Shown: positions 1 through 64,000 of the stretch, piece after piece | How positions within the stretch are numbered: the first letter of the stretch is position 1 | Layout: every line of letters begins with the position of its first letter | Notes under the pieces: generated by a model | Databases searched by the model: none | What the model was told of the DNA's origin: nothing | The model's input: only the letters and a program-made list of their open reading frames with translations | Made by a program: the position numbers and the translations under genes | Source: Allobosea sp. Tri-44 | Lineage (GTDB): Bacteria; Pseudomonadota; Alphaproteobacteria; Rhizobiales; Beijerinckiaceae | DNA: 64,000 nt | Assembly: GCF_004123845.1 (NCBI RefSeq) | Contig: NZ_NBDP01000015.1 | Coordinates: 62,001 to 126,000, forward strand | Direction of reading: 5' to 3'

Positions 1-975
1 GACATCGAGATGTGGGCAACCTGCGTCGCCCGCTCGATCCGGGCGGCGGGTGGGCGGGCCGGCGACATCTGCCACGTCGCCTATGGCTACGGCCTGTTCA
101 CCGGTGGGTTAGGAGCGCATTACGGCGCCGAGAAGCTCGGCTGCACGGTCATCCCGATCTCCGGCGGCATGACCGAGCGCCAGGTGACGCTGATCCAGGA
201 CTTCAAGCCGCGCATCATCATGGTGACGCCGTCCTACATGCTGTCGATCCTGGACGAGTTCCGCCGCCAGGGCCTCGATCCGCGCAACTCCTCACTCGCC
301 GTCGGCATTTTCGGCGCCGAACCCTGGACCAACGCGATGCGCGAGGAGATTCAGCAGGATTTCGACATGCACGCGGTAGACATCTACGGCCTGTCCGAGG
401 TGATCGGCCCGGGCGTCGCCAGCGAATGTGTCGAGACCAAGGACGGGCTGCACGTCTGGGAAGACCATTTCTATCCGGAGATCATCGACCCGGAGACCGG
501 CGACGTCCTCCCCGACGGCGAGCTCGGCGAACTGGTCTTCACCTCGCTGACCAAGGAAGCGCTCCCGATCATCCGCTATCGCACCCGCGATCTGACGCGG
601 CTTTTGCCCGGCACGGCGCGGGCGATGCGCCGGATCGAGAAGATCACCGGCCGCTGCGACGACATGATGATCCTGCGCGGCGTCAACATCTTCCCGACGC
701 AGATCGAGGAGCAGCTGCTGAAATGCGCTGGGCTGGCCCCGCATTTCCAGATCGAGCTCGTGCGTGCCGGCCGCATGGACGACATGATCGTGCATGTCGA
801 AGCCATGCCGCACGCTGCCGACGATACTGCCCGCGCTGCCTCGGCCAAGGAGCTTGCGCACCACATCAAAAGCGTGGTGGGAGTGAGCACGAAAGTGAGG
901 GTTGGCGGCCCCGATTCGGTCGAGCGTTCGGCCGGCAAAGCCAGACGCGTCGTCGACAACCGGCCAAAAGGATAG
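1..975 (+). CDS. paaK: Phenylacetate-CoA ligase, 3' part
   Basis: Activates phenylacetate to phenylacetyl-CoA with ATP and CoA, the entry step of the aerobic phenylacetate pathway. The reading frame is open from the first base, so the gene starts before the window; 324 residues are visible and the family is usually about 430-440, so roughly the first 110 are missing. The visible part has the glycine-rich segment HVAYGYGLFTGGLGAHYG, the core DIYGLSEVIGPG and a C-terminal domain with the hinge-like GRCDDMMILRGVNIFP, all typical of PaaK. An internal ATG at 10 is only a methionine codon. The stop lies 6 bases before the TetR gene, which suggests co-transcription with it. Confidence 0.95.
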   Translation, partial: DIEMWATCVARSIRAAGGRAGDICHVAYGYGLFTGGLGAHYGAEKLGCTVIPISGGMTERQVTLIQDFKPRIIMVTPSYMLSILDEFRRQGLDPRNSSLAVGIFGAEPWTNAMREEIQQDFDMHAVDIYGLSEVIGPGVASECVETKDGLHVWEDHFYPEIIDPETGDVLPDGELGELVFTSLTKEALPIIRYRTRDLTRLLPGTARAMRRIEKITGRCDDMMILRGVNIFPTQIEEQLLKCAGLAPHFQIELVRAGRMDDMIVHVEAMPHAADDTARAASAKELAHHIKSVVGVSTKVRVGGPDSVERSAGKARRVVDNRPKG

Positions 976-981
976 CAGGCG

Positions 982-1578
982 ATGGCCCGTACCAGGGCTG
1001 CGGATTTCGACGAGAAGCGCCGCGGCATCCTCGACAGCGCCGCGGCCGTCTTCGCCACGCTCGGCATGGAGCGCGCCTCGATGGCGCAGATCGCCCAGGA
1101 GAACAACGTCTCCAAGGCGTTGCTCTACCATTATTACCCGAGCAAGGACCTGCTGATCTTCGATATCGGCCGCACCCATCTCGTCGAGCTGGAAGAGGCG
1201 ATCATCGCAGCCGACCGGCCCGACCTCGAGCCGCGGGCGCGGTTGCGCCACCTGATCGGCGGCGTGCTCGAGAACTACCGCACCGCCTCGAACTTCCACC
1301 AGGTTCTGCTCAATGGCACAGGCTCGCTCACCGACGCCCAGAGATCCGAACTCCGCCTGATGGAGCGCCGCATCATCAAGGCGTTCTCTGACGTGCTGGT
1401 CGACATCAACCCCGCGCTGGCGGAGAACCGCGCTGGCGTGACGCCCGTCACCATGTCGCTCTTCGGCATTCTGAACTGGGTCTACACTTGGTTCCGGCCG
1501 AGCGGTGCGCTGAGCCGCGAGGGCTATGCCGACATGGTCACGTCGCTGTTCCTCGACGGCGCGGGGGCGATGAAATAG
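982..1578 (+). CDS. paaR: TetR-family regulator, PaaR-like
   Basis: A 198-residue TetR/AcrR repressor. The N-terminal helix-turn-helix spans about residues 33-54 (ASMAQIAQENNVSKALLYHY), followed by the conserved lysine and a helical ligand-binding domain of normal length. It starts 6 bases after paaK and sits opposite the paaABCDE operon. In proteobacteria TetR-type PaaR proteins repress paa genes and release DNA on phenylacetyl-CoA, so that is the inferred role. A perfect 14-bp palindrome at 13539-13552 upstream of the paa operon is a good candidate target. The family is certain; the ligand is inferred from context. Confidence 0.85.
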   Translation: MARTRAADFDEKRRGILDSAAAVFATLGMERASMAQIAQENNVSKALLYHYYPSKDLLIFDIGRTHLVELEEAIIAADRPDLEPRARLRHLIGGVLENYRTASNFHQVLLNGTGSLTDAQRSELRLMERRIIKAFSDVLVDINPALAENRAGVTPVTMSLFGILNWVYTWFRPSGALSREGYADMVTSLFLDGAGAMK

Positions 1579-1605
1579 CGGCAGTGCCGATCGCAAGAGT
1601 GCCGA

Positions 1606-4600
1606 TCACGCGGCCTGCTTTGCAGCCGGCTCCGACGCTTCGCTCAGCAACCTGATCACCGTCGCCTTGACTTCCGTGACTGCCGCCTCCTTCACCGGGC
1701 CATAGCCGCGGATATCCATCGGCGCCTTGGCCAGCGCCAGCAGCGCATCCGGAGCCTGCGCGGGCAGCCGCGCCACGATCTCGTCGATCAGCCCTTCGTA
1801 CCAGCCGATCAGCGCACGCTCCATTGTCCGCTCCGCCGTGTAGCCGAAGATGTCGAAGGCCGTGCCGCGCAGGCCCTTGAGCCTGGCCATCAGCCGCAGC
1901 GGCGCCTGGATCCACTGCCCGAATTGTCGCTTCAGCGGCCGCCCGCGCGCATCCTTGTCGCCTCCGAGGAAGGGCGGTGCAAAGTGGTAGTTGACCTTGA
2001 AGTCGCCATCGAAGACGCGCTTCAGCTCGTCGAGGAAGCCGGTCTGCATATGCAGCCGCGCCACCTCGTACTCGTCCTTGTAGGACATCAGCTTGAACAG
2101 CGAGCGGGCGACCGCGTCGGTGAGCGCCTCAGAGTTGAACGGTTTTTCCGCCGCCCGGACCTTGTCGACACCAGCGCGGTAGCGCCGCGCCCACGCCGCA
2201 TCCTGATAATCCACCAGGAAGCGCTCGCGGCGGGCGATCACCTCGTCGAGGCTTTCCGCATCGAAGGACGCAGGGGCCGGCGCGAAGGCTGCGGGATCGG
2301 CAGCCGCAAGCCGCCCGGCAGCAAAAGCCTGCCGGTTGCGCTCGATCGCGACGCCGTTGAGTTTGACGGCGCGGTGCAGGGCCTCCAGCCCGACGGGAAC
2401 CAGCCCCTGCTGCCAGGCATGGCCAAGCATGACGATGTTGGCGAAGACGGCGTCGCCGAACAGGCTCTCGGCCAGCGCATTGGCGTCGATGGCACGGACA
2501 TTCTCGGCACCGGCCACGCGTTCGATTTCCTTCAGCCGGCGTCGCGTCGCAAGGTCGGCATCGCGCAGGCGAACGATGTCGCCCGTCGGCATCTCGGCCA
2601 TGTTGACGACCGCCCGCATGCCGGACCGGTAGGTGGCTGAGGCCTTGGGCGAGGACGACACGACGATGTCGCAGCCGATCAGCGCATCGGTCGAGCCATT
2701 GTCGATCCGAACCTGATTGACCTCGTCGGGTGTTCCGGCGATCCGCAGGAAGGACAGCACCGGCCCGAATTTCTGGGCGAAGCCGGTGAAATCGAGCACC
2801 GAGCTGCCTTTGCCTTCGAGATGGGCGGCCATGGCGATCAGCGCTCCGATGGTCACGACGCCGGCGCCGCCGACCCCGGTGACGAGCAGATCATAGGGCT
2901 TGTCGAGCGTTGGCAACGCCGGCCTCGGCAGCGCCGCCGACCGCCCGACGAAATTGTCAGCACTCGCCTGCCGCTTGCGGCGGGTGGCGCCTTCCACCGT
3001 CACGAAGCTCGGGCAGAAGCCGTCGAGACAGGAAAAGTCCTTGTTGCAGTTGGAGAGGTTGATCTGCCGCTTGCGGCCGAACGGCGTCTCCTTCGGCTCG
3101 ACGCTCAGGCAGTTCGAGGCCACAGAACAGTCGCCGCAGCCCTCGCAGACCAGATCGTTGATGTAGGCGAAGCGCTGCGGATCGACCATCGTGCCGCGCT
3201 TGCGCCGGCGGCGCTTCTCGGTGGCGCAGGCCTGCTCGTAGATCAGCACCGAGACGCCCTTGATCTCGCGCAGTTCGCGCTGGACCGCGTCCAGCTCACG
3301 GCGGTGGTGGATGGTCACGCCATCAGGCAGGCTGGCGGGCGCGAACTTTTCCGGCTGGTCCGAGACCAGTGCGATGCGTTCGACGCCCTCGGCGCGGACC
3401 TCCTGCGCGATGGCATGGACGCTGATCGGACCGTCGACGGGCTGCCCGCCGGTCATGGCGACAGCATCGTTGTACAGGATCTTGTAAGTGATGTTTGCCT
3501 TGGCCGCGATCGCCTGGCGGATCGCCATCGAGCCTGAATGGTAATAGGTGCCTTCGCCGAGGTTCTGGAAAATGTGGCCCCTGCCGGTGAACAGGGAGGA
3601 CGCCGCCCAATTCACGCCCTCGCCACCCATCTGGATCAGCGAGGTGGTCTCGCGATCCATCCAGCTCGCCATGAAATGGCAGCCGATGCCGGCCAGCGCC
3701 TTCGAGCCTTCGGGCACCTTGGTCGAGCTGTTGTGCGGGCAGCCCGAGCAGAAATAGGGCGTGCGGGTTGCGCCCGGCACCTGGATGATGCGTCCGGTCT
3801 CGGGTGCGAGAGCCGCTGCGCGCTCGGAGAGGCGCAGATCCGGGAACAGCGCGTCCAGCCGCTTCGCGACGATCGGCGCCAGCAGGCGCGGCGACAATTC
3901 GCCGATCCATGAGATCAGGCGATTGCCGTCCTCGTCGCGTTTGCCGACCATGGAATGCGGCTTATGGCCGGGATAGTCGTAGAAATATTCTTTGAGCTGG
4001 CTCTCGATGATGCCGCGCTTTTCCTCGACGACGAGAATCTCCGTCTTGCCGCGCACGAACTCGAGCGCGGAGCGGCGGGCCAACGGCCAGACCATGCCGA
4101 CCTTGTAGATGTCGATGCCGTGGCTGCGGCAGGCCGCTTCGTCGAGGCCGAGCAGGCGCAGCGCTTCCATCAGGTCGAGATGTGCCTTGCCGGTGGTGAC
4201 GATGCCGAAGGAGGCATCGGGAATGTCGTAGATGCGCCGGTCGATCGGGTTCGCCTCGGCGAAGGCGAAGACGGCCATCTTCTTGGCCTCCATGCGCTCC
4301 TCGATCTGGGGGCCCGGTAGGTCGGGCCAGCGATAGTGCAGCCCGGTCGCGGGCGGCGTGTAGTCCGACTCCTCGAACAGGCGCGGCTCCCGCAATTCGA
4401 CCGATTGGCCACTCTCCACCGTTTCCGAGATCGCCTTGAAACCAACCCACATGCCGGAATAGCGCGACAGCGCGTAGCCATACTCGCCGAAGGCGAGATA
4501 CTCGCCGACTGAGGCCGGGTTCAGCGTCGGCATGAACCAGGCCATGAAGGCGACGTCGGACTGATGCGGCATCGATGACGAGACGCAGCCATGGTCGTCT

Positions 4601-5055
4601 CCGGCGACCACCAGCACCCCGCCATGCGGCGACGAGCCATAGGCGTTGCCGTGCTTCAGCGCGTCCCCGGCCCGGTCGACGCCGGGGCCCTTGCCGTACC
4701 AGAGGCCGAAGACGCCCTGCACCGTCCTGTCCGGATTGGCCTCGACCTGCTGCGAGCCGAGCACGGCGGTCGCGGCGAGGTCCTCGTTGACGGCCGGCAG
4801 GAACTCGATCCCGTGCTGCCCTACCAGTTCCTTGGCGCGCCAGAGTTCGAGGTCGACGCCGCCGAGCGGCGAGCCGCGGTAGCCGGAGATAAAGCCGGCG
4901 GTGCCGAGGCCTGCAGCCCTGTCGCGCCGGGCCTGGTCGAGCGCGATTCTGACCAGCGCCTGAGTGCCGGTCAGGAACACGCGCCCGGAGGTCCGGGTGT
5001 AGCGGTCATTCAGCGCATAGTCGGCAAGCGGGCTGGTCGACGCGATATCGGCCAT
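1606..5055 (-). CDS. Indolepyruvate ferredoxin oxidoreductase, fused subunits
   Basis: Single-chain 1149-residue oxidoreductase that decarboxylates aryl-pyruvates (indolepyruvate, phenylpyruvate) to aryl-acetyl-CoA while reducing ferredoxin. The order is: an N-terminal pyruvate:ferredoxin oxidoreductase-like domain; a thiamine-diphosphate domain around residues 430-545 (FCSGCPHN, GIGCHF, GGEGVNW, YNDAVAMTGGQP); a cysteine cluster at about 637-681 (C637, C640, C643, C649, C670, C676, C681) suited to iron-sulfur binding; and a gamma-type Rossmann domain from about 715 (GVGGAGVVTIG). Such fusions of IorA and IorB are common in proteobacteria. It is divergent from an AsnC regulator and lies within the paa locus, so its product could enter the Paa pathway as phenylacetyl-CoA without PaaK. 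Confidence 0.93.
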   Translation of the reverse strand: MADIASTSPLADYALNDRYTRTSGRVFLTGTQALVRIALDQARRDRAAGLGTAGFISGYRGSPLGGVDLELWRAKELVGQHGIEFLPAVNEDLAATAVLGSQQVEANPDRTVQGVFGLWYGKGPGVDRAGDALKHGNAYGSSPHGGVLVVAGDDHGCVSSSMPHQSDVAFMAWFMPTLNPASVGEYLAFGEYGYALSRYSGMWVGFKAISETVESGQSVELREPRLFEESDYTPPATGLHYRWPDLPGPQIEERMEAKKMAVFAFAEANPIDRRIYDIPDASFGIVTTGKAHLDLMEALRLLGLDEAACRSHGIDIYKVGMVWPLARRSALEFVRGKTEILVVEEKRGIIESQLKEYFYDYPGHKPHSMVGKRDEDGNRLISWIGELSPRLLAPIVAKRLDALFPDLRLSERAAALAPETGRIIQVPGATRTPYFCSGCPHNSSTKVPEGSKALAGIGCHFMASWMDRETTSLIQMGGEGVNWAASSLFTGRGHIFQNLGEGTYYHSGSMAIRQAIAAKANITYKILYNDAVAMTGGQPVDGPISVHAIAQEVRAEGVERIALVSDQPEKFAPASLPDGVTIHHRRELDAVQRELREIKGVSVLIYEQACATEKRRRRKRGTMVDPQRFAYINDLVCEGCGDCSVASNCLSVEPKETPFGRKRQINLSNCNKDFSCLDGFCPSFVTVEGATRRKRQASADNFVGRSAALPRPALPTLDKPYDLLVTGVGGAGVVTIGALIAMAAHLEGKGSSVLDFTGFAQKFGPVLSFLRIAGTPDEVNQVRIDNGSTDALIGCDIVVSSSPKASATYRSGMRAVVNMAEMPTGDIVRLRDADLATRRRLKEIERVAGAENVRAIDANALAESLFGDAVFANIVMLGHAWQQGLVPVGLEALHRAVKLNGVAIERNRQAFAAGRLAAADPAAFAPAPASFDAESLDEVIARRERFLVDYQDAAWARRYRAGVDKVRAAEKPFNSEALTDAVARSLFKLMSYKDEYEVARLHMQTGFLDELKRVFDGDFKVNYHFAPPFLGGDKDARGRPLKRQFGQWIQAPLRLMARLKGLRGTAFDIFGYTAERTMERALIGWYEGLIDEIVARLPAQAPDALLALAKAPMDIRGYGPVKEAAVTEVKATVIRLLSEASEPAAKQAA

Positions 5056-5202
5056 GGCATGGGCCTCCCGACAGGTTTCATTCGGGAAATTCTAAACTCG
5101 GCCGCCTGGAAAGATTTGCCTGGTTTGCCGCTTCTCGTTGCCACTTCGGTGAAACTGACCGAGTATCACCATATGCCAGGATAATCCTTTCAGAGCGAGG
5201 CG

Positions 5203-5661
5203 ATGGAGCTTACCGAACAGGACCGCAAGCTGATCACCCTGCTGCAGGCGGATGCTCGTATCTCCAATCAGGAACTGGCCGATGGCGCGGGCATGTCGGC
5301 CTCCGCCTGCTGGCGGCGGGTGCGGGCGCTGGAGGAAGCCGGCGTGATCTCGAGCTATCGCGCAGTCGTCGATCCGGCCAAGGCTGGGCTTGCCTTCAGC
5401 GCGATGGTGCATGTCGCGCTGGTGCGCCATGAGGCAGACCACGTGACGACCTTTATCTCACGCGTGGCCGGGCGCCCCGAGGTGCTGGAATGCTTCGCGA
5501 CCACCGGCGAGGCCGATTACCATCTGCATGTCGTCTGTCGCGACAAGGATGCCTACAACGATTTCCTGGAGCACTTCCTGTTCAGGCTGCCGGGCATCGC
5601 CAATGTCCGCACCAACCTCGTCTTGAGGGAGATCAAGGTGCACGGGCCGGTGCCGGTGTGA
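5203..5661 (+). CDS. Lrp/AsnC-family regulator
   Basis: A 152-residue Lrp/AsnC protein. It has an N-terminal winged helix with the signature DRKLITLLQADARISNQELA and WRRVRALEEAGVI, and a C-terminal RAM ligand-binding domain. The ATG is preceded at suitable spacing by a purine-rich GAGCGAGG. It is divergent from the indolepyruvate oxidoreductase across about 147 bases, so it probably senses an aromatic amino acid or keto acid and controls that gene. That target is inferred from position. Confidence 0.9.
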   Translation: MELTEQDRKLITLLQADARISNQELADGAGMSASACWRRVRALEEAGVISSYRAVVDPAKAGLAFSAMVHVALVRHEADHVTTFISRVAGRPEVLECFATTGEADYHLHVVCRDKDAYNDFLEHFLFRLPGIANVRTNLVLREIKVHGPVPV

Positions 5662-5675
5662 CCGGCACCGCTTTT
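5648..5675 (+). terminator. Intrinsic terminator of the AsnC gene
   Basis: A perfect 10-bp stem (CGGTGCCGGT / ACCGGCACCG) with a 3-base loop is followed by CTTTTC. The stem overlaps the AsnC stop codon. It lies between the convergent AsnC gene and paaZ. Confidence 0.75.
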
Positions 5676-5688
5676 CTTGGCGTCGAGG

Positions 5689-7749
5689 CTACTGCGGCCA
5701 GTTCTTCGCCACCATCGTCAGCACGTCGTATTGCGCGACGAGCTGAGCGTCCTGGTTGCTGACCGTGCAGTCCCAGCGCACCTCGCCATACTCCTCGGTC
5801 TCGCGCGGATTGATCTGCTTGCAGGTCAGCGTCACCCGGAGTGCGTCGCCAGGGTTGACCGGCGTGAGGAAGCGCAGCGCATCGACGCCGTAATTGGCGA
5901 GCACCGGGCCGGGCGCCGGATCGACGAACAGGCCGGCCGCGAACGACACGATCAGATAGCCATGGGCGACGCGGCCATCGAAGAACGGGTTCGCCTTGGC
6001 CGCCTCCTCGTCCATATGGGCGTAGAAGGTGTCGCCGGTGAAATGGGCGAAATGCTCGATGTCCTCCAGTGTCACCGTGCGTGAAGCCGTGACGAGCTGA
6101 TCACCGATCTCAAGCTCGGCGAGCGACTTGCGGAAGGGGTGGACACCGTCGCGGCGCGATTTCGCGCCCTGCATCCAGCGTCCGGTGACCTCCGACAGCA
6201 GCCAGGGCGCGCCCTGGACGGCCGTGCGCTGCATGTAATGCTTGACGGCGCGCATGCCGCCGAGCTCTTCGCCGCCGCCGGCGCGGCCGGGACCGCCATG
6301 GACCAGCACCGGCAGCGGCGAGCCGTGGCCAGTCGAGGATTTGGCGCTGACGCGGTTGCCGAGCATGACGCGGCCATGCCAGGGGCCGAGCGCCTCGACG
6401 GCCTCGCGCGCAAAGGCAGGGTCGTTGGTGAAGACCGAGGCGACGAGGCTGCCCTTGCCGCGCCGCGCGAGTTCCGCGGCCTCCTCGGCGGTCTCATAGG
6501 GAATGATCGTGCTGACGGGGCCGAAGGCCTCGACATCGTGCACGGCCCTGGCAGCGCCGGGCTTGTCGCAATAGAGCAGCACGGGGCTGAGGAAGGCGCC
6601 GGCCTCGGCATCGCCCGACGTCAGATTGGCTTGGCTGGGATCGCCGGCGACGATCTCGGCATCGCCGCGCAATTCCGCGATGCGGGCACGCACCTCGTCA
6701 CGCTGGGCGAAGCTGGCGAGCGGGCCCATCCGCGTCGCTTCCTCGCCAGGGTTGCCGAGCGCGGTCTTGGCCAGGCGCTCGCCAAGCGCCTTGATCAAGG
6801 GCTCGACCGTGGCCCGCGGCGCGATCACGCGGCGGATCGCCGTGCATTTCTGCCCGGCCTTCACGGTCATCTCGCGGGCGACCTCCTTGACGAAGAGATC
6901 GAACTCCTCGGTCCCCGCGACGGCGTCAGGCCCGAGGATGGCGGCGTTGAGCGAATCCGCCTCCATGGTGAAGCGCACCGAATGCTCAACGATTGCCTTG
7001 TGGGTCTTGAGCTTGCGGCCGGTCGCGGCCGAGCCAGTGAAGGTCACCACATCCTGGCAGTCGACATGGTCGAGCAGATCGCCGACCGAGCCGCTAATCA
7101 GTTGCAGGGCCCCCTTCGGCAGGATGCCGGTTGCGATGATCCTGCGCACCATCAGCTCGGTCAGATAGGCTGTCTGGCTCGCGGGCTTGACGATCGCCGG
7201 CATGCCGGCGAGCAGCGTCGGCGCCAGCTTCTCCAGCATGCCCCAGCACGGGAAGTTGAAGGCGTTGATGTGGATCGCGACGCCTTCCAGCGGCGTCAGG
7301 ATGTGCTGGCCGGAGAAGCTGTTGTCGCGCGACAGGAGCTCGACATCGCCGTCGACGAGGGTGCGCGTGTTCGGCAATTCGCGCCGGCCCTTCGAAGCGA
7401 AGGACAGCAAGGTGCCGATGCCGCCCTCGATGTCGATCCAGCTGTCGGTGCGCGTCGCGCCGGTGGCGGTGGAGAGGGCGTAGAACTCCTCCTTCGCCTC
7501 CATCAGCGCCTGGCCGAGCGCCTTCAGCATCAGGGCCCGCTCGTGGAAGCTCAGCTTGCGGAGCGCCGGGCCGCCGGCCTCGCGGCCATGATGCAGCGCG
7601 CGCGTCATGTCGATGCCGCCGGCATCGATCAGCGCGACCTCCGCCCCGGTTGCGGCATCGAGCAACGGCACAGCCTTGCCCGCGCCGCGGACCCATTCTC
7701 CCGCAATGTAGGATTCGAGCTGGCGGACGGTCTTCACTGGCGCGTTCAT
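5689..7749 (-). CDS. paaZ: Oxepin-CoA hydrolase / 3-oxo-5,6-dehydrosuberyl-CoA semialdehyde dehydrogenase
   Basis: Bifunctional 686-residue PaaZ, which opens the oxepin-CoA ring and oxidises the resulting aldehyde. Residues 1 to about 525 are an aldehyde dehydrogenase with the catalytic cysteine C302 in VKAGQKCTAIRR and the glutamate E263 in RFTMEADS. From about 545 to the end is a MaoC-like hot-dog hydratase (DIEHFAHFTGDTFYAHMDEE, FFDGRVAHGYLIVS). The length matches the E. coli enzyme. It is the last gene of the minus-strand paa operon, 63 bases after the extra PaaA/PaaC-family gene. Confidence 0.96.
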   Translation of the reverse strand: MNAPVKTVRQLESYIAGEWVRGAGKAVPLLDAATGAEVALIDAGGIDMTRALHHGREAGGPALRKLSFHERALMLKALGQALMEAKEEFYALSTATGATRTDSWIDIEGGIGTLLSFASKGRRELPNTRTLVDGDVELLSRDNSFSGQHILTPLEGVAIHINAFNFPCWGMLEKLAPTLLAGMPAIVKPASQTAYLTELMVRRIIATGILPKGALQLISGSVGDLLDHVDCQDVVTFTGSAATGRKLKTHKAIVEHSVRFTMEADSLNAAILGPDAVAGTEEFDLFVKEVAREMTVKAGQKCTAIRRVIAPRATVEPLIKALGERLAKTALGNPGEEATRMGPLASFAQRDEVRARIAELRGDAEIVAGDPSQANLTSGDAEAGAFLSPVLLYCDKPGAARAVHDVEAFGPVSTIIPYETAEEAAELARRGKGSLVASVFTNDPAFAREAVEALGPWHGRVMLGNRVSAKSSTGHGSPLPVLVHGGPGRAGGGEELGGMRAVKHYMQRTAVQGAPWLLSEVTGRWMQGAKSRRDGVHPFRKSLAELEIGDQLVTASRTVTLEDIEHFAHFTGDTFYAHMDEEAAKANPFFDGRVAHGYLIVSFAAGLFVDPAPGPVLANYGVDALRFLTPVNPGDALRVTLTCKQINPRETEEYGEVRWDCTVSNQDAQLVAQYDVLTMVAKNWPQ

Positions 7750-7812
7750 GCCTTGGGATCCCCTGTCGATCGCGATGCGTGGTTTGTCGCTGTCGTCGAT
7801 TACATGTGCAGG

Positions 7813-8601
7813 TCAGGCCGTACCGGCGGCGCGCAGCACATCATCCACCTGCCGCTCCCAGGCGGCGGCGAGCTCGGCATTGCCGGTCTGGCGCAGGCCG
7901 AACTTCTTCTGCGTCTCGAAATGCGCCGAGCTGCCGCTGCCGAAGCTCGCCGCGACGCGCGGGCGCCAATAGGCGAGGGCGGTTGCGACCAGCGGCCGGT
8001 TGGCGGCATCCTCCAACAGTTTGCGCAAGCCTTCCTCGCCGAGTTCCCGATGCCGGCGCTCGCGCGGCAGGATGGCGCGGAAGATCTCACCGAGCGGCTG
8101 GTAGGAGAGACGGGCGAACTCATCGATCTGGATCGTGACGGCGTGACCCATCAGCACGTTCATCACGACCGCATCGAGCCAGCCCTGCAGCGGGTAGTGC
8201 AGCACGGCGAGCCGCATGTCGGTGCCGTGACGGGCCGCACCGAGATCGCTGTCGCGCGCCACACGCTCGGCCCAGGGATGGTGGTTCGCGTAACGCGAGA
8301 TATCGGCGCCGAACTCGCCCATCACGGCGAGCACGCGCTCGGCATGGTCGAGCTTCTCCAGCACGATCCGGGAGGCGGCGATGCGCTCCTTGATGCCCGG
8401 CCCCTGGTTGATGATGTCGGCGAAACCGGCAGCGCCCGCCAGCTCGCTGTCGACGAAGGTCGCCATCAGCCTGAGCAGTTCGCCGCGATAGCGCGGCGGC
8501 GCATTCTCGGGCGTCGTCAGCTTGCCACCCTGAGCCAGATAGTCCTCGAGCGGCATGGTGTCCGCCGAATCTGAGGCTGTGTCGGTGGCGTCACTGGTCA
8601 T
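7813..8601 (-). CDS. Extra PaaA/PaaC-family protein
   Basis: A 262-residue protein of the phenylacetic acid catabolic family (ferritin-like fold shared by PaaA and PaaC), additional to the true paaA and paaC in this operon. The recognisable parts are LMATFVDSELAGAAGFADII, LEKLDHAERVLAVMGEFG, QIDEFARLSYQPLGEIF and RERRHRELGEEGL. One ExxH motif is kept (ERRH). At the other expected site the glutamate of PaaA (EAGH) appears as lysine (KLDH), so the diiron site may be incomplete. Its start overlaps the end of paaE by 11 bases, showing tight coupling. Whether it is a sixth oxygenase subunit, an assembly factor or a separate enzyme cannot be told from sequence. Confidence 0.8.
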   Translation of the reverse strand: MTSDATDTASDSADTMPLEDYLAQGGKLTTPENAPPRYRGELLRLMATFVDSELAGAAGFADIINQGPGIKERIAASRIVLEKLDHAERVLAVMGEFGADISRYANHHPWAERVARDSDLGAARHGTDMRLAVLHYPLQGWLDAVVMNVLMGHAVTIQIDEFARLSYQPLGEIFRAILPRERRHRELGEEGLRKLLEDAANRPLVATALAYWRPRVAASFGSGSSAHFETQKKFGLRQTGNAELAAAWERQVDDVLRAAGTA

Positions 8602-9664
8602 AGGTCACCACCACGCGGTCGGAGAGCGGGTAGCACTGGCAGGTCAGCACATAGCCTTGCCGGACCTCGTAATCCTCGAGGGCGTGATTGGTTTCCATCT
8701 CGACCTCGCCTTCGACGACCATGGCGCGGCAGGTCGAGCAGACGCCCGCCTTGCAGGCAAAGGGCGCATCGAGGCTGGCTCCGAGCGCGGCCTCCAGGAT
8801 GGTCTGCCCGGTCTTGGCCATCTCGATCACCCGCGTCATGCCGTCGAGCGTGATCGTCGCGGTGCAGGTCGCGGCCTTGCCGTTGTCGGCAGCGGCCTTG
8901 ACGACGTGCTTGGCGCGGCGCGGCGCGGAGGCGAACAGCTCGAACTTGATCTGGTCGTCGCGCAGGCCGTGCTCGCGCAGCGCCGCAGCGATCGCCAGCA
9001 TCATCGGCTCGGGCCCGCAGATGAAGGCCATGTCGATGGCCGCGATGTTGATCCAGCCCTTGAACAGCCGCGCGCATTTCTCGGCATCGATCCGGCCTGA
9101 GAACAGCTCGACCTCCTGCGCCTCGCTCTCCAGCACGTGGACCACGTTGAAGCGGCCGAGATGGACGTTCTTGATGTCCTCCAGCTCCTCGCGGAACATG
9201 ATCGAATGGATCGAACGGTTGCCGTAGACCAGCGTGAAGCGGGATTTGGGCTCGCGCGCCAGCGTCGTCTTGATCAGCGAGAGCACGGGCGTGATGCCAC
9301 TGCCGCCGGCGAAGCCGAGATAGTGCCGTCCCTCCTCCGGCTTCAGCGGCACATGGAAGGCGCCCATCGGGGGCATGGCCTCGAGCAGGTCGCCGGCCTT
9401 CAGCTCCTCGTTCGCCCAGGTCGAGAAGGCGCCCCCGTCGACGCGCTTGATCCCGACCTTGAGCACGCCTTCGTCCCTGCCTGCACAGATCGAATAGGAC
9501 CGGCGCAGCTCTTCGCCCTCGAAGCTCCGGCGGAAGGTCAGGTATTGCCCTTGCGTGAAGTCGAAGGCGGCGCAGTCCTCGCTGCGCGGCGCGAGCGTGA
9601 CGACCACCGCATCGCGGGTCTCGCGACGGACTTCGGCGACCTCCAAAGGAAAGAAGCGGGCCAT
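8591..9664 (-). CDS. paaE: Phenylacetyl-CoA epoxidase reductase subunit
   Basis: NAD(P)H-dependent reductase that passes electrons to the PaaABC epoxidase. It has an N-terminal FAD-binding barrel with RRSYSIC, an NAD-binding domain (GGSGITPVLSLI, FTLVYGNRS, FICGPEPMM) and a C-terminal plant-type [2Fe-2S] ferredoxin with C304, C309, C312 and a fourth cysteine at 342/344. I chose the ATG at 9664 (MARFFPLEV), giving 357 residues, the family length. The frame stays open to 9817, but that extension reads backwards through paaD and is low-complexity. It lies 7 bases after paaD. Confidence 0.96.
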   Translation of the reverse strand: MARFFPLEVAEVRRETRDAVVVTLAPRSEDCAAFDFTQGQYLTFRRSFEGEELRRSYSICAGRDEGVLKVGIKRVDGGAFSTWANEELKAGDLLEAMPPMGAFHVPLKPEEGRHYLGFAGGSGITPVLSLIKTTLAREPKSRFTLVYGNRSIHSIMFREELEDIKNVHLGRFNVVHVLESEAQEVELFSGRIDAEKCARLFKGWINIAAIDMAFICGPEPMMLAIAAALREHGLRDDQIKFELFASAPRRAKHVVKAAADNGKAATCTATITLDGMTRVIEMAKTGQTILEAALGASLDAPFACKAGVCSTCRAMVVEGEVEMETNHALEDYEVRQGYVLTCQCYPLSDRVVVTYDQ

Positions 9665-9671
9665 CGGTCCC

Positions 9672-10178
9672 TCAGATGCTCTTGAAGTAGTCGAAGGGTT
9701 CGAGACAGTCGGTGCAGCGGAAATGCGCCTTGCAGGGCGTGGAGCCGAACTGGCTGACGCGCTCGGTCCTGGCCGACCCGCAGCGTGGGCAGGACACAAG
9801 AAGCGGCACCAGCGCACCGGCGCAGGCGGCCGTGCCCTCGACCGGTGGTGCGATACCGTAGTCGCGCAGCTTGGCGCGGCCCTCGGCGCTGATCCAGGCG
9901 GTCGTCCAGGCCGGCGATAATTGCCGCTTGAGCTTGAGCTTCTCGATGCCGTGCTCGCGCAGGCCGCGCTCGATCTCGAAATTGATGACGCCGGTCGCCG
10001 GGCAGCCGGAATAGGTCGGCGTCACCGTCACCTCCAGCAGGTCGCCAGCCCAGGCAACGTCGCGGATGATGCCGAGATCGACCAGCGAGATCACCGGGAT
10101 CTCGGGATCGGGAATCTCGCCGAGCCAGGACCAGATCTCGTCGATCGCAGGGCGCGACAGGGTGGCGGCATCCATCAT
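9672..10178 (-). CDS. paaD: Phenylacetyl-CoA epoxidase maturation protein
   Basis: MIP18-family protein needed for a working epoxidase, thought to act in iron-sulfur or metal-centre assembly rather than catalysis. The N-terminal part has the family core IPDPEIPVISLVDLGIIRDV and TPTYSGCPAT. The C-terminal zinc-ribbon-like tail has CPRCGS and CTDC, as in other PaaD proteins. It is 168 residues, close to the usual length, and sits between paaC and paaE with 7-base gaps. Confidence 0.95.
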   Translation of the reverse strand: MMDAATLSRPAIDEIWSWLGEIPDPEIPVISLVDLGIIRDVAWAGDLLEVTVTPTYSGCPATGVINFEIERGLREHGIEKLKLKRQLSPAWTTAWISAEGRAKLRDYGIAPPVEGTAACAGALVPLLVSCPRCGSARTERVSQFGSTPCKAHFRCTDCLEPFDYFKSI

Positions 10179-10185
10179 CGCCTCC

Positions 10186-10956
10186 TCACCAGCGTGCGCC
10201 GGGATAGGCGCGCTGCAGGAACTGCATCTGCGCCAGGATGAAGCCGAGATGCTCGGAATGCACGCCGCGCCGGCCGCCCTTCTGCGCGAAGCTCTTCTCC
10301 GGCGCCTTCAAAGTGGCCTCGGCGAAGGTGCGGCTGACATGCTCCTGCCAGGCAGCTTTGAGCGAGCCCGGCTCCGGCGCGAGACCTGAAGCCGCCAGCT
10401 CCTCGTCGAGCGCATCGGCGAGGAACATCTCGCCGGTATAGGGCCAGAGAAAGTCCACAGCCGCCTGCATGCGAGCGCGGCTCTCCGCGGTACCGTCGCC
10501 GAGGCGAACCACCAGATCGGCGCTGCGTTCCAGATGGTAGGCGACCTCCTTGGAAGCCTTCTCGGCGATCGCGGCGATGCGCGCATCGGCCGAGCCCATC
10601 AGCGCCTTCAGCAGCGGCAGATGCCAGGCGTCGAACAGGTATTGCCGCATCAGCGTACGGCCGAAATCGCCATTGGGCTGCTCGACCAGGAGGAGATTGC
10701 GGTAGCCGGACACGTCGCGCAGGAAGGCGAGCTCGTCGGAGGTTCGGCCCTTGCCCTCGGCCTCGCAGGCGAGCTCCAGCCAGAGCTGGGTCTGGCCGAT
10801 CAGATCGAGCGCGGTGTTGGCGAGCGCGATGTCCTCTTCCAGCGCCGGGGCATGGCCGCACCATTCCGAATTGCGATGGCCGAGAATGAGGCAGCTGTCG
10901 CCCATGCGCAGCGCGAACTCGGCAACGGCGGGCGATGGGGCCAGGGCGATCATCAC
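10186..10956 (-). CDS. paaC: Phenylacetyl-CoA epoxidase structural subunit
   Basis: Ferritin-like subunit that scaffolds PaaA in the epoxidase core. It is 256 residues, with typical PaaC segments LRMGDSCLILGHRNSEWCGH, EEDIALANTALDLIGQ, AYHLERSADLVVRLGDGT and a C-terminal GRRGVHSEHLGFILAQMQFL. The start codon overlaps the paaB stop by 4 bases, so translation is probably coupled. Confidence 0.96.
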   Translation of the reverse strand: MMIALAPSPAVAEFALRMGDSCLILGHRNSEWCGHAPALEEDIALANTALDLIGQTQLWLELACEAEGKGRTSDELAFLRDVSGYRNLLLVEQPNGDFGRTLMRQYLFDAWHLPLLKALMGSADARIAAIAEKASKEVAYHLERSADLVVRLGDGTAESRARMQAAVDFLWPYTGEMFLADALDEELAASGLAPEPGSLKAAWQEHVSRTFAEATLKAPEKSFAQKGGRRGVHSEHLGFILAQMQFLQRAYPGARW

Positions 10957-11237
10957 ATATGCCCCACTTCGTCCGGCACGTCGAAGAAGGTCGGGTGCCG
11001 GTAGACCTTGGCGTTGGCGGGGTCGAAGAGCGGACCCTTCTCGGAGGGCGCGCTGGCAACGATGTCGGAGGAGCGCACCACCCAGATGCTCACGCCCTCA
11101 TTGCGGCGCGTGTAGACGTCGCGCGCATTGTGGATCGCCATCTCGGCATCGGGCGCATGCAGGCTGCCGACATGCCGGTGGTTGAGGCCGTGCTGGCCGC
11201 GGATGAAGACCTCCCAGAGGGGCCATTCGCTGGACAT
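10953..11237 (-). CDS. paaB: Phenylacetyl-CoA epoxidase bridging subunit
   Basis: A 94-residue PaaB, the small subunit that links PaaAC heterodimers. The sequence has WEVFIRGQHGLNHRHVGSLH, DAEMAIHNARDVYTRRNEG and SIWVVRSSDI, with VYRHPTFFDVPDEVGHM at the end. It lies 24 bases after paaA and overlaps paaC by 4 bases. Confidence 0.97.
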   Translation of the reverse strand: MSSEWPLWEVFIRGQHGLNHRHVGSLHAPDAEMAIHNARDVYTRRNEGVSIWVVRSSDIVASAPSEKGPLFDPANAKVYRHPTFFDVPDEVGHM

Positions 11238-11261
11238 GGTTCGCTCCCTTCCGTCGGCGCG

Positions 11262-12266
11262 CTATTCGGCAGCGATGCGCGAGGCCTGGCGCAGCGCCGC
11301 CCGCTTGTTCGCATGGGCGGTCAGCCCGTCGCGGAACCAGGCGCCGTCATCCCAGGCCTTGCGCCGCGCCTCGAGCCGCTCGCGGTTACATGGCCCCTCG
11401 CCGGCGATCACCGCGAAGAACTCGGTCCAGTCCGGCTCGCCAAAATCATGGCCGCCCTTCGCCTCGTTCCAGGCCAGGGCCGGATCGGGAACGGTGAGGC
11501 CGAGATACTTGGCCTGCGGCACGGTCTGGTCGACGAACTTCTGGCGCAGTTCGTCATTGGAATCCTGCTTGATGTTCCAGGCCATCGACTGCGCCGAATG
11601 CACCGAGGCGTCGTCGGAAGGGCCGAACATCATCAGCGACGGCCACCACCAGCGGTCGAGCGCGTCCTGCGCCATCGCCTTCTGCTCCGGCGTGCCCTTG
11701 CAGAGCACGCTCATGATGTCGAAGCCCTGGCGCTGGTGGAAACTCTCTTCCTTGCAGATGCGCACCATGGCGCGGGCATAGGGCCCATAGGAGCAGCGCT
11801 GCAGCGGCACCTGGTTCATGATCGCGGCGCCGTCGACCAGCCAGCCGATCGCGCCGATATCGGCCCAGCTCAGCGTCGGGTAGTTGAAGATCGAGGAGTA
11901 CTTGGCCTTGCCGGAATGGAGCTGCTCGTACATCTGGTCGCGGCTGATGCCGAGCGTCTCCGCCGCGCAGTAGAGATAGAGCCCGTGGCCGGCCTCGTCC
12001 TGCACCTTGGCGAGCAGGATCGCCTTGCGCTCCAGCGTCGGGGCGCGGGTGATCCAGTTGCCCTCCGGCAGCTGGCCGACGATCTCGGAATGGGCGTGCT
12101 GGCTGATCTGCCGGATCAGCGTCTTGCGATAATCCTCCGGCATCCACTCCTTCGGCTCGATCTTCTGGCCAGCGTCGATGCGCTCCTGGAAGGCGCGCTC
12201 CTGCGGCTCCATCTCGTCGAGGCTGCGGACCCGCTTCGCCTCGGTCTTGACCATCTGGGCATACAT
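11262..12266 (-). CDS. paaA: Phenylacetyl-CoA epoxidase catalytic subunit
   Basis: Diiron catalytic subunit that turns phenylacetyl-CoA into the 1,2-epoxide. It is 334 residues, slightly longer than the E. coli protein. Iron-ligand motifs typical of the family are visible: ExxH in [19 protein letters not shown] and again in [12 protein letters not shown]. The segment [14 protein letters not shown] is also characteristic. It follows the thiolase gene after 28 bases and begins the paaABCDE series. Confidence 0.97.
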
Positions 12267-12294
12267 CGGCTCGCCTCCTGTTCCGGTTCGCGCG

Positions 12295-13500
12295 TCAAAC
12301 GCGCTCGAGGATCACTGCAATCCCTTGCCCCACCCCGACGCACATCGTGCACAGGGCAAAACGCCCGCCGGTGCGCTGGAGTTGCCACATCGCCGTCGTC
12401 GCCAGACGAGCGCCGCTCGCGCCCAGGGGATGGCCAAGCGCGATCGCGCCGCCATTCGAGTTCACCTGCGGGGCGTCGTCCGGCAACCCAAGCTCGCGCA
12501 GCACCGCGAGCCCCTGCGCCGCGAAGGCTTCGTTGAGCTCGATCACGTCCATCTGCCCGAGCTCCAACCCGGCGCGCTGCAGCACCTTGCGCACCGCCGG
12601 CACCGGGCCGATGCCCATGATGCGCGGTGCGACGCCGGCTGCGGCCATGGCGACGACGCGAGCACGCGGCGTCAGACCGTTCGCCTTTGCGGCAGCCTCG
12701 CTCGCCACGATCAGCGCCGCCGAGCCGTCATTGACACCTGAAGCATTGCCGGCGGTCACGCTGAGATCGGGACCGTTCACGCCCTTGAGCTTGGCTAGTT
12801 GCTCCAGCGTTGCATCGGGGCGCGGATGCTCATCGCGGTCGACGATAACAGGATCGCCCTTCTTCTGCGGCACGGAGACCGGCGCCATCTCGTCGGCGAA
12901 GCGGCCGGCCGCCTGGGCGGCGGCCCAGCGCTGCTGGCTGCGCAGCGCGAAGGCGTCCTGATCGGCCCGCGAGACGCCGAAATCGGCCGCGACATTGTCA
13001 GCCGTCTCCGGCATGGAATCGATACCGAAGGCCTTCTTCAGCTTCGGATTGACGAAGCGCCAGCCGATGGTGGTGTCGTAGACCGCATTGGCGCGCGAAA
13101 AGGCGGCATCAGCTTTCGGCATCACGAAGGGCGCACGCGACATGCTCTCGACGCCGCCGGCGATCATCAACTCGCAGTCGCCGGCCCGGATCGAGCGGGC
13201 GGCCAGGCCGAGCGCATCGAGCCCGGAGCCGCAGAGCCGGTTGATCGTGCTGCCGGGAATCTCGACCGGCAGTCCGGACAAGAGCACGGCCATGCGCGCG
13301 ACATTGCGATTGTCTTCGCCGGCCTGATTGGCACAGCCAAAAATGACGTCGTCGACACCAGCCCAATCGACTGACGGATTGCGCTGCATCAGCGCCGTGA
13401 GCGGGATCGCGGCGAGATCATCGGCACGGACGCTCGACAGCGCCCCGCCATAGCGGCCGACGGGCGTGCGAACCGCATCGCAAATGAAAGCGTCCGCCAA
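12295..13500 (-). CDS. paaJ: 3-oxoadipyl-CoA / 3-oxo-5,6-dehydrosuberyl-CoA thiolase
   Basis: Thiolase of the PcaF/PaaJ type, which cleaves the beta-ketoacyl-CoA intermediates of the pathway. The acylated cysteine is C90 in [15 protein letters not shown]. The other active-site parts are [23 protein letters not shown] and the C-terminal C387 in [11 protein letters not shown] chose the TTG at 13498-13500: it gives 401 residues, the family length, begins at [18 protein letters not shown] and has GGGGAG 7 bases upstream. The frame also runs to 13539, but that extension would cover the operator. It is the first gene of the minus-strand paa operon. It could equally be named pcaF. Confidence 0.9.
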
Positions 13501-13538
13501 GATGCGTCTCCCCGAAATCCATCGTCTCGTTTTTATCA

Positions 13539-13552
13539 ACCGACCGGTCGGT
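13539..13552. promoter_or_regulatory. Palindromic operator, probable PaaR site
   Basis: ACCGACCGGTCGGT is a perfect 14-bp palindrome 38 bases upstream of the thiolase start, in an AT-richer promoter region. Such palindromes are typical TetR-family operators and a TetR gene lies at 982-1578. The assignment to that regulator is inferred. No second copy was seen in the window. Confidence 0.7.
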
Positions 13553-13917
13553 CATTTAATTGCACGAATTCGAGGGGAGATCAACTGGGCCCGAAGCGCT
13601 GTAGCGATCGGGTTGGCCCTGGTTGCGGTGATGGTCGCGCCGAGCAATCGATAAGGCTGGCCTCAGTCCGGTATGCCGGCTAGCGCCTGCGCTGAACTAG
13701 AAGCGGGCCCTGAAGGGCCCGCTTTCAATCAGGTATCAATGCCGCGGGGGTGCCGGCCGATAGATGTTGAGAGCCTCCAGCACCGGAAAGGTTCTTGGCC
13801 GCCCTGGTGATTCAGGCGCTATCGATCTTTGCCAAGAAACGGGATGGACAGACTGAACTGGACCAGATCAGGGATCCAGCGCGGCAGACCGTGCCGTTCA
13901 AGCAGCCACGCTCCGGC
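13553..13917. other. Intergenic region upstream of the paa operon
   Basis: This 365-base stretch separates the thiolase promoter from the 3' end of the RTX gene. Apart from the hairpin at 13701-13725 nothing was recognised; the short open frames here lack ribosome binding sites and familiar protein segments. Confidence 0.5.
13701..13725 (-). terminator. Hairpin, likely terminator of the RTX gene
   Basis: AAGCGGGCCC and GGGCCCGCTT pair across a short TGAA loop. It lies 193 bases downstream of the RTX gene stop. The T tail is clearer on the + strand (CTTT), so the hairpin may be bidirectional; its assignment to the RTX gene is by position. Confidence 0.5.
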
Positions 13918-14994
13918 TCAGGCGAAGATGAGATGGTCGCCGAGCAGAGCCGTGCTGAAGTTGCTGATGATGATGCCACCCGAGCCGCCGAGGGTGTCGG
14001 TGCTGATCACGAGGCTACTTCCGACGTCGGTGTAGGTGAGACGCGCGGGGTCAACGCCCTCGAAACGCAGGTAATCGTAATTGCCGGCCGACACGCCGAA
14101 GTCATTGATGACGTCGAAGACACCTGCCTCGAGATCCGCGGCCAGCGTCCAGAACTGATCGTTGCCGGCACCACCGGAGAGGTAGTCGGCTCCCGAGCCA
14201 CCGATGATCTGATCCGAACCATTGCCGCCGTAAAGCTGGTCCGCTCCGCCCTGGCCATAGAGCCAGTCGTCGCCATCCTGGCCGAAGAGAACATTGCCGA
14301 CGCTGTCGCCGATGAGGAAATCCTGGAGGGCGGAACCCAACACGCCCTCGATATTGATCAAGGTGTCGCCCTGCGCCTCGCCGCCAACACCCATGCCGAC
14401 ATCGAGGCGCACGACCACGCCGGAGACCCAGTTCGTATAGACGGCGTAGTCGAAGCCGGCCCCACCATCGAGCCAATCGGCGCCCTCGCCAGCGCGGAGA
14501 ACATCGTTGCCGTCGCCGCCATAGAGAAAATCATTGCCCTCTCTGGAATAAAAGGTGTCGTTTCCCGTGCCGCCGAGCATGGTGTCGCTGCCGTCGCCAC
14601 CATCGAACTCGTCGTCACCCGCGCCCCCGTCGAGGTAATTGGTGCCGCTCAGGGCATATAAGCGGTCGTTGCCATCCTCACCAAAGAGGCTGTTGTCTCC
14701 GGTTCCTGCAGAAAGCGTGTCATTGCCCGTACCACCCACCAGAATATCGTTTCCCCCGTAGCTCAACAGAACATCATCTCCGTCGCCACCTGAGAGATAG
14801 TCGTCTCCAGCTATCGAGCTATCGGCCTTTAACCAGTCATTTCCGGCGCCGCCGTACATCTCCCCATATGCGCCCCAGCCGGATTGGAAATCCATTATAT
14901 CGTTGCCGCCCTTCCCCAGGAGGACGTACATTCCAGCGTAAGGCCCGGGGGTGACCACGTCTGCGCCGTCCGTTCCGTAGATATACTGAGGCAT
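13918..14994 (-). CDS. RTX calcium-binding repeat protein
   Basis: A 358-residue protein built largely of glycine/aspartate nonapeptide repeats of the GGxGxDxLx type from about residue 28 to 290 (GGAGNDWL, GGDGDDVL, GGTGNDTL, GGAGDDEF, GGNGSDQI, GGAGNDQF). These form calcium-binding beta-rolls in proteins exported by type I secretion. The C-terminus (GGIIISNFSTALLGDHLIFA) resembles the hydrophobic end of type I substrates. No catalytic domain, signal peptide or adjacent type I secretion genes are seen, so the role (adhesin, biofilm or surface protein) is unknown. There is a short unpaired ORF-like N-terminus IYGTDGADVV that is itself repeat-like. Confidence 0.85.
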   Translation of the reverse strand: MPQYIYGTDGADVVTPGPYAGMYVLLGKGGNDIMDFQSGWGAYGEMYGGAGNDWLKADSSIAGDDYLSGGDGDDVLLSYGGNDILVGGTGNDTLSAGTGDNSLFGEDGNDRLYALSGTNYLDGGAGDDEFDGGDGSDTMLGGTGNDTFYSREGNDFLYGGDGNDVLRAGEGADWLDGGAGFDYAVYTNWVSGVVVRLDVGMGVGGEAQGDTLINIEGVLGSALQDFLIGDSVGNVLFGQDGDDWLYGQGGADQLYGGNGSDQIIGGSGADYLSGGAGNDQFWTLAADLEAGVFDVINDFGVSAGNYDYLRFEGVDPARLTYTDVGSSLVISTDTLGGSGGIIISNFSTALLGDHLIFA

Positions 14995-15150
14995 CGAAGC
15001 TCATCCTGCTCGAAGTATCGGGCGCCGTTGAGAAGGCATTGCAACCAATCCGTGCGGCCGCGAATAGTCAACTCCCCACTTTCGTCGACCGCGCAACCGC
15101 ATTGGCCCAGCGCCCTCTCGGAGCCAATTTTTCAGTGCGGACGTCTTTCG

Positions 15151-15450
15151 TTACGCCGCCTGTTCGATCACCTGGATGATCCGGCGGCTCTTCGGCTCGA
15201 CGATCGATCGTGCGGTCACTGACGACAGTGCAGCGATAGCCCTTTGCTCCAAAATCCCGCAGGAATTGCCCGATAGATCAGGCCGCGTTCGGGCAACGGC
15301 ACCGACCCGCCCGCTCGCCTTGGCCGCAAGACGACATCTCATGCTCGCTGACATAGGTCTTGAAGCGGGAGCGCACCGACAATCGCCCCGGCCGCGGCAG
15401 CTAGCGCGGCTCCAGCCGGACCGCCAACGCTAGCGCCGCCAAGCGCAAAT
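15151..15450 (-). pseudogene. Frameshifted DUF1236-family remnant
   Basis: Read on the minus strand, successive pieces in different frames match the layout of a DUF1236 protein. First comes a Gly/Ala zipper (GGPAGAALAAAAGAIVGA), then FKTYVSEHEM, PLPERGLIYRAIPAG, FGAKGYRCTVVSDRTI and IVEPKSRRIIQVIEQAA before the stop. The last break is explained by a tandem GATC duplication near 15210: removing one copy joins SDRTI to VEPKSRR. At least two frame changes are needed, so no intact protein can be made. The assignment rests on remembered family features. Confidence 0.6.
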
Positions 15451-15526
15451 TGTTGGGCGATCTAGGTCGAAATCGTCACGGGAGGGACGAAATCGCTGTA
15501 AAATCAATTTCTTAGAAAGATAGCGG

Positions 15527-15616
15527 TGGCGGACAGGGAGGGATTTGAACCCCCGATACCCTTGCGGGTATGCCGCATTTCGAGTGCGGTGCATTCAACC
15601 TCTCTGCCACCTGTCC
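15527..15616 (-). tRNA. tRNA-Ser(CGA)
   Basis: On the minus strand the acceptor GGACAGG (15616-15610) pairs with CCTGTCC (15537-15531). The anticodon loop CTCGAAA gives anticodon CGA (codon UCG). A long variable arm (TACCCGCAAGGGTA), the T loop GTTCAAATC and an encoded CCA at 15529-15527 are present. The long variable arm is the class II mark of tRNA-Ser. Confidence 0.95.
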
Positions 15617-15960
15617 GCGGTCGCTCTGGTCGAAGCGGGCTGGTTACTACACAACGTGCCCCCTCCGCACAAGCCTTTCCGATGCGATGCGACCACAAGC
15701 CTGTCACGGCCCTGAAATCATTCGCATCCATGCTGCTTTTCCTTGACGGCTTGCCCGTGCGCGACTAGGAAGCCGCGTCCGGCGTGGGGAAACCCGCGCC
15801 TGATCTCTTTTGGCTACCGCCGACCTCGACGCTCCGATGCGCCGACGCAGCAAGCCCTCAAGAGCAACCCGACCACGCAACCGACTGCCAAAAAGCCGTC
15901 CCGCGTGCGCCCTTTTTGAGGGCTCATGACAGGGCGGGGCTCAACATGGAGAACACTAAG
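15617..15960. other. Leader region upstream of rplU
   Basis: These 344 bases hold the promoter and leader of the rplU-rpmA operon and the upstream side of tRNA-Ser. A small hairpin, GCCCT-TTTTG-AGGGC at 15909-15923, lies about 37 bases before the rplU start and may be part of a leader structure. No gene was recognised. A frame open from 15784 in phase with rplU is not supported by protein similarity. Confidence 0.4.
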
Positions 15961-16671
15961 ATGTTCGCAGTCATCAAGACCGGCGGCAAGCAGTTCCGCG
16001 TCGCCGCCAATGACCGCATCACGATCGCCAAGCTCGAGGGCAACCCGGGCGACACCGTCGCTTTCGGCTCCGTGCTGATGCTGACCGACGGCGAGAAATC
16101 GACGGTCGGCGCGCCCTTCCTCGGTGACATCACCGTCGCCGGCGAAATCGTCGAGCAGACCCGCGGCGAGAAGGTCATCGCCTTCAAGAAGCGCCGCCGC
16201 CAGAATTCCAAGCGCAAGCGCGGCTTCCGCGCCGAGCTGACCGTTGTGCGCATCACCGACATCCTCACCGGCGGCAAGAAGCCGGAGATGAAGAAGGGCG
16301 AAGTCGCCCCGGTCGCGCTCAAGGCCGGCAGCGAAACCGTCAAGGGCAAAGCTTCGGCCAAGACCGCCGCAGCCAAGCCTGCCAAGGCCAAGGCGGAAGC
16401 CAAGGCCGAGGGCCTCGATGCTTCCAATCTCTCGCTGATCTCGGGCGTCGGCCCGACCATCGAGAAGAAGCTGCGCGCCGCCGGCATCACCTCCTGGAAC
16501 GACATCGCCGCCTGGAGCGAGGCCGACGTCGCCAAGTGGGACGAAGAGCTCAAGCTTCGTGGCCGCGCCACCCGCGAGGAGTGGGTCGAGCAGGCCAAGG
16601 AGCTGCTCGCCGGCAAGCCGCCGCGTGCCAAGGCCGACCAGGCCGAGCAGGCGTCCGGCGAGGACTACTGA
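15961..16671 (+). CDS. rplU: 50S ribosomal protein L21, extended
   Basis: Large-subunit protein L21, with an N-terminal L21 domain in residues 1 to about 103 (MFAVIKTGGKQFRVAANDRI, KRRRQNSKRKRGFRAELTVV). A Lys/Ala-rich linker follows. The C-terminal helix-hairpin-helix-like domain of about 70 residues (LSLISGVGPTIEKKLRAAGI) brings the total to 236, about twice the size of E. coli L21. I chose the ATG at 15961, which has GGAGA 8 bases upstream. A second in-frame ATG at 15946 would add MENTK. It heads the rplU-rpmA operon. Confidence 0.96.
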   Translation: MFAVIKTGGKQFRVAANDRITIAKLEGNPGDTVAFGSVLMLTDGEKSTVGAPFLGDITVAGEIVEQTRGEKVIAFKKRRRQNSKRKRGFRAELTVVRITDILTGGKKPEMKKGEVAPVALKAGSETVKGKASAKTAAAKPAKAKAEAKAEGLDASNLSLISGVGPTIEKKLRAAGITSWNDIAAWSEADVAKWDEELKLRGRATREEWVEQAKELLAGKPPRAKADQAEQASGEDY

Positions 16672-16770
16672 CCGGCGCTGACAGGCTCCGCGCAGCTTCG
16701 CGTCCGATCGGGGTGGCTTTTGCCCCCGATTCGGGTTACATCGACTGAAGAGTTTTTGAGGTAGGGCGTT

Positions 16771-17037
16771 ATGGCTCACAAAAAGGCAGGCGGCTCGTCG
16801 CGCAATGGTCGCGACTCCGAAAGCAAGCGTCTCGGCGTAAAGCGTTTCGGCGACCAGGTGGTCGTGCCCGGCAACATCATTATTCGTCAACGCGGCACCA
16901 AATGGCACGCCGGCGTGAACGTCGGCATGGGCAAAGACCATACGCTCTTTGCCACGTCGAACGGTCGCGTCCGATTCACGACGAAGCTCGGCCGAGCTTT
17001 CGTGAACGTAGTCCCGGCCCAAGAGGCCGCAGAGTAA
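16771..17037 (+). CDS. rpmA: 50S ribosomal protein L27
   Basis: An 88-residue L27 beginning [20 protein letters not shown], followed by [20 protein letters not shown], the standard conserved N-terminal tail and core. The tail reaches the peptidyl-transferase centre. A GAGGTAGGG lies before the ATG. It is 99 bases after rplU and is followed by a strong terminator at 17133. Confidence 0.98.
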
Positions 17038-17132
17038 ACGGCGGATAGGGAATGTTCTCGATCCGCCGGTTCCATCGAACCGGACGGATCAAGGGAATAA
17101 GAACCCCGAGCGGGTTTCCCGAAGGTCAAGCG

Positions 17133-17168
17133 AGGGGGAGATGGGACCAAAGCCCATCTCCCCCTTTC
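17133..17168 (+). terminator. Intrinsic terminator after rpmA
   Basis: A perfect 12-bp stem, GGGGGAGATGGG with CCCATCTCCCCC, encloses a 7-base loop and is followed by TTTCGTTT. It ends the rplU-rpmA operon just before the GNAT gene. Confidence 0.9.
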
Positions 17169-17191
17169 GTTTGCGCCGACGGAGAAACCTG

Positions 17192-17848
17192 ATGTTCCCC
17201 GAATTGACGAGAGACGACGTCTTCCGGCTCGAGACCAGGCGGCTGTGGCTGCGCTGGCCGCGGATCGCCGACGCCAGCGCCATCTTGCGCCTCGCCGGCG
17301 AGAAGGCCGTCGCCGAGATGACCGCCTCGATCCCGCATCCCTATCCGACGCAGGCGGCCGACCCCTTCGTCTTTGCAACGCGCAAGGGCAATGCGCTCGG
17401 CGAGCACCTCGTGCTGGCGATCACCCCGCGCGAGAAGCCCAACGAGCTGATCGGCATGATCGGCGCGCACAAGCAGGCGACCGGGCGGCCGTTCATCGGC
17501 TACTGGCTCGGCACGCCCTACTGGAACAAGGGCTACGCCACCGAGGCGGTGCAGGCGCTGATCGACACCATGTTCTCGCTGGTCGAGATCGACGCGATCG
17601 AAGCCGACACCCGCGTCATCAACCCGGCCTCGCGCCGGGTGCTGGAGAAGAGCGGCTTCAGGCAGGAAGGCTCCTTCCTCAAGTCGCTGCCGGCGCGCGG
17701 CGGCCTCTTCCCCTGCGAGCAGTTCCGGCTCGACCGTTCGACCTGGGCGGCGCTGAAGAGCTGGAGCGCTTCTGGCTGGGCTCCGCTGCCGGCGGCCGAA
17801 CAGCAGCAGCAGGCTGACAACTTCAGCGAGGAGCCCTGCCTCGCTTGA
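17192..17848 (+). CDS. GNAT N-acetyltransferase, RimJ/RimL type
   Basis: A 218-residue acetyl-CoA-dependent N-acetyltransferase. It has ETRRLWLRWPRIADA at the N-terminus, a FIGYWLGTPYWNKGYATEAV segment covering the acetyl-CoA loop, and NPASRRVLEKSGFRQEG near the end, as in the Acetyltransf_3 group that modifies protein or small-molecule amines. I chose the ATG at 17192, which has GGAGAAACC before it. The frame also opens at 17141, but that lies inside the rpmA terminator. The gene lies between rpmA and obgE, so the substrate could be ribosome-linked, but that is only context. Confidence 0.88.
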   Translation: MFPELTRDDVFRLETRRLWLRWPRIADASAILRLAGEKAVAEMTASIPHPYPTQAADPFVFATRKGNALGEHLVLAITPREKPNELIGMIGAHKQATGRPFIGYWLGTPYWNKGYATEAVQALIDTMFSLVEIDAIEADTRVINPASRRVLEKSGFRQEGSFLKSLPARGGLFPCEQFRLDRSTWAALKSWSASGWAPLPAAEQQQQADNFSEEPCLA

Positions 17849-17854
17849 AGCACA

Positions 17855-17885
17855 CGGTCCCGCCCTCCGGGCGGGACCGGCAATT
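17855..17885. terminator. Bidirectional hairpin between convergent genes
   Basis: CGGTCCCGCCC and GGGCGGGACCG form an 11-bp perfect stem with a 3-base loop, followed by GCAATTT. It lies between the convergent GNAT and esterase genes and probably ends both transcripts. Confidence 0.7.
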
Positions 17886-17888
17886 TGG

Positions 17889-20250
<2,362 letters not shown>

Positions 20251-20332
20251 TGCCCGTTCACAACTCCGGCTTGCGCAAGGATCGATCCTGGTCTTGAACT
20301 CGATTTATCGCCGCGACCGGACACGCACTGCC

Positions 20333-20914
20333 ATGAGCCGACCGACCATCCTCGCCCTTTCCATGTCCGTCCTGGCGGCTGGCGCTACGTTGGCCCAGGC
20401 CCCGGCGCAGCGCCCTGCCCCGCAGCGGCCGGCCCAGGCACAGACGGCGCCCGCCCCCGGCGCAGTCTCCCAGCCCGACAACACCACCGCGACCTATGGC
20501 GACTGGGTGATGCGCTGCCAGGCGAGCGTCGCGGCCCGTATCTGCGAGATCGTCCAGACGCTCGAGCAGCAGGGCCAGCGCGGACCGATCGCGCTCGTCG
20601 CCATCGGGCGGCCGGTCAAGGACGAGCCGATCAAGCTCGTCATCCAGGTCCCGCCCAACCTTTCGCTCGGCGACAAGGCCAGCGTGCGCGTCACCGTCGC
20701 TGACAAGGACGAGGCGCTCGCCGTATTCCAGCGCTGTCTGCCCGGCGGCTGCTTCGCCGAAGCCAGTCTGAGCGACGAGGTCTTCAAGCGCTGGCGTGGT
20801 TTCGGCGAGGCCGGCCAGATGCGCTATCTCGACGCCGCCAAGCGTGAGGTCGCGCTGCCGCTCTCCTTCCGCGGTTTCCCGGCCGCCGCCGAGGCGCTGC
20901 AGCGCGAACCCTGA
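20333..20914 (+). CDS. Invasion-associated locus B (IalB) family protein
   Basis: A 193-residue secreted protein. A signal peptide (ILALSMSVLAAGATLAQA) is followed by a Pro/Gln/Ala-rich linker and the IalB core YGDWVMRC, RICEIVQTLEQQ, VPPNLSLGDKASV and RCLPGGCFAEASLSD, with paired cysteines. IalB aids erythrocyte invasion in Bartonella, but homologues are widespread in free-living Rhizobiales and their role is not settled. It starts 82 bases after obgE and converges with the MFS gene 7 bases away. Confidence 0.88.
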   Translation: MSRPTILALSMSVLAAGATLAQAPAQRPAPQRPAQAQTAPAPGAVSQPDNTTATYGDWVMRCQASVAARICEIVQTLEQQGQRGPIALVAIGRPVKDEPIKLVIQVPPNLSLGDKASVRVTVADKDEALAVFQRCLPGGCFAEASLSDEVFKRWRGFGEAGQMRYLDAAKREVALPLSFRGFPAAAEALQREP

Positions 20915-20921
20915 CCCCGCG

Positions 20922-22454
20922 TCAATGCGCCCCTGAAGGCCGGGCGTCGCGCAGGGTCGTCAGCGCCACGGCGATACAGAACACCATGCCGGCGATCGCG
21001 ATCAGTGCGACCGCATGGAAGCCGGTCATGAAAGCCTCGCGCGCCGCCTGAAGCAGATGCGCCGACTGGTCGGGCGCGAGCCGCTCGGCGGCCGCGAGTG
21101 CACCACCCAGCGTCGAGCGCGCCGGCGCCAACGTCGCACCATCGACGCCCGCGACCGAGAGGTCGGCCATGCGGTGGCGATAGAGCGCCGTGCCAAGACT
21201 GCCGAAGATGGCAATGCCGAGCGCACCGCCGAGCTCGGCGCTGGTCTCCGACATGGCCGAGGCGGCGCCGGCCCGCTCCTGCGGCGCCGAGCCGACGACA
21301 ATCCCGGTCGTCAGCGCGATCACCGGCGTGAAGCCGATCGAGAACACGATCGACGCCGCGACGATCTGAATGAGGTTCGGCGCAAAGGCGAGCCAGACGA
21401 AGCCGAGGCCCGAGAGCACCATGCCGCCCGCCATCAGCACCGCCGGCTTGAAGCGCATGGTCAGCGGCGTCACAGCAAAGGAAGCGAGGGTGAACGCGAT
21501 CGCCGACGGCAGCGACCAGATGCCGGCCTCGAGCGGCGTCAGCCCGGCCACCAGCTGAAAATACTGCGCCAGGAAGATGAAGCTGCCGAACATCACCATG
21601 ATGCCGGCGAGGTTGATCGCCAGCGCAGCGCGGAAGGCGGGAATCCCGAACAGGGCAAGGTCGACCATCGGATCGGCGAGGCGCTTCTGCCGGCGCACGA
21701 ACACGATGCTGAGCAGAAGTCCGGCAAGGATGAAGGCTGCGGCATAGGCCGAGAGCCCGAACTCGGCCCAGTGCTTCACCCCGTAGATCACCGGCAGGAT
21801 CACGGCGAGGGAGAGCAATGCGCTGGCGATGTCGAGCCGGCCGGCCTGCGGCGCCTTGTATTCCGGCAGCAGGATCGGGCCGATCACGAGCAGCACCAGC
21901 ATCGGCGGCACCGCGATCAGGAAGACCGAGCCCCACCAGAAATACTCGATCAACGCCCCGCCGATCAGCGGGCCGATCACCGCACCGGCTGAGAAGCTGG
22001 CGATCCACATCGAGATCGCGAAAGTCCGTTCCTTCTCGTCCTCGAACATCACCGCGATCAGCGACAGCGTCGACGGTGCCAGCGTCGCCCCGGCAATACC
22101 GAGCAGCGCCCGCGTCACGATCAGCATCTCGGCGCTGTTCGAGAAGGCCGCGACCGTCGACGCGACGCCGAAGGCGGCCGCCCCGATCAGCAGCAGCTTA
22201 CGCCGGCCGATCCGGTCACCGAGCGTGCCCATCGTCATCAGGAAGCCGGCGACCATGAAGCCGTAGATGTCGATGATCCAGAGCAGCTGACCGGCCGATG
22301 GCTTGAGCTCACGCGTCAACGTCGGCACGGCGAGATTCAGGACCGTCAGGTCCATCGAATAGATCATGCAGGGCACGGCGATGGCGATCAGGCCGAGCCA
22401 TTCGCGGCGTGTCGCCTTGCGCACAGGCGCCTCTGCGGTCGAAGGAACAGTCAC
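20922..22454 (-). CDS. MFS drug:H+ antiporter, 14-TM (QacA/EmrB type)
   Basis: About 510-residue inner-membrane exporter with some 14 hydrophobic segments. The family signatures are MDLTVLNLAVPTLTREL (motif D1-like), GTLGDRIGRRKLLLIGAAAF (motif A) and a TM5 motif C-like GPLIGGALIEYFWWG. I prefer the GTG at 22452-22454 (VTVPSTAEAPVRK) with ACGGGA 6 bases upstream; the frame runs further to 22538 without added similarity. The substrate is unknown; the closest types export quaternary ammonium or other toxic cations. Confidence 0.85.
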   Translation of the reverse strand: MTVPSTAEAPVRKATRREWLGLIAIAVPCMIYSMDLTVLNLAVPTLTRELKPSAGQLLWIIDIYGFMVAGFLMTMGTLGDRIGRRKLLLIGAAAFGVASTVAAFSNSAEMLIVTRALLGIAGATLAPSTLSLIAVMFEDEKERTFAISMWIASFSAGAVIGPLIGGALIEYFWWGSVFLIAVPPMLVLLVIGPILLPEYKAPQAGRLDIASALLSLAVILPVIYGVKHWAEFGLSAYAAAFILAGLLLSIVFVRRQKRLADPMVDLALFGIPAFRAALAINLAGIMVMFGSFIFLAQYFQLVAGLTPLEAGIWSLPSAIAFTLASFAVTPLTMRFKPAVLMAGGMVLSGLGFVWLAFAPNLIQIVAASIVFSIGFTPVIALTTGIVVGSAPQERAGAASAMSETSAELGGALGIAIFGSLGTALYRHRMADLSVAGVDGATLAPARSTLGGALAAAERLAPDQSAHLLQAAREAFMTGFHAVALIAIAGMVFCIAVALTTLRDARPSGAH

Positions 22455-22573
22455 AATCAATCCCGTCAGTTTTTTGAGCGGCGACACTGGCAGCCGAATG
22501 TGGCAGGTCCTGTCAGCAGGAGCCCGCTCCCGCCGCATGCCCGGTATGCTTGCGCTTGCGCAGCAGCATGACC

Positions 22574-23095
22574 TCAGCGTTGTGTCGGCCGCTCGCGCCG
22601 AAGCAAGAGCGTATCATGCCCCAGGAAGCCGACGATGCGCTCATCGCGGAACCCGGCGCCCCGTGCAAGCCGGAGCGAGGGCTCGTTCCCCGGTGCGATC
22701 AGGCAGACGCAGCTTTGATGCGCGGTCTGTCCATCGAGCCAGCCGAGCGCGGCCGTCAGCGCTTCCTTGGCAAAACCGCGGCCATGCGCCCAGGTCGCAA
22801 GGACCCAGCCGGCCTCGGGTATGCCGCGGATCGGCGGTTCGACCGCCCGGTGGAAATCGGCAAAGCCGAGATCGCCGACGAAGCGACCACTCGCCTTCTC
22901 GGTCAGCGCCCAATAGCCATAGCCGAGCAGCGGCCAGAGCCCGCGATAGCGCAGCAGCCGCATCCACGCCTCCTGGACCGTCGACGGCTGGCCGATATGG
23001 CGGACCACCGCCGCGTCGCCCCACATCTGGCAAAGCGGCTCGAAATGCTCGACGCCGTGCAAATCAAGGATCAGGCGCTCGGTTTCGAGGCGGAT
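22574..23095 (-). CDS. GNAT acetyltransferase with non-canonical start
   Basis: About 173-residue GNAT protein with typical strand and loop elements: IRLETERLILDLHGVEHFEP, WALTEKASGRFVGDLGF, GWVLATWAHGRGFAKEAL and APGNEPSLRLARGAGF. The conserved first strand begins at the ATC codon at 23093-23095, directly after the stop of the upstream ABC gene. A strong GGAGGG lies 7 bases before that ATC. The first conventional candidate is TTG at 23060-23062, which has no ribosome binding site and would remove the conserved strand. I therefore take ATC as the likely start, or a mutation of ATG. It is probably translationally coupled to the ABC gene. Confidence 0.75.
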   Translation of the reverse strand: MRLETERLILDLHGVEHFEPLCQMWGDAAVVRHIGQPSTVQEAWMRLLRYRGLWPLLGYGYWALTEKASGRFVGDLGFADFHRAVEPPIRGIPEAGWVLATWAHGRGFAKEALTAALGWLDGQTAHQSCVCLIAPGNEPSLRLARGAGFRDERIVGFLGHDTLLLRRERPTQR

Positions 23096-23098
23096 AGT

Positions 23099-24919
23099 TC
23101 AGCCCTCCGCGAACTGCAAACGATACAGCCGCGCATAGGCGCCGTCGCGCGCGATCAACCCGTCATGATCGCCGGTCTCGATCACCCTGCCCTCGTCGAG
23201 CACCACGATCTGGTCGGCCTCGCGCACGGTCGAAAGCCGGTGCGCGATGACGAGCGTGGTCCGGCCCTTCATCAGCTCGGCCAGCGCCTGCTGCACCAGC
23301 CGCTCCGACTGGGTGTCGAGCGCGCTCGTCGCCTCGTCGAGCAGCAGGATCGGCGCGTCCTTGAGGATGGCGCGGGCGATGGCGAGGCGCTGGCGCTCGC
23401 CGCCGGAGAGCCGTGAGCCGCGCTCGCCGACACGCGTCTCATAGCCATCAGGCATCGCCATGATGAAGTCATGCGCCGCCGCTCCCTTGGCCGCGGCGAC
23501 GATCTCCGCCTCGCTCGCACCGGGGCGGCCGAAGCCGATATTGGCGCGCACCGTGTCGTCGAACAGCACCACGTCCTGGCTGACTACGCCGATCTGGCTG
23601 CGCAGGCTGAGCAGGGTCACGTCGCGGGTATCCTGTCCGTCGATCTCGACCTTGCCCTCGGTCGGATCGTAGAGCCGCGGTACCAGCGCCAGCATGGTCG
23701 ACTTGCCCGAGCCCGAGCGGCCGACCAGCGCCGTGGTCTTGCCCGCCTCCGCCACGAGGTCGATGCCTTCGAGGCCGCGCTGGTCGTCGCGATAACGGAA
23801 CCGCAGGTCGCGGAAGGCGACCTCGCCACCGGTCACCGCCAGAGGCTTGGCATCGGGGCGGTCGGTAATCAGCGACTTCTCGTCGATCAGCGCGTAGTAG
23901 CGCTTCAGCGAGGCGCCGGCCTCCTGGACGATGGCGTTGAGATTGCCGAGCGAGCGCATCGGCTGCGCCGCGAGCAGCAGCGCCGAGACATAGCCGGTGA
24001 AATCGCCGACGGTGGAGCTGCCCGAGGTGATGCGCACGCCGATCGCAGCGAGCACGCCGGCGACCGCGATGCCGCCAGCGACCTCAAGCAGCGGGTCGAG
24101 CCGGCCGCGCGCATTCGCCGCCTTCATCTTCAGAGCCCGGATCGTCTCGAAGGCGGTGGCAGCGCGCCCCTTCAGATAGGGCTCGAGCGAATCGGTCTTG
24201 GCGACGCGCGCGCCCTGCAGGCTCTCGGTCACCAGGCTCGCCATGATGCCGGTCTGCTCCTGCTGCGAGGCCGCCATCCGGCGCAATTTCTTGCCTATCC
24301 GGCCGATCGGCCGCGCGACGATCGGCGCGATCAGGAGCACGACGGCCGTCATCTTCCAGTCGATCCAGAGCATGGCGCCGACCAGCGCGATCGCGGTCAT
24401 CACGTCGCGGATCGCGATATTGACCAGCCGCGTCAGCGCCTCCTTGACGAAGGTGAAGTCGGTGGTGAAGCGCTGGGTGAGAGAGGCGGGGTTCTCCCGC
24501 TGCAGCTGCGCCAGGTCGGCATCGATCAGATGGTCGTAGAGCGCGCTCTGCATGTCTGCCTCGATCCGGCTGACGACGCTGTTGGTCATCACCGTCTGGG
24601 TCAGCAGCGAAAAGCCCTTGATCGCGGTGACGATCACCACGACCACGGCGACGGCATTGACCACGCCGATCTCGACATTGATCGATTTCGACACCAGCCG
24701 CTCCATCCGGCGCACGAAGCCGGTCGCCTCGGCCCCGATCGGGTCGGCGAAGGCGTCGAAAGCCGCCTTGATCAAGAGCGGATAGAAGCTCGTCGTCGCC
24801 GCGATGACCACGACGAGGGCGAGGATGGTGAGCATTTGCGGCAGGTATTGCCGTCCGCGCTCGCGCCAGACTCGGGCAAAGAGCGCAAGGGTGTCGTCGG
24901 TGACGCGGCCGATCTTCAT
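23099..24919 (-). CDS. ABC exporter, MsbA-like (lipid flippase type)
   Basis: A 606-residue half-transporter with an N-terminal six-helix membrane domain (about 1-330) fused to an ATPase. The Walker A is GRSGSGKST, the signature is LSGGERQRLAIARA, Walker B is ILLLDEATSALD and the switch histidine is in VIAHRLST. The layout fits the MsbA/lipid-A export family, which flips lipid A core or other amphiphiles across the inner membrane. It is divergent from the DSD1 gene and followed directly by the GNAT gene. Confidence 0.9.
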   Translation of the reverse strand: MKIGRVTDDTLALFARVWRERGRQYLPQMLTILALVVVIAATTSFYPLLIKAAFDAFADPIGAEATGFVRRMERLVSKSINVEIGVVNAVAVVVVIVTAIKGFSLLTQTVMTNSVVSRIEADMQSALYDHLIDADLAQLQRENPASLTQRFTTDFTFVKEALTRLVNIAIRDVMTAIALVGAMLWIDWKMTAVVLLIAPIVARPIGRIGKKLRRMAASQQEQTGIMASLVTESLQGARVAKTDSLEPYLKGRAATAFETIRALKMKAANARGRLDPLLEVAGGIAVAGVLAAIGVRITSGSSTVGDFTGYVSALLLAAQPMRSLGNLNAIVQEAGASLKRYYALIDEKSLITDRPDAKPLAVTGGEVAFRDLRFRYRDDQRGLEGIDLVAEAGKTTALVGRSGSGKSTMLALVPRLYDPTEGKVEIDGQDTRDVTLLSLRSQIGVVSQDVVLFDDTVRANIGFGRPGASEAEIVAAAKGAAAHDFIMAMPDGYETRVGERGSRLSGGERQRLAIARAILKDAPILLLDEATSALDTQSERLVQQALAELMKGRTTLVIAHRLSTVREADQIVVLDEGRVIETGDHDGLIARDGAYARLYRLQFAEG

Positions 24920-25027
24920 GGGGCGCGGCCTAACATGGCCGCCATGCGAGCGCCACTACCGGTCTTGCTCCGGACAAGAACCTGACGTCCCATGGCCATG
25001 AGATTGATTCCCCAGATATGAGCGCCC

Positions 25028-26164
25028 ATGCCCCTTACCCCGCCGGCTCGGCCCGGACAGTCCTTCGCCGAGATCGACACCCCCGCTTTGATCATCGATC
25101 TCGACGCCTTCGAGCGGAATCTCGTCACCATGGCGGCCTTCGCCGAGGCGAGCGGCGTGCGCCTGCGCCCGCATGCCAAGACGCATAAGAGCCCCGAGAT
25201 CGCCATGCGCCAGATCGCCCATGGCGCGGTCGGGCAGTGCTGTCAGAAAGTTGGGGAAGCGGAAATCCTGGTCGCCGGCGGCGTCACCGACGTGCTCGTC
25301 ACCAACGAGATCGCCGGCGCCGCCAAGCTCGACCGGCTGGCCAAGCTCGCCCGCGACGCCCGCATCGGTCTCTGCGTCGACCATCTCGACGGAGTCCATG
25401 AGGCGGCCGAAGCGGCAGCGCGCAACGATGTCGTGCTCGACGTGCTGGTCGAGCTCGACATTGGCGGGCGCCGCTGCGGTGTCGCGCCGGGCGAGGCAGC
25501 CGTCCGGCTCGCCGAGGCGGTGGCGCGCAGCAACACGCTGCGCTTCCGCGGCGTGCAGGCCTATCACGGCTCGGCCCAGCACATGCGTTCCATCGACGAG
25601 CGCAGCGAGGCGATCGAGCGCGCCGGCCTGCTCACCCGCAATGCGATCGAGCGCCTCGCCCAGGCCGGCCTCGCCTGCGAGACCGTCGGCGGCGCCGGCA
25701 CCGGCACCTTCGAGCTGGAAAGCCGTTCCGGCATCTGGAACGAGCTGCAATGCGGCTCCTACATCTTCATGGACGCCGATTACGCCCGCAATCGCATGGC
25801 CGACGGCACGCCCTTCCACACCTTCCAGCACGCGCTGTTTGTGCTCGCCGGGGTGATGAGCAAGCCGGTGCCGGACCGCGCCATCGTCGATGCCGGCCAC
25901 AAGGCGGCCGCAGTCGATTCCGGCATGCCGGTGCCGTGGCAGCGCGACGGCGTGATCTACACCAAGCCCTCCGACGAGCACGGCATCCTGACCGGCGACC
26001 CGGTCGCCGTGCCGCATCGCGGCGACCGCGTTCTGCTCGTGCCCGGCCATTGCGACCCGACCGTCAACCTGCACGACTGGTATGTCTGCGTGCGCGGGCT
26101 TTCCGGCCCCGACGCCCATGTCGAGGCGGTCTGGCCGGTGGCCGGGCGCGGGGCGCTCAACTGA
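25028..26164 (+). CDS. DSD1-family PLP enzyme (D-serine dehydratase / D-threonine aldolase type)
   Basis: A 378-residue fold-type III PLP enzyme with an N-terminal alanine-racemase barrel. The PLP lysine is in LRPHAKTHKSPEIAMRQ at about residues 48-60. The phosphate-binding GGAGTGTFELES and the C-terminal domain (VDAGHKAAAVDSG, HGIL, HCDPTVNLHDW) have the His/Cys pattern HCDPT used for the metal site in D-threonine aldolases and DSD1 enzymes. Substrate is probably a D-hydroxy amino acid, with D-threonine, D-serine or D-hydroxyaspartate possible. A short palindromic repeat follows its stop. Confidence 0.85.
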   Translation: MPLTPPARPGQSFAEIDTPALIIDLDAFERNLVTMAAFAEASGVRLRPHAKTHKSPEIAMRQIAHGAVGQCCQKVGEAEILVAGGVTDVLVTNEIAGAAKLDRLAKLARDARIGLCVDHLDGVHEAAEAAARNDVVLDVLVELDIGGRRCGVAPGEAAVRLAEAVARSNTLRFRGVQAYHGSAQHMRSIDERSEAIERAGLLTRNAIERLAQAGLACETVGGAGTGTFELESRSGIWNELQCGSYIFMDADYARNRMADGTPFHTFQHALFVLAGVMSKPVPDRAIVDAGHKAAAVDSGMPVPWQRDGVIYTKPSDEHGILTGDPVAVPHRGDRVLLVPGHCDPTVNLHDWYVCVRGLSGPDAHVEAVWPVAGRGALN

Positions 26165-26168
26165 TTGG

Positions 26169-26217
26169 GGGCATGATGTCGCCTGAAAACCGGGTTCCAC
26201 TTTTCGGCATCATGCCC
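26169..26217. repeat. Short palindromic extragenic repeat
   Basis: Inverted arms GGGCATGATG and CATCATGCCC enclose CTGAAAACCGGGTTCCAC and flanking bases. The pattern of GCATGAT, GAAAACCGG, TTCCACTTTTC and ATCATGC is a well-known interspersed palindrome in Rhizobiales. It fills the gap between the DSD1 stop and the next start codon. Confidence 0.8.
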
Positions 26218-26219
26218 TG

Positions 26220-27002
26220 ATGCTCGCCGAGCTGGCACTGCGTGCCCTGACTCCAGCGGCACCGATGGCGCGCAAGCTCGGACTGCTGCGGGAGGGCATC
26301 GCCCTCTGGTCGCGCGGGCGCCGCCAGCGCAAGGCCTGGGAGCCGCATCAGGCCCGCTGCCGTGCCATCATCGCCGAGGTCGCGGCCGCGCTCCCGCGCC
26401 GGCGCAAGGCGGTGGCGCTCGGCTCCGGCCCTGTTCGCGACATCCCTTTGGAGGCGCTCTGCGCGAGTTTTGAGCAGGTCGTGCTGGTCGACATCGTCCA
26501 TCTGCCGTTGCTGCGCCTGAAGCTCTGGCGGCAGGCGAAGGTCAGCCTCCTCAGCCGCGACCTTACCGGCACGATGGCCTGGCTCGCCGGCGAGGCGGAC
26601 GGACGGCAGGACCCGCTCGCCGATCTCGCCAACGACGACAGCGTCGACCTTGTCGTCTCGGCCAATCTGCTCTCGCAACTCGCCTGGCCGGTGGCCGACT
26701 GGCTCGAGGACAATCCCGCCCGCGCCGCCGCCCTGCCCGACAATCTGCCGGCCCGCTGCATTGCCTGGCATCTCGCCGACCTCGCCCGTTTCAAAGGCTA
26801 TGTCTGCCTGATCAGCGATGTCGAGATGGTCGAACGCGACCGCGCAGGCACCATCCATGACCGGCTCGACCTGATGTACGGCGTCGAGCTACCGAAGGAG
26901 GATGAGAGCTGGCTCTGGCCGGTCGCGCCCTTCGGCGAAGCCGAGCGCGACCGGGAATATGTGCACAAGGTCTGTGCATGGCGGAGATTTGGCAGAAGCT
27001 GA
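26220..27002 (+). CDS. Conserved protein with Rossmann methyltransferase-like fold
   Basis: A 260-residue soluble protein of unknown function. The segment RRRKAVALGSGPVRDIPLEAL followed by QVVLVDIVHLPLLRLK resembles motif I and the acidic post-I end of SAM-dependent methyltransferases. VDLVVSANLLSQL resembles the following strand. I cannot assign a substrate. The ATG at 26220 immediately abuts the palindromic repeat and has no good ribosome binding site; a second ATG at 26265 (MARKLGLLREGI) is possible. It is probably co-transcribed with the DSD1 gene. Confidence 0.65.
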   Translation: MLAELALRALTPAAPMARKLGLLREGIALWSRGRRQRKAWEPHQARCRAIIAEVAAALPRRRKAVALGSGPVRDIPLEALCASFEQVVLVDIVHLPLLRLKLWRQAKVSLLSRDLTGTMAWLAGEADGRQDPLADLANDDSVDLVVSANLLSQLAWPVADWLEDNPARAAALPDNLPARCIAWHLADLARFKGYVCLISDVEMVERDRAGTIHDRLDLMYGVELPKEDESWLWPVAPFGEAERDREYVHKVCAWRRFGRS

Positions 27003-27056
27003 TGGCTGTCAGAGATGGGAAGCGGCGATCGGCATTCGAGAAGCCTTTCACCAGTC

Positions 27057-27953
27057 TCAGCGATCCCAGTATGGCGGGTCCCCGAAGCTCCTCCGCAGGC
27101 TTTCGGCCAAGGCGCGAATTTTCGCCGACGCACCGTGATCGCGGGCATAGGTCAAGAACAGCTCCGCCCCCTCGCTTTCCGCGCCGACATCGAGCGGGAC
27201 CAACGCGCCGTCCCTGATGCTTTGGTACACGAAGAATGTCGGAAGCAGCGTGATCCCCAGCCCGGCAGCCGCCGCATCCCTCATGACGAGGCCATTGTTG
27301 ACCCGCAACGCGGCTTTCGGCCTGATGACCGACCAACCATTCTCCGTCGAAAAACGCCAATCGCCGTCGCGGTTCGCGTAGAGGATGCCGCGATGCTGGG
27401 CGAGTTCGGCCAGTGATCGAGGCCTGCCATGCTCTTCAAGATAGCCCGGCGAGGCGACCAGCAGCCGGCGGCTGACAGCCAGCCGCTTGGCGATCTGCCG
27501 GATATCGCCGACCGCACCGTGCCTGAGTACGGCGTCGAACCCCTCGGCCGCGGCATCGACGAAACGATCGTCCAGCTCGAGCGAGACGTCGATGTCTCGG
27601 TGCTCCCTGAGGAACTTGGTCAGCGCCGGGGCGAGGTGGAGGATGCCGAAGCCGACTGGTGCCGATAGCCGCAAAGGGCCTGCCAGTTTTCCGCTGCGCG
27701 CCGCGAGTTCCGCGGACGCCTCCTCGGCTTCGCGCAGGATGCGCTGCGCGCGCGGCAGGAACATGTGCCCGCTCTCCGTCAGCGAGAGCTTGCGGGTCGT
27801 CCGTTGGATGAGCCGCGCGCCGAGGATATGCTCGAGTTCGGCCAAGCGTTCGCTGACGACGGACTTGGCCAGGCCGAGACGCCGGGACGCCGCGCTGATC
27901 GATCCGGCTTCGGCCGTGGCGACAAAGACGACAACTCCGTCGAGCTTCATCAT
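27057..27953 (-). CDS. LysR-family regulator
   Basis: A 298-residue LysR protein. The N-terminal winged helix spans about residues 1-60 (GSISAASRRLGLAKSVVSER, LEHILGARLIQRTTRKLSLT), followed by a periplasmic-binding-like effector domain (GPLRLSAPVGFG). It is divergent from the SDR gene across about 121 bases, the usual arrangement of a LysR protein and its target. The inducer is unknown. Confidence 0.9.
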   Translation of the reverse strand: MMKLDGVVVFVATAEAGSISAASRRLGLAKSVVSERLAELEHILGARLIQRTTRKLSLTESGHMFLPRAQRILREAEEASAELAARSGKLAGPLRLSAPVGFGILHLAPALTKFLREHRDIDVSLELDDRFVDAAAEGFDAVLRHGAVGDIRQIAKRLAVSRRLLVASPGYLEEHGRPRSLAELAQHRGILYANRDGDWRFSTENGWSVIRPKAALRVNNGLVMRDAAAAGLGITLLPTFFVYQSIRDGALVPLDVGAESEGAELFLTYARDHGASAKIRALAESLRRSFGDPPYWDR

Positions 27954-27995
27954 CGTTCGGAAATTCCGGCGACCAGTTTCGGCGTTAGCCGGCTA

Positions 27996-28003
27996 GTTCG
28001 AAC
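27996..28003. promoter_or_regulatory. Possible LysR site between the divergent genes
   Basis: TAGTTCGAACAAT contains the 8-bp palindrome GTTCGAAC in the middle of the LysR/SDR intergenic region. LysR proteins bind short palindromes with a T-N11-A shape, so this is a candidate only. Confidence 0.3.
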
Positions 28004-28074
28004 AATACCCCAGGTGCATCTATCGATCCAGAAGGCGCGCCAGGTGGCAGCGCCAAATGTCTGGAGATGCGACA

Positions 28075-28788
28075 ATGAGTGATTTCACCGGAAAGAACGT
28101 ACTCGTCCTCGGCGGGAGCAGGGGCATCGGCGCGGCCATCGTGCGGCGGTTCGCCAAGGGCGGCGGCAAGGTCGCCTTCACCTATGCCGGATCGAAGGAT
28201 GCGGCAGCGGCCCTGGCTGCGGAAACCGGCGGCGAGGCGATCCGGGCCGACAGCGCCGATCGAGATGAACTGGTCCGCACGGTCGCCGATCGCGGCAAGC
28301 TTGACGTGATCATCATCAATGCCGGCGCACTCGTGCTGGGCGATCCCCTGACCCTCGATGCCGATGCAATCGACCGGATGATCGACATCAATGTCCGCGC
28401 GCCCTACCACGCCTCGATCGAGGCGGCGCGGCGGATGAACGACAATGGCCGGATCATCGTCATCGGATCGGTCAATGCCGACCGGATGCCGTTCGCCGGC
28501 GGCGCCGCCTACGCCCTGACCAAATCGGCGATCCAGGGGATGGTGCGTGGCCTCGCCCGCGATTTCGGTGAGCGGGGCATCACGGTGAACAGCATCCAGC
28601 CCGGCCCGACCGACAGCGACATGAATCCCGCCGATGGACCGATGGCGGCGACGATGCACAGCTTCATGGCGATCAAGCGCCATGCCCGGGCAGATGAAAT
28701 CGCCGAGCTCGCGGCCTACATCGCCGGCCCTCACGGCGCGATGATCACCGGCTCGATGCAGACCATCGATGGCGGCTTCGGGGCTTGA
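28075..28788 (+). CDS. SDR-family NAD(P)-dependent oxidoreductase
   Basis: A 237-residue short-chain dehydrogenase. The cofactor motif is GGSRGIGAAIV near residues 13-23, NAG is in IINAGALVLG, and the catalytic YALTK is in GGAAYALTKSAIQGMVRG. The basic residues after GSRGIG favour NADPH but that is a weak cue. I chose the ATG at 28075, which has GGAGATGCG before it; the ATG at 28057 lacks a site. It is probably controlled by the divergent LysR protein. The substrate is not determinable. Confidence 0.85.
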   Translation: MSDFTGKNVLVLGGSRGIGAAIVRRFAKGGGKVAFTYAGSKDAAAALAAETGGEAIRADSADRDELVRTVADRGKLDVIIINAGALVLGDPLTLDADAIDRMIDINVRAPYHASIEAARRMNDNGRIIVIGSVNADRMPFAGGAAYALTKSAIQGMVRGLARDFGERGITVNSIQPGPTDSDMNPADGPMAATMHSFMAIKRHARADEIAELAAYIAGPHGAMITGSMQTIDGGFGA

Positions 28789-28867
28789 CCCGACTGGCTA
28801 GAAGATCAGCTTGAACGAGCCCGGTGGCGTAGCAGCCACCGCCTCGACCTGCCCCATCAGGCAAGCC

Positions 28868-30025
28868 TCACCCCACCACCAGCCGCCGCCTCACGATCTC
28901 GGCGTGGAAGCGCGCACCATGGATCAGCCCCTTGTCGTCGAAATCATAACGCGGATTGTGCAGCGGCGCGCTGTCGCCATTGCCGACGAAGGAAAAGCAG
29001 CCCGGCACATGGGCGAGAAAGCGCGCGAAGTCCTCCGAGCCGGTGAAGGGCTCGGAGACGACCGAGACATTCTCAGGCCCGAGCACTGCCCGCGCCGCTT
29101 CCAGCCCCGCCTCCGTCTGGGCCGGCTGATTGAGCAGCGGCACGAATTCGCGCGTGTAGCTGACCGATTGCTCGACATTGTAGGCGCGCGCGATGCCGTC
29201 GCTGATGATGCGCATCTGCGCCTCGATATCGGCGCTGACCTCGGGGTGGAAACTGCGGGCATCGCCGAGGATGCGCGCCTGTCCCGGCAGGGCGTTGCGG
29301 GTGCCGTCGGTGATCAGCTCCGTCACCGAGACGACGGCGATCTGAGCCGGGCTCAGCCGGCGTGAGACGATGGTCTGCAGGCTCGTGACCAAAGCGCAGG
29401 CGGCGACCAGGGTCTCGTTGCCGACATGCGGGCGGGCGGCATGGCCGCCGACGCCGGTGAGGACGATCTCGAAATTATCCTCCGCCGACATGATCGGCCC
29501 GGTCCGGGTCTGGAATTGGCCGACCGGCAGCCTCGGCGCATTATGCAGCCCGTAGATCTCCTCGAACGGGAAGCGCTCCAACAATCCGTCATCGAGCATG
29601 GCGAGCGCACCGCGCCCCCATTCCTCGGCCGGCTGGAAAACGAAACGCACGGTGCCGTCGAAGCCGCCATCCGCTGCCAGGAGCTTAGCCGCCCCGAGCA
29701 GCATGGCGGTGTGGCCGTCATGGCCGCAAGCGTGCATGACGCCGGGGGTCTGCGACCGGTGCGGGAGCTCGCCCTGCTCGGGGATGCGCAAGGCGTCCAT
29801 GTCGGCCCGCAGCGCGATCACCCGGTTGCCTCTGCCGCGCGTCAGCGTGCCGACGACGCCGGTGCCGCCGACGCCCTCGGCGACATCGTCGAGCCCGAAT
29901 TCACGCAGCTTTTCGGCAACGAAGGCACTGGTGCGCTTTTCCTCGAAGCCGAATTCCGGATGGGCGTGCAGGTCGCGCCGCCAAGCAGTCATCTCCTGCA
30001 CGAGTGTGTCGAGATCGATCGTCAC
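28868..30025 (-). CDS. M20-family amidohydrolase (hippurate hydrolase / aminoacylase type)
   Basis: A 385-residue metal-dependent amidohydrolase. Metal-binding segments are HPEFGFEE, HACGHDGHTAMLLGAAK, FQPAEEWGRGAL and GLHN, and the C-terminus has FTGSEDFARFLAHVPGCFSFVGNG with the last metal histidine in LHNPRYDFDD. The family splits N-acyl amino acids such as hippurate, indole-acetyl or phenylacetyl conjugates. I chose the GTG at 30023-30025 (VTIDLDTLVQEM) with AGGGA upstream; a longer frame goes to 30091. It is convergent with the SDR gene. Confidence 0.88.
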   Translation of the reverse strand: MTIDLDTLVQEMTAWRRDLHAHPEFGFEEKRTSAFVAEKLREFGLDDVAEGVGGTGVVGTLTRGRGNRVIALRADMDALRIPEQGELPHRSQTPGVMHACGHDGHTAMLLGAAKLLAADGGFDGTVRFVFQPAEEWGRGALAMLDDGLLERFPFEEIYGLHNAPRLPVGQFQTRTGPIMSAEDNFEIVLTGVGGHAARPHVGNETLVAACALVTSLQTIVSRRLSPAQIAVVSVTELITDGTRNALPGQARILGDARSFHPEVSADIEAQMRIISDGIARAYNVEQSVSYTREFVPLLNQPAQTEAGLEAARAVLGPENVSVVSEPFTGSEDFARFLAHVPGCFSFVGNGDSAPLHNPRYDFDDKGLIHGARFHAEIVRRRLVVG

Positions 30026-30134
30026 GGGGCCGTCCCTGCCTGCTGCAACGGCTGGAAGACTATGCCGGCGCCGGCGCAAGAGGCGCTGCAATTGCCGGCC
30101 CGATTTGCAAGCTTGTTTCGCGGGCCTTGCGGCT

Positions 30135-31025
30135 TCAGCGGTTCAGCCGCACCGCCCCGCTGATCGAGAGGTCGTAGCCACCGAATTCGCTCGCCCGCGC
30201 CGCCATGTCGGGGCCGCGCATCCAGGCCAGCAGTTTCTGTGTCGCCGGCTCGAAATAGCACCGCCGGCGCATCACCAAGTCGACATGCTCCCAGACGAGC
30301 GGCAGGAAGGCGAGGCCGAAGGCCATGGCGATGGCGCGCGCGGCGACGCCGCAATCGGCCCGCCCGGAGCGGATCGCCAGCGCCAGATCCTGGCCGGTGG
30401 CGCAGGTCCCATCGGCGACGACCATCCGCCCCGACGGAACCCCGGCACGTTCCAGCAGGCTCAGCAGCAGCAATTGCGCCCCGGCCCCGCGCTGACGCTG
30501 GGCGAAACGCGCGCCCTTGCCGATCGCCGCACCGAGCCCATCGAGTCCGAGTGGGTTGTCCGGGGCGACCAAGAGCCCCTGCTCGCGCCTGGCAAAGTTG
30601 AGCACCACCGCATCGTGTAGCGAGGCTTCGGCCCGGATCGCGGCAAGATTGGCAGCATCGTCATCGGGCGTCGCATGCAGATGCAGCGCCGCGATCGCGA
30701 CCTCGTTGCGCACCAGCCGATCGAGCCCGGCCTGCGAGCCCTCGGCCAGCAGCGCCAGCCCGCAGCCGGATTCGCGAATGGCGAGTTCGAGCAGCGAATC
30801 CTGGCTGCCGCCGACGATCGGCGGCGGCGGGACCGCGTCAAACCCAGCCGGACGCGACAGTCCGGCCTCGAGCCAGCGGTCGAGCCCGGCGCGCGGAAAC
30901 AGCCATTTACCGGAAACCTTGGTACAGGGCACCGCGCTTTGCCCGACCAGCTCGTAGAGCTTGCGCTCCTTGAGGCGCAGATATGAAGCCGCTTCCTCTG
31001 TCGTAAGCCAGATCTGATCCTGCAT
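30135..31025 (-). CDS. HTH and periplasmic-binding-domain regulator, probable molybdate/tungstate sensor
   Basis: A 296-residue regulator. The N-terminus is an excisionase-type helix-turn-helix (WLTTEEAASYLRLKERKLYE, VSGKWLFPRAGLDRWL) and the rest is a PBP_like domain (GSQDSLLELAIRESG, RQRGAGAQLLLLSLLERAGV, DLALAIRSGRADCGVAARAI). One-component regulators of this form are often found beside molybdate or tungstate transport genes, and this one is divergent from tupBCA. It may bind oxyanion itself. I chose the ATG at 31025 (MQDQIWLTT); the longer frame to 31073 adds an arginine-containing tail. Two inverted repeats lie in its promoter region. Confidence 0.8.
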   Translation of the reverse strand: MQDQIWLTTEEAASYLRLKERKLYELVGQSAVPCTKVSGKWLFPRAGLDRWLEAGLSRPAGFDAVPPPPIVGGSQDSLLELAIRESGCGLALLAEGSQAGLDRLVRNEVAIAALHLHATPDDDAANLAAIRAEASLHDAVVLNFARREQGLLVAPDNPLGLDGLGAAIGKGARFAQRQRGAGAQLLLLSLLERAGVPSGRMVVADGTCATGQDLALAIRSGRADCGVAARAIAMAFGLAFLPLVWEHVDLVMRRRCYFEPATQKLLAWMRGPDMAARASEFGGYDLSISGAVRLNR

Positions 31026-31042
31026 TGACCTGCACATACCTG

Positions 31043-31056
31043 CGCTGGTTACAGCG
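31043..31056. promoter_or_regulatory. Inverted repeat in the regulator/tup intergenic region
   Basis: CGCTG-GTTA-CAGCG is a 5-bp perfect inverted repeat with a 4-base spacer, 18 bases upstream of the regulator start. It may be an autoregulatory operator. Confidence 0.4.
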
Positions 31057-31085
31057 TTGGCATTTGGTCGCATTGAACTCTACCA

Positions 31086-31103
31086 ATTGCAAATGCTTGC
31101 AAT
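31086..31103. promoter_or_regulatory. Inverted repeat upstream of tupB
   Basis: ATTGCAA-ATGC-TTGCAAT is a perfect 7-bp inverted repeat with a 4-base spacer, ending 28 bases before the tupB start. It is the strongest candidate operator for the divergent HTH-PBP regulator. Confidence 0.55.
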
Positions 31104-31130
31104 CTCAAGGCAGGCACGCGGGAGCAGGCT

Positions 31131-31832
31131 TTGGACGTCGGCGCGATCTTTCAGGCGGCTTTTGCCTTGGTGGTCGGGCTCGATCCCGGCTTCCTCGGCA
31201 TCGTCTTCCTGTCGCTACGCGTCACCCTGACCGCTGTTCTCATCGCGGCATTGATCGGCCTACCGCTCGGGGCGGCACTGGCACTGGCGCGCTTTCCCGG
31301 TCGCGCGGCCATCATTGTCTGCCTGAATGCGCTGATGGGTTTGCCGCCCGTCGTCGCCGGCCTTGCCGTCTTCCTCTTGCTCTCGCGCTCCGGCCCGCTC
31401 GGGCCGCTCGGCCTGCTGTTCACGCCGACCGCGATGATCATCGCGCAGGTGATTCTCGTCCTGCCGATCGTGATCGCGCTGACCCGGCAGGTGATCGAGG
31501 ACCTCTGGAGCGAGTACCGCGACCATCTCCGCTCGGTCGGCCTCGAAGGCCTGCGCGCCATCCCGACCCTGCTCTTCGACGGACGCTTTGCGCTGGCGAC
31601 GGCGCTGCTCGCCGGCTTCGGCCGCGCCAGCGCCGAGGTCGGCGCCGTCCTGATCGTCGGCGGCAACATCGCCGGCTACACCCGCACCATGACGACGGCG
31701 ATTACGCTGGAGACCTCGAAGGGCGACCTGCCGCTCGCGCTCGGCCTCGGCCTCGTCCTGCTCTCGCTGACGCTCGCCATCAACGCCATCGCCTTCGGCG
31801 CCAGCCGGATCGGCGCGCGCTATGCCGGTTGA
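31131..31832 (+). CDS. tupB: Tungstate-type ABC transporter permease
   Basis: A 233-residue inner-membrane permease with about five to six hydrophobic segments. The EAA-like loop is SVGLEGLRAIPTLLFDGRFA and is followed by GFGRASAEVGAVLIVGGNIA, typical of TupB/WtpB-type permeases. The start is TTG at 31131 with GGGAG 6 bases upstream. It is followed after 6 bases by tupC and then tupA. Tungstate rather than molybdate is suggested by the partner TupA. Confidence 0.85.
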   Translation: MDVGAIFQAAFALVVGLDPGFLGIVFLSLRVTLTAVLIAALIGLPLGAALALARFPGRAAIIVCLNALMGLPPVVAGLAVFLLLSRSGPLGPLGLLFTPTAMIIAQVILVLPIVIALTRQVIEDLWSEYRDHLRSVGLEGLRAIPTLLFDGRFALATALLAGFGRASAEVGAVLIVGGNIAGYTRTMTTAITLETSKGDLPLALGLGLVLLSLTLAINAIAFGASRIGARYAG

Positions 31833-31838
31833 GCCGCC

Positions 31839-32561
31839 ATGCTGAGCATAACCTCGATCCTGCCGCTCACCGTCGAGGCCGCCGCCTTCTCCGGCGACGG
31901 CAAGCTCCTGGTCGAGCCCAACAGCTTCACCATCCCGGCCGGGGGTCTCACCGTCCTGCTGGGACCAAACGGCGCCGGCAAGTCGCTGACCTTGCGTCTC
32001 TGTCACGGCCTGCTGACGCCGAGCCGCGGCGCGGTGCGCTGGGCCGCCGGAGCCGAAGGCCGCGCTAAGCGCCATGCCATGGTTTTCCAGAAGCCGATCA
32101 TGCTGCGTCGCTCGGTCGAAGCGAACATCACCCATGCGCTCGCTGCTGCCGGTGCGAATGGCGCCGAGCGCAGGGCACGTGCGGCGCAGGCGCTGCAGCG
32201 CTTCGGCCTCGCCGAACGCGCCAGCCAGCCCGCTCGCCTGCTCTCTGGTGGTGAGCAGCAGCGCCTCGCCATCGCCCGCGCCTGGGCGCTCCGTCCCGAG
32301 CTGCTCTTCCTGGACGAGCCGACCTCGCAGCTCGATCCCGCCGCGACGCGCCAGATCGAGGAGCTACTCTCGGGCCTCGTCGCCGAGGGCATCACCGTGA
32401 TGATGTCGACCCATGATCTCGGCCAGGCCCGCCGCCTCGCCGACCGCGTGCTCTTCCTGCATCGCGGCCGCCTGGTCGAGGACGCACCCTCCAAGGATTT
32501 CTTCGCCGGCCCGCATTCGGCCGAGGCACGCGCCTTCCTGGCAGGAGAGCTGCTCTGGTGA
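31839..32561 (+). CDS. tupC: Tungstate-type ABC transporter ATPase
   Basis: A 240-residue cytoplasmic ATPase. Walker A is GPNGAGKSLT, where the usual Thr follows a Ser (GKSLT); the signature is LLSGGEQQRLAIARA, Walker B is LLFLDEPTSQLD and the switch is MSTHDLGQARRLA. No extra regulatory TOBE domain is visible, as expected for TupC. It lies between tupB and tupA. Confidence 0.88.
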   Translation: MLSITSILPLTVEAAAFSGDGKLLVEPNSFTIPAGGLTVLLGPNGAGKSLTLRLCHGLLTPSRGAVRWAAGAEGRAKRHAMVFQKPIMLRRSVEANITHALAAAGANGAERRARAAQALQRFGLAERASQPARLLSGGEQQRLAIARAWALRPELLFLDEPTSQLDPAATRQIEELLSGLVAEGITVMMSTHDLGQARRLADRVLFLHRGRLVEDAPSKDFFAGPHSAEARAFLAGELLW

Positions 32562-32592
32562 AACACAACGACAACGACAGGAGAAACGCCCG

Positions 32593-33447
32593 ATGACCGC
32601 CTTGCCCCGCCGCTCCCTCATAGCCGCCGGCCTGTTCCTTGGCCTGACCGGCATCGCGCTCGCCCAGGCCCCAGCGGCCCCGAGCGGCGAGCGCTTCATC
32701 ACCGTCGCGTCGACGACATCGACCCAGGATTCCGGTCTGTTCAACCACATCCTGCCGCTGTTCAAGGCCAAGACCGGCATAGAGGTCCGCGTCATCTCGC
32801 AGGGCACCGGTCAGGCCCTCGACACCGCCCGTCGCGGCGATGCCGACGTCGTCTTCGTCCATGCCAGGGCGCAGGAGCTGAAATTCGTCGAGGAGGGCTT
32901 TTCGACCGAGCGCCGGCCGGTGATGTACAACGACTTCGTCCTGATCGGCCCCAAAAGCGATCCGGCCGGCGTCGCAGGCACCAAGGACATCGTCGCAGCG
33001 CTGAAGAAGGTCCAGGAGAAGGCCTCGCCCTTCGTCTCGCGCGGCGACAAGTCCGGCACCCATGCCGCCGAGCTCAACCTCTGGAAGGTCGCGGGCATCG
33101 ACATCGCCGCGCAAAAGGGCCCCTGGTACCGCGAGATCGGCCAGGGCATGGGCGCGGCGCTCAACACCTCCGGCGCCATGGGCGCCTATGTCCTCTCCGA
33201 CCGTGCCACCTGGATCTCGTTCAAGAATCGCGGCGACCTCGTCATCTCCGTCGAGGGCGATCAGCGCCTGTTCAACCAGTACGGCGTGATGTCGGTGAAC
33301 CCCGCCAAGCACCCGCATGTGAAGGTCGCCGACGGCAAGCTCTTCGCCGACTGGCTGACCAGCCCGGAAGGCCAGAAGGCGATCGCCGACTACAAGATCG
33401 ACGGCCAGCAGCTGTTCTTCCCGAACGCCGGCCAGGCTGGAGCGTGA
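32593..33447 (+). CDS. tupA: Tungstate-binding periplasmic protein
   Basis: A 284-residue periplasmic binding protein with a signal peptide (RRSLIAAGLFLGLTGIALAQA). It has the TupA oxyanion segment ASTTSTQDSGLFNH, SQGTGQALDTARRGDADVVF, and the conserved SRGDKSGTHAAELNLW and FNQYGVMSVNP. TTST is the marker used to tell tungstate-binding TupA from ModA. I chose the ATG at 32593. It is followed by a ModA-like gene whose ATG lies one base past its stop. Confidence 0.92.
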   Translation: MTALPRRSLIAAGLFLGLTGIALAQAPAAPSGERFITVASTTSTQDSGLFNHILPLFKAKTGIEVRVISQGTGQALDTARRGDADVVFVHARAQELKFVEEGFSTERRPVMYNDFVLIGPKSDPAGVAGTKDIVAALKKVQEKASPFVSRGDKSGTHAAELNLWKVAGIDIAAQKGPWYREIGQGMGAALNTSGAMGAYVLSDRATWISFKNRGDLVISVEGDQRLFNQYGVMSVNPAKHPHVKVADGKLFADWLTSPEGQKAIADYKIDGQQLFFPNAGQAGA

Positions 33448-33448
33448 G

Positions 33449-34270
33449 ATGATGCGGAGGCTCGCTCTCGCCGCCCTCGTCAGCCTGTGGCCGGCGCTCG
33501 CGCCGGCTCAGCAGGCGCAGAAGCCGGTGCTGCTCCACGCCGCCGGCAGCCTGAAGAACGCGCTGACCGAGGTCTCCAAGGCTTTCGCGGCCTCCGCGGG
33601 CATTCCGGTCACGACCAGCTTCCGCCCGTCCGGCCTGCTGCGTGAGGCTCTTGCGAAGGGCGAGCCGGCGGAGGTCTTCGCCTCTGCCAACATGGATCAC
33701 CCGCTCGCGTTGGCGAAGGACGGCAAGGCCGCCCCGGTCGTGCTCTTCGTCCGCAACGAGACCTGCGCCTTCGCACGTCCGGGGCTCGACGTGACCAGCA
33801 ACACGCTGCTCGCGCGCATGCTCGATCCCAAGGTCAAGCTCGGCACCTCGACTCCGAAGGCCGACCCGTCCGGCGACTATGCCTGGCAGGTCTTCGCCAA
33901 GGCCGAGAAGCTTAAAACTGGCGCCAGGGCGGCGCTGGAGGCCAAGGCCCTGCAGCTCGTCGGCGGCCCGAACAGCGCCCCGACGCCGCCTGACCGCAAC
34001 GGCACCGGCCATCTGCTCGCGACCGGCGCGGCCGATCTCTTCCTCGGCTACTGCACCAATGCCGACCCTATCGCCCGCGAGCAGCCGGGCATACGCATGG
34101 TCAGATTGCCGGCAAACCTGCTGGTCGGCGCCGATTACGGGCTGACGGTGATGAACGGCGCCTCGCCGAACGCCTACCGGCTGGCCATGTTCATCCTCTC
34201 GCCCGACGGGCAGCGCATCCTGGCGCGGCATGGCTTCGTCGCACCTGCCCTGCCGCGCGAGGGGAACTGA
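33449..34270 (+). CDS. ModA-like substrate-binding protein, copy 1
   Basis: A 273-residue ModA-family protein with a signal peptide (ALAALVSLWPALAPAQQA). It has LLHAAGSLKNALTEVSKAF, FASANMDHPLALA, LDPKVKLGTSTPKADPSGDY and YCTNADPIAREQPGIRM. AAGSL and SANM are typical of molybdate/oxyanion binding proteins. No ModB or ModC gene accompanies it, so it must use another permease, perhaps TupBC. It starts 1 base after the tupA stop and is followed by a similar gene. Confidence 0.85.
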   Translation: MMRRLALAALVSLWPALAPAQQAQKPVLLHAAGSLKNALTEVSKAFAASAGIPVTTSFRPSGLLREALAKGEPAEVFASANMDHPLALAKDGKAAPVVLFVRNETCAFARPGLDVTSNTLLARMLDPKVKLGTSTPKADPSGDYAWQVFAKAEKLKTGARAALEAKALQLVGGPNSAPTPPDRNGTGHLLATGAADLFLGYCTNADPIAREQPGIRMVRLPANLLVGADYGLTVMNGASPNAYRLAMFILSPDGQRILARHGFVAPALPREGN

Positions 34271-34274
34271 GATA

Positions 34275-35072
34275 TTGGCTGGGGCATCCCAGCAAAGCCG
34301 ACCTGTCGCCGGGACTGCACCAGCCCCGGTGATTCTGCACGCCGCCGGCAGCTTGCGCGCAGCCCTGCTCGACATCGCCGAGGCGTTCCAGCACGAGACC
34401 GGAGTTCCCGTCTCGCCGCATTTCGGTGCCTCAGGCCTGCTGAAGGACCGGATCGCACGAGGCGAGGCCGGCGAGGTCTTCGCTTCGGCCAATCTGGAAC
34501 ATCCGCGGATGCTGGCGCGTGCCGGCCTCGCCGGACCGACCGTGCTCTTCGCCCGCAACGAGCTCTGCGCCTTCCTGCGGCCGGGGCTGGCGGCGACGAG
34601 CGCCAATCTGCTCGAGCTGATGCTCGATCCCAAGGTCAGGCTCGGCACCTCGACGCCCAAGGCCGATCCATCGGGCGACTATGCCTTCGCCGTCTTCGCC
34701 AGGGCGGAGGCCGTGAGACCGGGTGCAAAGGCCGCACTCGAAGCCAAGGCGCTGAAGCTCACCGGTGGGCCGGAATGCCTGCCGGCACCGGAGGGCGTCA
34801 ACGTCTATGGTCACAAGCTGGCGAGCGGCGAGGCCGATATCTTCCTGGCCTATTGCACCAATGCGCAGCCACTTGCGAAGGAGCAGCCGGGGATCGCGAT
34901 GCTGCGCCTGCCGGATCAGCTTACTGTGGGCGCCGAATACGGCCTGACGGTGCTGAACAAGGCCTCGCTGAGCGGCTACAGGCTCGCCATGTATATCCTC
35001 TCGCCGCAGGGTCAGGCGATTCTGGCAAGGCATGGCTTCGCCGCGCCGGGCCTGCCGCGCGAAGGACTATGA
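34275..35072 (+). CDS. ModA-like substrate-binding protein, copy 2, without visible signal peptide
   Basis: A tandem paralogue of copy 1, sharing ILHAAGSLRAALLDIAEAF, FASANLEHPRMLA, LDPKVRLGTSTPKADPSGDY and YCTNAQPLAKEQPGIAM. Copy 1 has a clear signal peptide but here the residues before the mature domain (LAGASQQSRPVAGTAPAPV) have no hydrophobic core. I take the TTG at 34275 as start, after GAGGGGAAC; the only upstream ATG (34230) lies inside copy 1 and gives no better signal. It might be a cytoplasmic binding or sensing protein, or a degenerate duplicate. An internal frame or start error is possible. Confidence 0.75.
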   Translation: MAGASQQSRPVAGTAPAPVILHAAGSLRAALLDIAEAFQHETGVPVSPHFGASGLLKDRIARGEAGEVFASANLEHPRMLARAGLAGPTVLFARNELCAFLRPGLAATSANLLELMLDPKVRLGTSTPKADPSGDYAFAVFARAEAVRPGAKAALEAKALKLTGGPECLPAPEGVNVYGHKLASGEADIFLAYCTNAQPLAKEQPGIAMLRLPDQLTVGAEYGLTVLNKASLSGYRLAMYILSPQGQAILARHGFAAPGLPREGL

Positions 35073-35076
35073 TCTT

Positions 35077-35186
35077 GTCGTCCCGGGCGACCGAAGGGAG
35101 ACCCGGGACCCATTCCGGAGCCTTTCCGATAGAGGTTCAGGAATGGATCCCGGATCGGCGCCGCTTCGCGGCTTGTACGGGATGAC
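35077..35186 (+). repeat. Extragenic repeat, family A, copy 1
   Basis: A repeat of about 110 bases that shares long blocks with 36736-36835, including GACCCGGGA, CAGGAATGGATCCCGGATCG, GCGCCGCTTCGCGGCTTGT and ACGGGATGAC or CCGGGATGAC. It runs from the ModA-like copy 2 stop to just before trmO. Confidence 0.85.
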
Positions 35187-35206
35187 TGCGGAGAATGGAG
35201 AACTCG

Positions 35207-35698
35207 ATGACGCGCACGACGATGGACTGGCAAGCGACCCGGCCGGGGGAAACCGAAGCGCCACTGCCCGAGCGGGCCGATGCCCGGCTCGTCTTCATCG
35301 GCCGCATCCGCACGCCCTTCGCGACCCGCGACGACTGCCCGCGCCAAGGCAGCCAGGACGGGCCGCTCTGCCGTGTCGAGATCGACGAACCCTGGCGGCC
35401 CGCCTTGAAGGGCATCGAAACCTTCGGCGAGCTCGATCTTCTCTACTGGATGCACGAAGCCAGGCGCGATCTGCTGACGCAGACGCCGCGTGGCGGCGGC
35501 ACACTCGGCACCTTTGCACTGCGCTCACCGGTCCGCCCGAACCCGATCGCATTGTCGCGGGTGAAGCTCGAAGGCGTCGAAGGAGGCACCCTGCTCGTGC
35601 GCGGGCTCGACTGCCTTGACGGCACGCCGCTGCTCGACATCAAGCCGTTTCGCTGCAGCCATTCGCACGCCTCGGAGCCCCGGCATGCCGCATCCTGA
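35207..35698 (+). CDS. trmO: TrmO/TsaA-family tRNA methyltransferase
   Basis: A 163-residue protein of the TsaA/YaeB family, whose E. coli member TrmO methylates N6-threonylcarbamoyladenosine at position 37 of some tRNAs. The segments FIGRIRTPFATRDDCPRQGS, EIDEPWRPALKGIETFGELD, GTFALRSPVRPNPIALSRVK and DCLDGTPLLDIKPF are family hallmarks. I chose the ATG at 35207 with GGAGAA before it; the ATG at 35195 has its site directly adjacent. Its end overlaps the next gene by 14 bases. The family also includes uncharacterised members near metal-uptake genes. Confidence 0.85.
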   Translation: MTRTTMDWQATRPGETEAPLPERADARLVFIGRIRTPFATRDDCPRQGSQDGPLCRVEIDEPWRPALKGIETFGELDLLYWMHEARRDLLTQTPRGGGTLGTFALRSPVRPNPIALSRVKLEGVEGGTLLVRGLDCLDGTPLLDIKPFRCSHSHASEPRHAAS

Positions 35699-36719
35699 CC
35701 GCCGCAGTGTCCTCGCGGGCCTCAGTGCGACGCTTGCCCTCCCGCGCCTCGCCCGTGCCGCGACCATCCGCGATGGCGCCGGCCGCGAGGTCCCGGTCCC
35801 CGGCAAGGTCGAGCGCATTTTTCCAGCCGGCCCCCCGGCGGCGATCCTGATCTACACGCTCGCGCCCGACCTCCTGATCGGCTGGCCGCGCGCCAACCGG
35901 CCTGAAGAACGCGAATTCCTGCTGCCTGGCATCGGCCACCGACCCGAGATCGGCCGCATCACCGGCCGCGGCAACAGCGCCAATCTCGAAGCCGTGCTGC
36001 AGGCCAAGCCCGATCTCATCATTGATTCCGGCTCGACCGGCCGCACCTATGTCGAGCTCGCCGAGCGCGTGCAGCAGCAGACCGGCATTTCTTACGCCCT
36101 GCTCGATGGCCGCTTCGAGCAGACCCCGGCGAGCTACCGCATCCTCGGCCAGCTCACAGGCCGGAGCGAGCGCGCCGAGACATTGGCGCGCTGGTGCGAG
36201 GACAGCTTTGCCACGATCCGTGGCCGCATCGCTGCGATCCCGGCCGAGAAGCGTCCGAGCGTCTACTATGCCCGCGGCCCGCGCGGACTGGAGACCGGAC
36301 TCGGCGGCTCGATCAATGTCGAGACGCTCAGCTTCCTCGGCGCGCGCAATGCCGCCGCCGAACAGCAGGGCAGCGGCCTGGCCCAGGTATCGCTCGAACA
36401 GGTGCTGGCGTGGAATCCCGATGTCATCGTCACCATCGACCTCGCCTTCGCCGAAAGCGTGCGCAGCGATCCGAACTGGGCCGGCGTCAAGGCGGTGCGC
36501 GAGGGCCGCGTCCATCTCTCGCCGAAGCTGCCCTTCGGCTGGGTCGACTTCCCGCCTTCGGTTAACCGGGCGATCGGCCTGTGGTGGTTGGCAAAGCTGC
36601 TCTATCCCGCGCAGTTTCCGGAAGACATCCGCAAGCTCGCCCGCGACTTCCACACCCTGTTCTATCAGTTGACGCCGAACGAGGCACAACTCGACCGCGT
36701 GCTGGCGGGGCGGGGATGA
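35685..36719 (+). CDS. FecB/BtuF-type periplasmic binding protein
   Basis: A 344-residue class III binding protein of a type II importer. A Tat-like signal (DRRSVLAGLSATLALPRLARA) is followed by the two lobes: IRDGAGREVPVPGKVERIFP, LEAVLQAKPDLIIDSGSTG and LEQVLAWNPDVIVTIDLAF. Family members carry siderophores, heme, cobalamin or, in Haemophilus MolA, molybdate/tungstate. It overlaps trmO and lies with a FecCD-like permease and ATPase, but a repeat separates it from them by 157 bases. The Mo/W assignment is inferred from neighbours. Confidence 0.85.
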   Translation: MPHPDRRSVLAGLSATLALPRLARAATIRDGAGREVPVPGKVERIFPAGPPAAILIYTLAPDLLIGWPRANRPEEREFLLPGIGHRPEIGRITGRGNSANLEAVLQAKPDLIIDSGSTGRTYVELAERVQQQTGISYALLDGRFEQTPASYRILGQLTGRSERAETLARWCEDSFATIRGRIAAIPAEKRPSVYYARGPRGLETGLGGSINVETLSFLGARNAAAEQQGSGLAQVSLEQVLAWNPDVIVTIDLAFAESVRSDPNWAGVKAVREGRVHLSPKLPFGWVDFPPSVNRAIGLWWLAKLLYPAQFPEDIRKLARDFHTLFYQLTPNEAQLDRVLAGRG

Positions 36720-36735
36720 TGTCTCAAATCGTCGT

Positions 36736-36835
36736 GTCATCCCGGGCGCAGCGCAGCGGAGACCCGGGATCCATTCCGGAACGGGTCAGGAATGGATCCC
36801 GGATCGGCGCCGCTTCGCGGCTTGTCCGGGATGAC
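36736..36835 (+). repeat. Extragenic repeat, family A, copy 2
   Basis: A repeat of about 100 bases in the same orientation as 35077-35186, with TCCCGGGCGCAGCGCAGCGG, GACCCGGGATCCATTCCGGA, CAGGAATGGATCCCGGATCG and GCGCCGCTTCGCGGCTTGT. It lies within the importer operon, between the binding protein and the permease. Confidence 0.85.
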
Positions 36836-36876
36836 CATGTCGTGGTTCGGTGTCCCGACGAGTACCCCCAATCGTC

Positions 36877-37887
36877 ATGACCTCCTCCCTGCGCGGCAAC
36901 CTGATCGCCCTCCTCCTCCTGGCGCTCGCCGTGCTCGCCGCCTTTGCGCTCGGCCGCTACCCGGTCACACCCGGCGATCTCGGCCGCCTCGTCTGGTCGC
37001 TCGTCACGAGCGAGCCCTCCGGCTTGCCGGCACAGATCGAGACCGTGGTCTGGAACATCCGCGGCCCGCGCATTGTCGCGGCGATCCTGTGCGGGGCGGC
37101 GCTTGCCATCGCCGGCTGCGCCTTCCAGGGCTTGTTCCGCAACCCTTTGGTCTCCCCCGACATCCTCGGCGCCTCATCGGGCGCGGCGCTTGGCGCCGTC
37201 ATCGGCATCTATCTCTCGCTCGGCCTCTTCGGCATCCAGCTCGCCGCCTTCGTCGGCGGCCTCGTCGCAGTCGGCGCCGTCTATGCTGTCGGCCGGGCGG
37301 TCAGGCGTGGCGACCCCGTGCTCGTATTGGTCCTGACCGGCGTCGTCGTCGGCTCGCTGCTCGGGGCGGGCATCGGCCTGGTGAAGTACTGGGCCGACCC
37401 TTACAACCAGCTGCCGGCCATGACCTTCTGGCTGCTCGGCAGCCTCGCCGGCACGGCCAAACCCGATCTCATCCCTCTGCTCGGCCCGGTCCTGATCGGC
37501 GCTGCGATCCTCTTGGCGCTGCGCTGGCGCATGAACGTGATGTCATTGCCGGAGGAGGAGGCACGCGCGCTCGGCCTCGCCACCGGCCCGTTGCGTATAG
37601 CCATCATCGCCGCGGCGACTCTGGTGACCGCGGCGAGCGTCGCGGCTGCCGGCATCATCGGCTGGGTCGGCCTCGTCGTGCCGCATCTCGCCCGCTTCCT
37701 CGTCGGCCCCGATTTCGGCCGCCTTATGCCGACGGCGGCGCTGCTCGGCGGCGGCTACCTCCTCGCCATCGACACGCTGGCGCGCACCGCCGCCCCGGTC
37801 GAGACCCCGCTCGGCATCCTCACCGCCGTGATCGGCACGCCCTTCTTCATCTGGCTGCTGGCGTCGGCGCGCGGAGGCTGGTCGTGA
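36877..37887 (+). CDS. FecCD/BtuC-type permease
   Basis: A 336-residue permease with about ten transmembrane helices. FecCD features include FQGLFRNPLVSPDILGASSG, LLGSLAGT, GWVGLVVPHLARFLVGPDF and LLGGGYLLAIDTLARTAAP. It imports a metal chelate, vitamin or oxyanion in a type II complex. The start ATG at 36877 follows the repeat. Its stop overlaps the ATPase start (GTGA). A longer frame from 36850 is unlikely. Confidence 0.92.
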   Translation: MTSSLRGNLIALLLLALAVLAAFALGRYPVTPGDLGRLVWSLVTSEPSGLPAQIETVVWNIRGPRIVAAILCGAALAIAGCAFQGLFRNPLVSPDILGASSGAALGAVIGIYLSLGLFGIQLAAFVGGLVAVGAVYAVGRAVRRGDPVLVLVLTGVVVGSLLGAGIGLVKYWADPYNQLPAMTFWLLGSLAGTAKPDLIPLLGPVLIGAAILLALRWRMNVMSLPEEEARALGLATGPLRIAIIAAATLVTAASVAAAGIIGWVGLVVPHLARFLVGPDFGRLMPTAALLGGGYLLAIDTLARTAAPVETPLGILTAVIGTPFFIWLLASARGGWS

Positions 37888-38648
37888 GCCTCTCCGCCTC
37901 TGCCTTGGCTTACGGCTATCGCGAGCGCGAGATCGGCCGCGACATCGCGCTCGATCTCGCCGGCGGGCAGGTGCTGGCCCTGCTCGGCCCGAACGGCCAT
38001 GGCAAGACCACGCTGCTCAAGACCCTGCTCGGCCTGCTGCCTGCCAAGAGCGGAGCGCTCACGCTCGACGGCAGACCGCTGGCAGCGCTCTCGGTCGGCG
38101 AGCGTGCCCACGCCCTCGCCTATGTGCCGCAGGTCCATGTCGGAACCTTCGCCTTCTCGGTGAGCGAGGTCGTGCTGATGGGGCGCACCGCGCGCTCGAG
38201 CCTGTTCGCGGCGCCTTCCGCACATGACCGCGACATGGTGAGCGCGATGCTGCAACGGCTCGGCATCGCGCATTTGGCAGAGCGTCCCTACACCGAGATT
38301 TCCGGCGGCGAGCGCCAGCTCGTCATGATCGCCCGGGCACTCGCCCAGGAGCCGCGTTACGTCATCCTCGACGAGCCGACTGCGAGCCTCGACTTCGGCA
38401 ATCAGGGCAAGGTGATGAGCCAGATCCGGCGGCTCGCCGGCGAGGGTCTCGGCGTGCTCTTCACCACCCATGATCCCAACCAGGCGCTGCGCTATGCCGA
38501 CCGGGCGCTGCTCCTGCGCGATGGCCGGGCGCTGGCGAGCGGAGCTGCGGCCGAACTGCTGACGCCGGAACAACTCGCGGCGCTTTACGGCAGCGTCATC
38601 GAGACCATCAGAGGCGAGGATGGAAAGCTCGCCTTCCTGCCCGGCTGA
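37884..38648 (+). CDS. FecE/BtuD-type importer ATPase
   Basis: A 254-residue ATPase with Walker A LLGPNGHGKTTLLKTLLGLL, Q-loop YVPQ, signature EISGGERQLVMIARAL and Walker B YVILDEPTASLD. I chose the GTG at 37884, which overlaps the permease stop and has GGAGG 7 bases upstream. A frame open to 36792 extends through the permease gene in another frame and does not resemble ABC proteins there. Confidence 0.9.
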   Translation: MSLSASALAYGYREREIGRDIALDLAGGQVLALLGPNGHGKTTLLKTLLGLLPAKSGALTLDGRPLAALSVGERAHALAYVPQVHVGTFAFSVSEVVLMGRTARSSLFAAPSAHDRDMVSAMLQRLGIAHLAERPYTEISGGERQLVMIARALAQEPRYVILDEPTASLDFGNQGKVMSQIRRLAGEGLGVLFTTHDPNQALRYADRALLLRDGRALASGAAAELLTPEQLAALYGSVIETIRGEDGKLAFLPG

Positions 38649-38795
38649 GCGGTCGAATCCCCGATCCCGTCACAATCTCCTGATCCTGTTTACCTAGGGT
38701 CAGAAAATGGCGTGGGATCGTCGCGCCGCCGGCGGATGGACCTGCTTTCGGCAGCGCTATCTGTCGGCCTCTTCGACGCCTTGGGGAGATAGTCA

Positions 38796-40334
38796 ATGCA
38801 GCGCATCATTGCAGCGGCGCTCCTGCTCGGCCTCTCCGCCATCTCCGACGTGGTAAACGCCAACGCACAGCAGCCCACGCAAGGCTCGATCGAAGCGCTG
38901 CTGCCGGAGTTCGAGAAGCAGGTCGCCGAGGGCATGAAGGCCTTCTCGGTGCCGGGCGTCGCCATCGGCATCATCCATGACGACAAGCTGATCTACGCCA
39001 AGGGCTTCGGCGTCCGCGCGCTCGGCAAGCCCGATCCGGTCACGCCCGAGACGATCTTCCAGGTCGGCTCGACCACCAAGGCTTTCCTCGCCACCACGCT
39101 GGCGCAGGCGGTCGATGCCGGCCGGCTCGGCTGGACCGATCCGGTCATCGACCATGTCCCCGAGTTTCAGCTCGCCGATCCCTGGGTTACCCGCGAATTC
39201 CGCGTGCTCGACCTTGCCGCCCAGCGCTCGGGCCTGACGGCTTATGTCAACGACGCGCTCACCATGCTCGGCTACGACAAGCAGACACTGATCCGCTCGC
39301 TACGGGTCGCGCCGCAGCTCGGGATGTTCCGCTCCGATTTCCGCTATCTCAACATCCCGCATGTCGTCGGCGGCGAGGTCGTCGCCAAGGCCAATGGCGC
39401 GCCGTCCTGGTTCGACTCGCTGAAGGCGAGCCTGCTGGCCCCGCTCGGCATGGCCGCGACGACGGCAACGGCCGAGGCGATCACTGCAGCGCCCAACCAT
39501 GCGCAAGGCCATCGCCTCGCCGACAAGCCGGTCGCCGTGCCCTTCCACCCATCCTTCCCCTATGCGCTCGGCCCGGCCGGGGCGCTCAACTCGAACATCC
39601 CCGACATGGCCAGATGGCTGCGCCTGCAGCTTGGCCGCGGCCAGTTCGAGGGCAAGGTCCTGGTCTCCGAGGCTAATCTCGACGTCACCTGGACGCCCCG
39701 CGTCGCCATGAACGAGCGCACCAGCTACGCCATCGGCTGGGTTGCGACCGCGACGCCGCGCGGCCGGATCATCTGGCATAATGGCGGCACTGCCGGCTTC
39801 GGCGCCCATGCCGGCTTCCTGCCGGACGGCAAGACCGGCATCGTCATCCTGACCAATCTCGACAATGGCGGCATGCCGGACGCGCTGGCGATGTGGTTCT
39901 ACGACCGGGTCCTCGGCAACCCCGCCGTCGACAACATCGCGCTCGCCGCCGCCAGTGCAAAAGGCCGTCGCGAGGCGGCGCAGGCCGAGGCCGCCGGCTT
40001 CGTGCCCGGCCCATTGTCGCCGCTCGCCGCCGCCTTCGCCGGCAATTACGCCTCGCCGATCCTCGGCGACGCCACCGTCGCGCTCATCGAGGGCAAGCTT
40101 AACCTCATGCTGGAGAAGACGGAGGCGCAGGTCCTGCTCGAGCCGAACAGGGACGACCCCTATCTGTTCCAGGCGCGGCTGGCGCCGATCGGCGCCTTCG
40201 TCGCGCCCGCCGAGATGTCCGGCGGCGAGCCTTTCGTCCGGCTGCGCTTCGAGACCGACGCCGCGGGCAAGATCACGCAGATGCGCTGGCTCAGTCCCGA
40301 GCTGCCGCATGCCTTCGCGCGCTCGGCGCAGTGA
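38796..40334 (+). CDS. Serine hydrolase, class C beta-lactamase family
   Basis: A 512-residue secreted beta-lactamase/transpeptidase-like hydrolase. A signal peptide at residues 1-24 precedes VPGVAIGIIHDDKLIYAKGF. The nucleophile S92 and K95 are in GSTTKAF, the Y183-x-N185 motif is in SDFRYLN, and HNGGTAGFGAHAGF is the third box. The last 110 residues form a C-terminal domain of the DUF3471 type. Many such enzymes are peptidases or esterases rather than beta-lactamases; the substrate is unknown. Confidence 0.88.
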   Translation: MQRIIAAALLLGLSAISDVVNANAQQPTQGSIEALLPEFEKQVAEGMKAFSVPGVAIGIIHDDKLIYAKGFGVRALGKPDPVTPETIFQVGSTTKAFLATTLAQAVDAGRLGWTDPVIDHVPEFQLADPWVTREFRVLDLAAQRSGLTAYVNDALTMLGYDKQTLIRSLRVAPQLGMFRSDFRYLNIPHVVGGEVVAKANGAPSWFDSLKASLLAPLGMAATTATAEAITAAPNHAQGHRLADKPVAVPFHPSFPYALGPAGALNSNIPDMARWLRLQLGRGQFEGKVLVSEANLDVTWTPRVAMNERTSYAIGWVATATPRGRIIWHNGGTAGFGAHAGFLPDGKTGIVILTNLDNGGMPDALAMWFYDRVLGNPAVDNIALAAASAKGRREAAQAEAAGFVPGPLSPLAAAFAGNYASPILGDATVALIEGKLNLMLEKTEAQVLLEPNRDDPYLFQARLAPIGAFVAPAEMSGGEPFVRLRFETDAAGKITQMRWLSPELPHAFARSAQ

Positions 40335-40351
40335 TGGGAGGGAGCATCACC

Positions 40352-40681
40352 ATGATGATCCGAACCGCCGTCCTTTCGTTCGCCCTCGCCCTTGCCGCCG
40401 GCCCCAACGTCTCGGCCGCGCCGGCCTTCATGCCGCTGCCGGAAGCAGCACCCGCCCTGCCGATCGAGCCCGCCCGCTCGGCGTTGCGCAAGTTCTTCGA
40501 TGCGCTGGGGGACGATGATGTCCATGACGACCACTACGACTGGAACGACTATCGCGACACGACCTCGCGCAAGGACCGCATCCGCGACTACCAGCGTATG
40601 CAGCTCGACGCGCAGAAGGATTACTGGCGCCAGCAGAAGGACATGCAGAAGCGGGCGATCAAGGCCCAGCGCGGCTGGTAG
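40352..40681 (+). CDS. Small secreted protein, unknown
   Basis: A 109-residue protein with a signal peptide (LSFALALAAGPNVSAA). A Pro/Ala-rich linker, an acidic/His cluster (GDDDVHDDHYDWNDYRD) and a basic, Gln-rich amphipathic tail follow (RIRDYQRMQLDAQKDYWRQ). The chosen ATG at 40352 has GGGAGG before it and lies 17 bases after the hydrolase stop, so the two are probably co-transcribed. I do not recognise it; the acidic/His stretch might bind metal. Confidence 0.6.
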   Translation: MMIRTAVLSFALALAAGPNVSAAPAFMPLPEAAPALPIEPARSALRKFFDALGDDDVHDDHYDWNDYRDTTSRKDRIRDYQRMQLDAQKDYWRQQKDMQKRAIKAQRGW

Positions 40682-40808
40682 GCCAACGGCACTGCCGCCA
40701 CGTCAGGCTTTGGCAGGAAACAGCAAACACCCCCTTACCTTCCCCGGTCAGGCTGTTGCATAGTCAGCCAGACGTGGCGTCATGGCGCCACAAGACTGGG
40801 GAACGCAC

Positions 40809-41837
40809 ATGAAGACCTTTATTCTCGCCGCGGCGCTCCTCGCCGCCGGCACCCTCGCCGCTTCCGCGCAGCAGCTCGCGCCCAGCCCGACGCTCGACGC
40901 CATCAAGGCGCGCGGCCATCTCGAATGCGGCGTGCATCTCGGCCTGCCCGGCTTCTCCTTCGCCAACGACAAGGGCGAGTGGACCGGGCTCGACGTCGAC
41001 TACTGCAAGGCGCTCGCCGCCGCCGTGCTCGGCGACGCCACCAAGGTCAAGTTCACGCCGACCTCGGTGCAGCAGCGCTGGCCGATCCTGCAATCGGGCC
41101 AGGTCGACCTGCTCTCGCGCAACTCGACCATCACCTTCTCGCGCAACGCCACGCTCGGCCTGAACTTCCAAGGCATCAACTTCTACGAAGGCCAGACCTT
41201 CATCGTCCGTAAGAAGGCCAATGTGAAGTCGGCCGAGGAGCTCGACGGCGCCTCGGTCTGCGTCGCCGCCGGCTCGACCGAGGAGAAGAACGCCGCCGAC
41301 TGGTTCCGCGAGCGCAACCTCAAGGTCACCATCACCAACTTCCAGAAGAACGACGACGCCATCACCGCCTATGACAGCGGCCGCTGCGACGCCTACACCG
41401 CCGGCGTCGGCGCGCTCGCCGGCCAGCGTGCCAAGCTCAAGGTTCCGGACGACCACACCATCCTGACCAAGCCGATCTCGAACGACCCGCAGGGCCCGGT
41501 GACGCGCTATGGCGACGAGCGCTGGCAGCTGATCGTGCGCTGGGTGCTGAACGGCACCATCGCTGCCGAAATGCTCGGCGTCACCTCCAAGAACGTCGAC
41601 GAGATGAAGGCGAACTCGAAGAACACCGAGGTCCGCCGCCTGCTCGGCGCCGAGGGTGGCTTCGGCGCGATGATGGGTCTGGCGGACGACTGGATGTACA
41701 AGGCGATCAAGCAGGTCGGGAACTATGGCGAGAGCTATGAGCGCACCGTTGGTCTGGCTTCGCCGCTGAAGCTCGAGCGCGGCCAGAACCAGCTCTGGAC
41801 CAAGGGCGGCCTGATCTTCACCCCGCCGTTCCAGTGA
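40809..41837 (+). CDS. aapJ: General L-amino-acid ABC transporter binding protein
   Basis: A 342-residue periplasmic amino-acid binding protein of the AapJ type, with a signal peptide and IKARGHLECGVHLGLPGFSF, GEWTGLDVDYCKALAAAVLG, LLSRNSTITFSRN and VCVAAGSTEEKNAADWF. AapJ binds many L-amino acids and starts the aapJQMP order. The chosen ATG at 40809 is preceded by GGGGAA. A repeat and 122 bases separate it from aapQ. Confidence 0.92.
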   Translation: MKTFILAAALLAAGTLAASAQQLAPSPTLDAIKARGHLECGVHLGLPGFSFANDKGEWTGLDVDYCKALAAAVLGDATKVKFTPTSVQQRWPILQSGQVDLLSRNSTITFSRNATLGLNFQGINFYEGQTFIVRKKANVKSAEELDGASVCVAAGSTEEKNAADWFRERNLKVTITNFQKNDDAITAYDSGRCDAYTAGVGALAGQRAKLKVPDDHTILTKPISNDPQGPVTRYGDERWQLIVRWVLNGTIAAEMLGVTSKNVDEMKANSKNTEVRRLLGAEGGFGAMMGLADDWMYKAIKQVGNYGESYERTVGLASPLKLERGQNQLWTKGGLIFTPPFQ

Positions 41838-41846
41838 GAGCTGGTC

Positions 41847-41936
41847 GTCATGGTCGGGCTTGACCCGACCATCTCGGAAACCAGCCTTCGTGTCAGGAGG
41901 TTCTCGGGTCGCAGCTGCGCTGCGCCCGAGAATGAC
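41847..41936 (+). repeat. Extragenic repeat, family B, copy 1
   Basis: Begins GTCATGGTCGGG, includes CTTGACCCGA and ends in CGCCCGAGAATGAC, with an internal GGTCGGG...CCCGACC palindrome. It shares its layout with 44176-44267 and 52502-52596. Confidence 0.85.
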
Positions 41937-41959
41937 GCCCCAAGCCGGACGGCCGCCCC

Positions 41960-43123
41960 TTGAGCAAAGCCTTCGCCTTCATCAACGACAAGCGCGTCCG
42001 CGACGTCTTCTACCAGGCGGCGCTGCTGATCGGGCTTGCGGCGCTGCTCGTCTATTTCATCCGCAACGCCTCGCAGAACATGGTCCAGGCCGGCATCGCC
42101 TCGGGCTTCGATTTCCTCTGGCGCACCTCCGGCATCGAGGTGCCCTTCGTCCTGACCAACTACACCCAGTCCGACAACATCCTGTCGCTGTTCTGGGCCG
42201 GCGTCGCCAACACGCTGCTGGTGACGGTGATTGCGCTCGTGCTCTCGACGGCGCTCGGCTTCCTGATCGGCATCGCAAGGCTCTCCTCGATCTGGCTGGT
42301 CCAGGCGATCGCCGGCGCCTATGTCGAGTTCGTCCGCAACATCCCGCTCTTGTTCTTCGTACTGTTCTGGTATTTCGGCGTCATCGCCGCCCTGCCGGCC
42401 CCCCGCGAGAGCCTCTCGGTCTTCGGCGTCGCCTTCCTCAACAATCGCGGCCTGACCATCCCGCTGCCCGATGCTGGCGCGAACTTAAAATACGCCTTCA
42501 TCGCGATCGCGATCTCCTGCCTGCTGCACTGGCTGTTCCTGCGCTGGGCGAGGCGGCGCAAGGAGGCGACCGGCCGGGATGCACCGATCCTGCGCGTCGG
42601 CCTCGTCCTGCTGCTGCTCATCCCTGTGCTGGCGCTGACCTGGGCAAGCCTGGCGACGCGCTGGGACATTCCCGTGCTGCGCGGCTTCAACTATCGCGGC
42701 GGCTTCGTCGTCATCCCGGAATTCGTCGCGCTGCTGGCGGCGCTCGTCACCTACACCGCCGGCTTCATCGCCGAGATCGTGCGTGGCGGCATCCAGTCGG
42801 TCCCGCATGGCCAGGTCGAGGCCTCGAGCGCACTCGGCCTGCGCCCCGGCCAGACGCTGCGGCTCGTCACCATCCCGCAGGCGCTGCGGGTGATGACGCC
42901 GCCGATGACCAACCAGTATCTCAACGTGCTGAAGAACTCGTCCTTCGGCGCTGCCATCGCCTATCCCGACGTGGTCAGCCTGTTCATGGGCTCGGCGCTC
43001 ACCAACACCGGCCAGGCGATCGAGATCATCGCCATGACGCTCGCCCTCTATCTCGTCATCGGCCTCGCCGTCTCGGCCTTCATGAACTGGTACAATGCCC
43101 GCATCGCGCTGGTGACCCGATGA
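41960..43123 (+). CDS. aapQ: Amino-acid ABC transporter permease AapQ
   Basis: A 387-residue permease of the AapQ type, unusually long because of the extra N-terminal helices and loop. The EAA-like loop is EASSALGLRPGQTLRLVTIP followed by QALRVMTPPMTNQYLNVLKN. It starts at TTG 41960 (LSKAFAFINDKRVRDVFYQ), a weak site; no upstream candidate is better. The last bases overlap the aapM start (ATGA). Confidence 0.9.
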   Translation: MSKAFAFINDKRVRDVFYQAALLIGLAALLVYFIRNASQNMVQAGIASGFDFLWRTSGIEVPFVLTNYTQSDNILSLFWAGVANTLLVTVIALVLSTALGFLIGIARLSSIWLVQAIAGAYVEFVRNIPLLFFVLFWYFGVIAALPAPRESLSVFGVAFLNNRGLTIPLPDAGANLKYAFIAIAISCLLHWLFLRWARRRKEATGRDAPILRVGLVLLLLIPVLALTWASLATRWDIPVLRGFNYRGGFVVIPEFVALLAALVTYTAGFIAEIVRGGIQSVPHGQVEASSALGLRPGQTLRLVTIPQALRVMTPPMTNQYLNVLKNSSFGAAIAYPDVVSLFMGSALTNTGQAIEIIAMTLALYLVIGLAVSAFMNWYNARIALVTR

Positions 43124-44166
43124 GCGCCGCCGCAACCCTTCCGGCCAGCTGGCGCGAGCGCCTGTTCGGCACCCCGGCGACGACGGTGGTGACGCTGCTG
43201 CTGGCCGCCGCGATCGCCTGGATAGCCGTCCCGATCATCCGCTGGGCCCTGATCGACGCGACCTGGAGCGGCCAGACCCGCAATGACTGCACCGGAACCG
43301 GTGCCTGCTGGGTCTTCGTCAAGGCGCGCTTCGGCCAGTTCATGTACGGCTTCTATCCGGTCGACGAGCGCTGGCGTCCGAACCTCGCCGGGATCGTCTT
43401 CGCGCTGAGCGGGGCCGCGATCGTTTTTGCGCCGAAGCAGCTGAAGCTGCGCCTCGGCCTCGCCGCGCTCGTCATCCTGCCGTTCCTCGGCGTCTGGCTG
43501 CTCGCCGGCGGCTTCGGCCTGCGCGCGATCGAGACGCGCGAATGGGGCGGGCTGATGCTGACCGTCTTCATCTCGATCTATGCCAGCCTGATCGCGATCC
43601 CGCTCGGCATCCTGCTCGCGCTCGGCCGGCAATCCGAGCTGAAGGTGGTCAAGCTGATCTCGGTGCTGTTCATCGAGTTCTGGCGCGGCGTGCCGATCAT
43701 CGCCGTGATCTTCCTGGCTTCGCTGCTGCTGCCGCTGATCATGCCGTCCGGCATCGGCGTCGACCGTCTGGCGCGCGCCGTGATCGGCCTCGGCTTCTGC
43801 ATCGCCGCCTATATGGCCGAGGCCGTGCGCGGCGGCCTGCAGGCCCTGCCGAAGGGTCAGCGCGAGGCTGCGACCGCATTGGGCCTGAGTTACTGGAAGG
43901 CGACCTGGTTCATCATCCTGCCGCAGGCGCTGCGCATCTCGCTGCCGGCAATCACCAACGAGTTCATCGCGCTGGTCAAGAACACCACGCTCGTTCTCGT
44001 GGTCTCGATCCTCGACCTGCTCGGTATCGCCCAGGCCTCGCTCGCCGACCCGAACTGGGTCGGCATGAACATGGAGGCCTATGCCTTCTCCGGCGGAATC
44101 TACTGGCTGATCTGCTTTGCGCTCTCGCGTTGGAGCCGGAGTATGGAGACGCAGCGAGGGCGGTAG
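43120..44166 (+). CDS. aapM: Amino-acid ABC transporter permease AapM
   Basis: A 348-residue permease. The features are SVLFIEFWRGVPIIAVIFLA, EAVRGGLQALPKGQREAATA and LPAITNEFIALVKNTTLVLV, standard for AapM/HisM-type subunits. The ATG at 43120 overlaps the aapQ stop. The longer frame from 41860 overlaps aapQ and is not real. The partner ATPase gene aapP does not follow. Confidence 0.92.
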   Translation: MSAAATLPASWRERLFGTPATTVVTLLLAAAIAWIAVPIIRWALIDATWSGQTRNDCTGTGACWVFVKARFGQFMYGFYPVDERWRPNLAGIVFALSGAAIVFAPKQLKLRLGLAALVILPFLGVWLLAGGFGLRAIETREWGGLMLTVFISIYASLIAIPLGILLALGRQSELKVVKLISVLFIEFWRGVPIIAVIFLASLLLPLIMPSGIGVDRLARAVIGLGFCIAAYMAEAVRGGLQALPKGQREAATALGLSYWKATWFIILPQALRISLPAITNEFIALVKNTTLVLVVSILDLLGIAQASLADPNWVGMNMEAYAFSGGIYWLICFALSRWSRSMETQRGR

Positions 44167-44175
44167 CGCCTCGCC

Positions 44176-44267
44176 GTCATGCTCGGGCTTGACCCGAGCA
44201 TCTCGAAAACCAGTGCCTATTGGTCCCGAGTTTCTCGGGTCTGCGCTTCGCTCCGCCTGAGACTGAC
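44176..44267 (+). repeat. Extragenic repeat, family B, copy 2
   Basis: Contains GTCATGCTCGGGCTTGACCC, GAGCATCTCG and CTGCGCTTCGCTCCGCCTGA. It lies just after aapM, between convergent genes. Confidence 0.85.
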
Positions 44268-44279
44268 GGCATGCGGGTT

Positions 44280-45026
44280 TCACCCCTTCATGTAATCGTG
44301 GATCTTGCGGCCAAACGGCAGGGTCAGGTCGGCGATGAAGTGATGCGCGCCGAGCACCTTGCGCACCGGCAGGTCGGCGACCGGCGCATTGACGTGCGGG
44401 ACGAGGTGCAGCCGGCCGGGCCCGATCCAGGAGCCCTTCACCGTGATGTCGGTGAGGTTGAGCGCGACGAGCTGGCAGATCTCCGGCTCGCCGTCGACGC
44501 CCGGGATGATCTTCAGGTTGACCTGGGTCTTGGTCAGCATCGCGGTGGTCTTGACGCCGTTGCCGGCGAGGCTCTCGTGCTTGTAGCCCATCGTCCCCAT
44601 GGCGACCTGCTGACCGGCATATTCGAGCGTGCCGGTCAGCGTGTCCTTGACCACTTCGAGCTTGGGGTGGGCGTATTTCTTCGGGAAGCCCCAGATCTCG
44701 CGGCCGGCCGAGATCGGCGGCTCGATGTCGAGATACATCTGCGAGACGAAGCTGACCTCCTCGTCGCCGAACATGCAGGGGATGACGATCCCGGTCTCGG
44801 TATAGGTGCCGAAGCCGGAGGAATCCGGCATCTTGATCCATTCATAGTGCACCACCGGCTGCGCGATCGGCATCAACGGCTCGGGCAGATGATGGCGGAT
44901 CAGCTCCGGATCGGTCTCGTAGCTGATGATCATGTATTCGCGGTCGATGAAGCGGTACGGCCCGGCCGGATAGCTCGGCCCGGCAAGCGGCATCGAAGGC
45001 AGGTCGAGGATCTGCTGGCGGTTCAT
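44280..45026 (-). CDS. adc: Acetoacetate decarboxylase
   Basis: A 248-residue enzyme that decarboxylates acetoacetate to acetone and CO2 through a lysine Schiff base. The EIWGFPKKYAHPKLEVVKDT segment places K116 and K117 at the catalytic pair of the clostridial enzyme (K115/K116). SYETDPELIRHHLPEPL and MFGDEEVSFVSQMYLD are also standard. It lies beside 3-hydroxybutyrate dehydrogenase, which makes its substrate acetoacetate. Confidence 0.93.
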   Translation of the reverse strand: MNRQQILDLPSMPLAGPSYPAGPYRFIDREYMIISYETDPELIRHHLPEPLMPIAQPVVHYEWIKMPDSSGFGTYTETGIVIPCMFGDEEVSFVSQMYLDIEPPISAGREIWGFPKKYAHPKLEVVKDTLTGTLEYAGQQVAMGTMGYKHESLAGNGVKTTAMLTKTQVNLKIIPGVDGEPEICQLVALNLTDITVKGSWIGPGRLHLVPHVNAPVADLPVRKVLGAHHFIADLTLPFGRKIHDYMKG

Positions 45027-45073
45027 GGGCTTGTCCTCGCTGGGCCGGAAGAAGCGATGGCTCGCAGCACGCC

Positions 45074-45162
45074 GTCATTGCGAGGAGGCGTAGCCGACGA
45101 AGCAATCCAGGGGGACGTGGAGTGCTGCCGCCCCTGGATTGCTTCGCTGCGCTCGCAATGAC
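45074..45162. repeat. Palindromic extragenic repeat, family C
   Basis: Inverted arms GTCATTGCGAG and CTCGCAATGAC frame blocks AAGCAATCCAGGGG and CCCCTGGATTGCTTCGCTGC, forming a long hairpin. This REP-like unit is common in Rhizobiales. It lies between the decarboxylase and the dehydrogenase genes. Confidence 0.85.
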
Positions 45163-45187
45163 GACAGTGCGATGCCTAAGCAGACGA

Positions 45188-45970
45188 CTACTGCGCGGTC
45201 CAGCCGCCGTCGACCGGCAGGATGACACCGGTGATCGACTTTGCCGCATCTGAGGCGAGGAAGACAGCGAGCGCCGCCACCTCCTCGCTGGTGACGAACT
45301 GCTTGGTCGGCTGGGCATGCAGGAGCACGTCGTTGATGACCTGCTCCTTGGTCAGGCCGCGCGCCGCCATGGTCTCCGGAATCTGCTTCTCGACCAGCGG
45401 GGTCCAGACATAGCCGGGGCAGATCGCATTGGCGGTGATGCCGAAGGTCGCCGCCTCGAGCGCGACCGTCTTGGTCAGCCCGGCGATGCCGTGCTTGGCG
45501 GCGACATAGGCGCTCTTGAACGGCGAGGCGACCAGCGCATGGGCCGAGGCCGTATTGATGATCCGGCCCCATTTGCGCTGCTTCATCCCCGGCAGCGCCG
45601 CGCGGATGGCGTGGAAGGCCGCCGAGAGGTTGATCGCGATGATCGCGTCCCATTTCTCGACCGGGAATTCCTCGACCGGCGAGACGAACTGGATGCCGGC
45701 ATTGTTGACGAGGATATCGACGCCGCCGAACTCTGCCTCGGCCTCGGCGATCATCGCAGCGATCGCGCCACCATGGGCCATGTCGGCCGGCGAATAGCGC
45801 GCCTTCACCGCGAAATCGACTTCGATTCCGGCGCGCTCTTTTTCGATCGCATCCGGCTCGCCGAAGCCGTTGATGACGATGTTGGCGCCCTCGGCTGCAT
45901 AGGCGCGGGCGATGGAAAGCCCGATGCCCGAGGTCGAGCCGGTGACGACGGCAGTCTTGCCCTTGAGCAT
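45188..45970 (-). CDS. 3-hydroxybutyrate dehydrogenase
   Basis: A 260-residue SDR converting 3-hydroxybutyrate to acetoacetate with NAD+. The cofactor motif is TGSTSGIGLSIA at residues 10-21, NNAG is at about 89-92, and S142, Y155 and K159 form the active site (NTASAHALV, SAYVAAKHG). ANAICPGYVWTPLVEKQIPE and the C-terminal GVILPVDGGWTAQ match the PHB-cycle dehydrogenase family. I chose the ATG at 45970; the frame extends to 46111 without similarity. It shares a divergent region with the patatin gene. Confidence 0.93.
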   Translation of the reverse strand: MLKGKTAVVTGSTSGIGLSIARAYAAEGANIVINGFGEPDAIEKERAGIEVDFAVKARYSPADMAHGGAIAAMIAEAEAEFGGVDILVNNAGIQFVSPVEEFPVEKWDAIIAINLSAAFHAIRAALPGMKQRKWGRIINTASAHALVASPFKSAYVAAKHGIAGLTKTVALEAATFGITANAICPGYVWTPLVEKQIPETMAARGLTKEQVINDVLLHAQPTKQFVTSEEVAALAVFLASDAAKSITGVILPVDGGWTAQ

Positions 45971-46188
45971 GCTTTTGATCTCCAGCCGCGCGAACACGAC
46001 GCGATGCTGCGTCGCAAGGTCCATGCCGCTGAGGTGGAAGAGCAAGCTGACGGGGCGATGAAGCTTGTCTGACGGGGACGTGACACCGATATCCAATCCT
46101 GCCCGCGTCACATGCCTGTCACCGCCTGCCCATCAGACATGGGCGAAATCCAGCTCTCCCCAAAAACCGAGCGAACGGAAACCGCGCC

Positions 46189-47358
46189 ATGAACGCCCCT
46201 TTTGCGCCTTCGCCGTCCTCCGCTGAACGTCATCTCGGCTGGCGCCCCGAGCGTTGCGACCGTGTCGCGCTGGTGCTCCAGGGTGGCGGCGCGCTCGGCG
46301 CTTATCAGGCTGGCGTCTACCAGGCCCTGCACGAAGCCGATATCGCCCCGGACTGGGTCTCGGGCGTCTCGATCGGTGCGATCAACGCGGCGCTGATCGC
46401 CGGCAACCCGCGCGAGCGCCGGCTCGAGCGGCTGGAAACCTTCTGGAACCGCATCACCGATCGCAAGGTCTGGTGGTTCACGCCCGAAGGCGACATCTTC
46501 CGCCAGGCCCGCAACGCGACCTCGTCATTCATGACCACGGTGCTCGGCCAGCCCGGCTTCTTCGAACCACGCCGCACCAGCGCCTGGCTCGCACCAGCCG
46601 GCGCCACTGACGCGACCAGCTTCTACGACACCTCACCCCTGCGCGAGACTTTGCTCGAGCTGGTCGATTTCGACCTGATCAACGAAAAGCGCACGCATTT
46701 CTCGGTCGGCGCCGTCAACGCGCTCTCCGGCAACTTCGTCTATTTCGACAACACGCTGGAAGAGATCACGCCCGAGCATGTGATGGCCTCCGGCGCGCTG
46801 CCGCCGGCCTTCCCGACCGTGCAGATCGGCACCGAGCACTACTGGGACGGCGGCATCGTCTCCAACACGCCGCTAGCGCACCTGCTCGCCCAGGACGACA
46901 CGCTGAATTCGCTGATCTTCCAGGTCGATCTGTTCTCGTCGCGTGGCCCGATGCCGCGCACGATGCAGGACGTGATGGGCCGCCACAAGGACATCATGTA
47001 CTCCTCGCGCACCCGCATGGTCACCGATCTGTTCCAGACCCTGCAGGGCTGGAAGAAGAAGACCCATGAGGCCCTCACCCACATCCCCGAGGATGCCCTG
47101 AGCGAGGAGGACCGCAAGCTCCGCGACGAGCTCGCCTTGATCCCCGAGCACACCATCCTGCAATTGATCTACCAGCAGAAAAGCTATGAGAGTCACGCCA
47201 AGGACCACGAGTTCTCGCGCACCTCGATGAAGGATCACTGGCACTCCGGCTATGAGGACACCAAGCAGACGCTGACCCGCAAGGACTGGCTGACGATCCC
47301 GCCGGACGGCGCGGGGATCGTCACCCACGACGTCCATCGCGACTTCGAGCGGCGCTGA
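46189..47358 (+). CDS. Patatin-like phospholipase
   Basis: A 389-residue lipase of the patatin fold. The oxyanion glycines are in LVLQGGGALGAYQAGVYQAL, the nucleophile S61 is in GVSIG (residues 59-63) and the aspartate is in YWDGGIVSNTP. A DUF3734-like C-terminal domain follows. It has no signal peptide. This gene next to 3-hydroxybutyrate dehydrogenase is a familiar pairing in Rhizobiales, suggesting a link with PHB granules or lipid turnover. It converges with the DUF1272 gene. Confidence 0.88.
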   Translation: MNAPFAPSPSSAERHLGWRPERCDRVALVLQGGGALGAYQAGVYQALHEADIAPDWVSGVSIGAINAALIAGNPRERRLERLETFWNRITDRKVWWFTPEGDIFRQARNATSSFMTTVLGQPGFFEPRRTSAWLAPAGATDATSFYDTSPLRETLLELVDFDLINEKRTHFSVGAVNALSGNFVYFDNTLEEITPEHVMASGALPPAFPTVQIGTEHYWDGGIVSNTPLAHLLAQDDTLNSLIFQVDLFSSRGPMPRTMQDVMGRHKDIMYSSRTRMVTDLFQTLQGWKKKTHEALTHIPEDALSEEDRKLRDELALIPEHTILQLIYQQKSYESHAKDHEFSRTSMKDHWHSGYEDTKQTLTRKDWLTIPPDGAGIVTHDVHRDFERR

Positions 47359-47361
47359 GTT

Positions 47362-47673
47362 TCAGCGCTGGGCCGGCGGCACGTTGCGTAGCAGTTCGGT
47401 TCGCTCGCGCCGCTGCTCCTGCGTCCATTGCGAATGATGGCGCTCGGTCGAGGCCGGCCGGTTGGCGAGCCCGAGGCCGAGCCCGCCCCAGTCGCTGACA
47501 GGCCGGATCGGCCGCTGCACGAAGCCGCCGCCGCAACTCGGGCAGACGTTTTCCAGCGTCTTCTCGGCGCATTCCGCGCAATAAGTGCACTCATAGCTGC
47601 AGATGCGTGCCTCCAGCGAGGCTGGCGGCAGGTCGCAGTCGCAGAGTTCGCAGTTCGGCCGAAGTTGCAGCAT
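47362..47673 (-). CDS. DUF1272 cysteine-rich protein
   Basis: A 103-residue protein with many paired cysteines (LRPNCELCDCDL, ARICSYECTYCAEC, VCPSCGG), a likely zinc-binding module of the DUF1272 family. I chose the ATG at 47673, with GAGAGGAACG before it. It is divergent from the GlxA-type regulator across 62 bases, so the two may share control. Its function is unknown. Confidence 0.85.
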   Translation of the reverse strand: MLQLRPNCELCDCDLPPASLEARICSYECTYCAECAEKTLENVCPSCGGGFVQRPIRPVSDWGGLGLGLANRPASTERHHSQWTQEQRRERTELLRNVPPAQR

Positions 47674-47735
47674 GGCGTCGTTCCTCTCGTGGCCAAGGCT
47701 GGATGTCATGATCAGGCGATGTCATAAATGACAAG

Positions 47736-48728
47736 ATGACCTCGTTTCCTGCCATAGCAGCTCCAGCGCCGATCCGCGTCGTGATCGTGCTGTTCCCGCG
47801 CACCAAGCTGCTCGACGTCACCGGGCCACTGCAGGTTTTCAACGACGCGAAGCGCGCCGATGGCAGCGCTGTCTACGAGATCACCCTCGCCTCGGAGCAT
47901 GGCGGCCGGGTCGAGACCGATGCCGGCGTGCCGCTGCCGAGCGTCACGTTGGCCGAGGCCGCGGCGCAGCCGGTCGACACATTGCTGGTCTCGGGCGGGC
48001 GCTCGGCCCTGGAAGCGGCCGACTCGGAAGCGCTGCTCGACTTCCTGCGCGAGCAGAGCGGCAAGGTCCGCCGCCTCGGCTCGATCTGCCTCGGCGCGTT
48101 CATCCTCGCCGCCGCCGGCCTGCTCGACGGCTGCGAGGCGACGACACATTGGGAATATGCCGACCGGCTCGGCGCGGCCCATCCGGCGACCACCGTCACG
48201 CCCGACGCGATCTTCGTCAGCAATGGCAGGATCTGGACCTCGGCCGGCGTCTCGACCGGGATCGACATGGCGCTCGCCATGGTCGAGGAGGATCTCGGCC
48301 GCAAGGCGGCGCTCGATCTGGCGCGCGACCTCGTGCTCTACCTCAAGCGCCCCGGCGGCCAGTCGCAGTTCAGCGGCGAATTGCAGCGCCAGTCGCGCGA
48401 TGCCGCCGGCCGCTTCGAGCGCCTGCACGCCCATATGCGCGAGCACGCCGCCAGCGATCTCTCCGTGCCGGAGCTCGCCCACATCATGGCGATGAGCCCG
48501 CGCCATTTCGCCCGGATTTATGCACAGGAGACCGGCATGAGTCCGGCCAAGGCCGTCGAGGCGGTCCGGCTCGATCTCGTCCGCGACCTCCTGGAAGAAA
48601 GCGAGCTCGGCATCCAGCAGATCGCAGCCCGCGCCGGCTTCGGCGATGACGAGCGCCTGCGCCGCGCCTTCCTGCGCCGCTATGGCGTCGCGCCGGGCGA
48701 ATACCGGACGCGGTTCGGAAACGGATGA
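47736..48728 (+). CDS. GlxA-family AraC-type regulator
   Basis: A 330-residue regulator. An N-terminal DJ-1/PfpI domain (about residues 8-180, with the nucleophile-position cysteine in GSICLGAFILAAAGLLDG) is fused to an AraC helix-turn-helix at about 225-325 (MSPRHFARIYAQETGMSPAK, IQQIAARAGFGDDERLRRAF). GlxA-type proteins often control quaternary amine or amino acid catabolism, or the adjacent gene. It converges with the Lrp gene. Confidence 0.9.
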   Translation: MTSFPAIAAPAPIRVVIVLFPRTKLLDVTGPLQVFNDAKRADGSAVYEITLASEHGGRVETDAGVPLPSVTLAEAAAQPVDTLLVSGGRSALEAADSEALLDFLREQSGKVRRLGSICLGAFILAAAGLLDGCEATTHWEYADRLGAAHPATTVTPDAIFVSNGRIWTSAGVSTGIDMALAMVEEDLGRKAALDLARDLVLYLKRPGGQSQFSGELQRQSRDAAGRFERLHAHMREHAASDLSVPELAHIMAMSPRHFARIYAQETGMSPAKAVEAVRLDLVRDLLEESELGIQQIAARAGFGDDERLRRAFLRRYGVAPGEYRTRFGNG

Positions 48729-48733
48729 GCCGG

Positions 48734-49216
48734 CTAGCCCCGGCCCAGCTCGACCGGCACCGAATAGGAGCGCTTCACCCGTCCGAGCGCGAAGCTCGAT
48801 TCGATCGAGGCGACGTTGTCGAGCCTCGTCAGCTTGTCCTTGAGGAAGCGCTCATAGGCGGCAAGATCGCTGACGATGATGCGCAGCAGGTAATCGCGCT
48901 GGCCGGTCATCAGATAGCAGTCGGCGACTTCGGGCCAGCGCGAGACCGCCGCCGCAAAGCGGTCGAGTTCCTCCTCGCGCTGCCGCTCCAGCTTGATCGA
49001 GGCGAAGACCGAGACCGGCAGGCCGAGTTTCTCCTGGTTCACGATGGCGACATAGCCTTCGATGATCCCGGCCTCTTCCAGCAGGCGCACCCGCCTGGCG
49101 CAGGGGCTCGGCGACAGCCCGACCTTGCCGGCAAGCTCCTGCACGCTGATCCGCCCATCCGCCTGCAAGGCCTGGACGATGCGGCGATCAATATCGTCGA
49201 GCTTGAACTCTGGCAT
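48734..49216 (-). CDS. Lrp/AsnC-family regulator
   Basis: A 160-residue Lrp-type regulator: DIDRRIVQALQADGRISVQE, VGLSPSPCARRVRLLEEAGI, then a RAM domain. A 16-bp motif at 49244-49259 just upstream of its start reappears, in the same orientation to the gene, upstream of the transketolase gene at 50007. It therefore probably regulates both itself and that gene. Confidence 0.9.
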   Translation of the reverse strand: MPEFKLDDIDRRIVQALQADGRISVQELAGKVGLSPSPCARRVRLLEEAGIIEGYVAIVNQEKLGLPVSVFASIKLERQREEELDRFAAAVSRWPEVADCYLMTGQRDYLLRIIVSDLAAYERFLKDKLTRLDNVASIESSFALGRVKRSYSVPVELGRG

Positions 49217-49243
49217 TTTCCCTCGCAGGCCACCGCGAACTTA

Positions 49244-49259
49244 GCGGAAACCACCAAGA
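49244..49259 (-). promoter_or_regulatory. Shared 16-bp motif upstream of the Lrp gene
   Basis: On the minus strand the bases TCTTGGTGGTTTCCGC lie 27 bases upstream of the Lrp start. An exact copy is at 50007-50022 on the + strand upstream of the transketolase gene. Likely an Lrp operator. Confidence 0.6.
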
Positions 49260-49390
49260 GCGGAAGTAGCCGGGCAATAATTGTGACATTCCCGTCACGG
49301 TTGTAATTTTGCTGCGTTTTCAGCGTTGGCGAGCGCTGGCTTGGGAGGCCGACTCAGGTCTAGTCGGGCTCCCTCCTCTCGGATCCCGAC

Positions 49391-49993
49391 ATGCTCAACC
49401 GCCTGTTTTCGCTCTGCCTTCTCGCGGCAGCTCTCGCCGGCTGCGCCACCGTCCCGAACCCGCTCACACCGCAACAGGTCGAGACACTCCGCCTGACGAC
49501 GGTGACGGTCGAGATCGCCCCGGCGACGACCCTGTGGTGGGGCGATGGCGACCGCGCCTATGCCCGCAGCAAGGGCCTGCCGGAACAGGACGCGGAGGAG
49601 CTGTCGAAGACGCCGGAAGCGCGCACTTTCATCGCCAAAGCCGCGTCGGACAAGATTTCCTCCGCTCTCGAACACGAACTCAGGCCAGTGCTCGCCGGCC
49701 AGCGACCGGTCAAGGTCGTCGTGGCGCTGCGCGAGCTCCGCCTAACCTCGATCATCCAGCGCATCCTCGTCGGGGGCCCGCATGAGATGACTGCGGGTGT
49801 GATGATCATCGACGCCAAGACCGGCACGCCGATCCTGTCTCACCCTGGGCAGCGGTCGATCGCGCGCGCCGGCGAAGGCATAGGCGGCACGCTCGTCGAT
49901 GCAGCCTTCCTTGCGCCCCCGATCGATCGGTTGACGGGCAATTTTGCCGAGGACTTCAGGAATTGGCTCCTGCCGCAGCAGCCGCCTCAATAG
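49391..49993 (+). CDS. Predicted lipoprotein, unknown
   Basis: A 200-residue protein with a lipobox (LCLLAAALAGCATV, lipidated cysteine at residue 18). The mature part is alpha/beta (LTTVTVEIAPATTLWWGDGD, VKVVVALRELRLTSIIQRIL, MIIDAKTGTPI). It is not a recognised family, though the layout resembles periplasmic DUF4410-type lipoproteins. The gap before its ATG carries the shared motif on the far side. Confidence 0.65.
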   Translation: MLNRLFSLCLLAAALAGCATVPNPLTPQQVETLRLTTVTVEIAPATTLWWGDGDRAYARSKGLPEQDAEELSKTPEARTFIAKAASDKISSALEHELRPVLAGQRPVKVVVALRELRLTSIIQRILVGGPHEMTAGVMIIDAKTGTPILSHPGQRSIARAGEGIGGTLVDAAFLAPPIDRLTGNFAEDFRNWLLPQQPPQ

Positions 49994-50006
49994 GAATTGC
50001 CGGCGA

Positions 50007-50022
50007 TCTTGGTGGTTTCCGC
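50007..50022 (+). promoter_or_regulatory. Shared 16-bp motif upstream of the transketolase gene
   Basis: TCTTGGTGGTTTCCGC, 80 bases upstream of the ATG at 50103. It is identical to the motif upstream of the Lrp gene and forms an imperfect palindrome when extended, TGGTGG-TTT-CCGCCA. Confidence 0.6.
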
Positions 50023-50102
50023 CAAATCCGGCGGCGCGGGAGCTGATCTTTAGCTGCCTTCACCACGCGAACCATGCATGATGGCCTGCGCTGGAGGCCA
50101 TC

Positions 50103-52496
50103 ATGTCCGATCCCCGTCTGCCCATCCTTGCTGAGCTCGAGAAGAAGATTCTCTGGCTCGCGTCGTGGACGATCCACAACGCCAACCATCTGCGCGACAA
50201 TGGCGATGGCATGAAAGTCGGCGGCCACCAGGCCTCCTCGGCCTCGCTGGCGACGATCATGACGGCGCTCTACATGGCCGCGCTGAAGCCGCAGGACCGG
50301 GTGGCGGTGAAGCCGCACGCCTCGCCGATCTTCCACGCCATCAACTATCTGATGGGTCTGCAGACGCAGGAGAAGCTCGAGAACTTCCGCGGCTACAAGG
50401 GCGCGCAGAGCTATCCCTCGCGCACCAAGGACATAGACGACGTCGATTTCTCGACCGGCTCCGTCGGTCTCGGCGTGGCGCAGACGCTCTTCTCCTCGCT
50501 GGTCCAGGACTATGTGAAGGCGCATGGCTGGGCCAAGGACGCGCCCGAAGGTCGCATGGTCGCGCTGATCGGCGATGCCGAGCTCGACGAGGGCAACATC
50601 TTCGAAGCCCTGATGGAGGGCTGGAAGCATGGCCTGCGCAACACCTGGTGGGTGATCGACTATAATCGCCAGTCGCTCGACGCGGTCATCCGCGAGGGCC
50701 TCTACGACCGTTTCGAGCAGATGTTCAAGAACTTCGGCTGGGATGTCGTCACGCTGAAATACGGCTCGCTGCAGCAGGCCGCCTTCAAGGAAAAGGGCGG
50801 CGAGCGGCTGAAAGCGTGGATCGATTCCTGCCCGAACCAGCTCTACTCGGCCCTGACCTTCCAGGGCGGCGCGGCCTGGCGCAAGCGCCTGATGGACGAT
50901 CTCGGCGATCAGGGCCCGGTCACCAAGCTGATCGAGAAGCGTTCCGACGCCGACCTGTCGAAGCTGATGTGCAATCTCGGCGGCCACGATCTGCCCTCGC
51001 TGCTCGAAGCCTTCGAGGCTGTCGACCACGACCGGCCGGTCTGTTTCCTGGCCTATACGGTCAAGGGCTTCGGTCTGCCGTTGGCCGGGCACAAGGACAA
51101 CCATTCCGGGCTGATGACCAAGGAGCAGATGGAAGGCTTCAAGGCCGCCAACAGGGTCCGGCCCGGCCATGAATGGGACCTGTTCGAGGGGCTGACGCTA
51201 CCGGAGAAGGACGTCCGCGCCTTCCTCGACAAGGTGCCGTTCTTCGCGAGGGGACGCCGGCGCCATTCGGCCCCGACTCTGCCGGTTCCGGCCAAGCTCG
51301 AAGCCGGCGTCCAGGCGACGATGTCGACGCAGATGGGCTTCGGCAAGGTGCTCGACGAACTCGCCAAGCTCGGCGGCCCGCTCGCCGACCGCATCGTCAC
51401 CACCGCGCCGGACGTTACCGTCTCGACCAATCTCGGCCCCTGGGTCAACCGGCGCGGCCTGTTCGCGCGGGCCTCGATGGCGGACACCTTCAAGGACGAG
51501 CGCATCCCCTCGATGCAGAAATGGGAGTTCTCGCCGAAGGGCCAGCATATCGAGCTGGGGATCGCCGAGATGAACCTGTTCATCAATCTCTCGGCACTCG
51601 GCCTGTCGCATTCGATCTTCGGCGAGCGGTTGATCCCGATCGGCACGCTCTACGATCCCTTCATCTCGCGCGGCCTCGATGCGCTGAACTATGCCTGTTA
51701 CCAGGACGCCCGCTTCATGGTCGTCGCGACGCCGGCCGGTGTCACGCTGGCGCCCGAGGGCGGCGCGCACCAGTCGATCGCGACGCCGCTGATCGGCATG
51801 AGCCAGGACGGGCTCTGCGCCTTCGAGCCGGCCTTCGTCGACGAGCTCGCCGTGATGATGCGCTGGTCGTTCGAGTACCTGCAGAAGGATGGCGAAGGCG
51901 ATCCGGACGAGCGCACCTGGCTGCGCGACGAGACCGGCGGCTCGGTCTATCTGCGCCTCTCCACCCGCCAGGTCGAGCAGCCCAAACGGGCGATGACGCC
52001 GGAGCTGGAGCGCGACATCATAGATGGCGCCTACTGGCTGCGTAAGCCCGGCCCGAACGCCTCCGTCGTGATCGCCTATACCGGCGCCGTCGCGCCCGAG
52101 GCGATCGAGGCCGTCGGCCTGCTCGGCGAGGACCGCCGCGATGTCGGACTGCTCGCCATCACCTCGGCCGACCGGCTCAACGCCGGCTGGCAGGCAGCGG
52201 AGCGGGCGCGCCAGCGCGGCAACCATGCCGCCACCAGCCATGTCGAGCGCCTGCTCGGCGAGCTCTCGCGCGATTGCGGCATCGTCTCGGTGCTGGACGG
52301 CCATCCGGCGACGCTGGCCTGGCTCGGCAGCGTCCACGGCCACAGGCAGAAGGCGCTCGGCGTCGAGCATTTCGGCCAGACCGGCACGGTCGCCGACCTC
52401 TACCGCCATTTCGGCATCGACGCGAACGCGATCGTGCACGCGGCGAACGCAGCCGCGCCGGGCCGGCCGGTCAGGTATCTGAAGGCGCTGCCTTGA
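50103..52496 (+). CDS. Transketolase-family enzyme, AceE/MdeB-like 2-oxoacid dehydrogenase E1
   Basis: A 797-residue thiamine-diphosphate enzyme. The ThDP motif is GDAELDEGNIFEALMEGW at about 157-174, with N188 in WWVIDYNRQS. The N-terminus (ASSASLATIMTALY, FRGYKGAQSYPSRTKD) resembles the homodimeric pyruvate dehydrogenase E1 family (AceE), though it is shorter than AceE (about 890). Pseudomonas MdeB, a 2-oxobutyrate dehydrogenase E1, is a known relative controlled by an Lrp-type protein. Here an Lrp gene lies 890 bases upstream and shares a promoter motif with it. No E2 or E3 gene is near. A plain transketolase cannot be excluded. Confidence 0.75.
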   Translation: MSDPRLPILAELEKKILWLASWTIHNANHLRDNGDGMKVGGHQASSASLATIMTALYMAALKPQDRVAVKPHASPIFHAINYLMGLQTQEKLENFRGYKGAQSYPSRTKDIDDVDFSTGSVGLGVAQTLFSSLVQDYVKAHGWAKDAPEGRMVALIGDAELDEGNIFEALMEGWKHGLRNTWWVIDYNRQSLDAVIREGLYDRFEQMFKNFGWDVVTLKYGSLQQAAFKEKGGERLKAWIDSCPNQLYSALTFQGGAAWRKRLMDDLGDQGPVTKLIEKRSDADLSKLMCNLGGHDLPSLLEAFEAVDHDRPVCFLAYTVKGFGLPLAGHKDNHSGLMTKEQMEGFKAANRVRPGHEWDLFEGLTLPEKDVRAFLDKVPFFARGRRRHSAPTLPVPAKLEAGVQATMSTQMGFGKVLDELAKLGGPLADRIVTTAPDVTVSTNLGPWVNRRGLFARASMADTFKDERIPSMQKWEFSPKGQHIELGIAEMNLFINLSALGLSHSIFGERLIPIGTLYDPFISRGLDALNYACYQDARFMVVATPAGVTLAPEGGAHQSIATPLIGMSQDGLCAFEPAFVDELAVMMRWSFEYLQKDGEGDPDERTWLRDETGGSVYLRLSTRQVEQPKRAMTPELERDIIDGAYWLRKPGPNASVVIAYTGAVAPEAIEAVGLLGEDRRDVGLLAITSADRLNAGWQAAERARQRGNHAATSHVERLLGELSRDCGIVSVLDGHPATLAWLGSVHGHRQKALGVEHFGQTGTVADLYRHFGIDANAIVHAANAAAPGRPVRYLKALP

Positions 52497-52501
52497 TACA
52501 G

Positions 52502-52596
52502 GTCATCATGCTCGGGCTTGACCCGAGCATCCCGGAAACCAGTTCTCTCTGGTCACGAGATTCTCGGGTCTGCGCTTCGCTCCGCCCGAGAATGAC
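52502..52596 (+). repeat. Extragenic repeat, family B, copy 3
   Basis: GTCATCATGCTCGGGCTTGA, CCCGAGCATC and the end CGCTCCGCCCGAGAATGAC. It sits between the convergent transketolase and the hypothetical gene at 52603. Confidence 0.85.
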
Positions 52597-52602
52597 GCTC
52601 TT

Positions 52603-53085
52603 TCACGCCTCGCCGGTGTAGCGGCTGGTCAGATAAGCCTCGAGATCGGCCTCGCTGCGCGGCGACAGCAGGAACCTCCGCCAGGCCGCGGTCTCGTGCG
52701 AGACCGCCGTCATCTCCCAGATGCAGAACGTCCCGCGATGGGCATGCGGCGCATCGAACGGCGCGAACGCCGTCATGCCTTCGTCGATGAACTGCACGGT
52801 TTCCCAGAGCTCATTGGTGCCGCGCCAGGTACAGAGCAGCAGGAAATGGAAATGCTCGCCGCAGCGATGCAGGATGGCGAAGCCGACCTCGCCGTGCCGG
52901 CGAGCCGCAAAACCTTCGGCCGCTTCTCGTGCCAGCGCGATAGTCGCAGCCTTGATGCCTGCTTCTGCGATCTCATACCATTTCAGCACGGCCTGCGGCG
53001 CGACCAGATTGTCGCCGGTCGCCACCTGCTTCAGCTGGGCGCCCCGCCCCGCGGGCGCGTCCATTTCCACGATCCGCACTGCCAT
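52603..53085 (-). CDS. Conserved hypothetical protein
   Basis: A 160-residue soluble protein with no recognised domain. It has an aromatic and histidine-rich mid part (VGFAILHRCGEHFHFLLLCT, WRGTNELWETVQFIDEG) and a C-terminal HETAAWRRFLLSPRSEADLE. The composition and codon use match neighbouring genes, so it is probably a real gene. The frame begins MAVRIVEMDAPAG. Confidence 0.6.
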   Translation of the reverse strand: MAVRIVEMDAPAGRGAQLKQVATGDNLVAPQAVLKWYEIAEAGIKAATIALAREAAEGFAARRHGEVGFAILHRCGEHFHFLLLCTWRGTNELWETVQFIDEGMTAFAPFDAPHAHRGTFCIWEMTAVSHETAAWRRFLLSPRSEADLEAYLTSRYTGEA

Positions 53086-53185
53086 CCTCCCGCGCAGTCA
53101 GGCTTCGAAGCCGCCTGCGGGCCACGATAGCGCGCTTGCTGCCAGCTGGAGTCTGTAGCGATGCCGGGCTGCCCCGGGCGAAAGG

Positions 53186-54583
53186 CTAGGACCGCCTGAC
53201 CTTCACCCCGGCTAGCAGCCAGCCGCCCAGCAGGAAAAAACCGATCAGCACGGCCAGGCCCGCACGCTGGCTTGCGAAGATCGTCGTCGCCAGCGCGACC
53301 AAAGTCGGCCCCAGGAACGAGGTCACCTTGCCGGCCAGCGCGAACAGGCCGAAGAACTCGCCGATCCGCGCCGGCGGCGCGATCCGGGCGAGCAGGCTGC
53401 GCGACGATGCCTGCAGGGGCCCGGCAACGAGGCCGATCAACAGGCCCAAGCCCAGATAGACCTTCTCAGGCAGCGAGGCGAAGAGGCCGTCGCCGGGTGT
53501 CGCCGGCGCCGCCTCGATCACGAAGGCGACCTGCCCCGGCCCGAGCGAGAGGATGCCGATGCAGGCAAAGAGCAGGCAGGCGACGGCGCCGAGGATCACC
53601 AGCTTGCCCCCGACGGCATCATCGAGCTTGCCGCCGAGGAAGGCGCCGAGCGTGCCGGTGACGGTCAGGAGGATACCGAACACGCCGAGCTCGATCGTCT
53701 GCCAGCCGAAGACGCCGGCACCGTAGATGCCGCCGAAGGCGAACAGCGCGACCAGCCCATCCTGATAGATCATGTTGGCCAGCAGGAAGCGACCGAGCCC
53801 CGGTAGCGACGGCAGTTCCGCCACCGTCGCCTTGAGCCGCGCCAAGCCGCCGGCGGCGGCCTCTTTCAGCGGGACACCGCTACGCGGCGTATCAGGCGTC
53901 AGCAGGAACATCGGCGTAACGAAGATCACGAACCAGAGCGCGGTGAGCGGGCCCGAGAAGCGATCGCCCTCGCGGGCGGCGGCATCGAGCCCGAACAAGG
54001 GTGACAGGCCCGCCAGGGTCTTGCCGGTCTGCGGATCGGCGGCGAGAAGCCCGAGTGTCAGCGCCAGCGAGACCAGCCCGCCGAGATAGCCGACCGCCCA
54101 GCCGGTGCCGGAGAGCCGCCCCAGCCGCTCCGGCGGCACCAGCCGCGTCATCATCGCATTGTTGAAGGTCGTCGCGAATTCGGCACCGATTGTACCGATG
54201 ATAAAACCGGCAAGCGCGATCGGCACCGCCCAGGGCGAACCCGGCTTCGCATACCAGAGCATCGCGGAACCGATGACCAGCATGGCGCCGAACACGGCGA
54301 TCCAGGGCTTGCGTGGCCCTGTCTTGTCGGCGATGCCGCCGAGCAGCGGCGAGAGCAGCGCGATGGTGAGCCCGGCCAGACCCGTCGCATAGCCCCACAG
54401 CGCCTGCCCTTGCGCCGGATCGCTCGCCAGCGCCGAGGCGAAGAAGGGCGCGAAGACGAAGGTGGTGACCAGCGTGAAGAAGGGCTGCGCCGCCCAGTCG
54501 AAGAAGATCCAGGCGACGATCGAGCGCCGCGGCGGATAGGTGGCCGGCTGTTCGCCGAAAATAGGCTGGGCAGCGACGCTCAC
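53186..54583 (-). CDS. MFS transporter, Atg22/UMF1 type
   Basis: A 465-residue inner-membrane protein with about 12 hydrophobic segments. SIVAWIFFDWAAQPFFTLVT and LGYATGL-type openings fit the Atg22/UMF1 family of possible amino-acid or nucleoside exporters. I chose the GTG at 54581-54583 (VSVAAQPIFGE); its GTGA overlaps the stop of the LON-domain gene. The longer frame to 54715 runs into that gene. The substrate is unknown. Confidence 0.85.
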   Translation of the reverse strand: MSVAAQPIFGEQPATYPPRRSIVAWIFFDWAAQPFFTLVTTFVFAPFFASALASDPAQGQALWGYATGLAGLTIALLSPLLGGIADKTGPRKPWIAVFGAMLVIGSAMLWYAKPGSPWAVPIALAGFIIGTIGAEFATTFNNAMMTRLVPPERLGRLSGTGWAVGYLGGLVSLALTLGLLAADPQTGKTLAGLSPLFGLDAAAREGDRFSGPLTALWFVIFVTPMFLLTPDTPRSGVPLKEAAAGGLARLKATVAELPSLPGLGRFLLANMIYQDGLVALFAFGGIYGAGVFGWQTIELGVFGILLTVTGTLGAFLGGKLDDAVGGKLVILGAVACLLFACIGILSLGPGQVAFVIEAAPATPGDGLFASLPEKVYLGLGLLIGLVAGPLQASSRSLLARIAPPARIGEFFGLFALAGKVTSFLGPTLVALATTIFASQRAGLAVLIGFFLLGGWLLAGVKVRRS

Positions 54584-55251
54584 TGCAGCGTCGTCTCCGG
54601 GTCGGAGCCGCCCCGCGCCAGCTCGATCTCGGTGATCGCGACCAGCACCTCGGCCCGACTCTTCAAGCTCGACGCCTCCAGCAGCGCCTGCTTCTCGCGC
54701 GGGCCGAACGGGCACATCATCGAGAGGGCGTTGACCAGCGCCTCGTTCGGCGCCTCGTTGACGCCTTTCCAGTCGATCTTCAGCTCGTTGGCTTTGGCGA
54801 AGCTGCGCAGCGCCTTGAGCAGAGCGGCGCGATCGACCTCATCCTCGCCGGCGCGCGCCTGGAAATCGATCGTGAAGCCATCATAGGCGATTCGGGCCTG
54901 GCGGTAAGGCGTGGTGACGGAGAGCTCCTCCTCCAGCCGGAAGCGCGCGACGCCAGTGAGCGTGATGACGTAGCGATCATCCCCGGTCTCGGCGAACTGG
55001 GTGATACGTCCGAGGCAGCCGACCTGGAGCAGCGCCGGCACCTGCGACTGGCGCCCGTTCTCCGGTTCGGGCTGGATCATGCCGATGACGCGGTGCGTGC
55101 GCAGCGCATCGTCGATCATGGTGAGATAGCGCGGCTCGAAGATGTTGAGCGGCATCTGGCCCCGCGGCAGCAGCAGCGCACCCGCCAGCGGAAACAACGG
55201 GATCACCGCCGGGCAGTCCTCCGGCCCGGAATAGACCGCGTTCATGCCCAT
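54580..55251 (-). CDS. LON-substrate-binding-domain protein
   Basis: A 223-residue protein of the LON N-terminal domain family (IPLFPLAGALLLPRGQMPLN, IFEPRYLTMIDDAL, GCLGRITQFAETGDDRYVIT), without the protease or ATPase parts of Lon. I chose the ATG at 55251 with GAGGAG upstream; a GTG at 55275, overlapping the thioredoxin stop, is also possible. It is probably co-translated with the neighbouring thioredoxin and MFS genes. Such proteins are thought to help in proteostasis. Confidence 0.88.
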   Translation of the reverse strand: MGMNAVYSGPEDCPAVIPLFPLAGALLLPRGQMPLNIFEPRYLTMIDDALRTHRVIGMIQPEPENGRQSQVPALLQVGCLGRITQFAETGDDRYVITLTGVARFRLEEELSVTTPYRQARIAYDGFTIDFQARAGEDEVDRAALLKALRSFAKANELKIDWKGVNEAPNEALVNALSMMCPFGPREKQALLEASSLKSRAEVLVAITEIELARGGSDPETTLQ

Positions 55252-55271
55252 CGGCTCGCGCTCCTCTCTCC

Positions 55272-56171
55272 TCACGAAAACAGCAGGCCCGACAGCTTGC
55301 GCCGCCCAGTGACGCTGTGCTCGTCCATCGGGCCCCAGGCCTCGAAGAACTGCAGCAGCTGCTTGCGGGCGCCATCATCGTTCCATTTGCGATCGGCCTT
55401 GATGATCGCGATCAGATGATCGACCGCCTCCTCGCGCTTGTCACGGGCGTTCAGCGCCAGCGCCAGGTCGAAACGGGCTTGATGGTCTTTCGGATTCGCC
55501 GCGAGCCTGGCCTCGAGCTCGGCCGTGTCGCCGAGCGAGGCGGCCTGCTCGGCGAGCTCGACCGCGGCCCTGACCGCCGCGACGGCCGGGTCCTGGGCCT
55601 TCGCTTCCAGGATCATGGCGAGAAAGCCTTTGGCGCCCTCGATGTCACCGCCGTCGAGATGCAGGCGGGCCAGGCCGGCGATCGCCACGACGTTCTCCGG
55701 CTCGGCTGCGAGAACCTCGGCATAGAGTTCGCTCGCACCGGCGGCGTCGCCTGCCTCCAGAGCCTCCGCCGCAGCTGCCAGCACCTCCTCGATCGGCCCG
55801 GGACCCATCGGCCCAACGAGCTTCTCGATGAAGGCCTTCACCTGGCTCTCGGGCTGCGCGCCCATGAAGCCGTCGACCGGCTGGCCGCGCTGGAAGGCGA
55901 TCACCGCGGGAATCGACTGGATGCCGAGCTGGCCGGGAATCGCCGGATGCTCGTCGATGTTCATCTTGACCAGCTTGACCTTGCCGCCGGCCTCGCCCAC
56001 CACCTTCTCGATCACCGGGGTGAGCTGCTTGCACGGGCCGCACCACGGCGCCCAGAAATCGACCAGCACCGGCTGGTTCATCGATTCGGCGATGACATCC
56101 TGGCGGAAGCCCTGCGTCGTCGTGTCCTTGATCATCCCCTTGGCCGGGGCCGCATCGCCATTGACCAGCAT
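55272..56171 (-). CDS. CnoX-like thioredoxin with TPR tail
   Basis: A 299-residue protein. The thioredoxin domain (residues 15-125) has an active-site C44-G-P-C47 in VDFWAPWCGPCKQL. A helical TPR-like tail follows (about 130-299; EALEAGDAAGASELYAEVLA, LARLHLDGGDIEGAKGFL), as in the chaperedoxin CnoX (YbbN), which protects unfolded proteins from oxidation; the CGPC retains both cysteines, unlike E. coli CnoX, so it may also act as a reductase. I chose the ATG at 56171 with AAGGAC before it. Confidence 0.9.
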   Translation of the reverse strand: MLVNGDAAPAKGMIKDTTTQGFRQDVIAESMNQPVLVDFWAPWCGPCKQLTPVIEKVVGEAGGKVKLVKMNIDEHPAIPGQLGIQSIPAVIAFQRGQPVDGFMGAQPESQVKAFIEKLVGPMGPGPIEEVLAAAAEALEAGDAAGASELYAEVLAAEPENVVAIAGLARLHLDGGDIEGAKGFLAMILEAKAQDPAVAAVRAAVELAEQAASLGDTAELEARLAANPKDHQARFDLALALNARDKREEAVDHLIAIIKADRKWNDDGARKQLLQFFEAWGPMDEHSVTGRRKLSGLLFS

Positions 56172-56251
56172 GGCTCGTCCTTCGCTTAGCAATCTGTCGA
56201 CTTGAAAAACCGGAGGCCCGCCATAGCGGGTCGCCCCATAGATGGGTGGCT

Positions 56252-56803
56252 TCAGCCGTTCTGTCCATCGTCAGGCGGCACCGGAAGTTCAACGATCATC
56301 GGCTCGTGCCCGACGGCCCGCAGGAAGGCCAGCATATCATCGCGTTCGATGCCGAGCGTCGCCGTGTTGACCAGCGGGTGGAAGTTCATGCGCTCGCCGT
56401 CCATCAGGGCGGCATCGAGCACCATGGTGACGCGCCCGCTGCGATCGTTGATCACGGCAAAGGCGGTGACCGAGCCCGGCGTCACGCCCAGCGTCTCCAT
56501 CAGGAGCTCGGCCGAGCCAAAGGAAAGCCGCCCGCTGGCGCCGAGTGTCTCGTGCAGCCGCTTCAGGTCGATCCGCGTGCTTTCCAGCGCCGAGACCAGG
56601 AAGAGCTTCCCCTTCTTGTCCTTGAGGAACAGGTTCTTGGTGTGGTGGCCGGGAACCTTGCCGCGCAATTCCTTCGATTCGGCGACGGTGAAGACCGCGA
56701 CATGGTCGATACGCGTGGTCGCGAGGCCGAGCGCGTCGAGCGTGGCGATCAGGTCGGCGGGCGCCGCCGGCTTTGGGACATCGATCGGCAGGGCGAAATT
56801 CAT
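56252..56803 (-). CDS. YbaK/ProX-type prolyl-tRNA editing protein
   Basis: A 183-residue trans-editing domain of the ProX/YbaK superfamily, which removes wrong amino acids (usually alanine) from tRNA-Pro. Family features are HVAVFTVAESKELRGKVPGH, HTKNLFLKDKKGKLFLVSAL, ETLGVTPGSVTAFAVINDRS and HPLVNTATLGI. I chose the ATG at 56803; the frame runs upstream through the DUF2459 gene. It starts 22 bases after that gene. Confidence 0.9.
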   Translation of the reverse strand: MNFALPIDVPKPAAPADLIATLDALGLATTRIDHVAVFTVAESKELRGKVPGHHTKNLFLKDKKGKLFLVSALESTRIDLKRLHETLGASGRLSFGSAELLMETLGVTPGSVTAFAVINDRSGRVTMVLDAALMDGERMNFHPLVNTATLGIERDDMLAFLRAVGHEPMIVELPVPPDDGQNG

Positions 56804-56825
56804 CCGGGCGGCTCGGGCTTTCTGG

Positions 56826-57545
56826 TCAGCGCTCCTCGGCATCGCCGGGGCCGAGCGACCACATGAGCGATTGCGCCAGCGGCGTCCAGAGCCCGATCGG
56901 CAGGCCTGCCTTGCGCAGGCCCTCCCCGACCCAGACATTGCAGCTGCGCAACAGCCAGAAACGATGGCGCCCGCGCAGGAAGGCGTCGCCGGCGCCATGG
57001 CTGACCCCGGGCAGGATCACCGGCCCGCCCGCCTCGTCCAATTGAAGGCTGGCCTCGACATGGCCGACCAGCGCGCGATAGCCCGCCTCGCTTATCGTGA
57101 AGCTGCGCAGATCCGTCCCCGTCCGGACCGCCGCCACCGGCTGGACATGCACGACCGAGCGGTCGAAGGCGGTGGATTTCAGGATCAAGCCCAACGACAG
57201 ATCGGCCAGGGTGCCGAGCTCGGTATAGGCCGTCTCGGCGCCCCAGCCGAAGGCGACAAAGGGCGCGTCGCGATAGGGCTCGGTCAGCGGCGAGACCGCC
57301 AGCAGCGGCCGCCAATCCTTATCTGCGCCCACCGTCGGCAGCACGATGTCCGTGTGGAAGCCATTGCTCGCGACATAGATCGTGACGTTTCGCTCGCCGG
57401 GCTGGGCTGATTCTGAACCGAACGGCAGGGCACCGGCAACGATCGCCAGCACGCAGACAAGGGCGAGCGCCGCCAGGCTCAATGCGACATGGCGCAAGCC
57501 GCGCCCGAATCGCCTGGCCGTGCCTCTCACCGCCGCCTTCGCCAT
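56826..57545 (-). CDS. TIGR02117/DUF2459-family membrane-anchored protein
   Basis: A 239-residue protein. One N-terminal transmembrane segment (ALSLAALALVCVLAIVAGAL) precedes the domain VTIYVASNGFHTDIVLPTVG, FVAFGWGAETAYTELGT and GDAFLRGRHRFWLLRSCNVW. This is a small family of unknown role found mainly in alpha- and gammaproteobacteria. I chose the ATG at 57545; the frame extends into the tRNA-Gly gene. It is probably transcribed with the downstream editing gene. Confidence 0.8.
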   Translation of the reverse strand: MAKAAVRGTARRFGRGLRHVALSLAALALVCVLAIVAGALPFGSESAQPGERNVTIYVASNGFHTDIVLPTVGADKDWRPLLAVSPLTEPYRDAPFVAFGWGAETAYTELGTLADLSLGLILKSTAFDRSVVHVQPVAAVRTGTDLRSFTISEAGYRALVGHVEASLQLDEAGGPVILPGVSHGAGDAFLRGRHRFWLLRSCNVWVGEGLRKAGLPIGLWTPLAQSLMWSLGPGDAEER

Positions 57546-57730
57546 CTCGATCCTGCTTTCCCACTTGAGCCAGAGGATCGGAAAGAGAAGCTGGGAAGTC
57601 CAGATTCCAATGGGCGGAATTGGCCCCCGGACAGCTCTGTGTGAAATTCCTGCAACAAGGCGCTTGCGCTTCCCGCCGCTTTGGGGCAATAACCCGGCCG
57701 CGCCGCCAACACGGCGCGACTGTCTCGGAT

Positions 57731-57805
57731 GCGGGTGTAGCTCAGGGGTAGAGCACAACCTTGCCAAGGTTGGGGTCGAGGGTTCGAATCCCTTCGCCCG
57801 CTCCA
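57731..57805 (+). tRNA. tRNA-Gly(GCC)
   Basis: The acceptor GCGGGTG (57731-57737) pairs with CGCCCGC (57795-57801), with one G-U pair. The anticodon stem CAACC/GGTTG encloses TTGCCAA, giving anticodon GCC. The T loop is GTTCGAATC and CCA is encoded at 57803-57805. Confidence 0.96.
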
Positions 57806-57832
57806 GACAATCTTAAGGCTTGAGAGGCACGT

Positions 57833-57858
57833 AAGCGTCGGGTTTCCCGGCGCTTTTT
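57833..57858 (+). terminator. Intrinsic terminator after tRNA-Gly
   Basis: AAGCGTCGGG pairs with CCCGGCGCTT (one G-U pair) around a TTT loop and is followed by TTT and a further T-rich run. Confidence 0.85.
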
Positions 57859-57979
57859 GCTTTTCGGGCTTGGGCGGTTCGGGGCAAATTCTGAATGGCT
57901 CCGAAAGCCCGTGGTTACATCGCGGTTACAAGCACGCTTCGGGGGCACACAGCTCGCTTAGGCGCACTCCCGCTAACCC

Positions 57980-58879
57980 TCACTGTTTGAAGCATTTTTC
58001 TCGATGCCACTGCAGGAAATGCGGATGCGGGCGGTCGTGGGCTCGCAGCGGCAGTAGTGCTCGACCCGTCCTGTTGATGAAGCTGCGTATCCCATCCGTA
58101 TCGTTGGCCTGCCGGGAGATGAGGATATCGAGATCGTCCGACAGGCTGATCAAACCCCGGTCGAACATCCAGTGAACGGTGCCTGATAAGGCGATGCCAT
58201 TGTTGACGATGTCCGGCCCATTCGCCTCGACGGGGCGAATGTGAGCCGCGGCAACTTCGGCTCGGCCACCGCCGTTGATCAGCTTTAGACCTGTGATCGC
58301 GCAGCGCTCATCATAGGCGCGCAGAACGACACGGCGGAACACCCGGTCGCGCACTATACGGGACGTAAGGAACCTCGCTCGCTCGCGATCCTGCTCGAAC
58401 ACAAACGGCGCCTGCTCCTCCGCAAAGCCATCAGACGCCGTATTCTCACCGACACGTGGCAAGAGCGGAACTTCGTCGTCCAAGCCGAGGCTAGTGATTC
58501 GATCGAAGTCGGCAGGTGAAAGCGGGCGGACCGCCGCCTGAGCGCGACCAGAGATGCGCCCCTCCTCATTCAGAACGCCGCGCTCAATCACGCCTTGAGC
58601 ATCCGCGAAAGGAACTGGGTTGGCAAAGTCGAGATAGCTGCCCGGCTCGATAACGGCGATGTACATATCCGGCGCGGCCGGATCAGCGATCACTTGCTGG
58701 ACCCTGGCCATCGCAAAGTAGCCACGTGTTCCGGCAACCTTCCGCGGCTCATAGTAGATGATCCAGTCGCCGAGGCAGGCCTGTACGCGACCGAGATATT
58801 GACGTGGGAACTGATACCGCTCGGCGGGGCTATCGTCATAGATTGAATCCTGACGATGGATGAAGACGCCGAAGGCCAT
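57980..58879 (-). CDS. HNH endonuclease, restriction-type
   Basis: A 299-residue protein. The N-terminus (YQFPRQYLGRVQACLGDWII, YYEPRKVAGTRGYFAMARVQ) resembles the domain found in front of restriction-type HNH nucleases. The C-terminal HNH_2 domain has YDERCAITGLKL, EVAAAHIRPVEANGPDIVNN and SGTVHWMFDRGLISLSDD, with the H, N and H in place. The codon use looks less GC-biased than neighbouring genes, and it stands alone next to a tRNA, consistent with horizontal transfer. It is probably a stand-alone nuclease against foreign or modified DNA. Confidence 0.82.
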   Translation of the reverse strand: MAFGVFIHRQDSIYDDSPAERYQFPRQYLGRVQACLGDWIIYYEPRKVAGTRGYFAMARVQQVIADPAAPDMYIAVIEPGSYLDFANPVPFADAQGVIERGVLNEEGRISGRAQAAVRPLSPADFDRITSLGLDDEVPLLPRVGENTASDGFAEEQAPFVFEQDRERARFLTSRIVRDRVFRRVVLRAYDERCAITGLKLINGGGRAEVAAAHIRPVEANGPDIVNNGIALSGTVHWMFDRGLISLSDDLDILISRQANDTDGIRSFINRTGRALLPLRAHDRPHPHFLQWHREKCFKQ

Positions 58880-59114
58880 AATCGTTCAAACCGCTCTGCC
58901 CAACGGAGCTGAGCAAGGCCAGACGCCCAGGTCAATCCTCGGTGCGCCATTTGCAGGCGTTGGCATATCGCCGTGAGGCAGACGTTCCTGATTGGCGCAC
59001 CAGAGTTTCCTTCCCAACGCGACATCGCCTGCTGAGCTGCCGCAGGCGAAGGTCGCGTCGTCGTGCCCCTCAACCTTCGATCCGCGGGCGCGCAGAGCCT
59101 GCCTCCAGGCTCGC

Positions 59115-60986
59115 TCAGCCCGGGCGCCGCATCAGGCTGGTCGGCCGGCCGAGCCGAGCGATCCTCTCTTCGAGCATGGCGAGGTCCGGCGGTGTCCACC
59201 GGCCTGCCTCGACGCAAGCGTCGAGCGCCGTCGAGCGCGGGCCGGCGATCACGGCGCAGGCCAGGACGGAGCTCCCCACCGGAACCTCCCCGACCAATTG
59301 CGGGAGCAGCGTCTTCGCTGCGACCAGATTGGTGTTGGGCGGGGCGATCTGGGCTTTTCCGTCGCGCCGGAAGCTCGGCGAAAGATCGAACAGTGCCGAC
59401 AGGTCGGTGGGGGTCCGGATGATCGCTTCGCCGGGAGCAGCGCGGTGCCCCTCAACAGGCCCAGGCGGGCGCGGGATTGCGAAGCCGCCTTCGACCGTGA
59501 TGAGCCGGCGCGGCGTCGTGACGCGATGCACCCGGACATGGTGGTCGTCCTGCCAGTACATCCAGGTCTCGACCGCGACATCGGCATAGGGGCGCCAGCG
59601 CGCGAACAGAAGGTCGCCGGCGAGCAGTGCCTCCTCATTGTACTCGCGGAAACGGTAATGCTGGCCGTCGCTGCTGAAGCCGATCATGTTGTCGAGCACG
59701 GCTTCCGACAGGCGTAAGGGATCGCTCTCGACGCTGAAGCCGTAGCGCGCCGAATAGGCGAACTTCGCGTATTTCTGCGCGCCGAGCCGGGCCCAGCGAT
59801 TGGTCGGCTCGGTCTGCTGGCCGCAGCTCAGCGCGACGGCATCGCCAGGGGGATTGGCCACGACCATGCCGGCATGGGGCAGCACTGCGGGAGCGGGCCG
59901 CGGCGGGCAGGCTTCTTCCTCCGCCGCCCAGAACGGATGCTCCTCCGGCAAGGCGAGCGGCAGGAAGGCCTTGAAGGCCCAGTAGGGTGATTGCGGCGAG
60001 TTATAGCTCTCGCACATGTGCAGGTCGGGATAGCCATAGCCGACGGGCAGGATGCCGTCGCGCTCGGCCATGGGGCGCTGCCCCCACCAGCGCAGATTGC
60101 GCAGGTAGAAGCCCTTGATCTGGCCCCAGGGCAGAGCCTCCTCGCCGATCAAGGCGAGTGCCCCCCAGAAGCCGGCGATGGCGAAGCGGTAGGTCATCGA
60201 GCGCCCGAAGGCGAGCGCCGGACCTTCATCGGCGAACCAGCGCGCGATGTCAGGCGCGATCAGCCGGGCGCGCTCGCGATAGGCGCCAGCTCGCTCGCCG
60301 CCCTGCAGCGCAGCGAGCAGCGGTCCGTAGAAGTGGAAGGCGAACGGGATGTAATGGTCGGCGCGCCGGACATTGCCGTCGCTGTACCAGCCATCGCCGA
60401 AATAGAACGCCTCGATCTCCTCGGCATAGCGCTCGTCGAGCGAGCGGTCATAGTCGGCGCCGACGCTGCCCAGCGCCATGCCGATCATCAGCCGGAAGAA
60501 CTTCCAGTTGTTGTCGGCGAAGTCGCAAGCGTGGCCGCGCCGGAGATAGTCGGCGACCTGCGTCCGGGCGCGGGCGTCGAGAGGTTCCCAGAGCTTGTCA
60601 GGGACCAGCCGCAGGGCGAAGCCGATCGCCGCAAGTTCGACCAATCGCTGGTCGACCTGGCCGGGCCAGCCCCAGAATTCCGGATGATCGGGATCGCAGC
60701 CATTGGCGAGGCCACGCGCGATCGGACCCCAATCGATCCAGTCGGCGCCTCCCGCCTGTGCCGGAGCCAGACCCCAGAGCAGGCGGGCATAGCCTTCCAT
60801 ATCCGCCGGTGCCTGGTCGAAATGAGCGGCGGTAGCTGAGAGGCGTAAGCGTGCTCCACCGGCGGAGCGATAGCGCTCGACCGGCTCCGCCAGGGCGCGC
60901 AGCGCCATTTCGACATCGGCGCGACTGCGCAGCGGATTACCGGACCAGGGGCGGAAGAGCCCTTCCGGAAACATCGTATCGGTCAT
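59115..60986 (-). CDS. DUF2264 family protein
   Basis: A 623-residue protein of DUF2264, predicted to have an alpha/alpha toroid catalytic fold like polysaccharide lyases and unsaturated glucuronyl hydrolases. Features are NPLRSRADVEMALRALAEPV, NWKFFRLMIGMALGSVGADY, GDGWYSDGNVRRADHYIPFA and YNSPQSPYWAFKAFLPLALP. I chose the ATG at 60986, with CAGGTG before it; a GTG at 60992 is also possible. It is downstream of a sugar ABC importer, so it probably processes that importer's carbohydrate. No signal peptide is seen. Confidence 0.85.
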   Translation of the reverse strand: MTDTMFPEGLFRPWSGNPLRSRADVEMALRALAEPVERYRSAGGARLRLSATAAHFDQAPADMEGYARLLWGLAPAQAGGADWIDWGPIARGLANGCDPDHPEFWGWPGQVDQRLVELAAIGFALRLVPDKLWEPLDARARTQVADYLRRGHACDFADNNWKFFRLMIGMALGSVGADYDRSLDERYAEEIEAFYFGDGWYSDGNVRRADHYIPFAFHFYGPLLAALQGGERAGAYRERARLIAPDIARWFADEGPALAFGRSMTYRFAIAGFWGALALIGEEALPWGQIKGFYLRNLRWWGQRPMAERDGILPVGYGYPDLHMCESYNSPQSPYWAFKAFLPLALPEEHPFWAAEEEACPPRPAPAVLPHAGMVVANPPGDAVALSCGQQTEPTNRWARLGAQKYAKFAYSARYGFSVESDPLRLSEAVLDNMIGFSSDGQHYRFREYNEEALLAGDLLFARWRPYADVAVETWMYWQDDHHVRVHRVTTPRRLITVEGGFAIPRPPGPVEGHRAAPGEAIIRTPTDLSALFDLSPSFRRDGKAQIAPPNTNLVAAKTLLPQLVGEVPVGSSVLACAVIAGPRSTALDACVEAGRWTPPDLAMLEERIARLGRPTSLMRRPG

Positions 60987-61070
60987 GGTCACCTGTCGCC
61001 GGCCGTGATGCGGGCGCCCGTCGTCGGAGCGGAGCGCCGGCCGGGCGCTCCGCGATGGTCTTGCACCGCG

Positions 61071-62354
61071 CTAAGGCTTGATGATGCGCAAGGCATCGGC
61101 GAGCAGCTGCTCGCCGGCTTTCGTCGGGCTGAGCTGTCCGAACGCGACCTTGTCGGCGATCGAGCGGAAGGAGCGTTCGTCGAATTCGGAGGTGCCGAGC
61201 GGATAGGGCGGCGGATAGGGGACGACCCGCCCCTCGATCGCCTTGAGGTAGTCGAGGACCTTGCGCTCCAGCGGGTCGATCGTCGGCGCGATTGCCGCCA
61301 TGACATCGAGGTTGACCGGGGCACCGCGCTCGACCCCGAGCACCTTGCCCGCTTCGACGTCGTTGATGAAGAAGTCGATGAAGCGGGCGGCCAGCTCGGG
61401 CGACTTGGCGGTGCTCGCGATCGACCAGTGCAGACCCGGCCGGTAGAACAAGCCGGACGGCGTGGATTCGCTCTGGACCGGTAGCGACGTGATGTCGAGC
61501 GGTGCTTTGGCGACCGCCTGATAGGCAGCCAGGAGATTGGAGTAAGACAGCGTCATGACGGCGTTGCCGCGCGCCATCTGGTTGCTGTCGACATTGGCCT
61601 TGTCGAGAGCCTGAACTTCAGCGTTGGCGCAGCCGCCTGCCTTGGCGAGCGCGTCCCAGTAGGCGAACCACTCGGCGCCGTCCTTGGCATCGAAGCCTGG
61701 CCGGCCTTCCGGCGTGAAGATGAGCTTGCCGCGCTGGAGGAGCCAGGACTGGAAGGTCTGCATGTAACGCGAGCAGTTGCCGACGGCCCATACGTTCTTC
61801 TTGCCCATCGCCTTGGTCAGGTCGACGCAGAGCTTGGCGAACTGGTCCCAGGTCGTCTTGGCCGTGGGCGGCGCGATGCCGGCCTCCTTGAAGACCTCGG
61901 CATGATAGAGCAGCGCGAAGGCGTTGAGCGACAGGGGCATGCCGGTGACCTTGCCGTCGAGCGTACCCAGCGCCAGCACGCCGGGCGAGAGCCGGTCGGT
62001 CCGGATGATCTTGCCGAGGTATTCGTCCAGCGGCCGGGTGGCGCCACGGCGGCTGTAGTCGGGGAAGCGGCCGGGTTCGAGCTGGTAGATGTCGGGCGCA
62101 TTGCCCCCGGCGATCATGGTTGTCAGCTTCGACCAGTAGTCGGCTCCGCCGACCTCGCCATTGATCTTGACCCCGGCATTGGCCGCCTCGAACAGCCGGG
62201 CGGCGCCCAGCGTTCGCTCGGTGCGGGTGGGGGTGCCCCACCAGTAGAGCCGCATGACCGTGTCGGCGGCCAGGGCGTTAAAGCCGGCGGCTGGTGCGAG
62301 GGCGGTGGCGCCGAGTGCAAGGCCACCGCGCAGGGTGTCGCGTCTGCTGAGCAT
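61071..62354 (-). CDS. Sugar ABC transporter binding protein, family 1
   Basis: A 427-residue extracellular solute-binding protein (SBP_bac_1) with a twin-arginine-like signal (LSRRDTLRGGLALGATALAP). TVMRLYWWGTPTRTERTLGA, GGADYWSKLTTMIAGGNAPD and AFALLYHAEVFKEAGI fit the carbohydrate-binding type. Its precise sugar is unknown. It lies between the ATPase and the DUF2264 gene in one minus-strand operon. Confidence 0.88.
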   Translation of the reverse strand: MLSRRDTLRGGLALGATALAPAAGFNALAADTVMRLYWWGTPTRTERTLGAARLFEAANAGVKINGEVGGADYWSKLTTMIAGGNAPDIYQLEPGRFPDYSRRGATRPLDEYLGKIIRTDRLSPGVLALGTLDGKVTGMPLSLNAFALLYHAEVFKEAGIAPPTAKTTWDQFAKLCVDLTKAMGKKNVWAVGNCSRYMQTFQSWLLQRGKLIFTPEGRPGFDAKDGAEWFAYWDALAKAGGCANAEVQALDKANVDSNQMARGNAVMTLSYSNLLAAYQAVAKAPLDITSLPVQSESTPSGLFYRPGLHWSIASTAKSPELAARFIDFFINDVEAGKVLGVERGAPVNLDVMAAIAPTIDPLERKVLDYLKAIEGRVVPYPPPYPLGTSEFDERSFRSIADKVAFGQLSPTKAGEQLLADALRIIKP

Positions 62355-62398
62355 GTCTCTCTCCTCCCTGGATATTGTTGTTGTCGTTGATCCCGGTT

Positions 62399-63481
<1,083 letters not shown>

Positions 63482-63515
63482 CTCGGCTGTCGTCCGGTGG
63501 GGCGAAGGGGGCGGG

Positions 63516-64000
63516 TCATCGCTTCATGCCAGTCGTCGCGATGCCTTCAATCAGCAGGCGCTGGAACATCAGGAACAGGATGAAGATCGGCAGGACGGTG
63601 AGCGTCGACATGGCGAAGAGCGCGCCCCAGTCCGATTGCCCGGCCGAGTCGACGAAGGTGCGCAGGCCGAGCTGGGCGGTGTATTTCTCGATGTCGTTCA
63701 GGTAGATCAGCGGCGCGAAGAAATCGTCCCAGGTCCAGATGAAGGAGAACACCGCGGCCGTCGCCAGAACCGGCGTCGACAGCGGCAGGATGACCTTCAG
63801 GAAGATGCGCAGCGGGCCGCAACCGTCCATCACCGCTGCCTCGTCGAGTTCGCGCGGGATGCCGCGGAAGAACTGCACCATCAGGAAGACGAAGAAGGCG
63901 TCGACGGCGAGGAATTTCGGGATGGTCAGCGGCAGGATCGTGTTCACCCAGCCGAGCTTCAGGAACATGATGTATTGCGGGATCAGCACGGCATGCTGCG
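63516..64000 (-). CDS. Sugar ABC transporter permease, MalG type, partial
   Basis: The frame is open at the window edge, so the 5' end lies beyond position 64000. At least 160 residues are visible, including the EAA loop IPRELDEAAVMDGCGPLRIF and LPLSTPVLATAAVFSFIWTW. The C-terminal FILFLMFQRLLIEGIATTGM is typical of the MalG subunit. A GTG codon at 63989 is an internal valine, not a start. It is upstream of the ATPase in the sugar operon. Confidence 0.9.
   Translation of the reverse strand, partial: QHAVLIPQYIMFLKLGWVNTILPLTIPKFLAVDAFFVFLMVQFFRGIPRELDEAAVMDGCGPLRIFLKVILPLSTPVLATAAVFSFIWTWDDFFAPLIYLNDIEKYTAQLGLRTFVDSAGQSDWGALFAMSTLTVLPIFILFLMFQRLLIEGIATTGMKR

Follow-up and report, generated by a model that had tools for sequence, protein, structure and literature searches.

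In a 64-kb stretch of Bosea DNA (genome G000), called the window here, the gene of an Lrp/AsnC-family regulator (lrp) and that of a thiamine-diphosphate (ThDP) enzyme carry the same 16-bp motif in their upstream regions. An earlier note on this DNA took the match as a sign that the Lrp protein regulates itself and the enzyme. This raises the question of whether the motif is an operator of the adjacent regulator, and of what kind of enzyme it would control.

The motif copies and the gene between them

The motif, TCTTGGTGGTTTCCGC, was found as exact copies at 49244-49259 on the minus strand and at 50007-50022 on the plus strand, which confirms both sites at 27 and 80 nt from the starts of lrp and the enzyme gene. 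A scan of the whole 64-kb window detected no further match at up to three mismatches, a laxity at which 0.45 matches are expected in shuffled sequence. From base composition, the chance expectation is about 2e-5 per window for the exact 16-mer and about 5e-5 for any 16-mer common to both promoters, so the match is indeed unlikely to have arisen by chance. The 16-mer makes up most of a 17-bp imperfect palindrome and is the core of TTGGTGGTTTCCGCCAA and TTAGCGGAAACCACCAA. That both copies have the same orientation towards their genes is true, but it says little for a dimer site, since the site is a pseudo-palindrome. The earlier note missed a gene lying between the copies, which codes for a predicted lipoprotein (Table 1). 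The copies are thus inverted repeats flanking this gene, with 27-nt arms that are 85% complementary.

Table 1. Features of the lrp/enzyme locus, in window coordinates.
Feature	Position	Strand	Basis or remark
Lrp/AsnC-family regulator gene, lrp (160 aa)	48734..49216	-	Pfam and NCBIfam; orthologues in relatives
Left arm of the 27-nt inverted repeat flanking the insert	49236..49262	+	
Box A, lrp side: TTAGCGGAAACCACCAA on the plus strand (reverse complement TTGGTGGTTTCCGCTAA)	49241..49257	-	24 nt from lrp start, as in relatives
Inserted gene, predicted to code for a lipoprotein (200 aa, start resembling an LAGC lipobox)	49391..49993	+	No Pfam or NCBIfam family match
Right arm of the 27-nt inverted repeat	50004..50030	+	
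Box A', enzyme side: TTGGTGGTTTCCGCCAA	50009..50025	+	77 nt before ATG
Box B: TTAGCTGCCTTCACCAC	50050..50066	+	41 bp from A', 36 nt before ATG
AceE-like ThDP enzyme gene (797 aa)	50103..52496	+	Pfam, NCBIfam, structure-sequence scores, tree

Box B is a weak match in the window (8 of 12 positions) at a conserved position. A sigma-70 scan matched no promoter. At 49277-49304, in the inserted DNA that separates lrp from the lipoprotein gene, an imperfect inverted repeat was noted, ATAATTGTGACATTCCCGTCACGGTTGT, whose short tail is rich in T; it may serve as a regulator site (TGTGAC-N6-GTCACG) or form a weak hairpin. Convergent with lrp, and directly following its 3' end, is a gene for a DJ-1/PfpI-AraC regulator (FtrA-like; 47736-48728).

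Conservation of the box, its probable regulator and the insertion

The nearest relatives have lrp and the enzyme gene side by side in divergent orientation, separated by 121-124 bp and with no lipoprotein gene between them. In this shared intergenic region, a single box A lies at 24 nt from the start of lrp, and box B follows after another 41 bp. The 17-bp box has the consensus TTGGCnGnnnCnGCCAA and occurs at the same offsets in other alphaproteobacteria. Across 44 lrp/enzyme intergenic regions, the mean match score by offset peaked at 24 and 65 nt from the lrp start; in the 27 non-Bosea regions, which are not independent as Azospirillum makes up a large share, it peaked at 23-24 and 64 nt. 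The centres of A and B were 41 bp apart in 31 of the 44 regions, the distance also seen between A' and B in the window. Some Bosea genomes were counted in both collections searched; the L032 and L107 regions, for example, are identical. Searching orthologous promoters, the check proposed with the original claim, thus returned the box at fixed offsets (23-24 and 64-65 nt) and with 41-bp spacing.

When unseeded palindromic expectation-maximisation (EM) was applied to the intergenic regions, nothing but degenerate AT motifs came out, and a fixed consensus was therefore used, scored against shuffles and against a comparison group lacking lrp. With three versions of the consensus, non-Bosea regions with an adjacent lrp reached z-scores of 6.6 to 10.7, compared to 0.8 to 3.5 for non-Bosea enzyme promoters without one (n=38); these values lean upwards because the consensus was picked by eye after the sites had been read. 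On these scores the box goes with an adjacent lrp outside Bosea, and the fixed offsets are sturdier evidence than the z-scores. In four Bosea genomes (G000, G003, G007 and G013), the strict pattern TTRGYGGWWWCCRCYAA at up to one mismatch was found at the lrp/enzyme locus only, which suggests that the regulator acts locally and not globally. The genome scan of G012 gave no strict-pattern match, its box A being the off-pattern TTAGCGAAAATCGCCAA. Outside this locus, the best G000 site under laxer matching falls within an acyl-CoA-dehydrogenase-like frame; the two-mismatch site on C12 was dropped because it is part of a coding frame.

The regulator itself has the domains of a local Lrp protein, an AsnC-type HTH and an AsnC ligand-binding domain (Pfam HTH_AsnC-type and AsnC_trans_reg, the latter at 1.1e-22), and scores 134 bits against the NCBIfam Lrp model, whose cut-off is 233. 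In many relatives, its orthologue and the enzyme gene stand in divergent orientation. There, both genes directly share one control region with conserved palindromic sites, the strict form of which is limited to the locus in the four Bosea genomes above; in the window, the inserted gene now stands between them. Autoregulation together with regulation of the enzyme gene is thus well supported by the footprinting offsets, the association with an adjacent lrp and the locus-unique strict box, although the argument from exact identity is weakened by the history of the insertion.

Among 25 Bosea genomes, only the window strain has the lipoprotein gene at the lrp/enzyme position; homologues with 31-67% identity are found elsewhere in 4 of the 24 others. 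When the region is aligned with L020 and L101, the match stops at box A on either side. On the enzyme side, A' lies exactly 41 bp from B, and on the lrp side, A is kept at offset 24 with no recognisable B. A substitution in A (CCGCCAA to CCACCAA) is present, inverted, in A'; it is absent from the nearest relatives and recurs in the more distant L117. A' therefore looks like an inverted copy of A, and template switching at the palindrome is one possible mechanism. Since box A stands inverted at both ends of the insert, much of the exact identity reflects this duplication. Relatives have one box A, and the identity of the two copies is accordingly weaker evidence of co-regulation than first argued; the conservation of the box in relatives remains in its favour.

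The identity could then be a mere by-product of the insertion, in which the second of two inverted copies has no regulatory meaning. This would account for the single box A of the relatives, for the longer 27-nt inverted repeat of which the copies are part, and for the substitution in A', which fits the copying of a derived sequence. However, box A itself appears to be a conserved operator in many genera, and A' sits at exactly the ancestral distance from B, so that the enzyme side keeps a complete operator. We regard this explanation as quite unlikely.

Very unlikely, in our judgement, is that the box belongs to another regulator, such as a different Lrp/AsnC paralogue, rather than to the adjacent Lrp. 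In its favour, at 24 Bosea loci without an adjacent lrp, the enzyme promoter still carries the boxes, so another regulator can presumably use them. One candidate is an Lrp paralogue 71-73% identical to the window protein, encoded elsewhere in seven Bosea genomes that lack lrp beside the enzyme gene; at the two loci read, it stands beside aldo/keto-reductase-, aldehyde-dehydrogenase- or SDR-like frames. Its recognition-helix stretch is nearly identical (LSASPCARR against LSPSPCARR), and it may act in trans on these boxes. Against this idea, the box outside Bosea accompanies an adjacent lrp at a fixed distance from its start. Moreover, a second Lrp gene, 53% identical, is divergent from a methionine-gamma-lyase-like PLP enzyme in L184 (G000:C1:339036-340901) and in the majority of the Bosea genomes listed, and the region between this pair lacks the box: a box common to this pair was rejected, at best 7 of 12 positions matching. 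In L106, L109, L111, L030 and similar Bosea loci without an adjacent lrp, a facing pair such as TTGGTGATTTCCG...CGGAAATCACCAA was seen upstream of the enzyme gene; its arms seem to co-vary between species, and either a paired operator or a hairpin is conceivable.

From the sites observed, with their conserved sequence, their spacing and their restriction to the locus, and from the insertion, we consider it highly likely that the motif copies are operator sites through which a local Lrp-type regulator controls its own gene as well as the ThDP-enzyme gene divergent from it, and that an ancestral operator was split by an insertion with inverted duplication of box A. The ancestral operator would have been one divergent intergenic region of ~120 bp, in which box A lay beside lrp and box B 41 bp from A, a spacing of about four helical turns that would suit cooperative binding by an Lrp oligomer. 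The lipoprotein gene would have entered at box A, which was duplicated in inverted form, leaving the lrp promoter with A and the enzyme promoter with A'-B at the original spacing. We infer both the binding of the local Lrp to the boxes and the sign of regulation; the ligand is perhaps methionine or a 2-oxo acid, and the enzyme would act on a 2-oxo acid such as 2-oxobutyrate. The window locus is a clear case of a shared operator divided by an insertion, with a box retained by each of the two genes.

Identity of the ThDP enzyme

The enzyme family was found in 76 of 149 sampled genomes of the order, and its records are usually named 'transketolase' or 'DXPS N-terminal domain-containing protein'. 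These names, and a Pfam Transketolase_N match at 8e-10, are what speaks for a plain transketolase, an identity that is extremely improbable: the enzyme scores 130 bits against a solved AceE (1l8a) and 56 or less against transketolases, falls far below the transketolase model cut-offs (104.7 bits against 488; 52 against 682), and belongs to a family in which the AceE residues H106, H142, Y177, E571, Y599, E636 and H640 are invariant. Sequence alone separates it from transketolase, the identity named beforehand as one that would overturn the proposal.

The description of the enzyme as AceE/MdeB-like is correct at the level of the superfamily. AceE and TIGR03186 are its best named families in NCBIfam, and most of the AceE active-site residues are retained, D230, N260 and Q262 in addition to the invariant ones. 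Both observations would fit a true MdeB, which is the E1 component of a 2-oxo acid dehydrogenase complex. However, the scores are far under the cut-offs, 195 bits against 860 for AceE (TIGR00759) and 173 against 1408 for MdeB (TIGR03186), and the enzyme is only ~25% identical to either (26% to genes that NCBI names mdeB). The alignment starts at AceE residue 69, the N-terminal region being missing, and throughout the family sample H407 is replaced by N and E522 by V. In E. coli AceE, the N-terminal segment binds E2, and H407 serves acyl transfer to E2. No E2 or E3 genes were seen beside the annotated enzyme orthologues, whereas at the loci read for mdeB, this gene is accompanied by E2 and E3 genes and by a separate Lrp. 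In a quick tree, the alphaproteobacterial relatives of the enzyme and one mycobacterial relative, a long branch, fall on one side and mdeB and AceE on the other (SH-aLRT 100), so that the mdeB-named genes lie across a supported branch. A true MdeB is therefore unlikely, and the comparisons indicate that the enzyme belongs to a separate AceE-like ThDP clade without the AceE N-terminal region and loop histidine. In the Bosea relative G023 (L186), an additional true AceE-type E1 (899-codon frame) was seen beside a lipoyl E2-like frame.

Roseobacter loci and known Lrp systems

Leisingera, Sulfitobacter, Roseovarius and two Ruegeria, R. pomeroyi DSS-3 among them, have methionine gamma-lyase in divergent orientation to an Lrp gene, and an orthologue of the enzyme follows the lyase gene directly or after two genes. 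The roseobacter orthologues compared are 66-68% identical. The box was found in three of these five regions (Leisingera and both Ruegeria; 11 to 12 of 12 positions), and was absent from the Sulfitobacter, Roseovarius and Tabrizicola regions searched. In R. pomeroyi, a perfect box, TTGGCAGAATCTGCCAA, stands between Lrp and the methionine gamma-lyase - enzyme genes. Gene SPOA0318 of this species is named megL and is listed at 28.9, with DMSP genes, in a table of the transcriptional response to Micromonas exometabolites (PMC9870897); the entry says nothing directly on the enzyme. The Lrp tree is poorly resolved, and the roseobacter Lrp may consequently not be an orthologue of the window Lrp. The gene order, with the box in three of five regions, makes an MdeR-like role in methionine catabolism plausible.

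Collectively, the motif copies were described correctly, the regulatory reading is probable from the comparisons above, and the proposed parallel, 'as MdeR does with MdeB', is a plausible analogy to MdeR/MdeA by way of the roseobacter gene order, but not one that extends to the enzyme, whose identity as MdeB is not supported. The result provides an operator and a regulator, both open to test, for an alphaproteobacterial enzyme that is widespread and that databases call transketolase, and plausibly links its family to methionine catabolism. We tentatively suggest, as a possibility somewhat short of an even chance, that the enzyme represents an unrecognised ThDP family that resembles AceE but has neither the N-terminal arm nor the loop histidine. 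This family would process the 2-oxobutyrate that methionine gamma-lyase sets free, or a related 2-oxo acid, and would be controlled through an Lrp box whose conservation reaches from Azospirillum to the roseobacters, with the marine model Ruegeria pomeroyi among them.

Local Lrp regulators encoded divergently from their targets have been described before, among them PutR, BkdR, KynR, PA2577 and MdeR (PMC8707732). The window locus resembles them in its Lrp-type protein, its divergent gene of amino-acid or 2-oxo acid metabolism and its palindromic site in a common region, and differs in that the operator is split by an inserted gene with box A duplicated. A literature search for MdeR and mdeB, in which subscription papers were thinly covered, returned nothing. 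In the MdeR-MdeA-MdeB organisation of Pseudomonas putida, an Lrp regulator lies beside an E1-like ThDP enzyme, as in the window, and the roseobacters have methionine gamma-lyase as well; the Bosea locus lacks methionine gamma-lyase, and its enzyme is in a different clade from the mdeB-named genes. With AceE, the homodimeric pyruvate dehydrogenase E1 (1l8a), the enzyme shares the overall domain order and most active-site residues, but it is about 24% identical, lacks the N-terminal ~65 residues, and has N at H407 in a shortened loop and V at E522. SPO_RS21435 of R. pomeroyi, the orthologue behind methionine gamma-lyase, belongs to the same enzyme family and has the same box between Lrp and its operon, which, unlike the window locus, includes methionine gamma-lyase.
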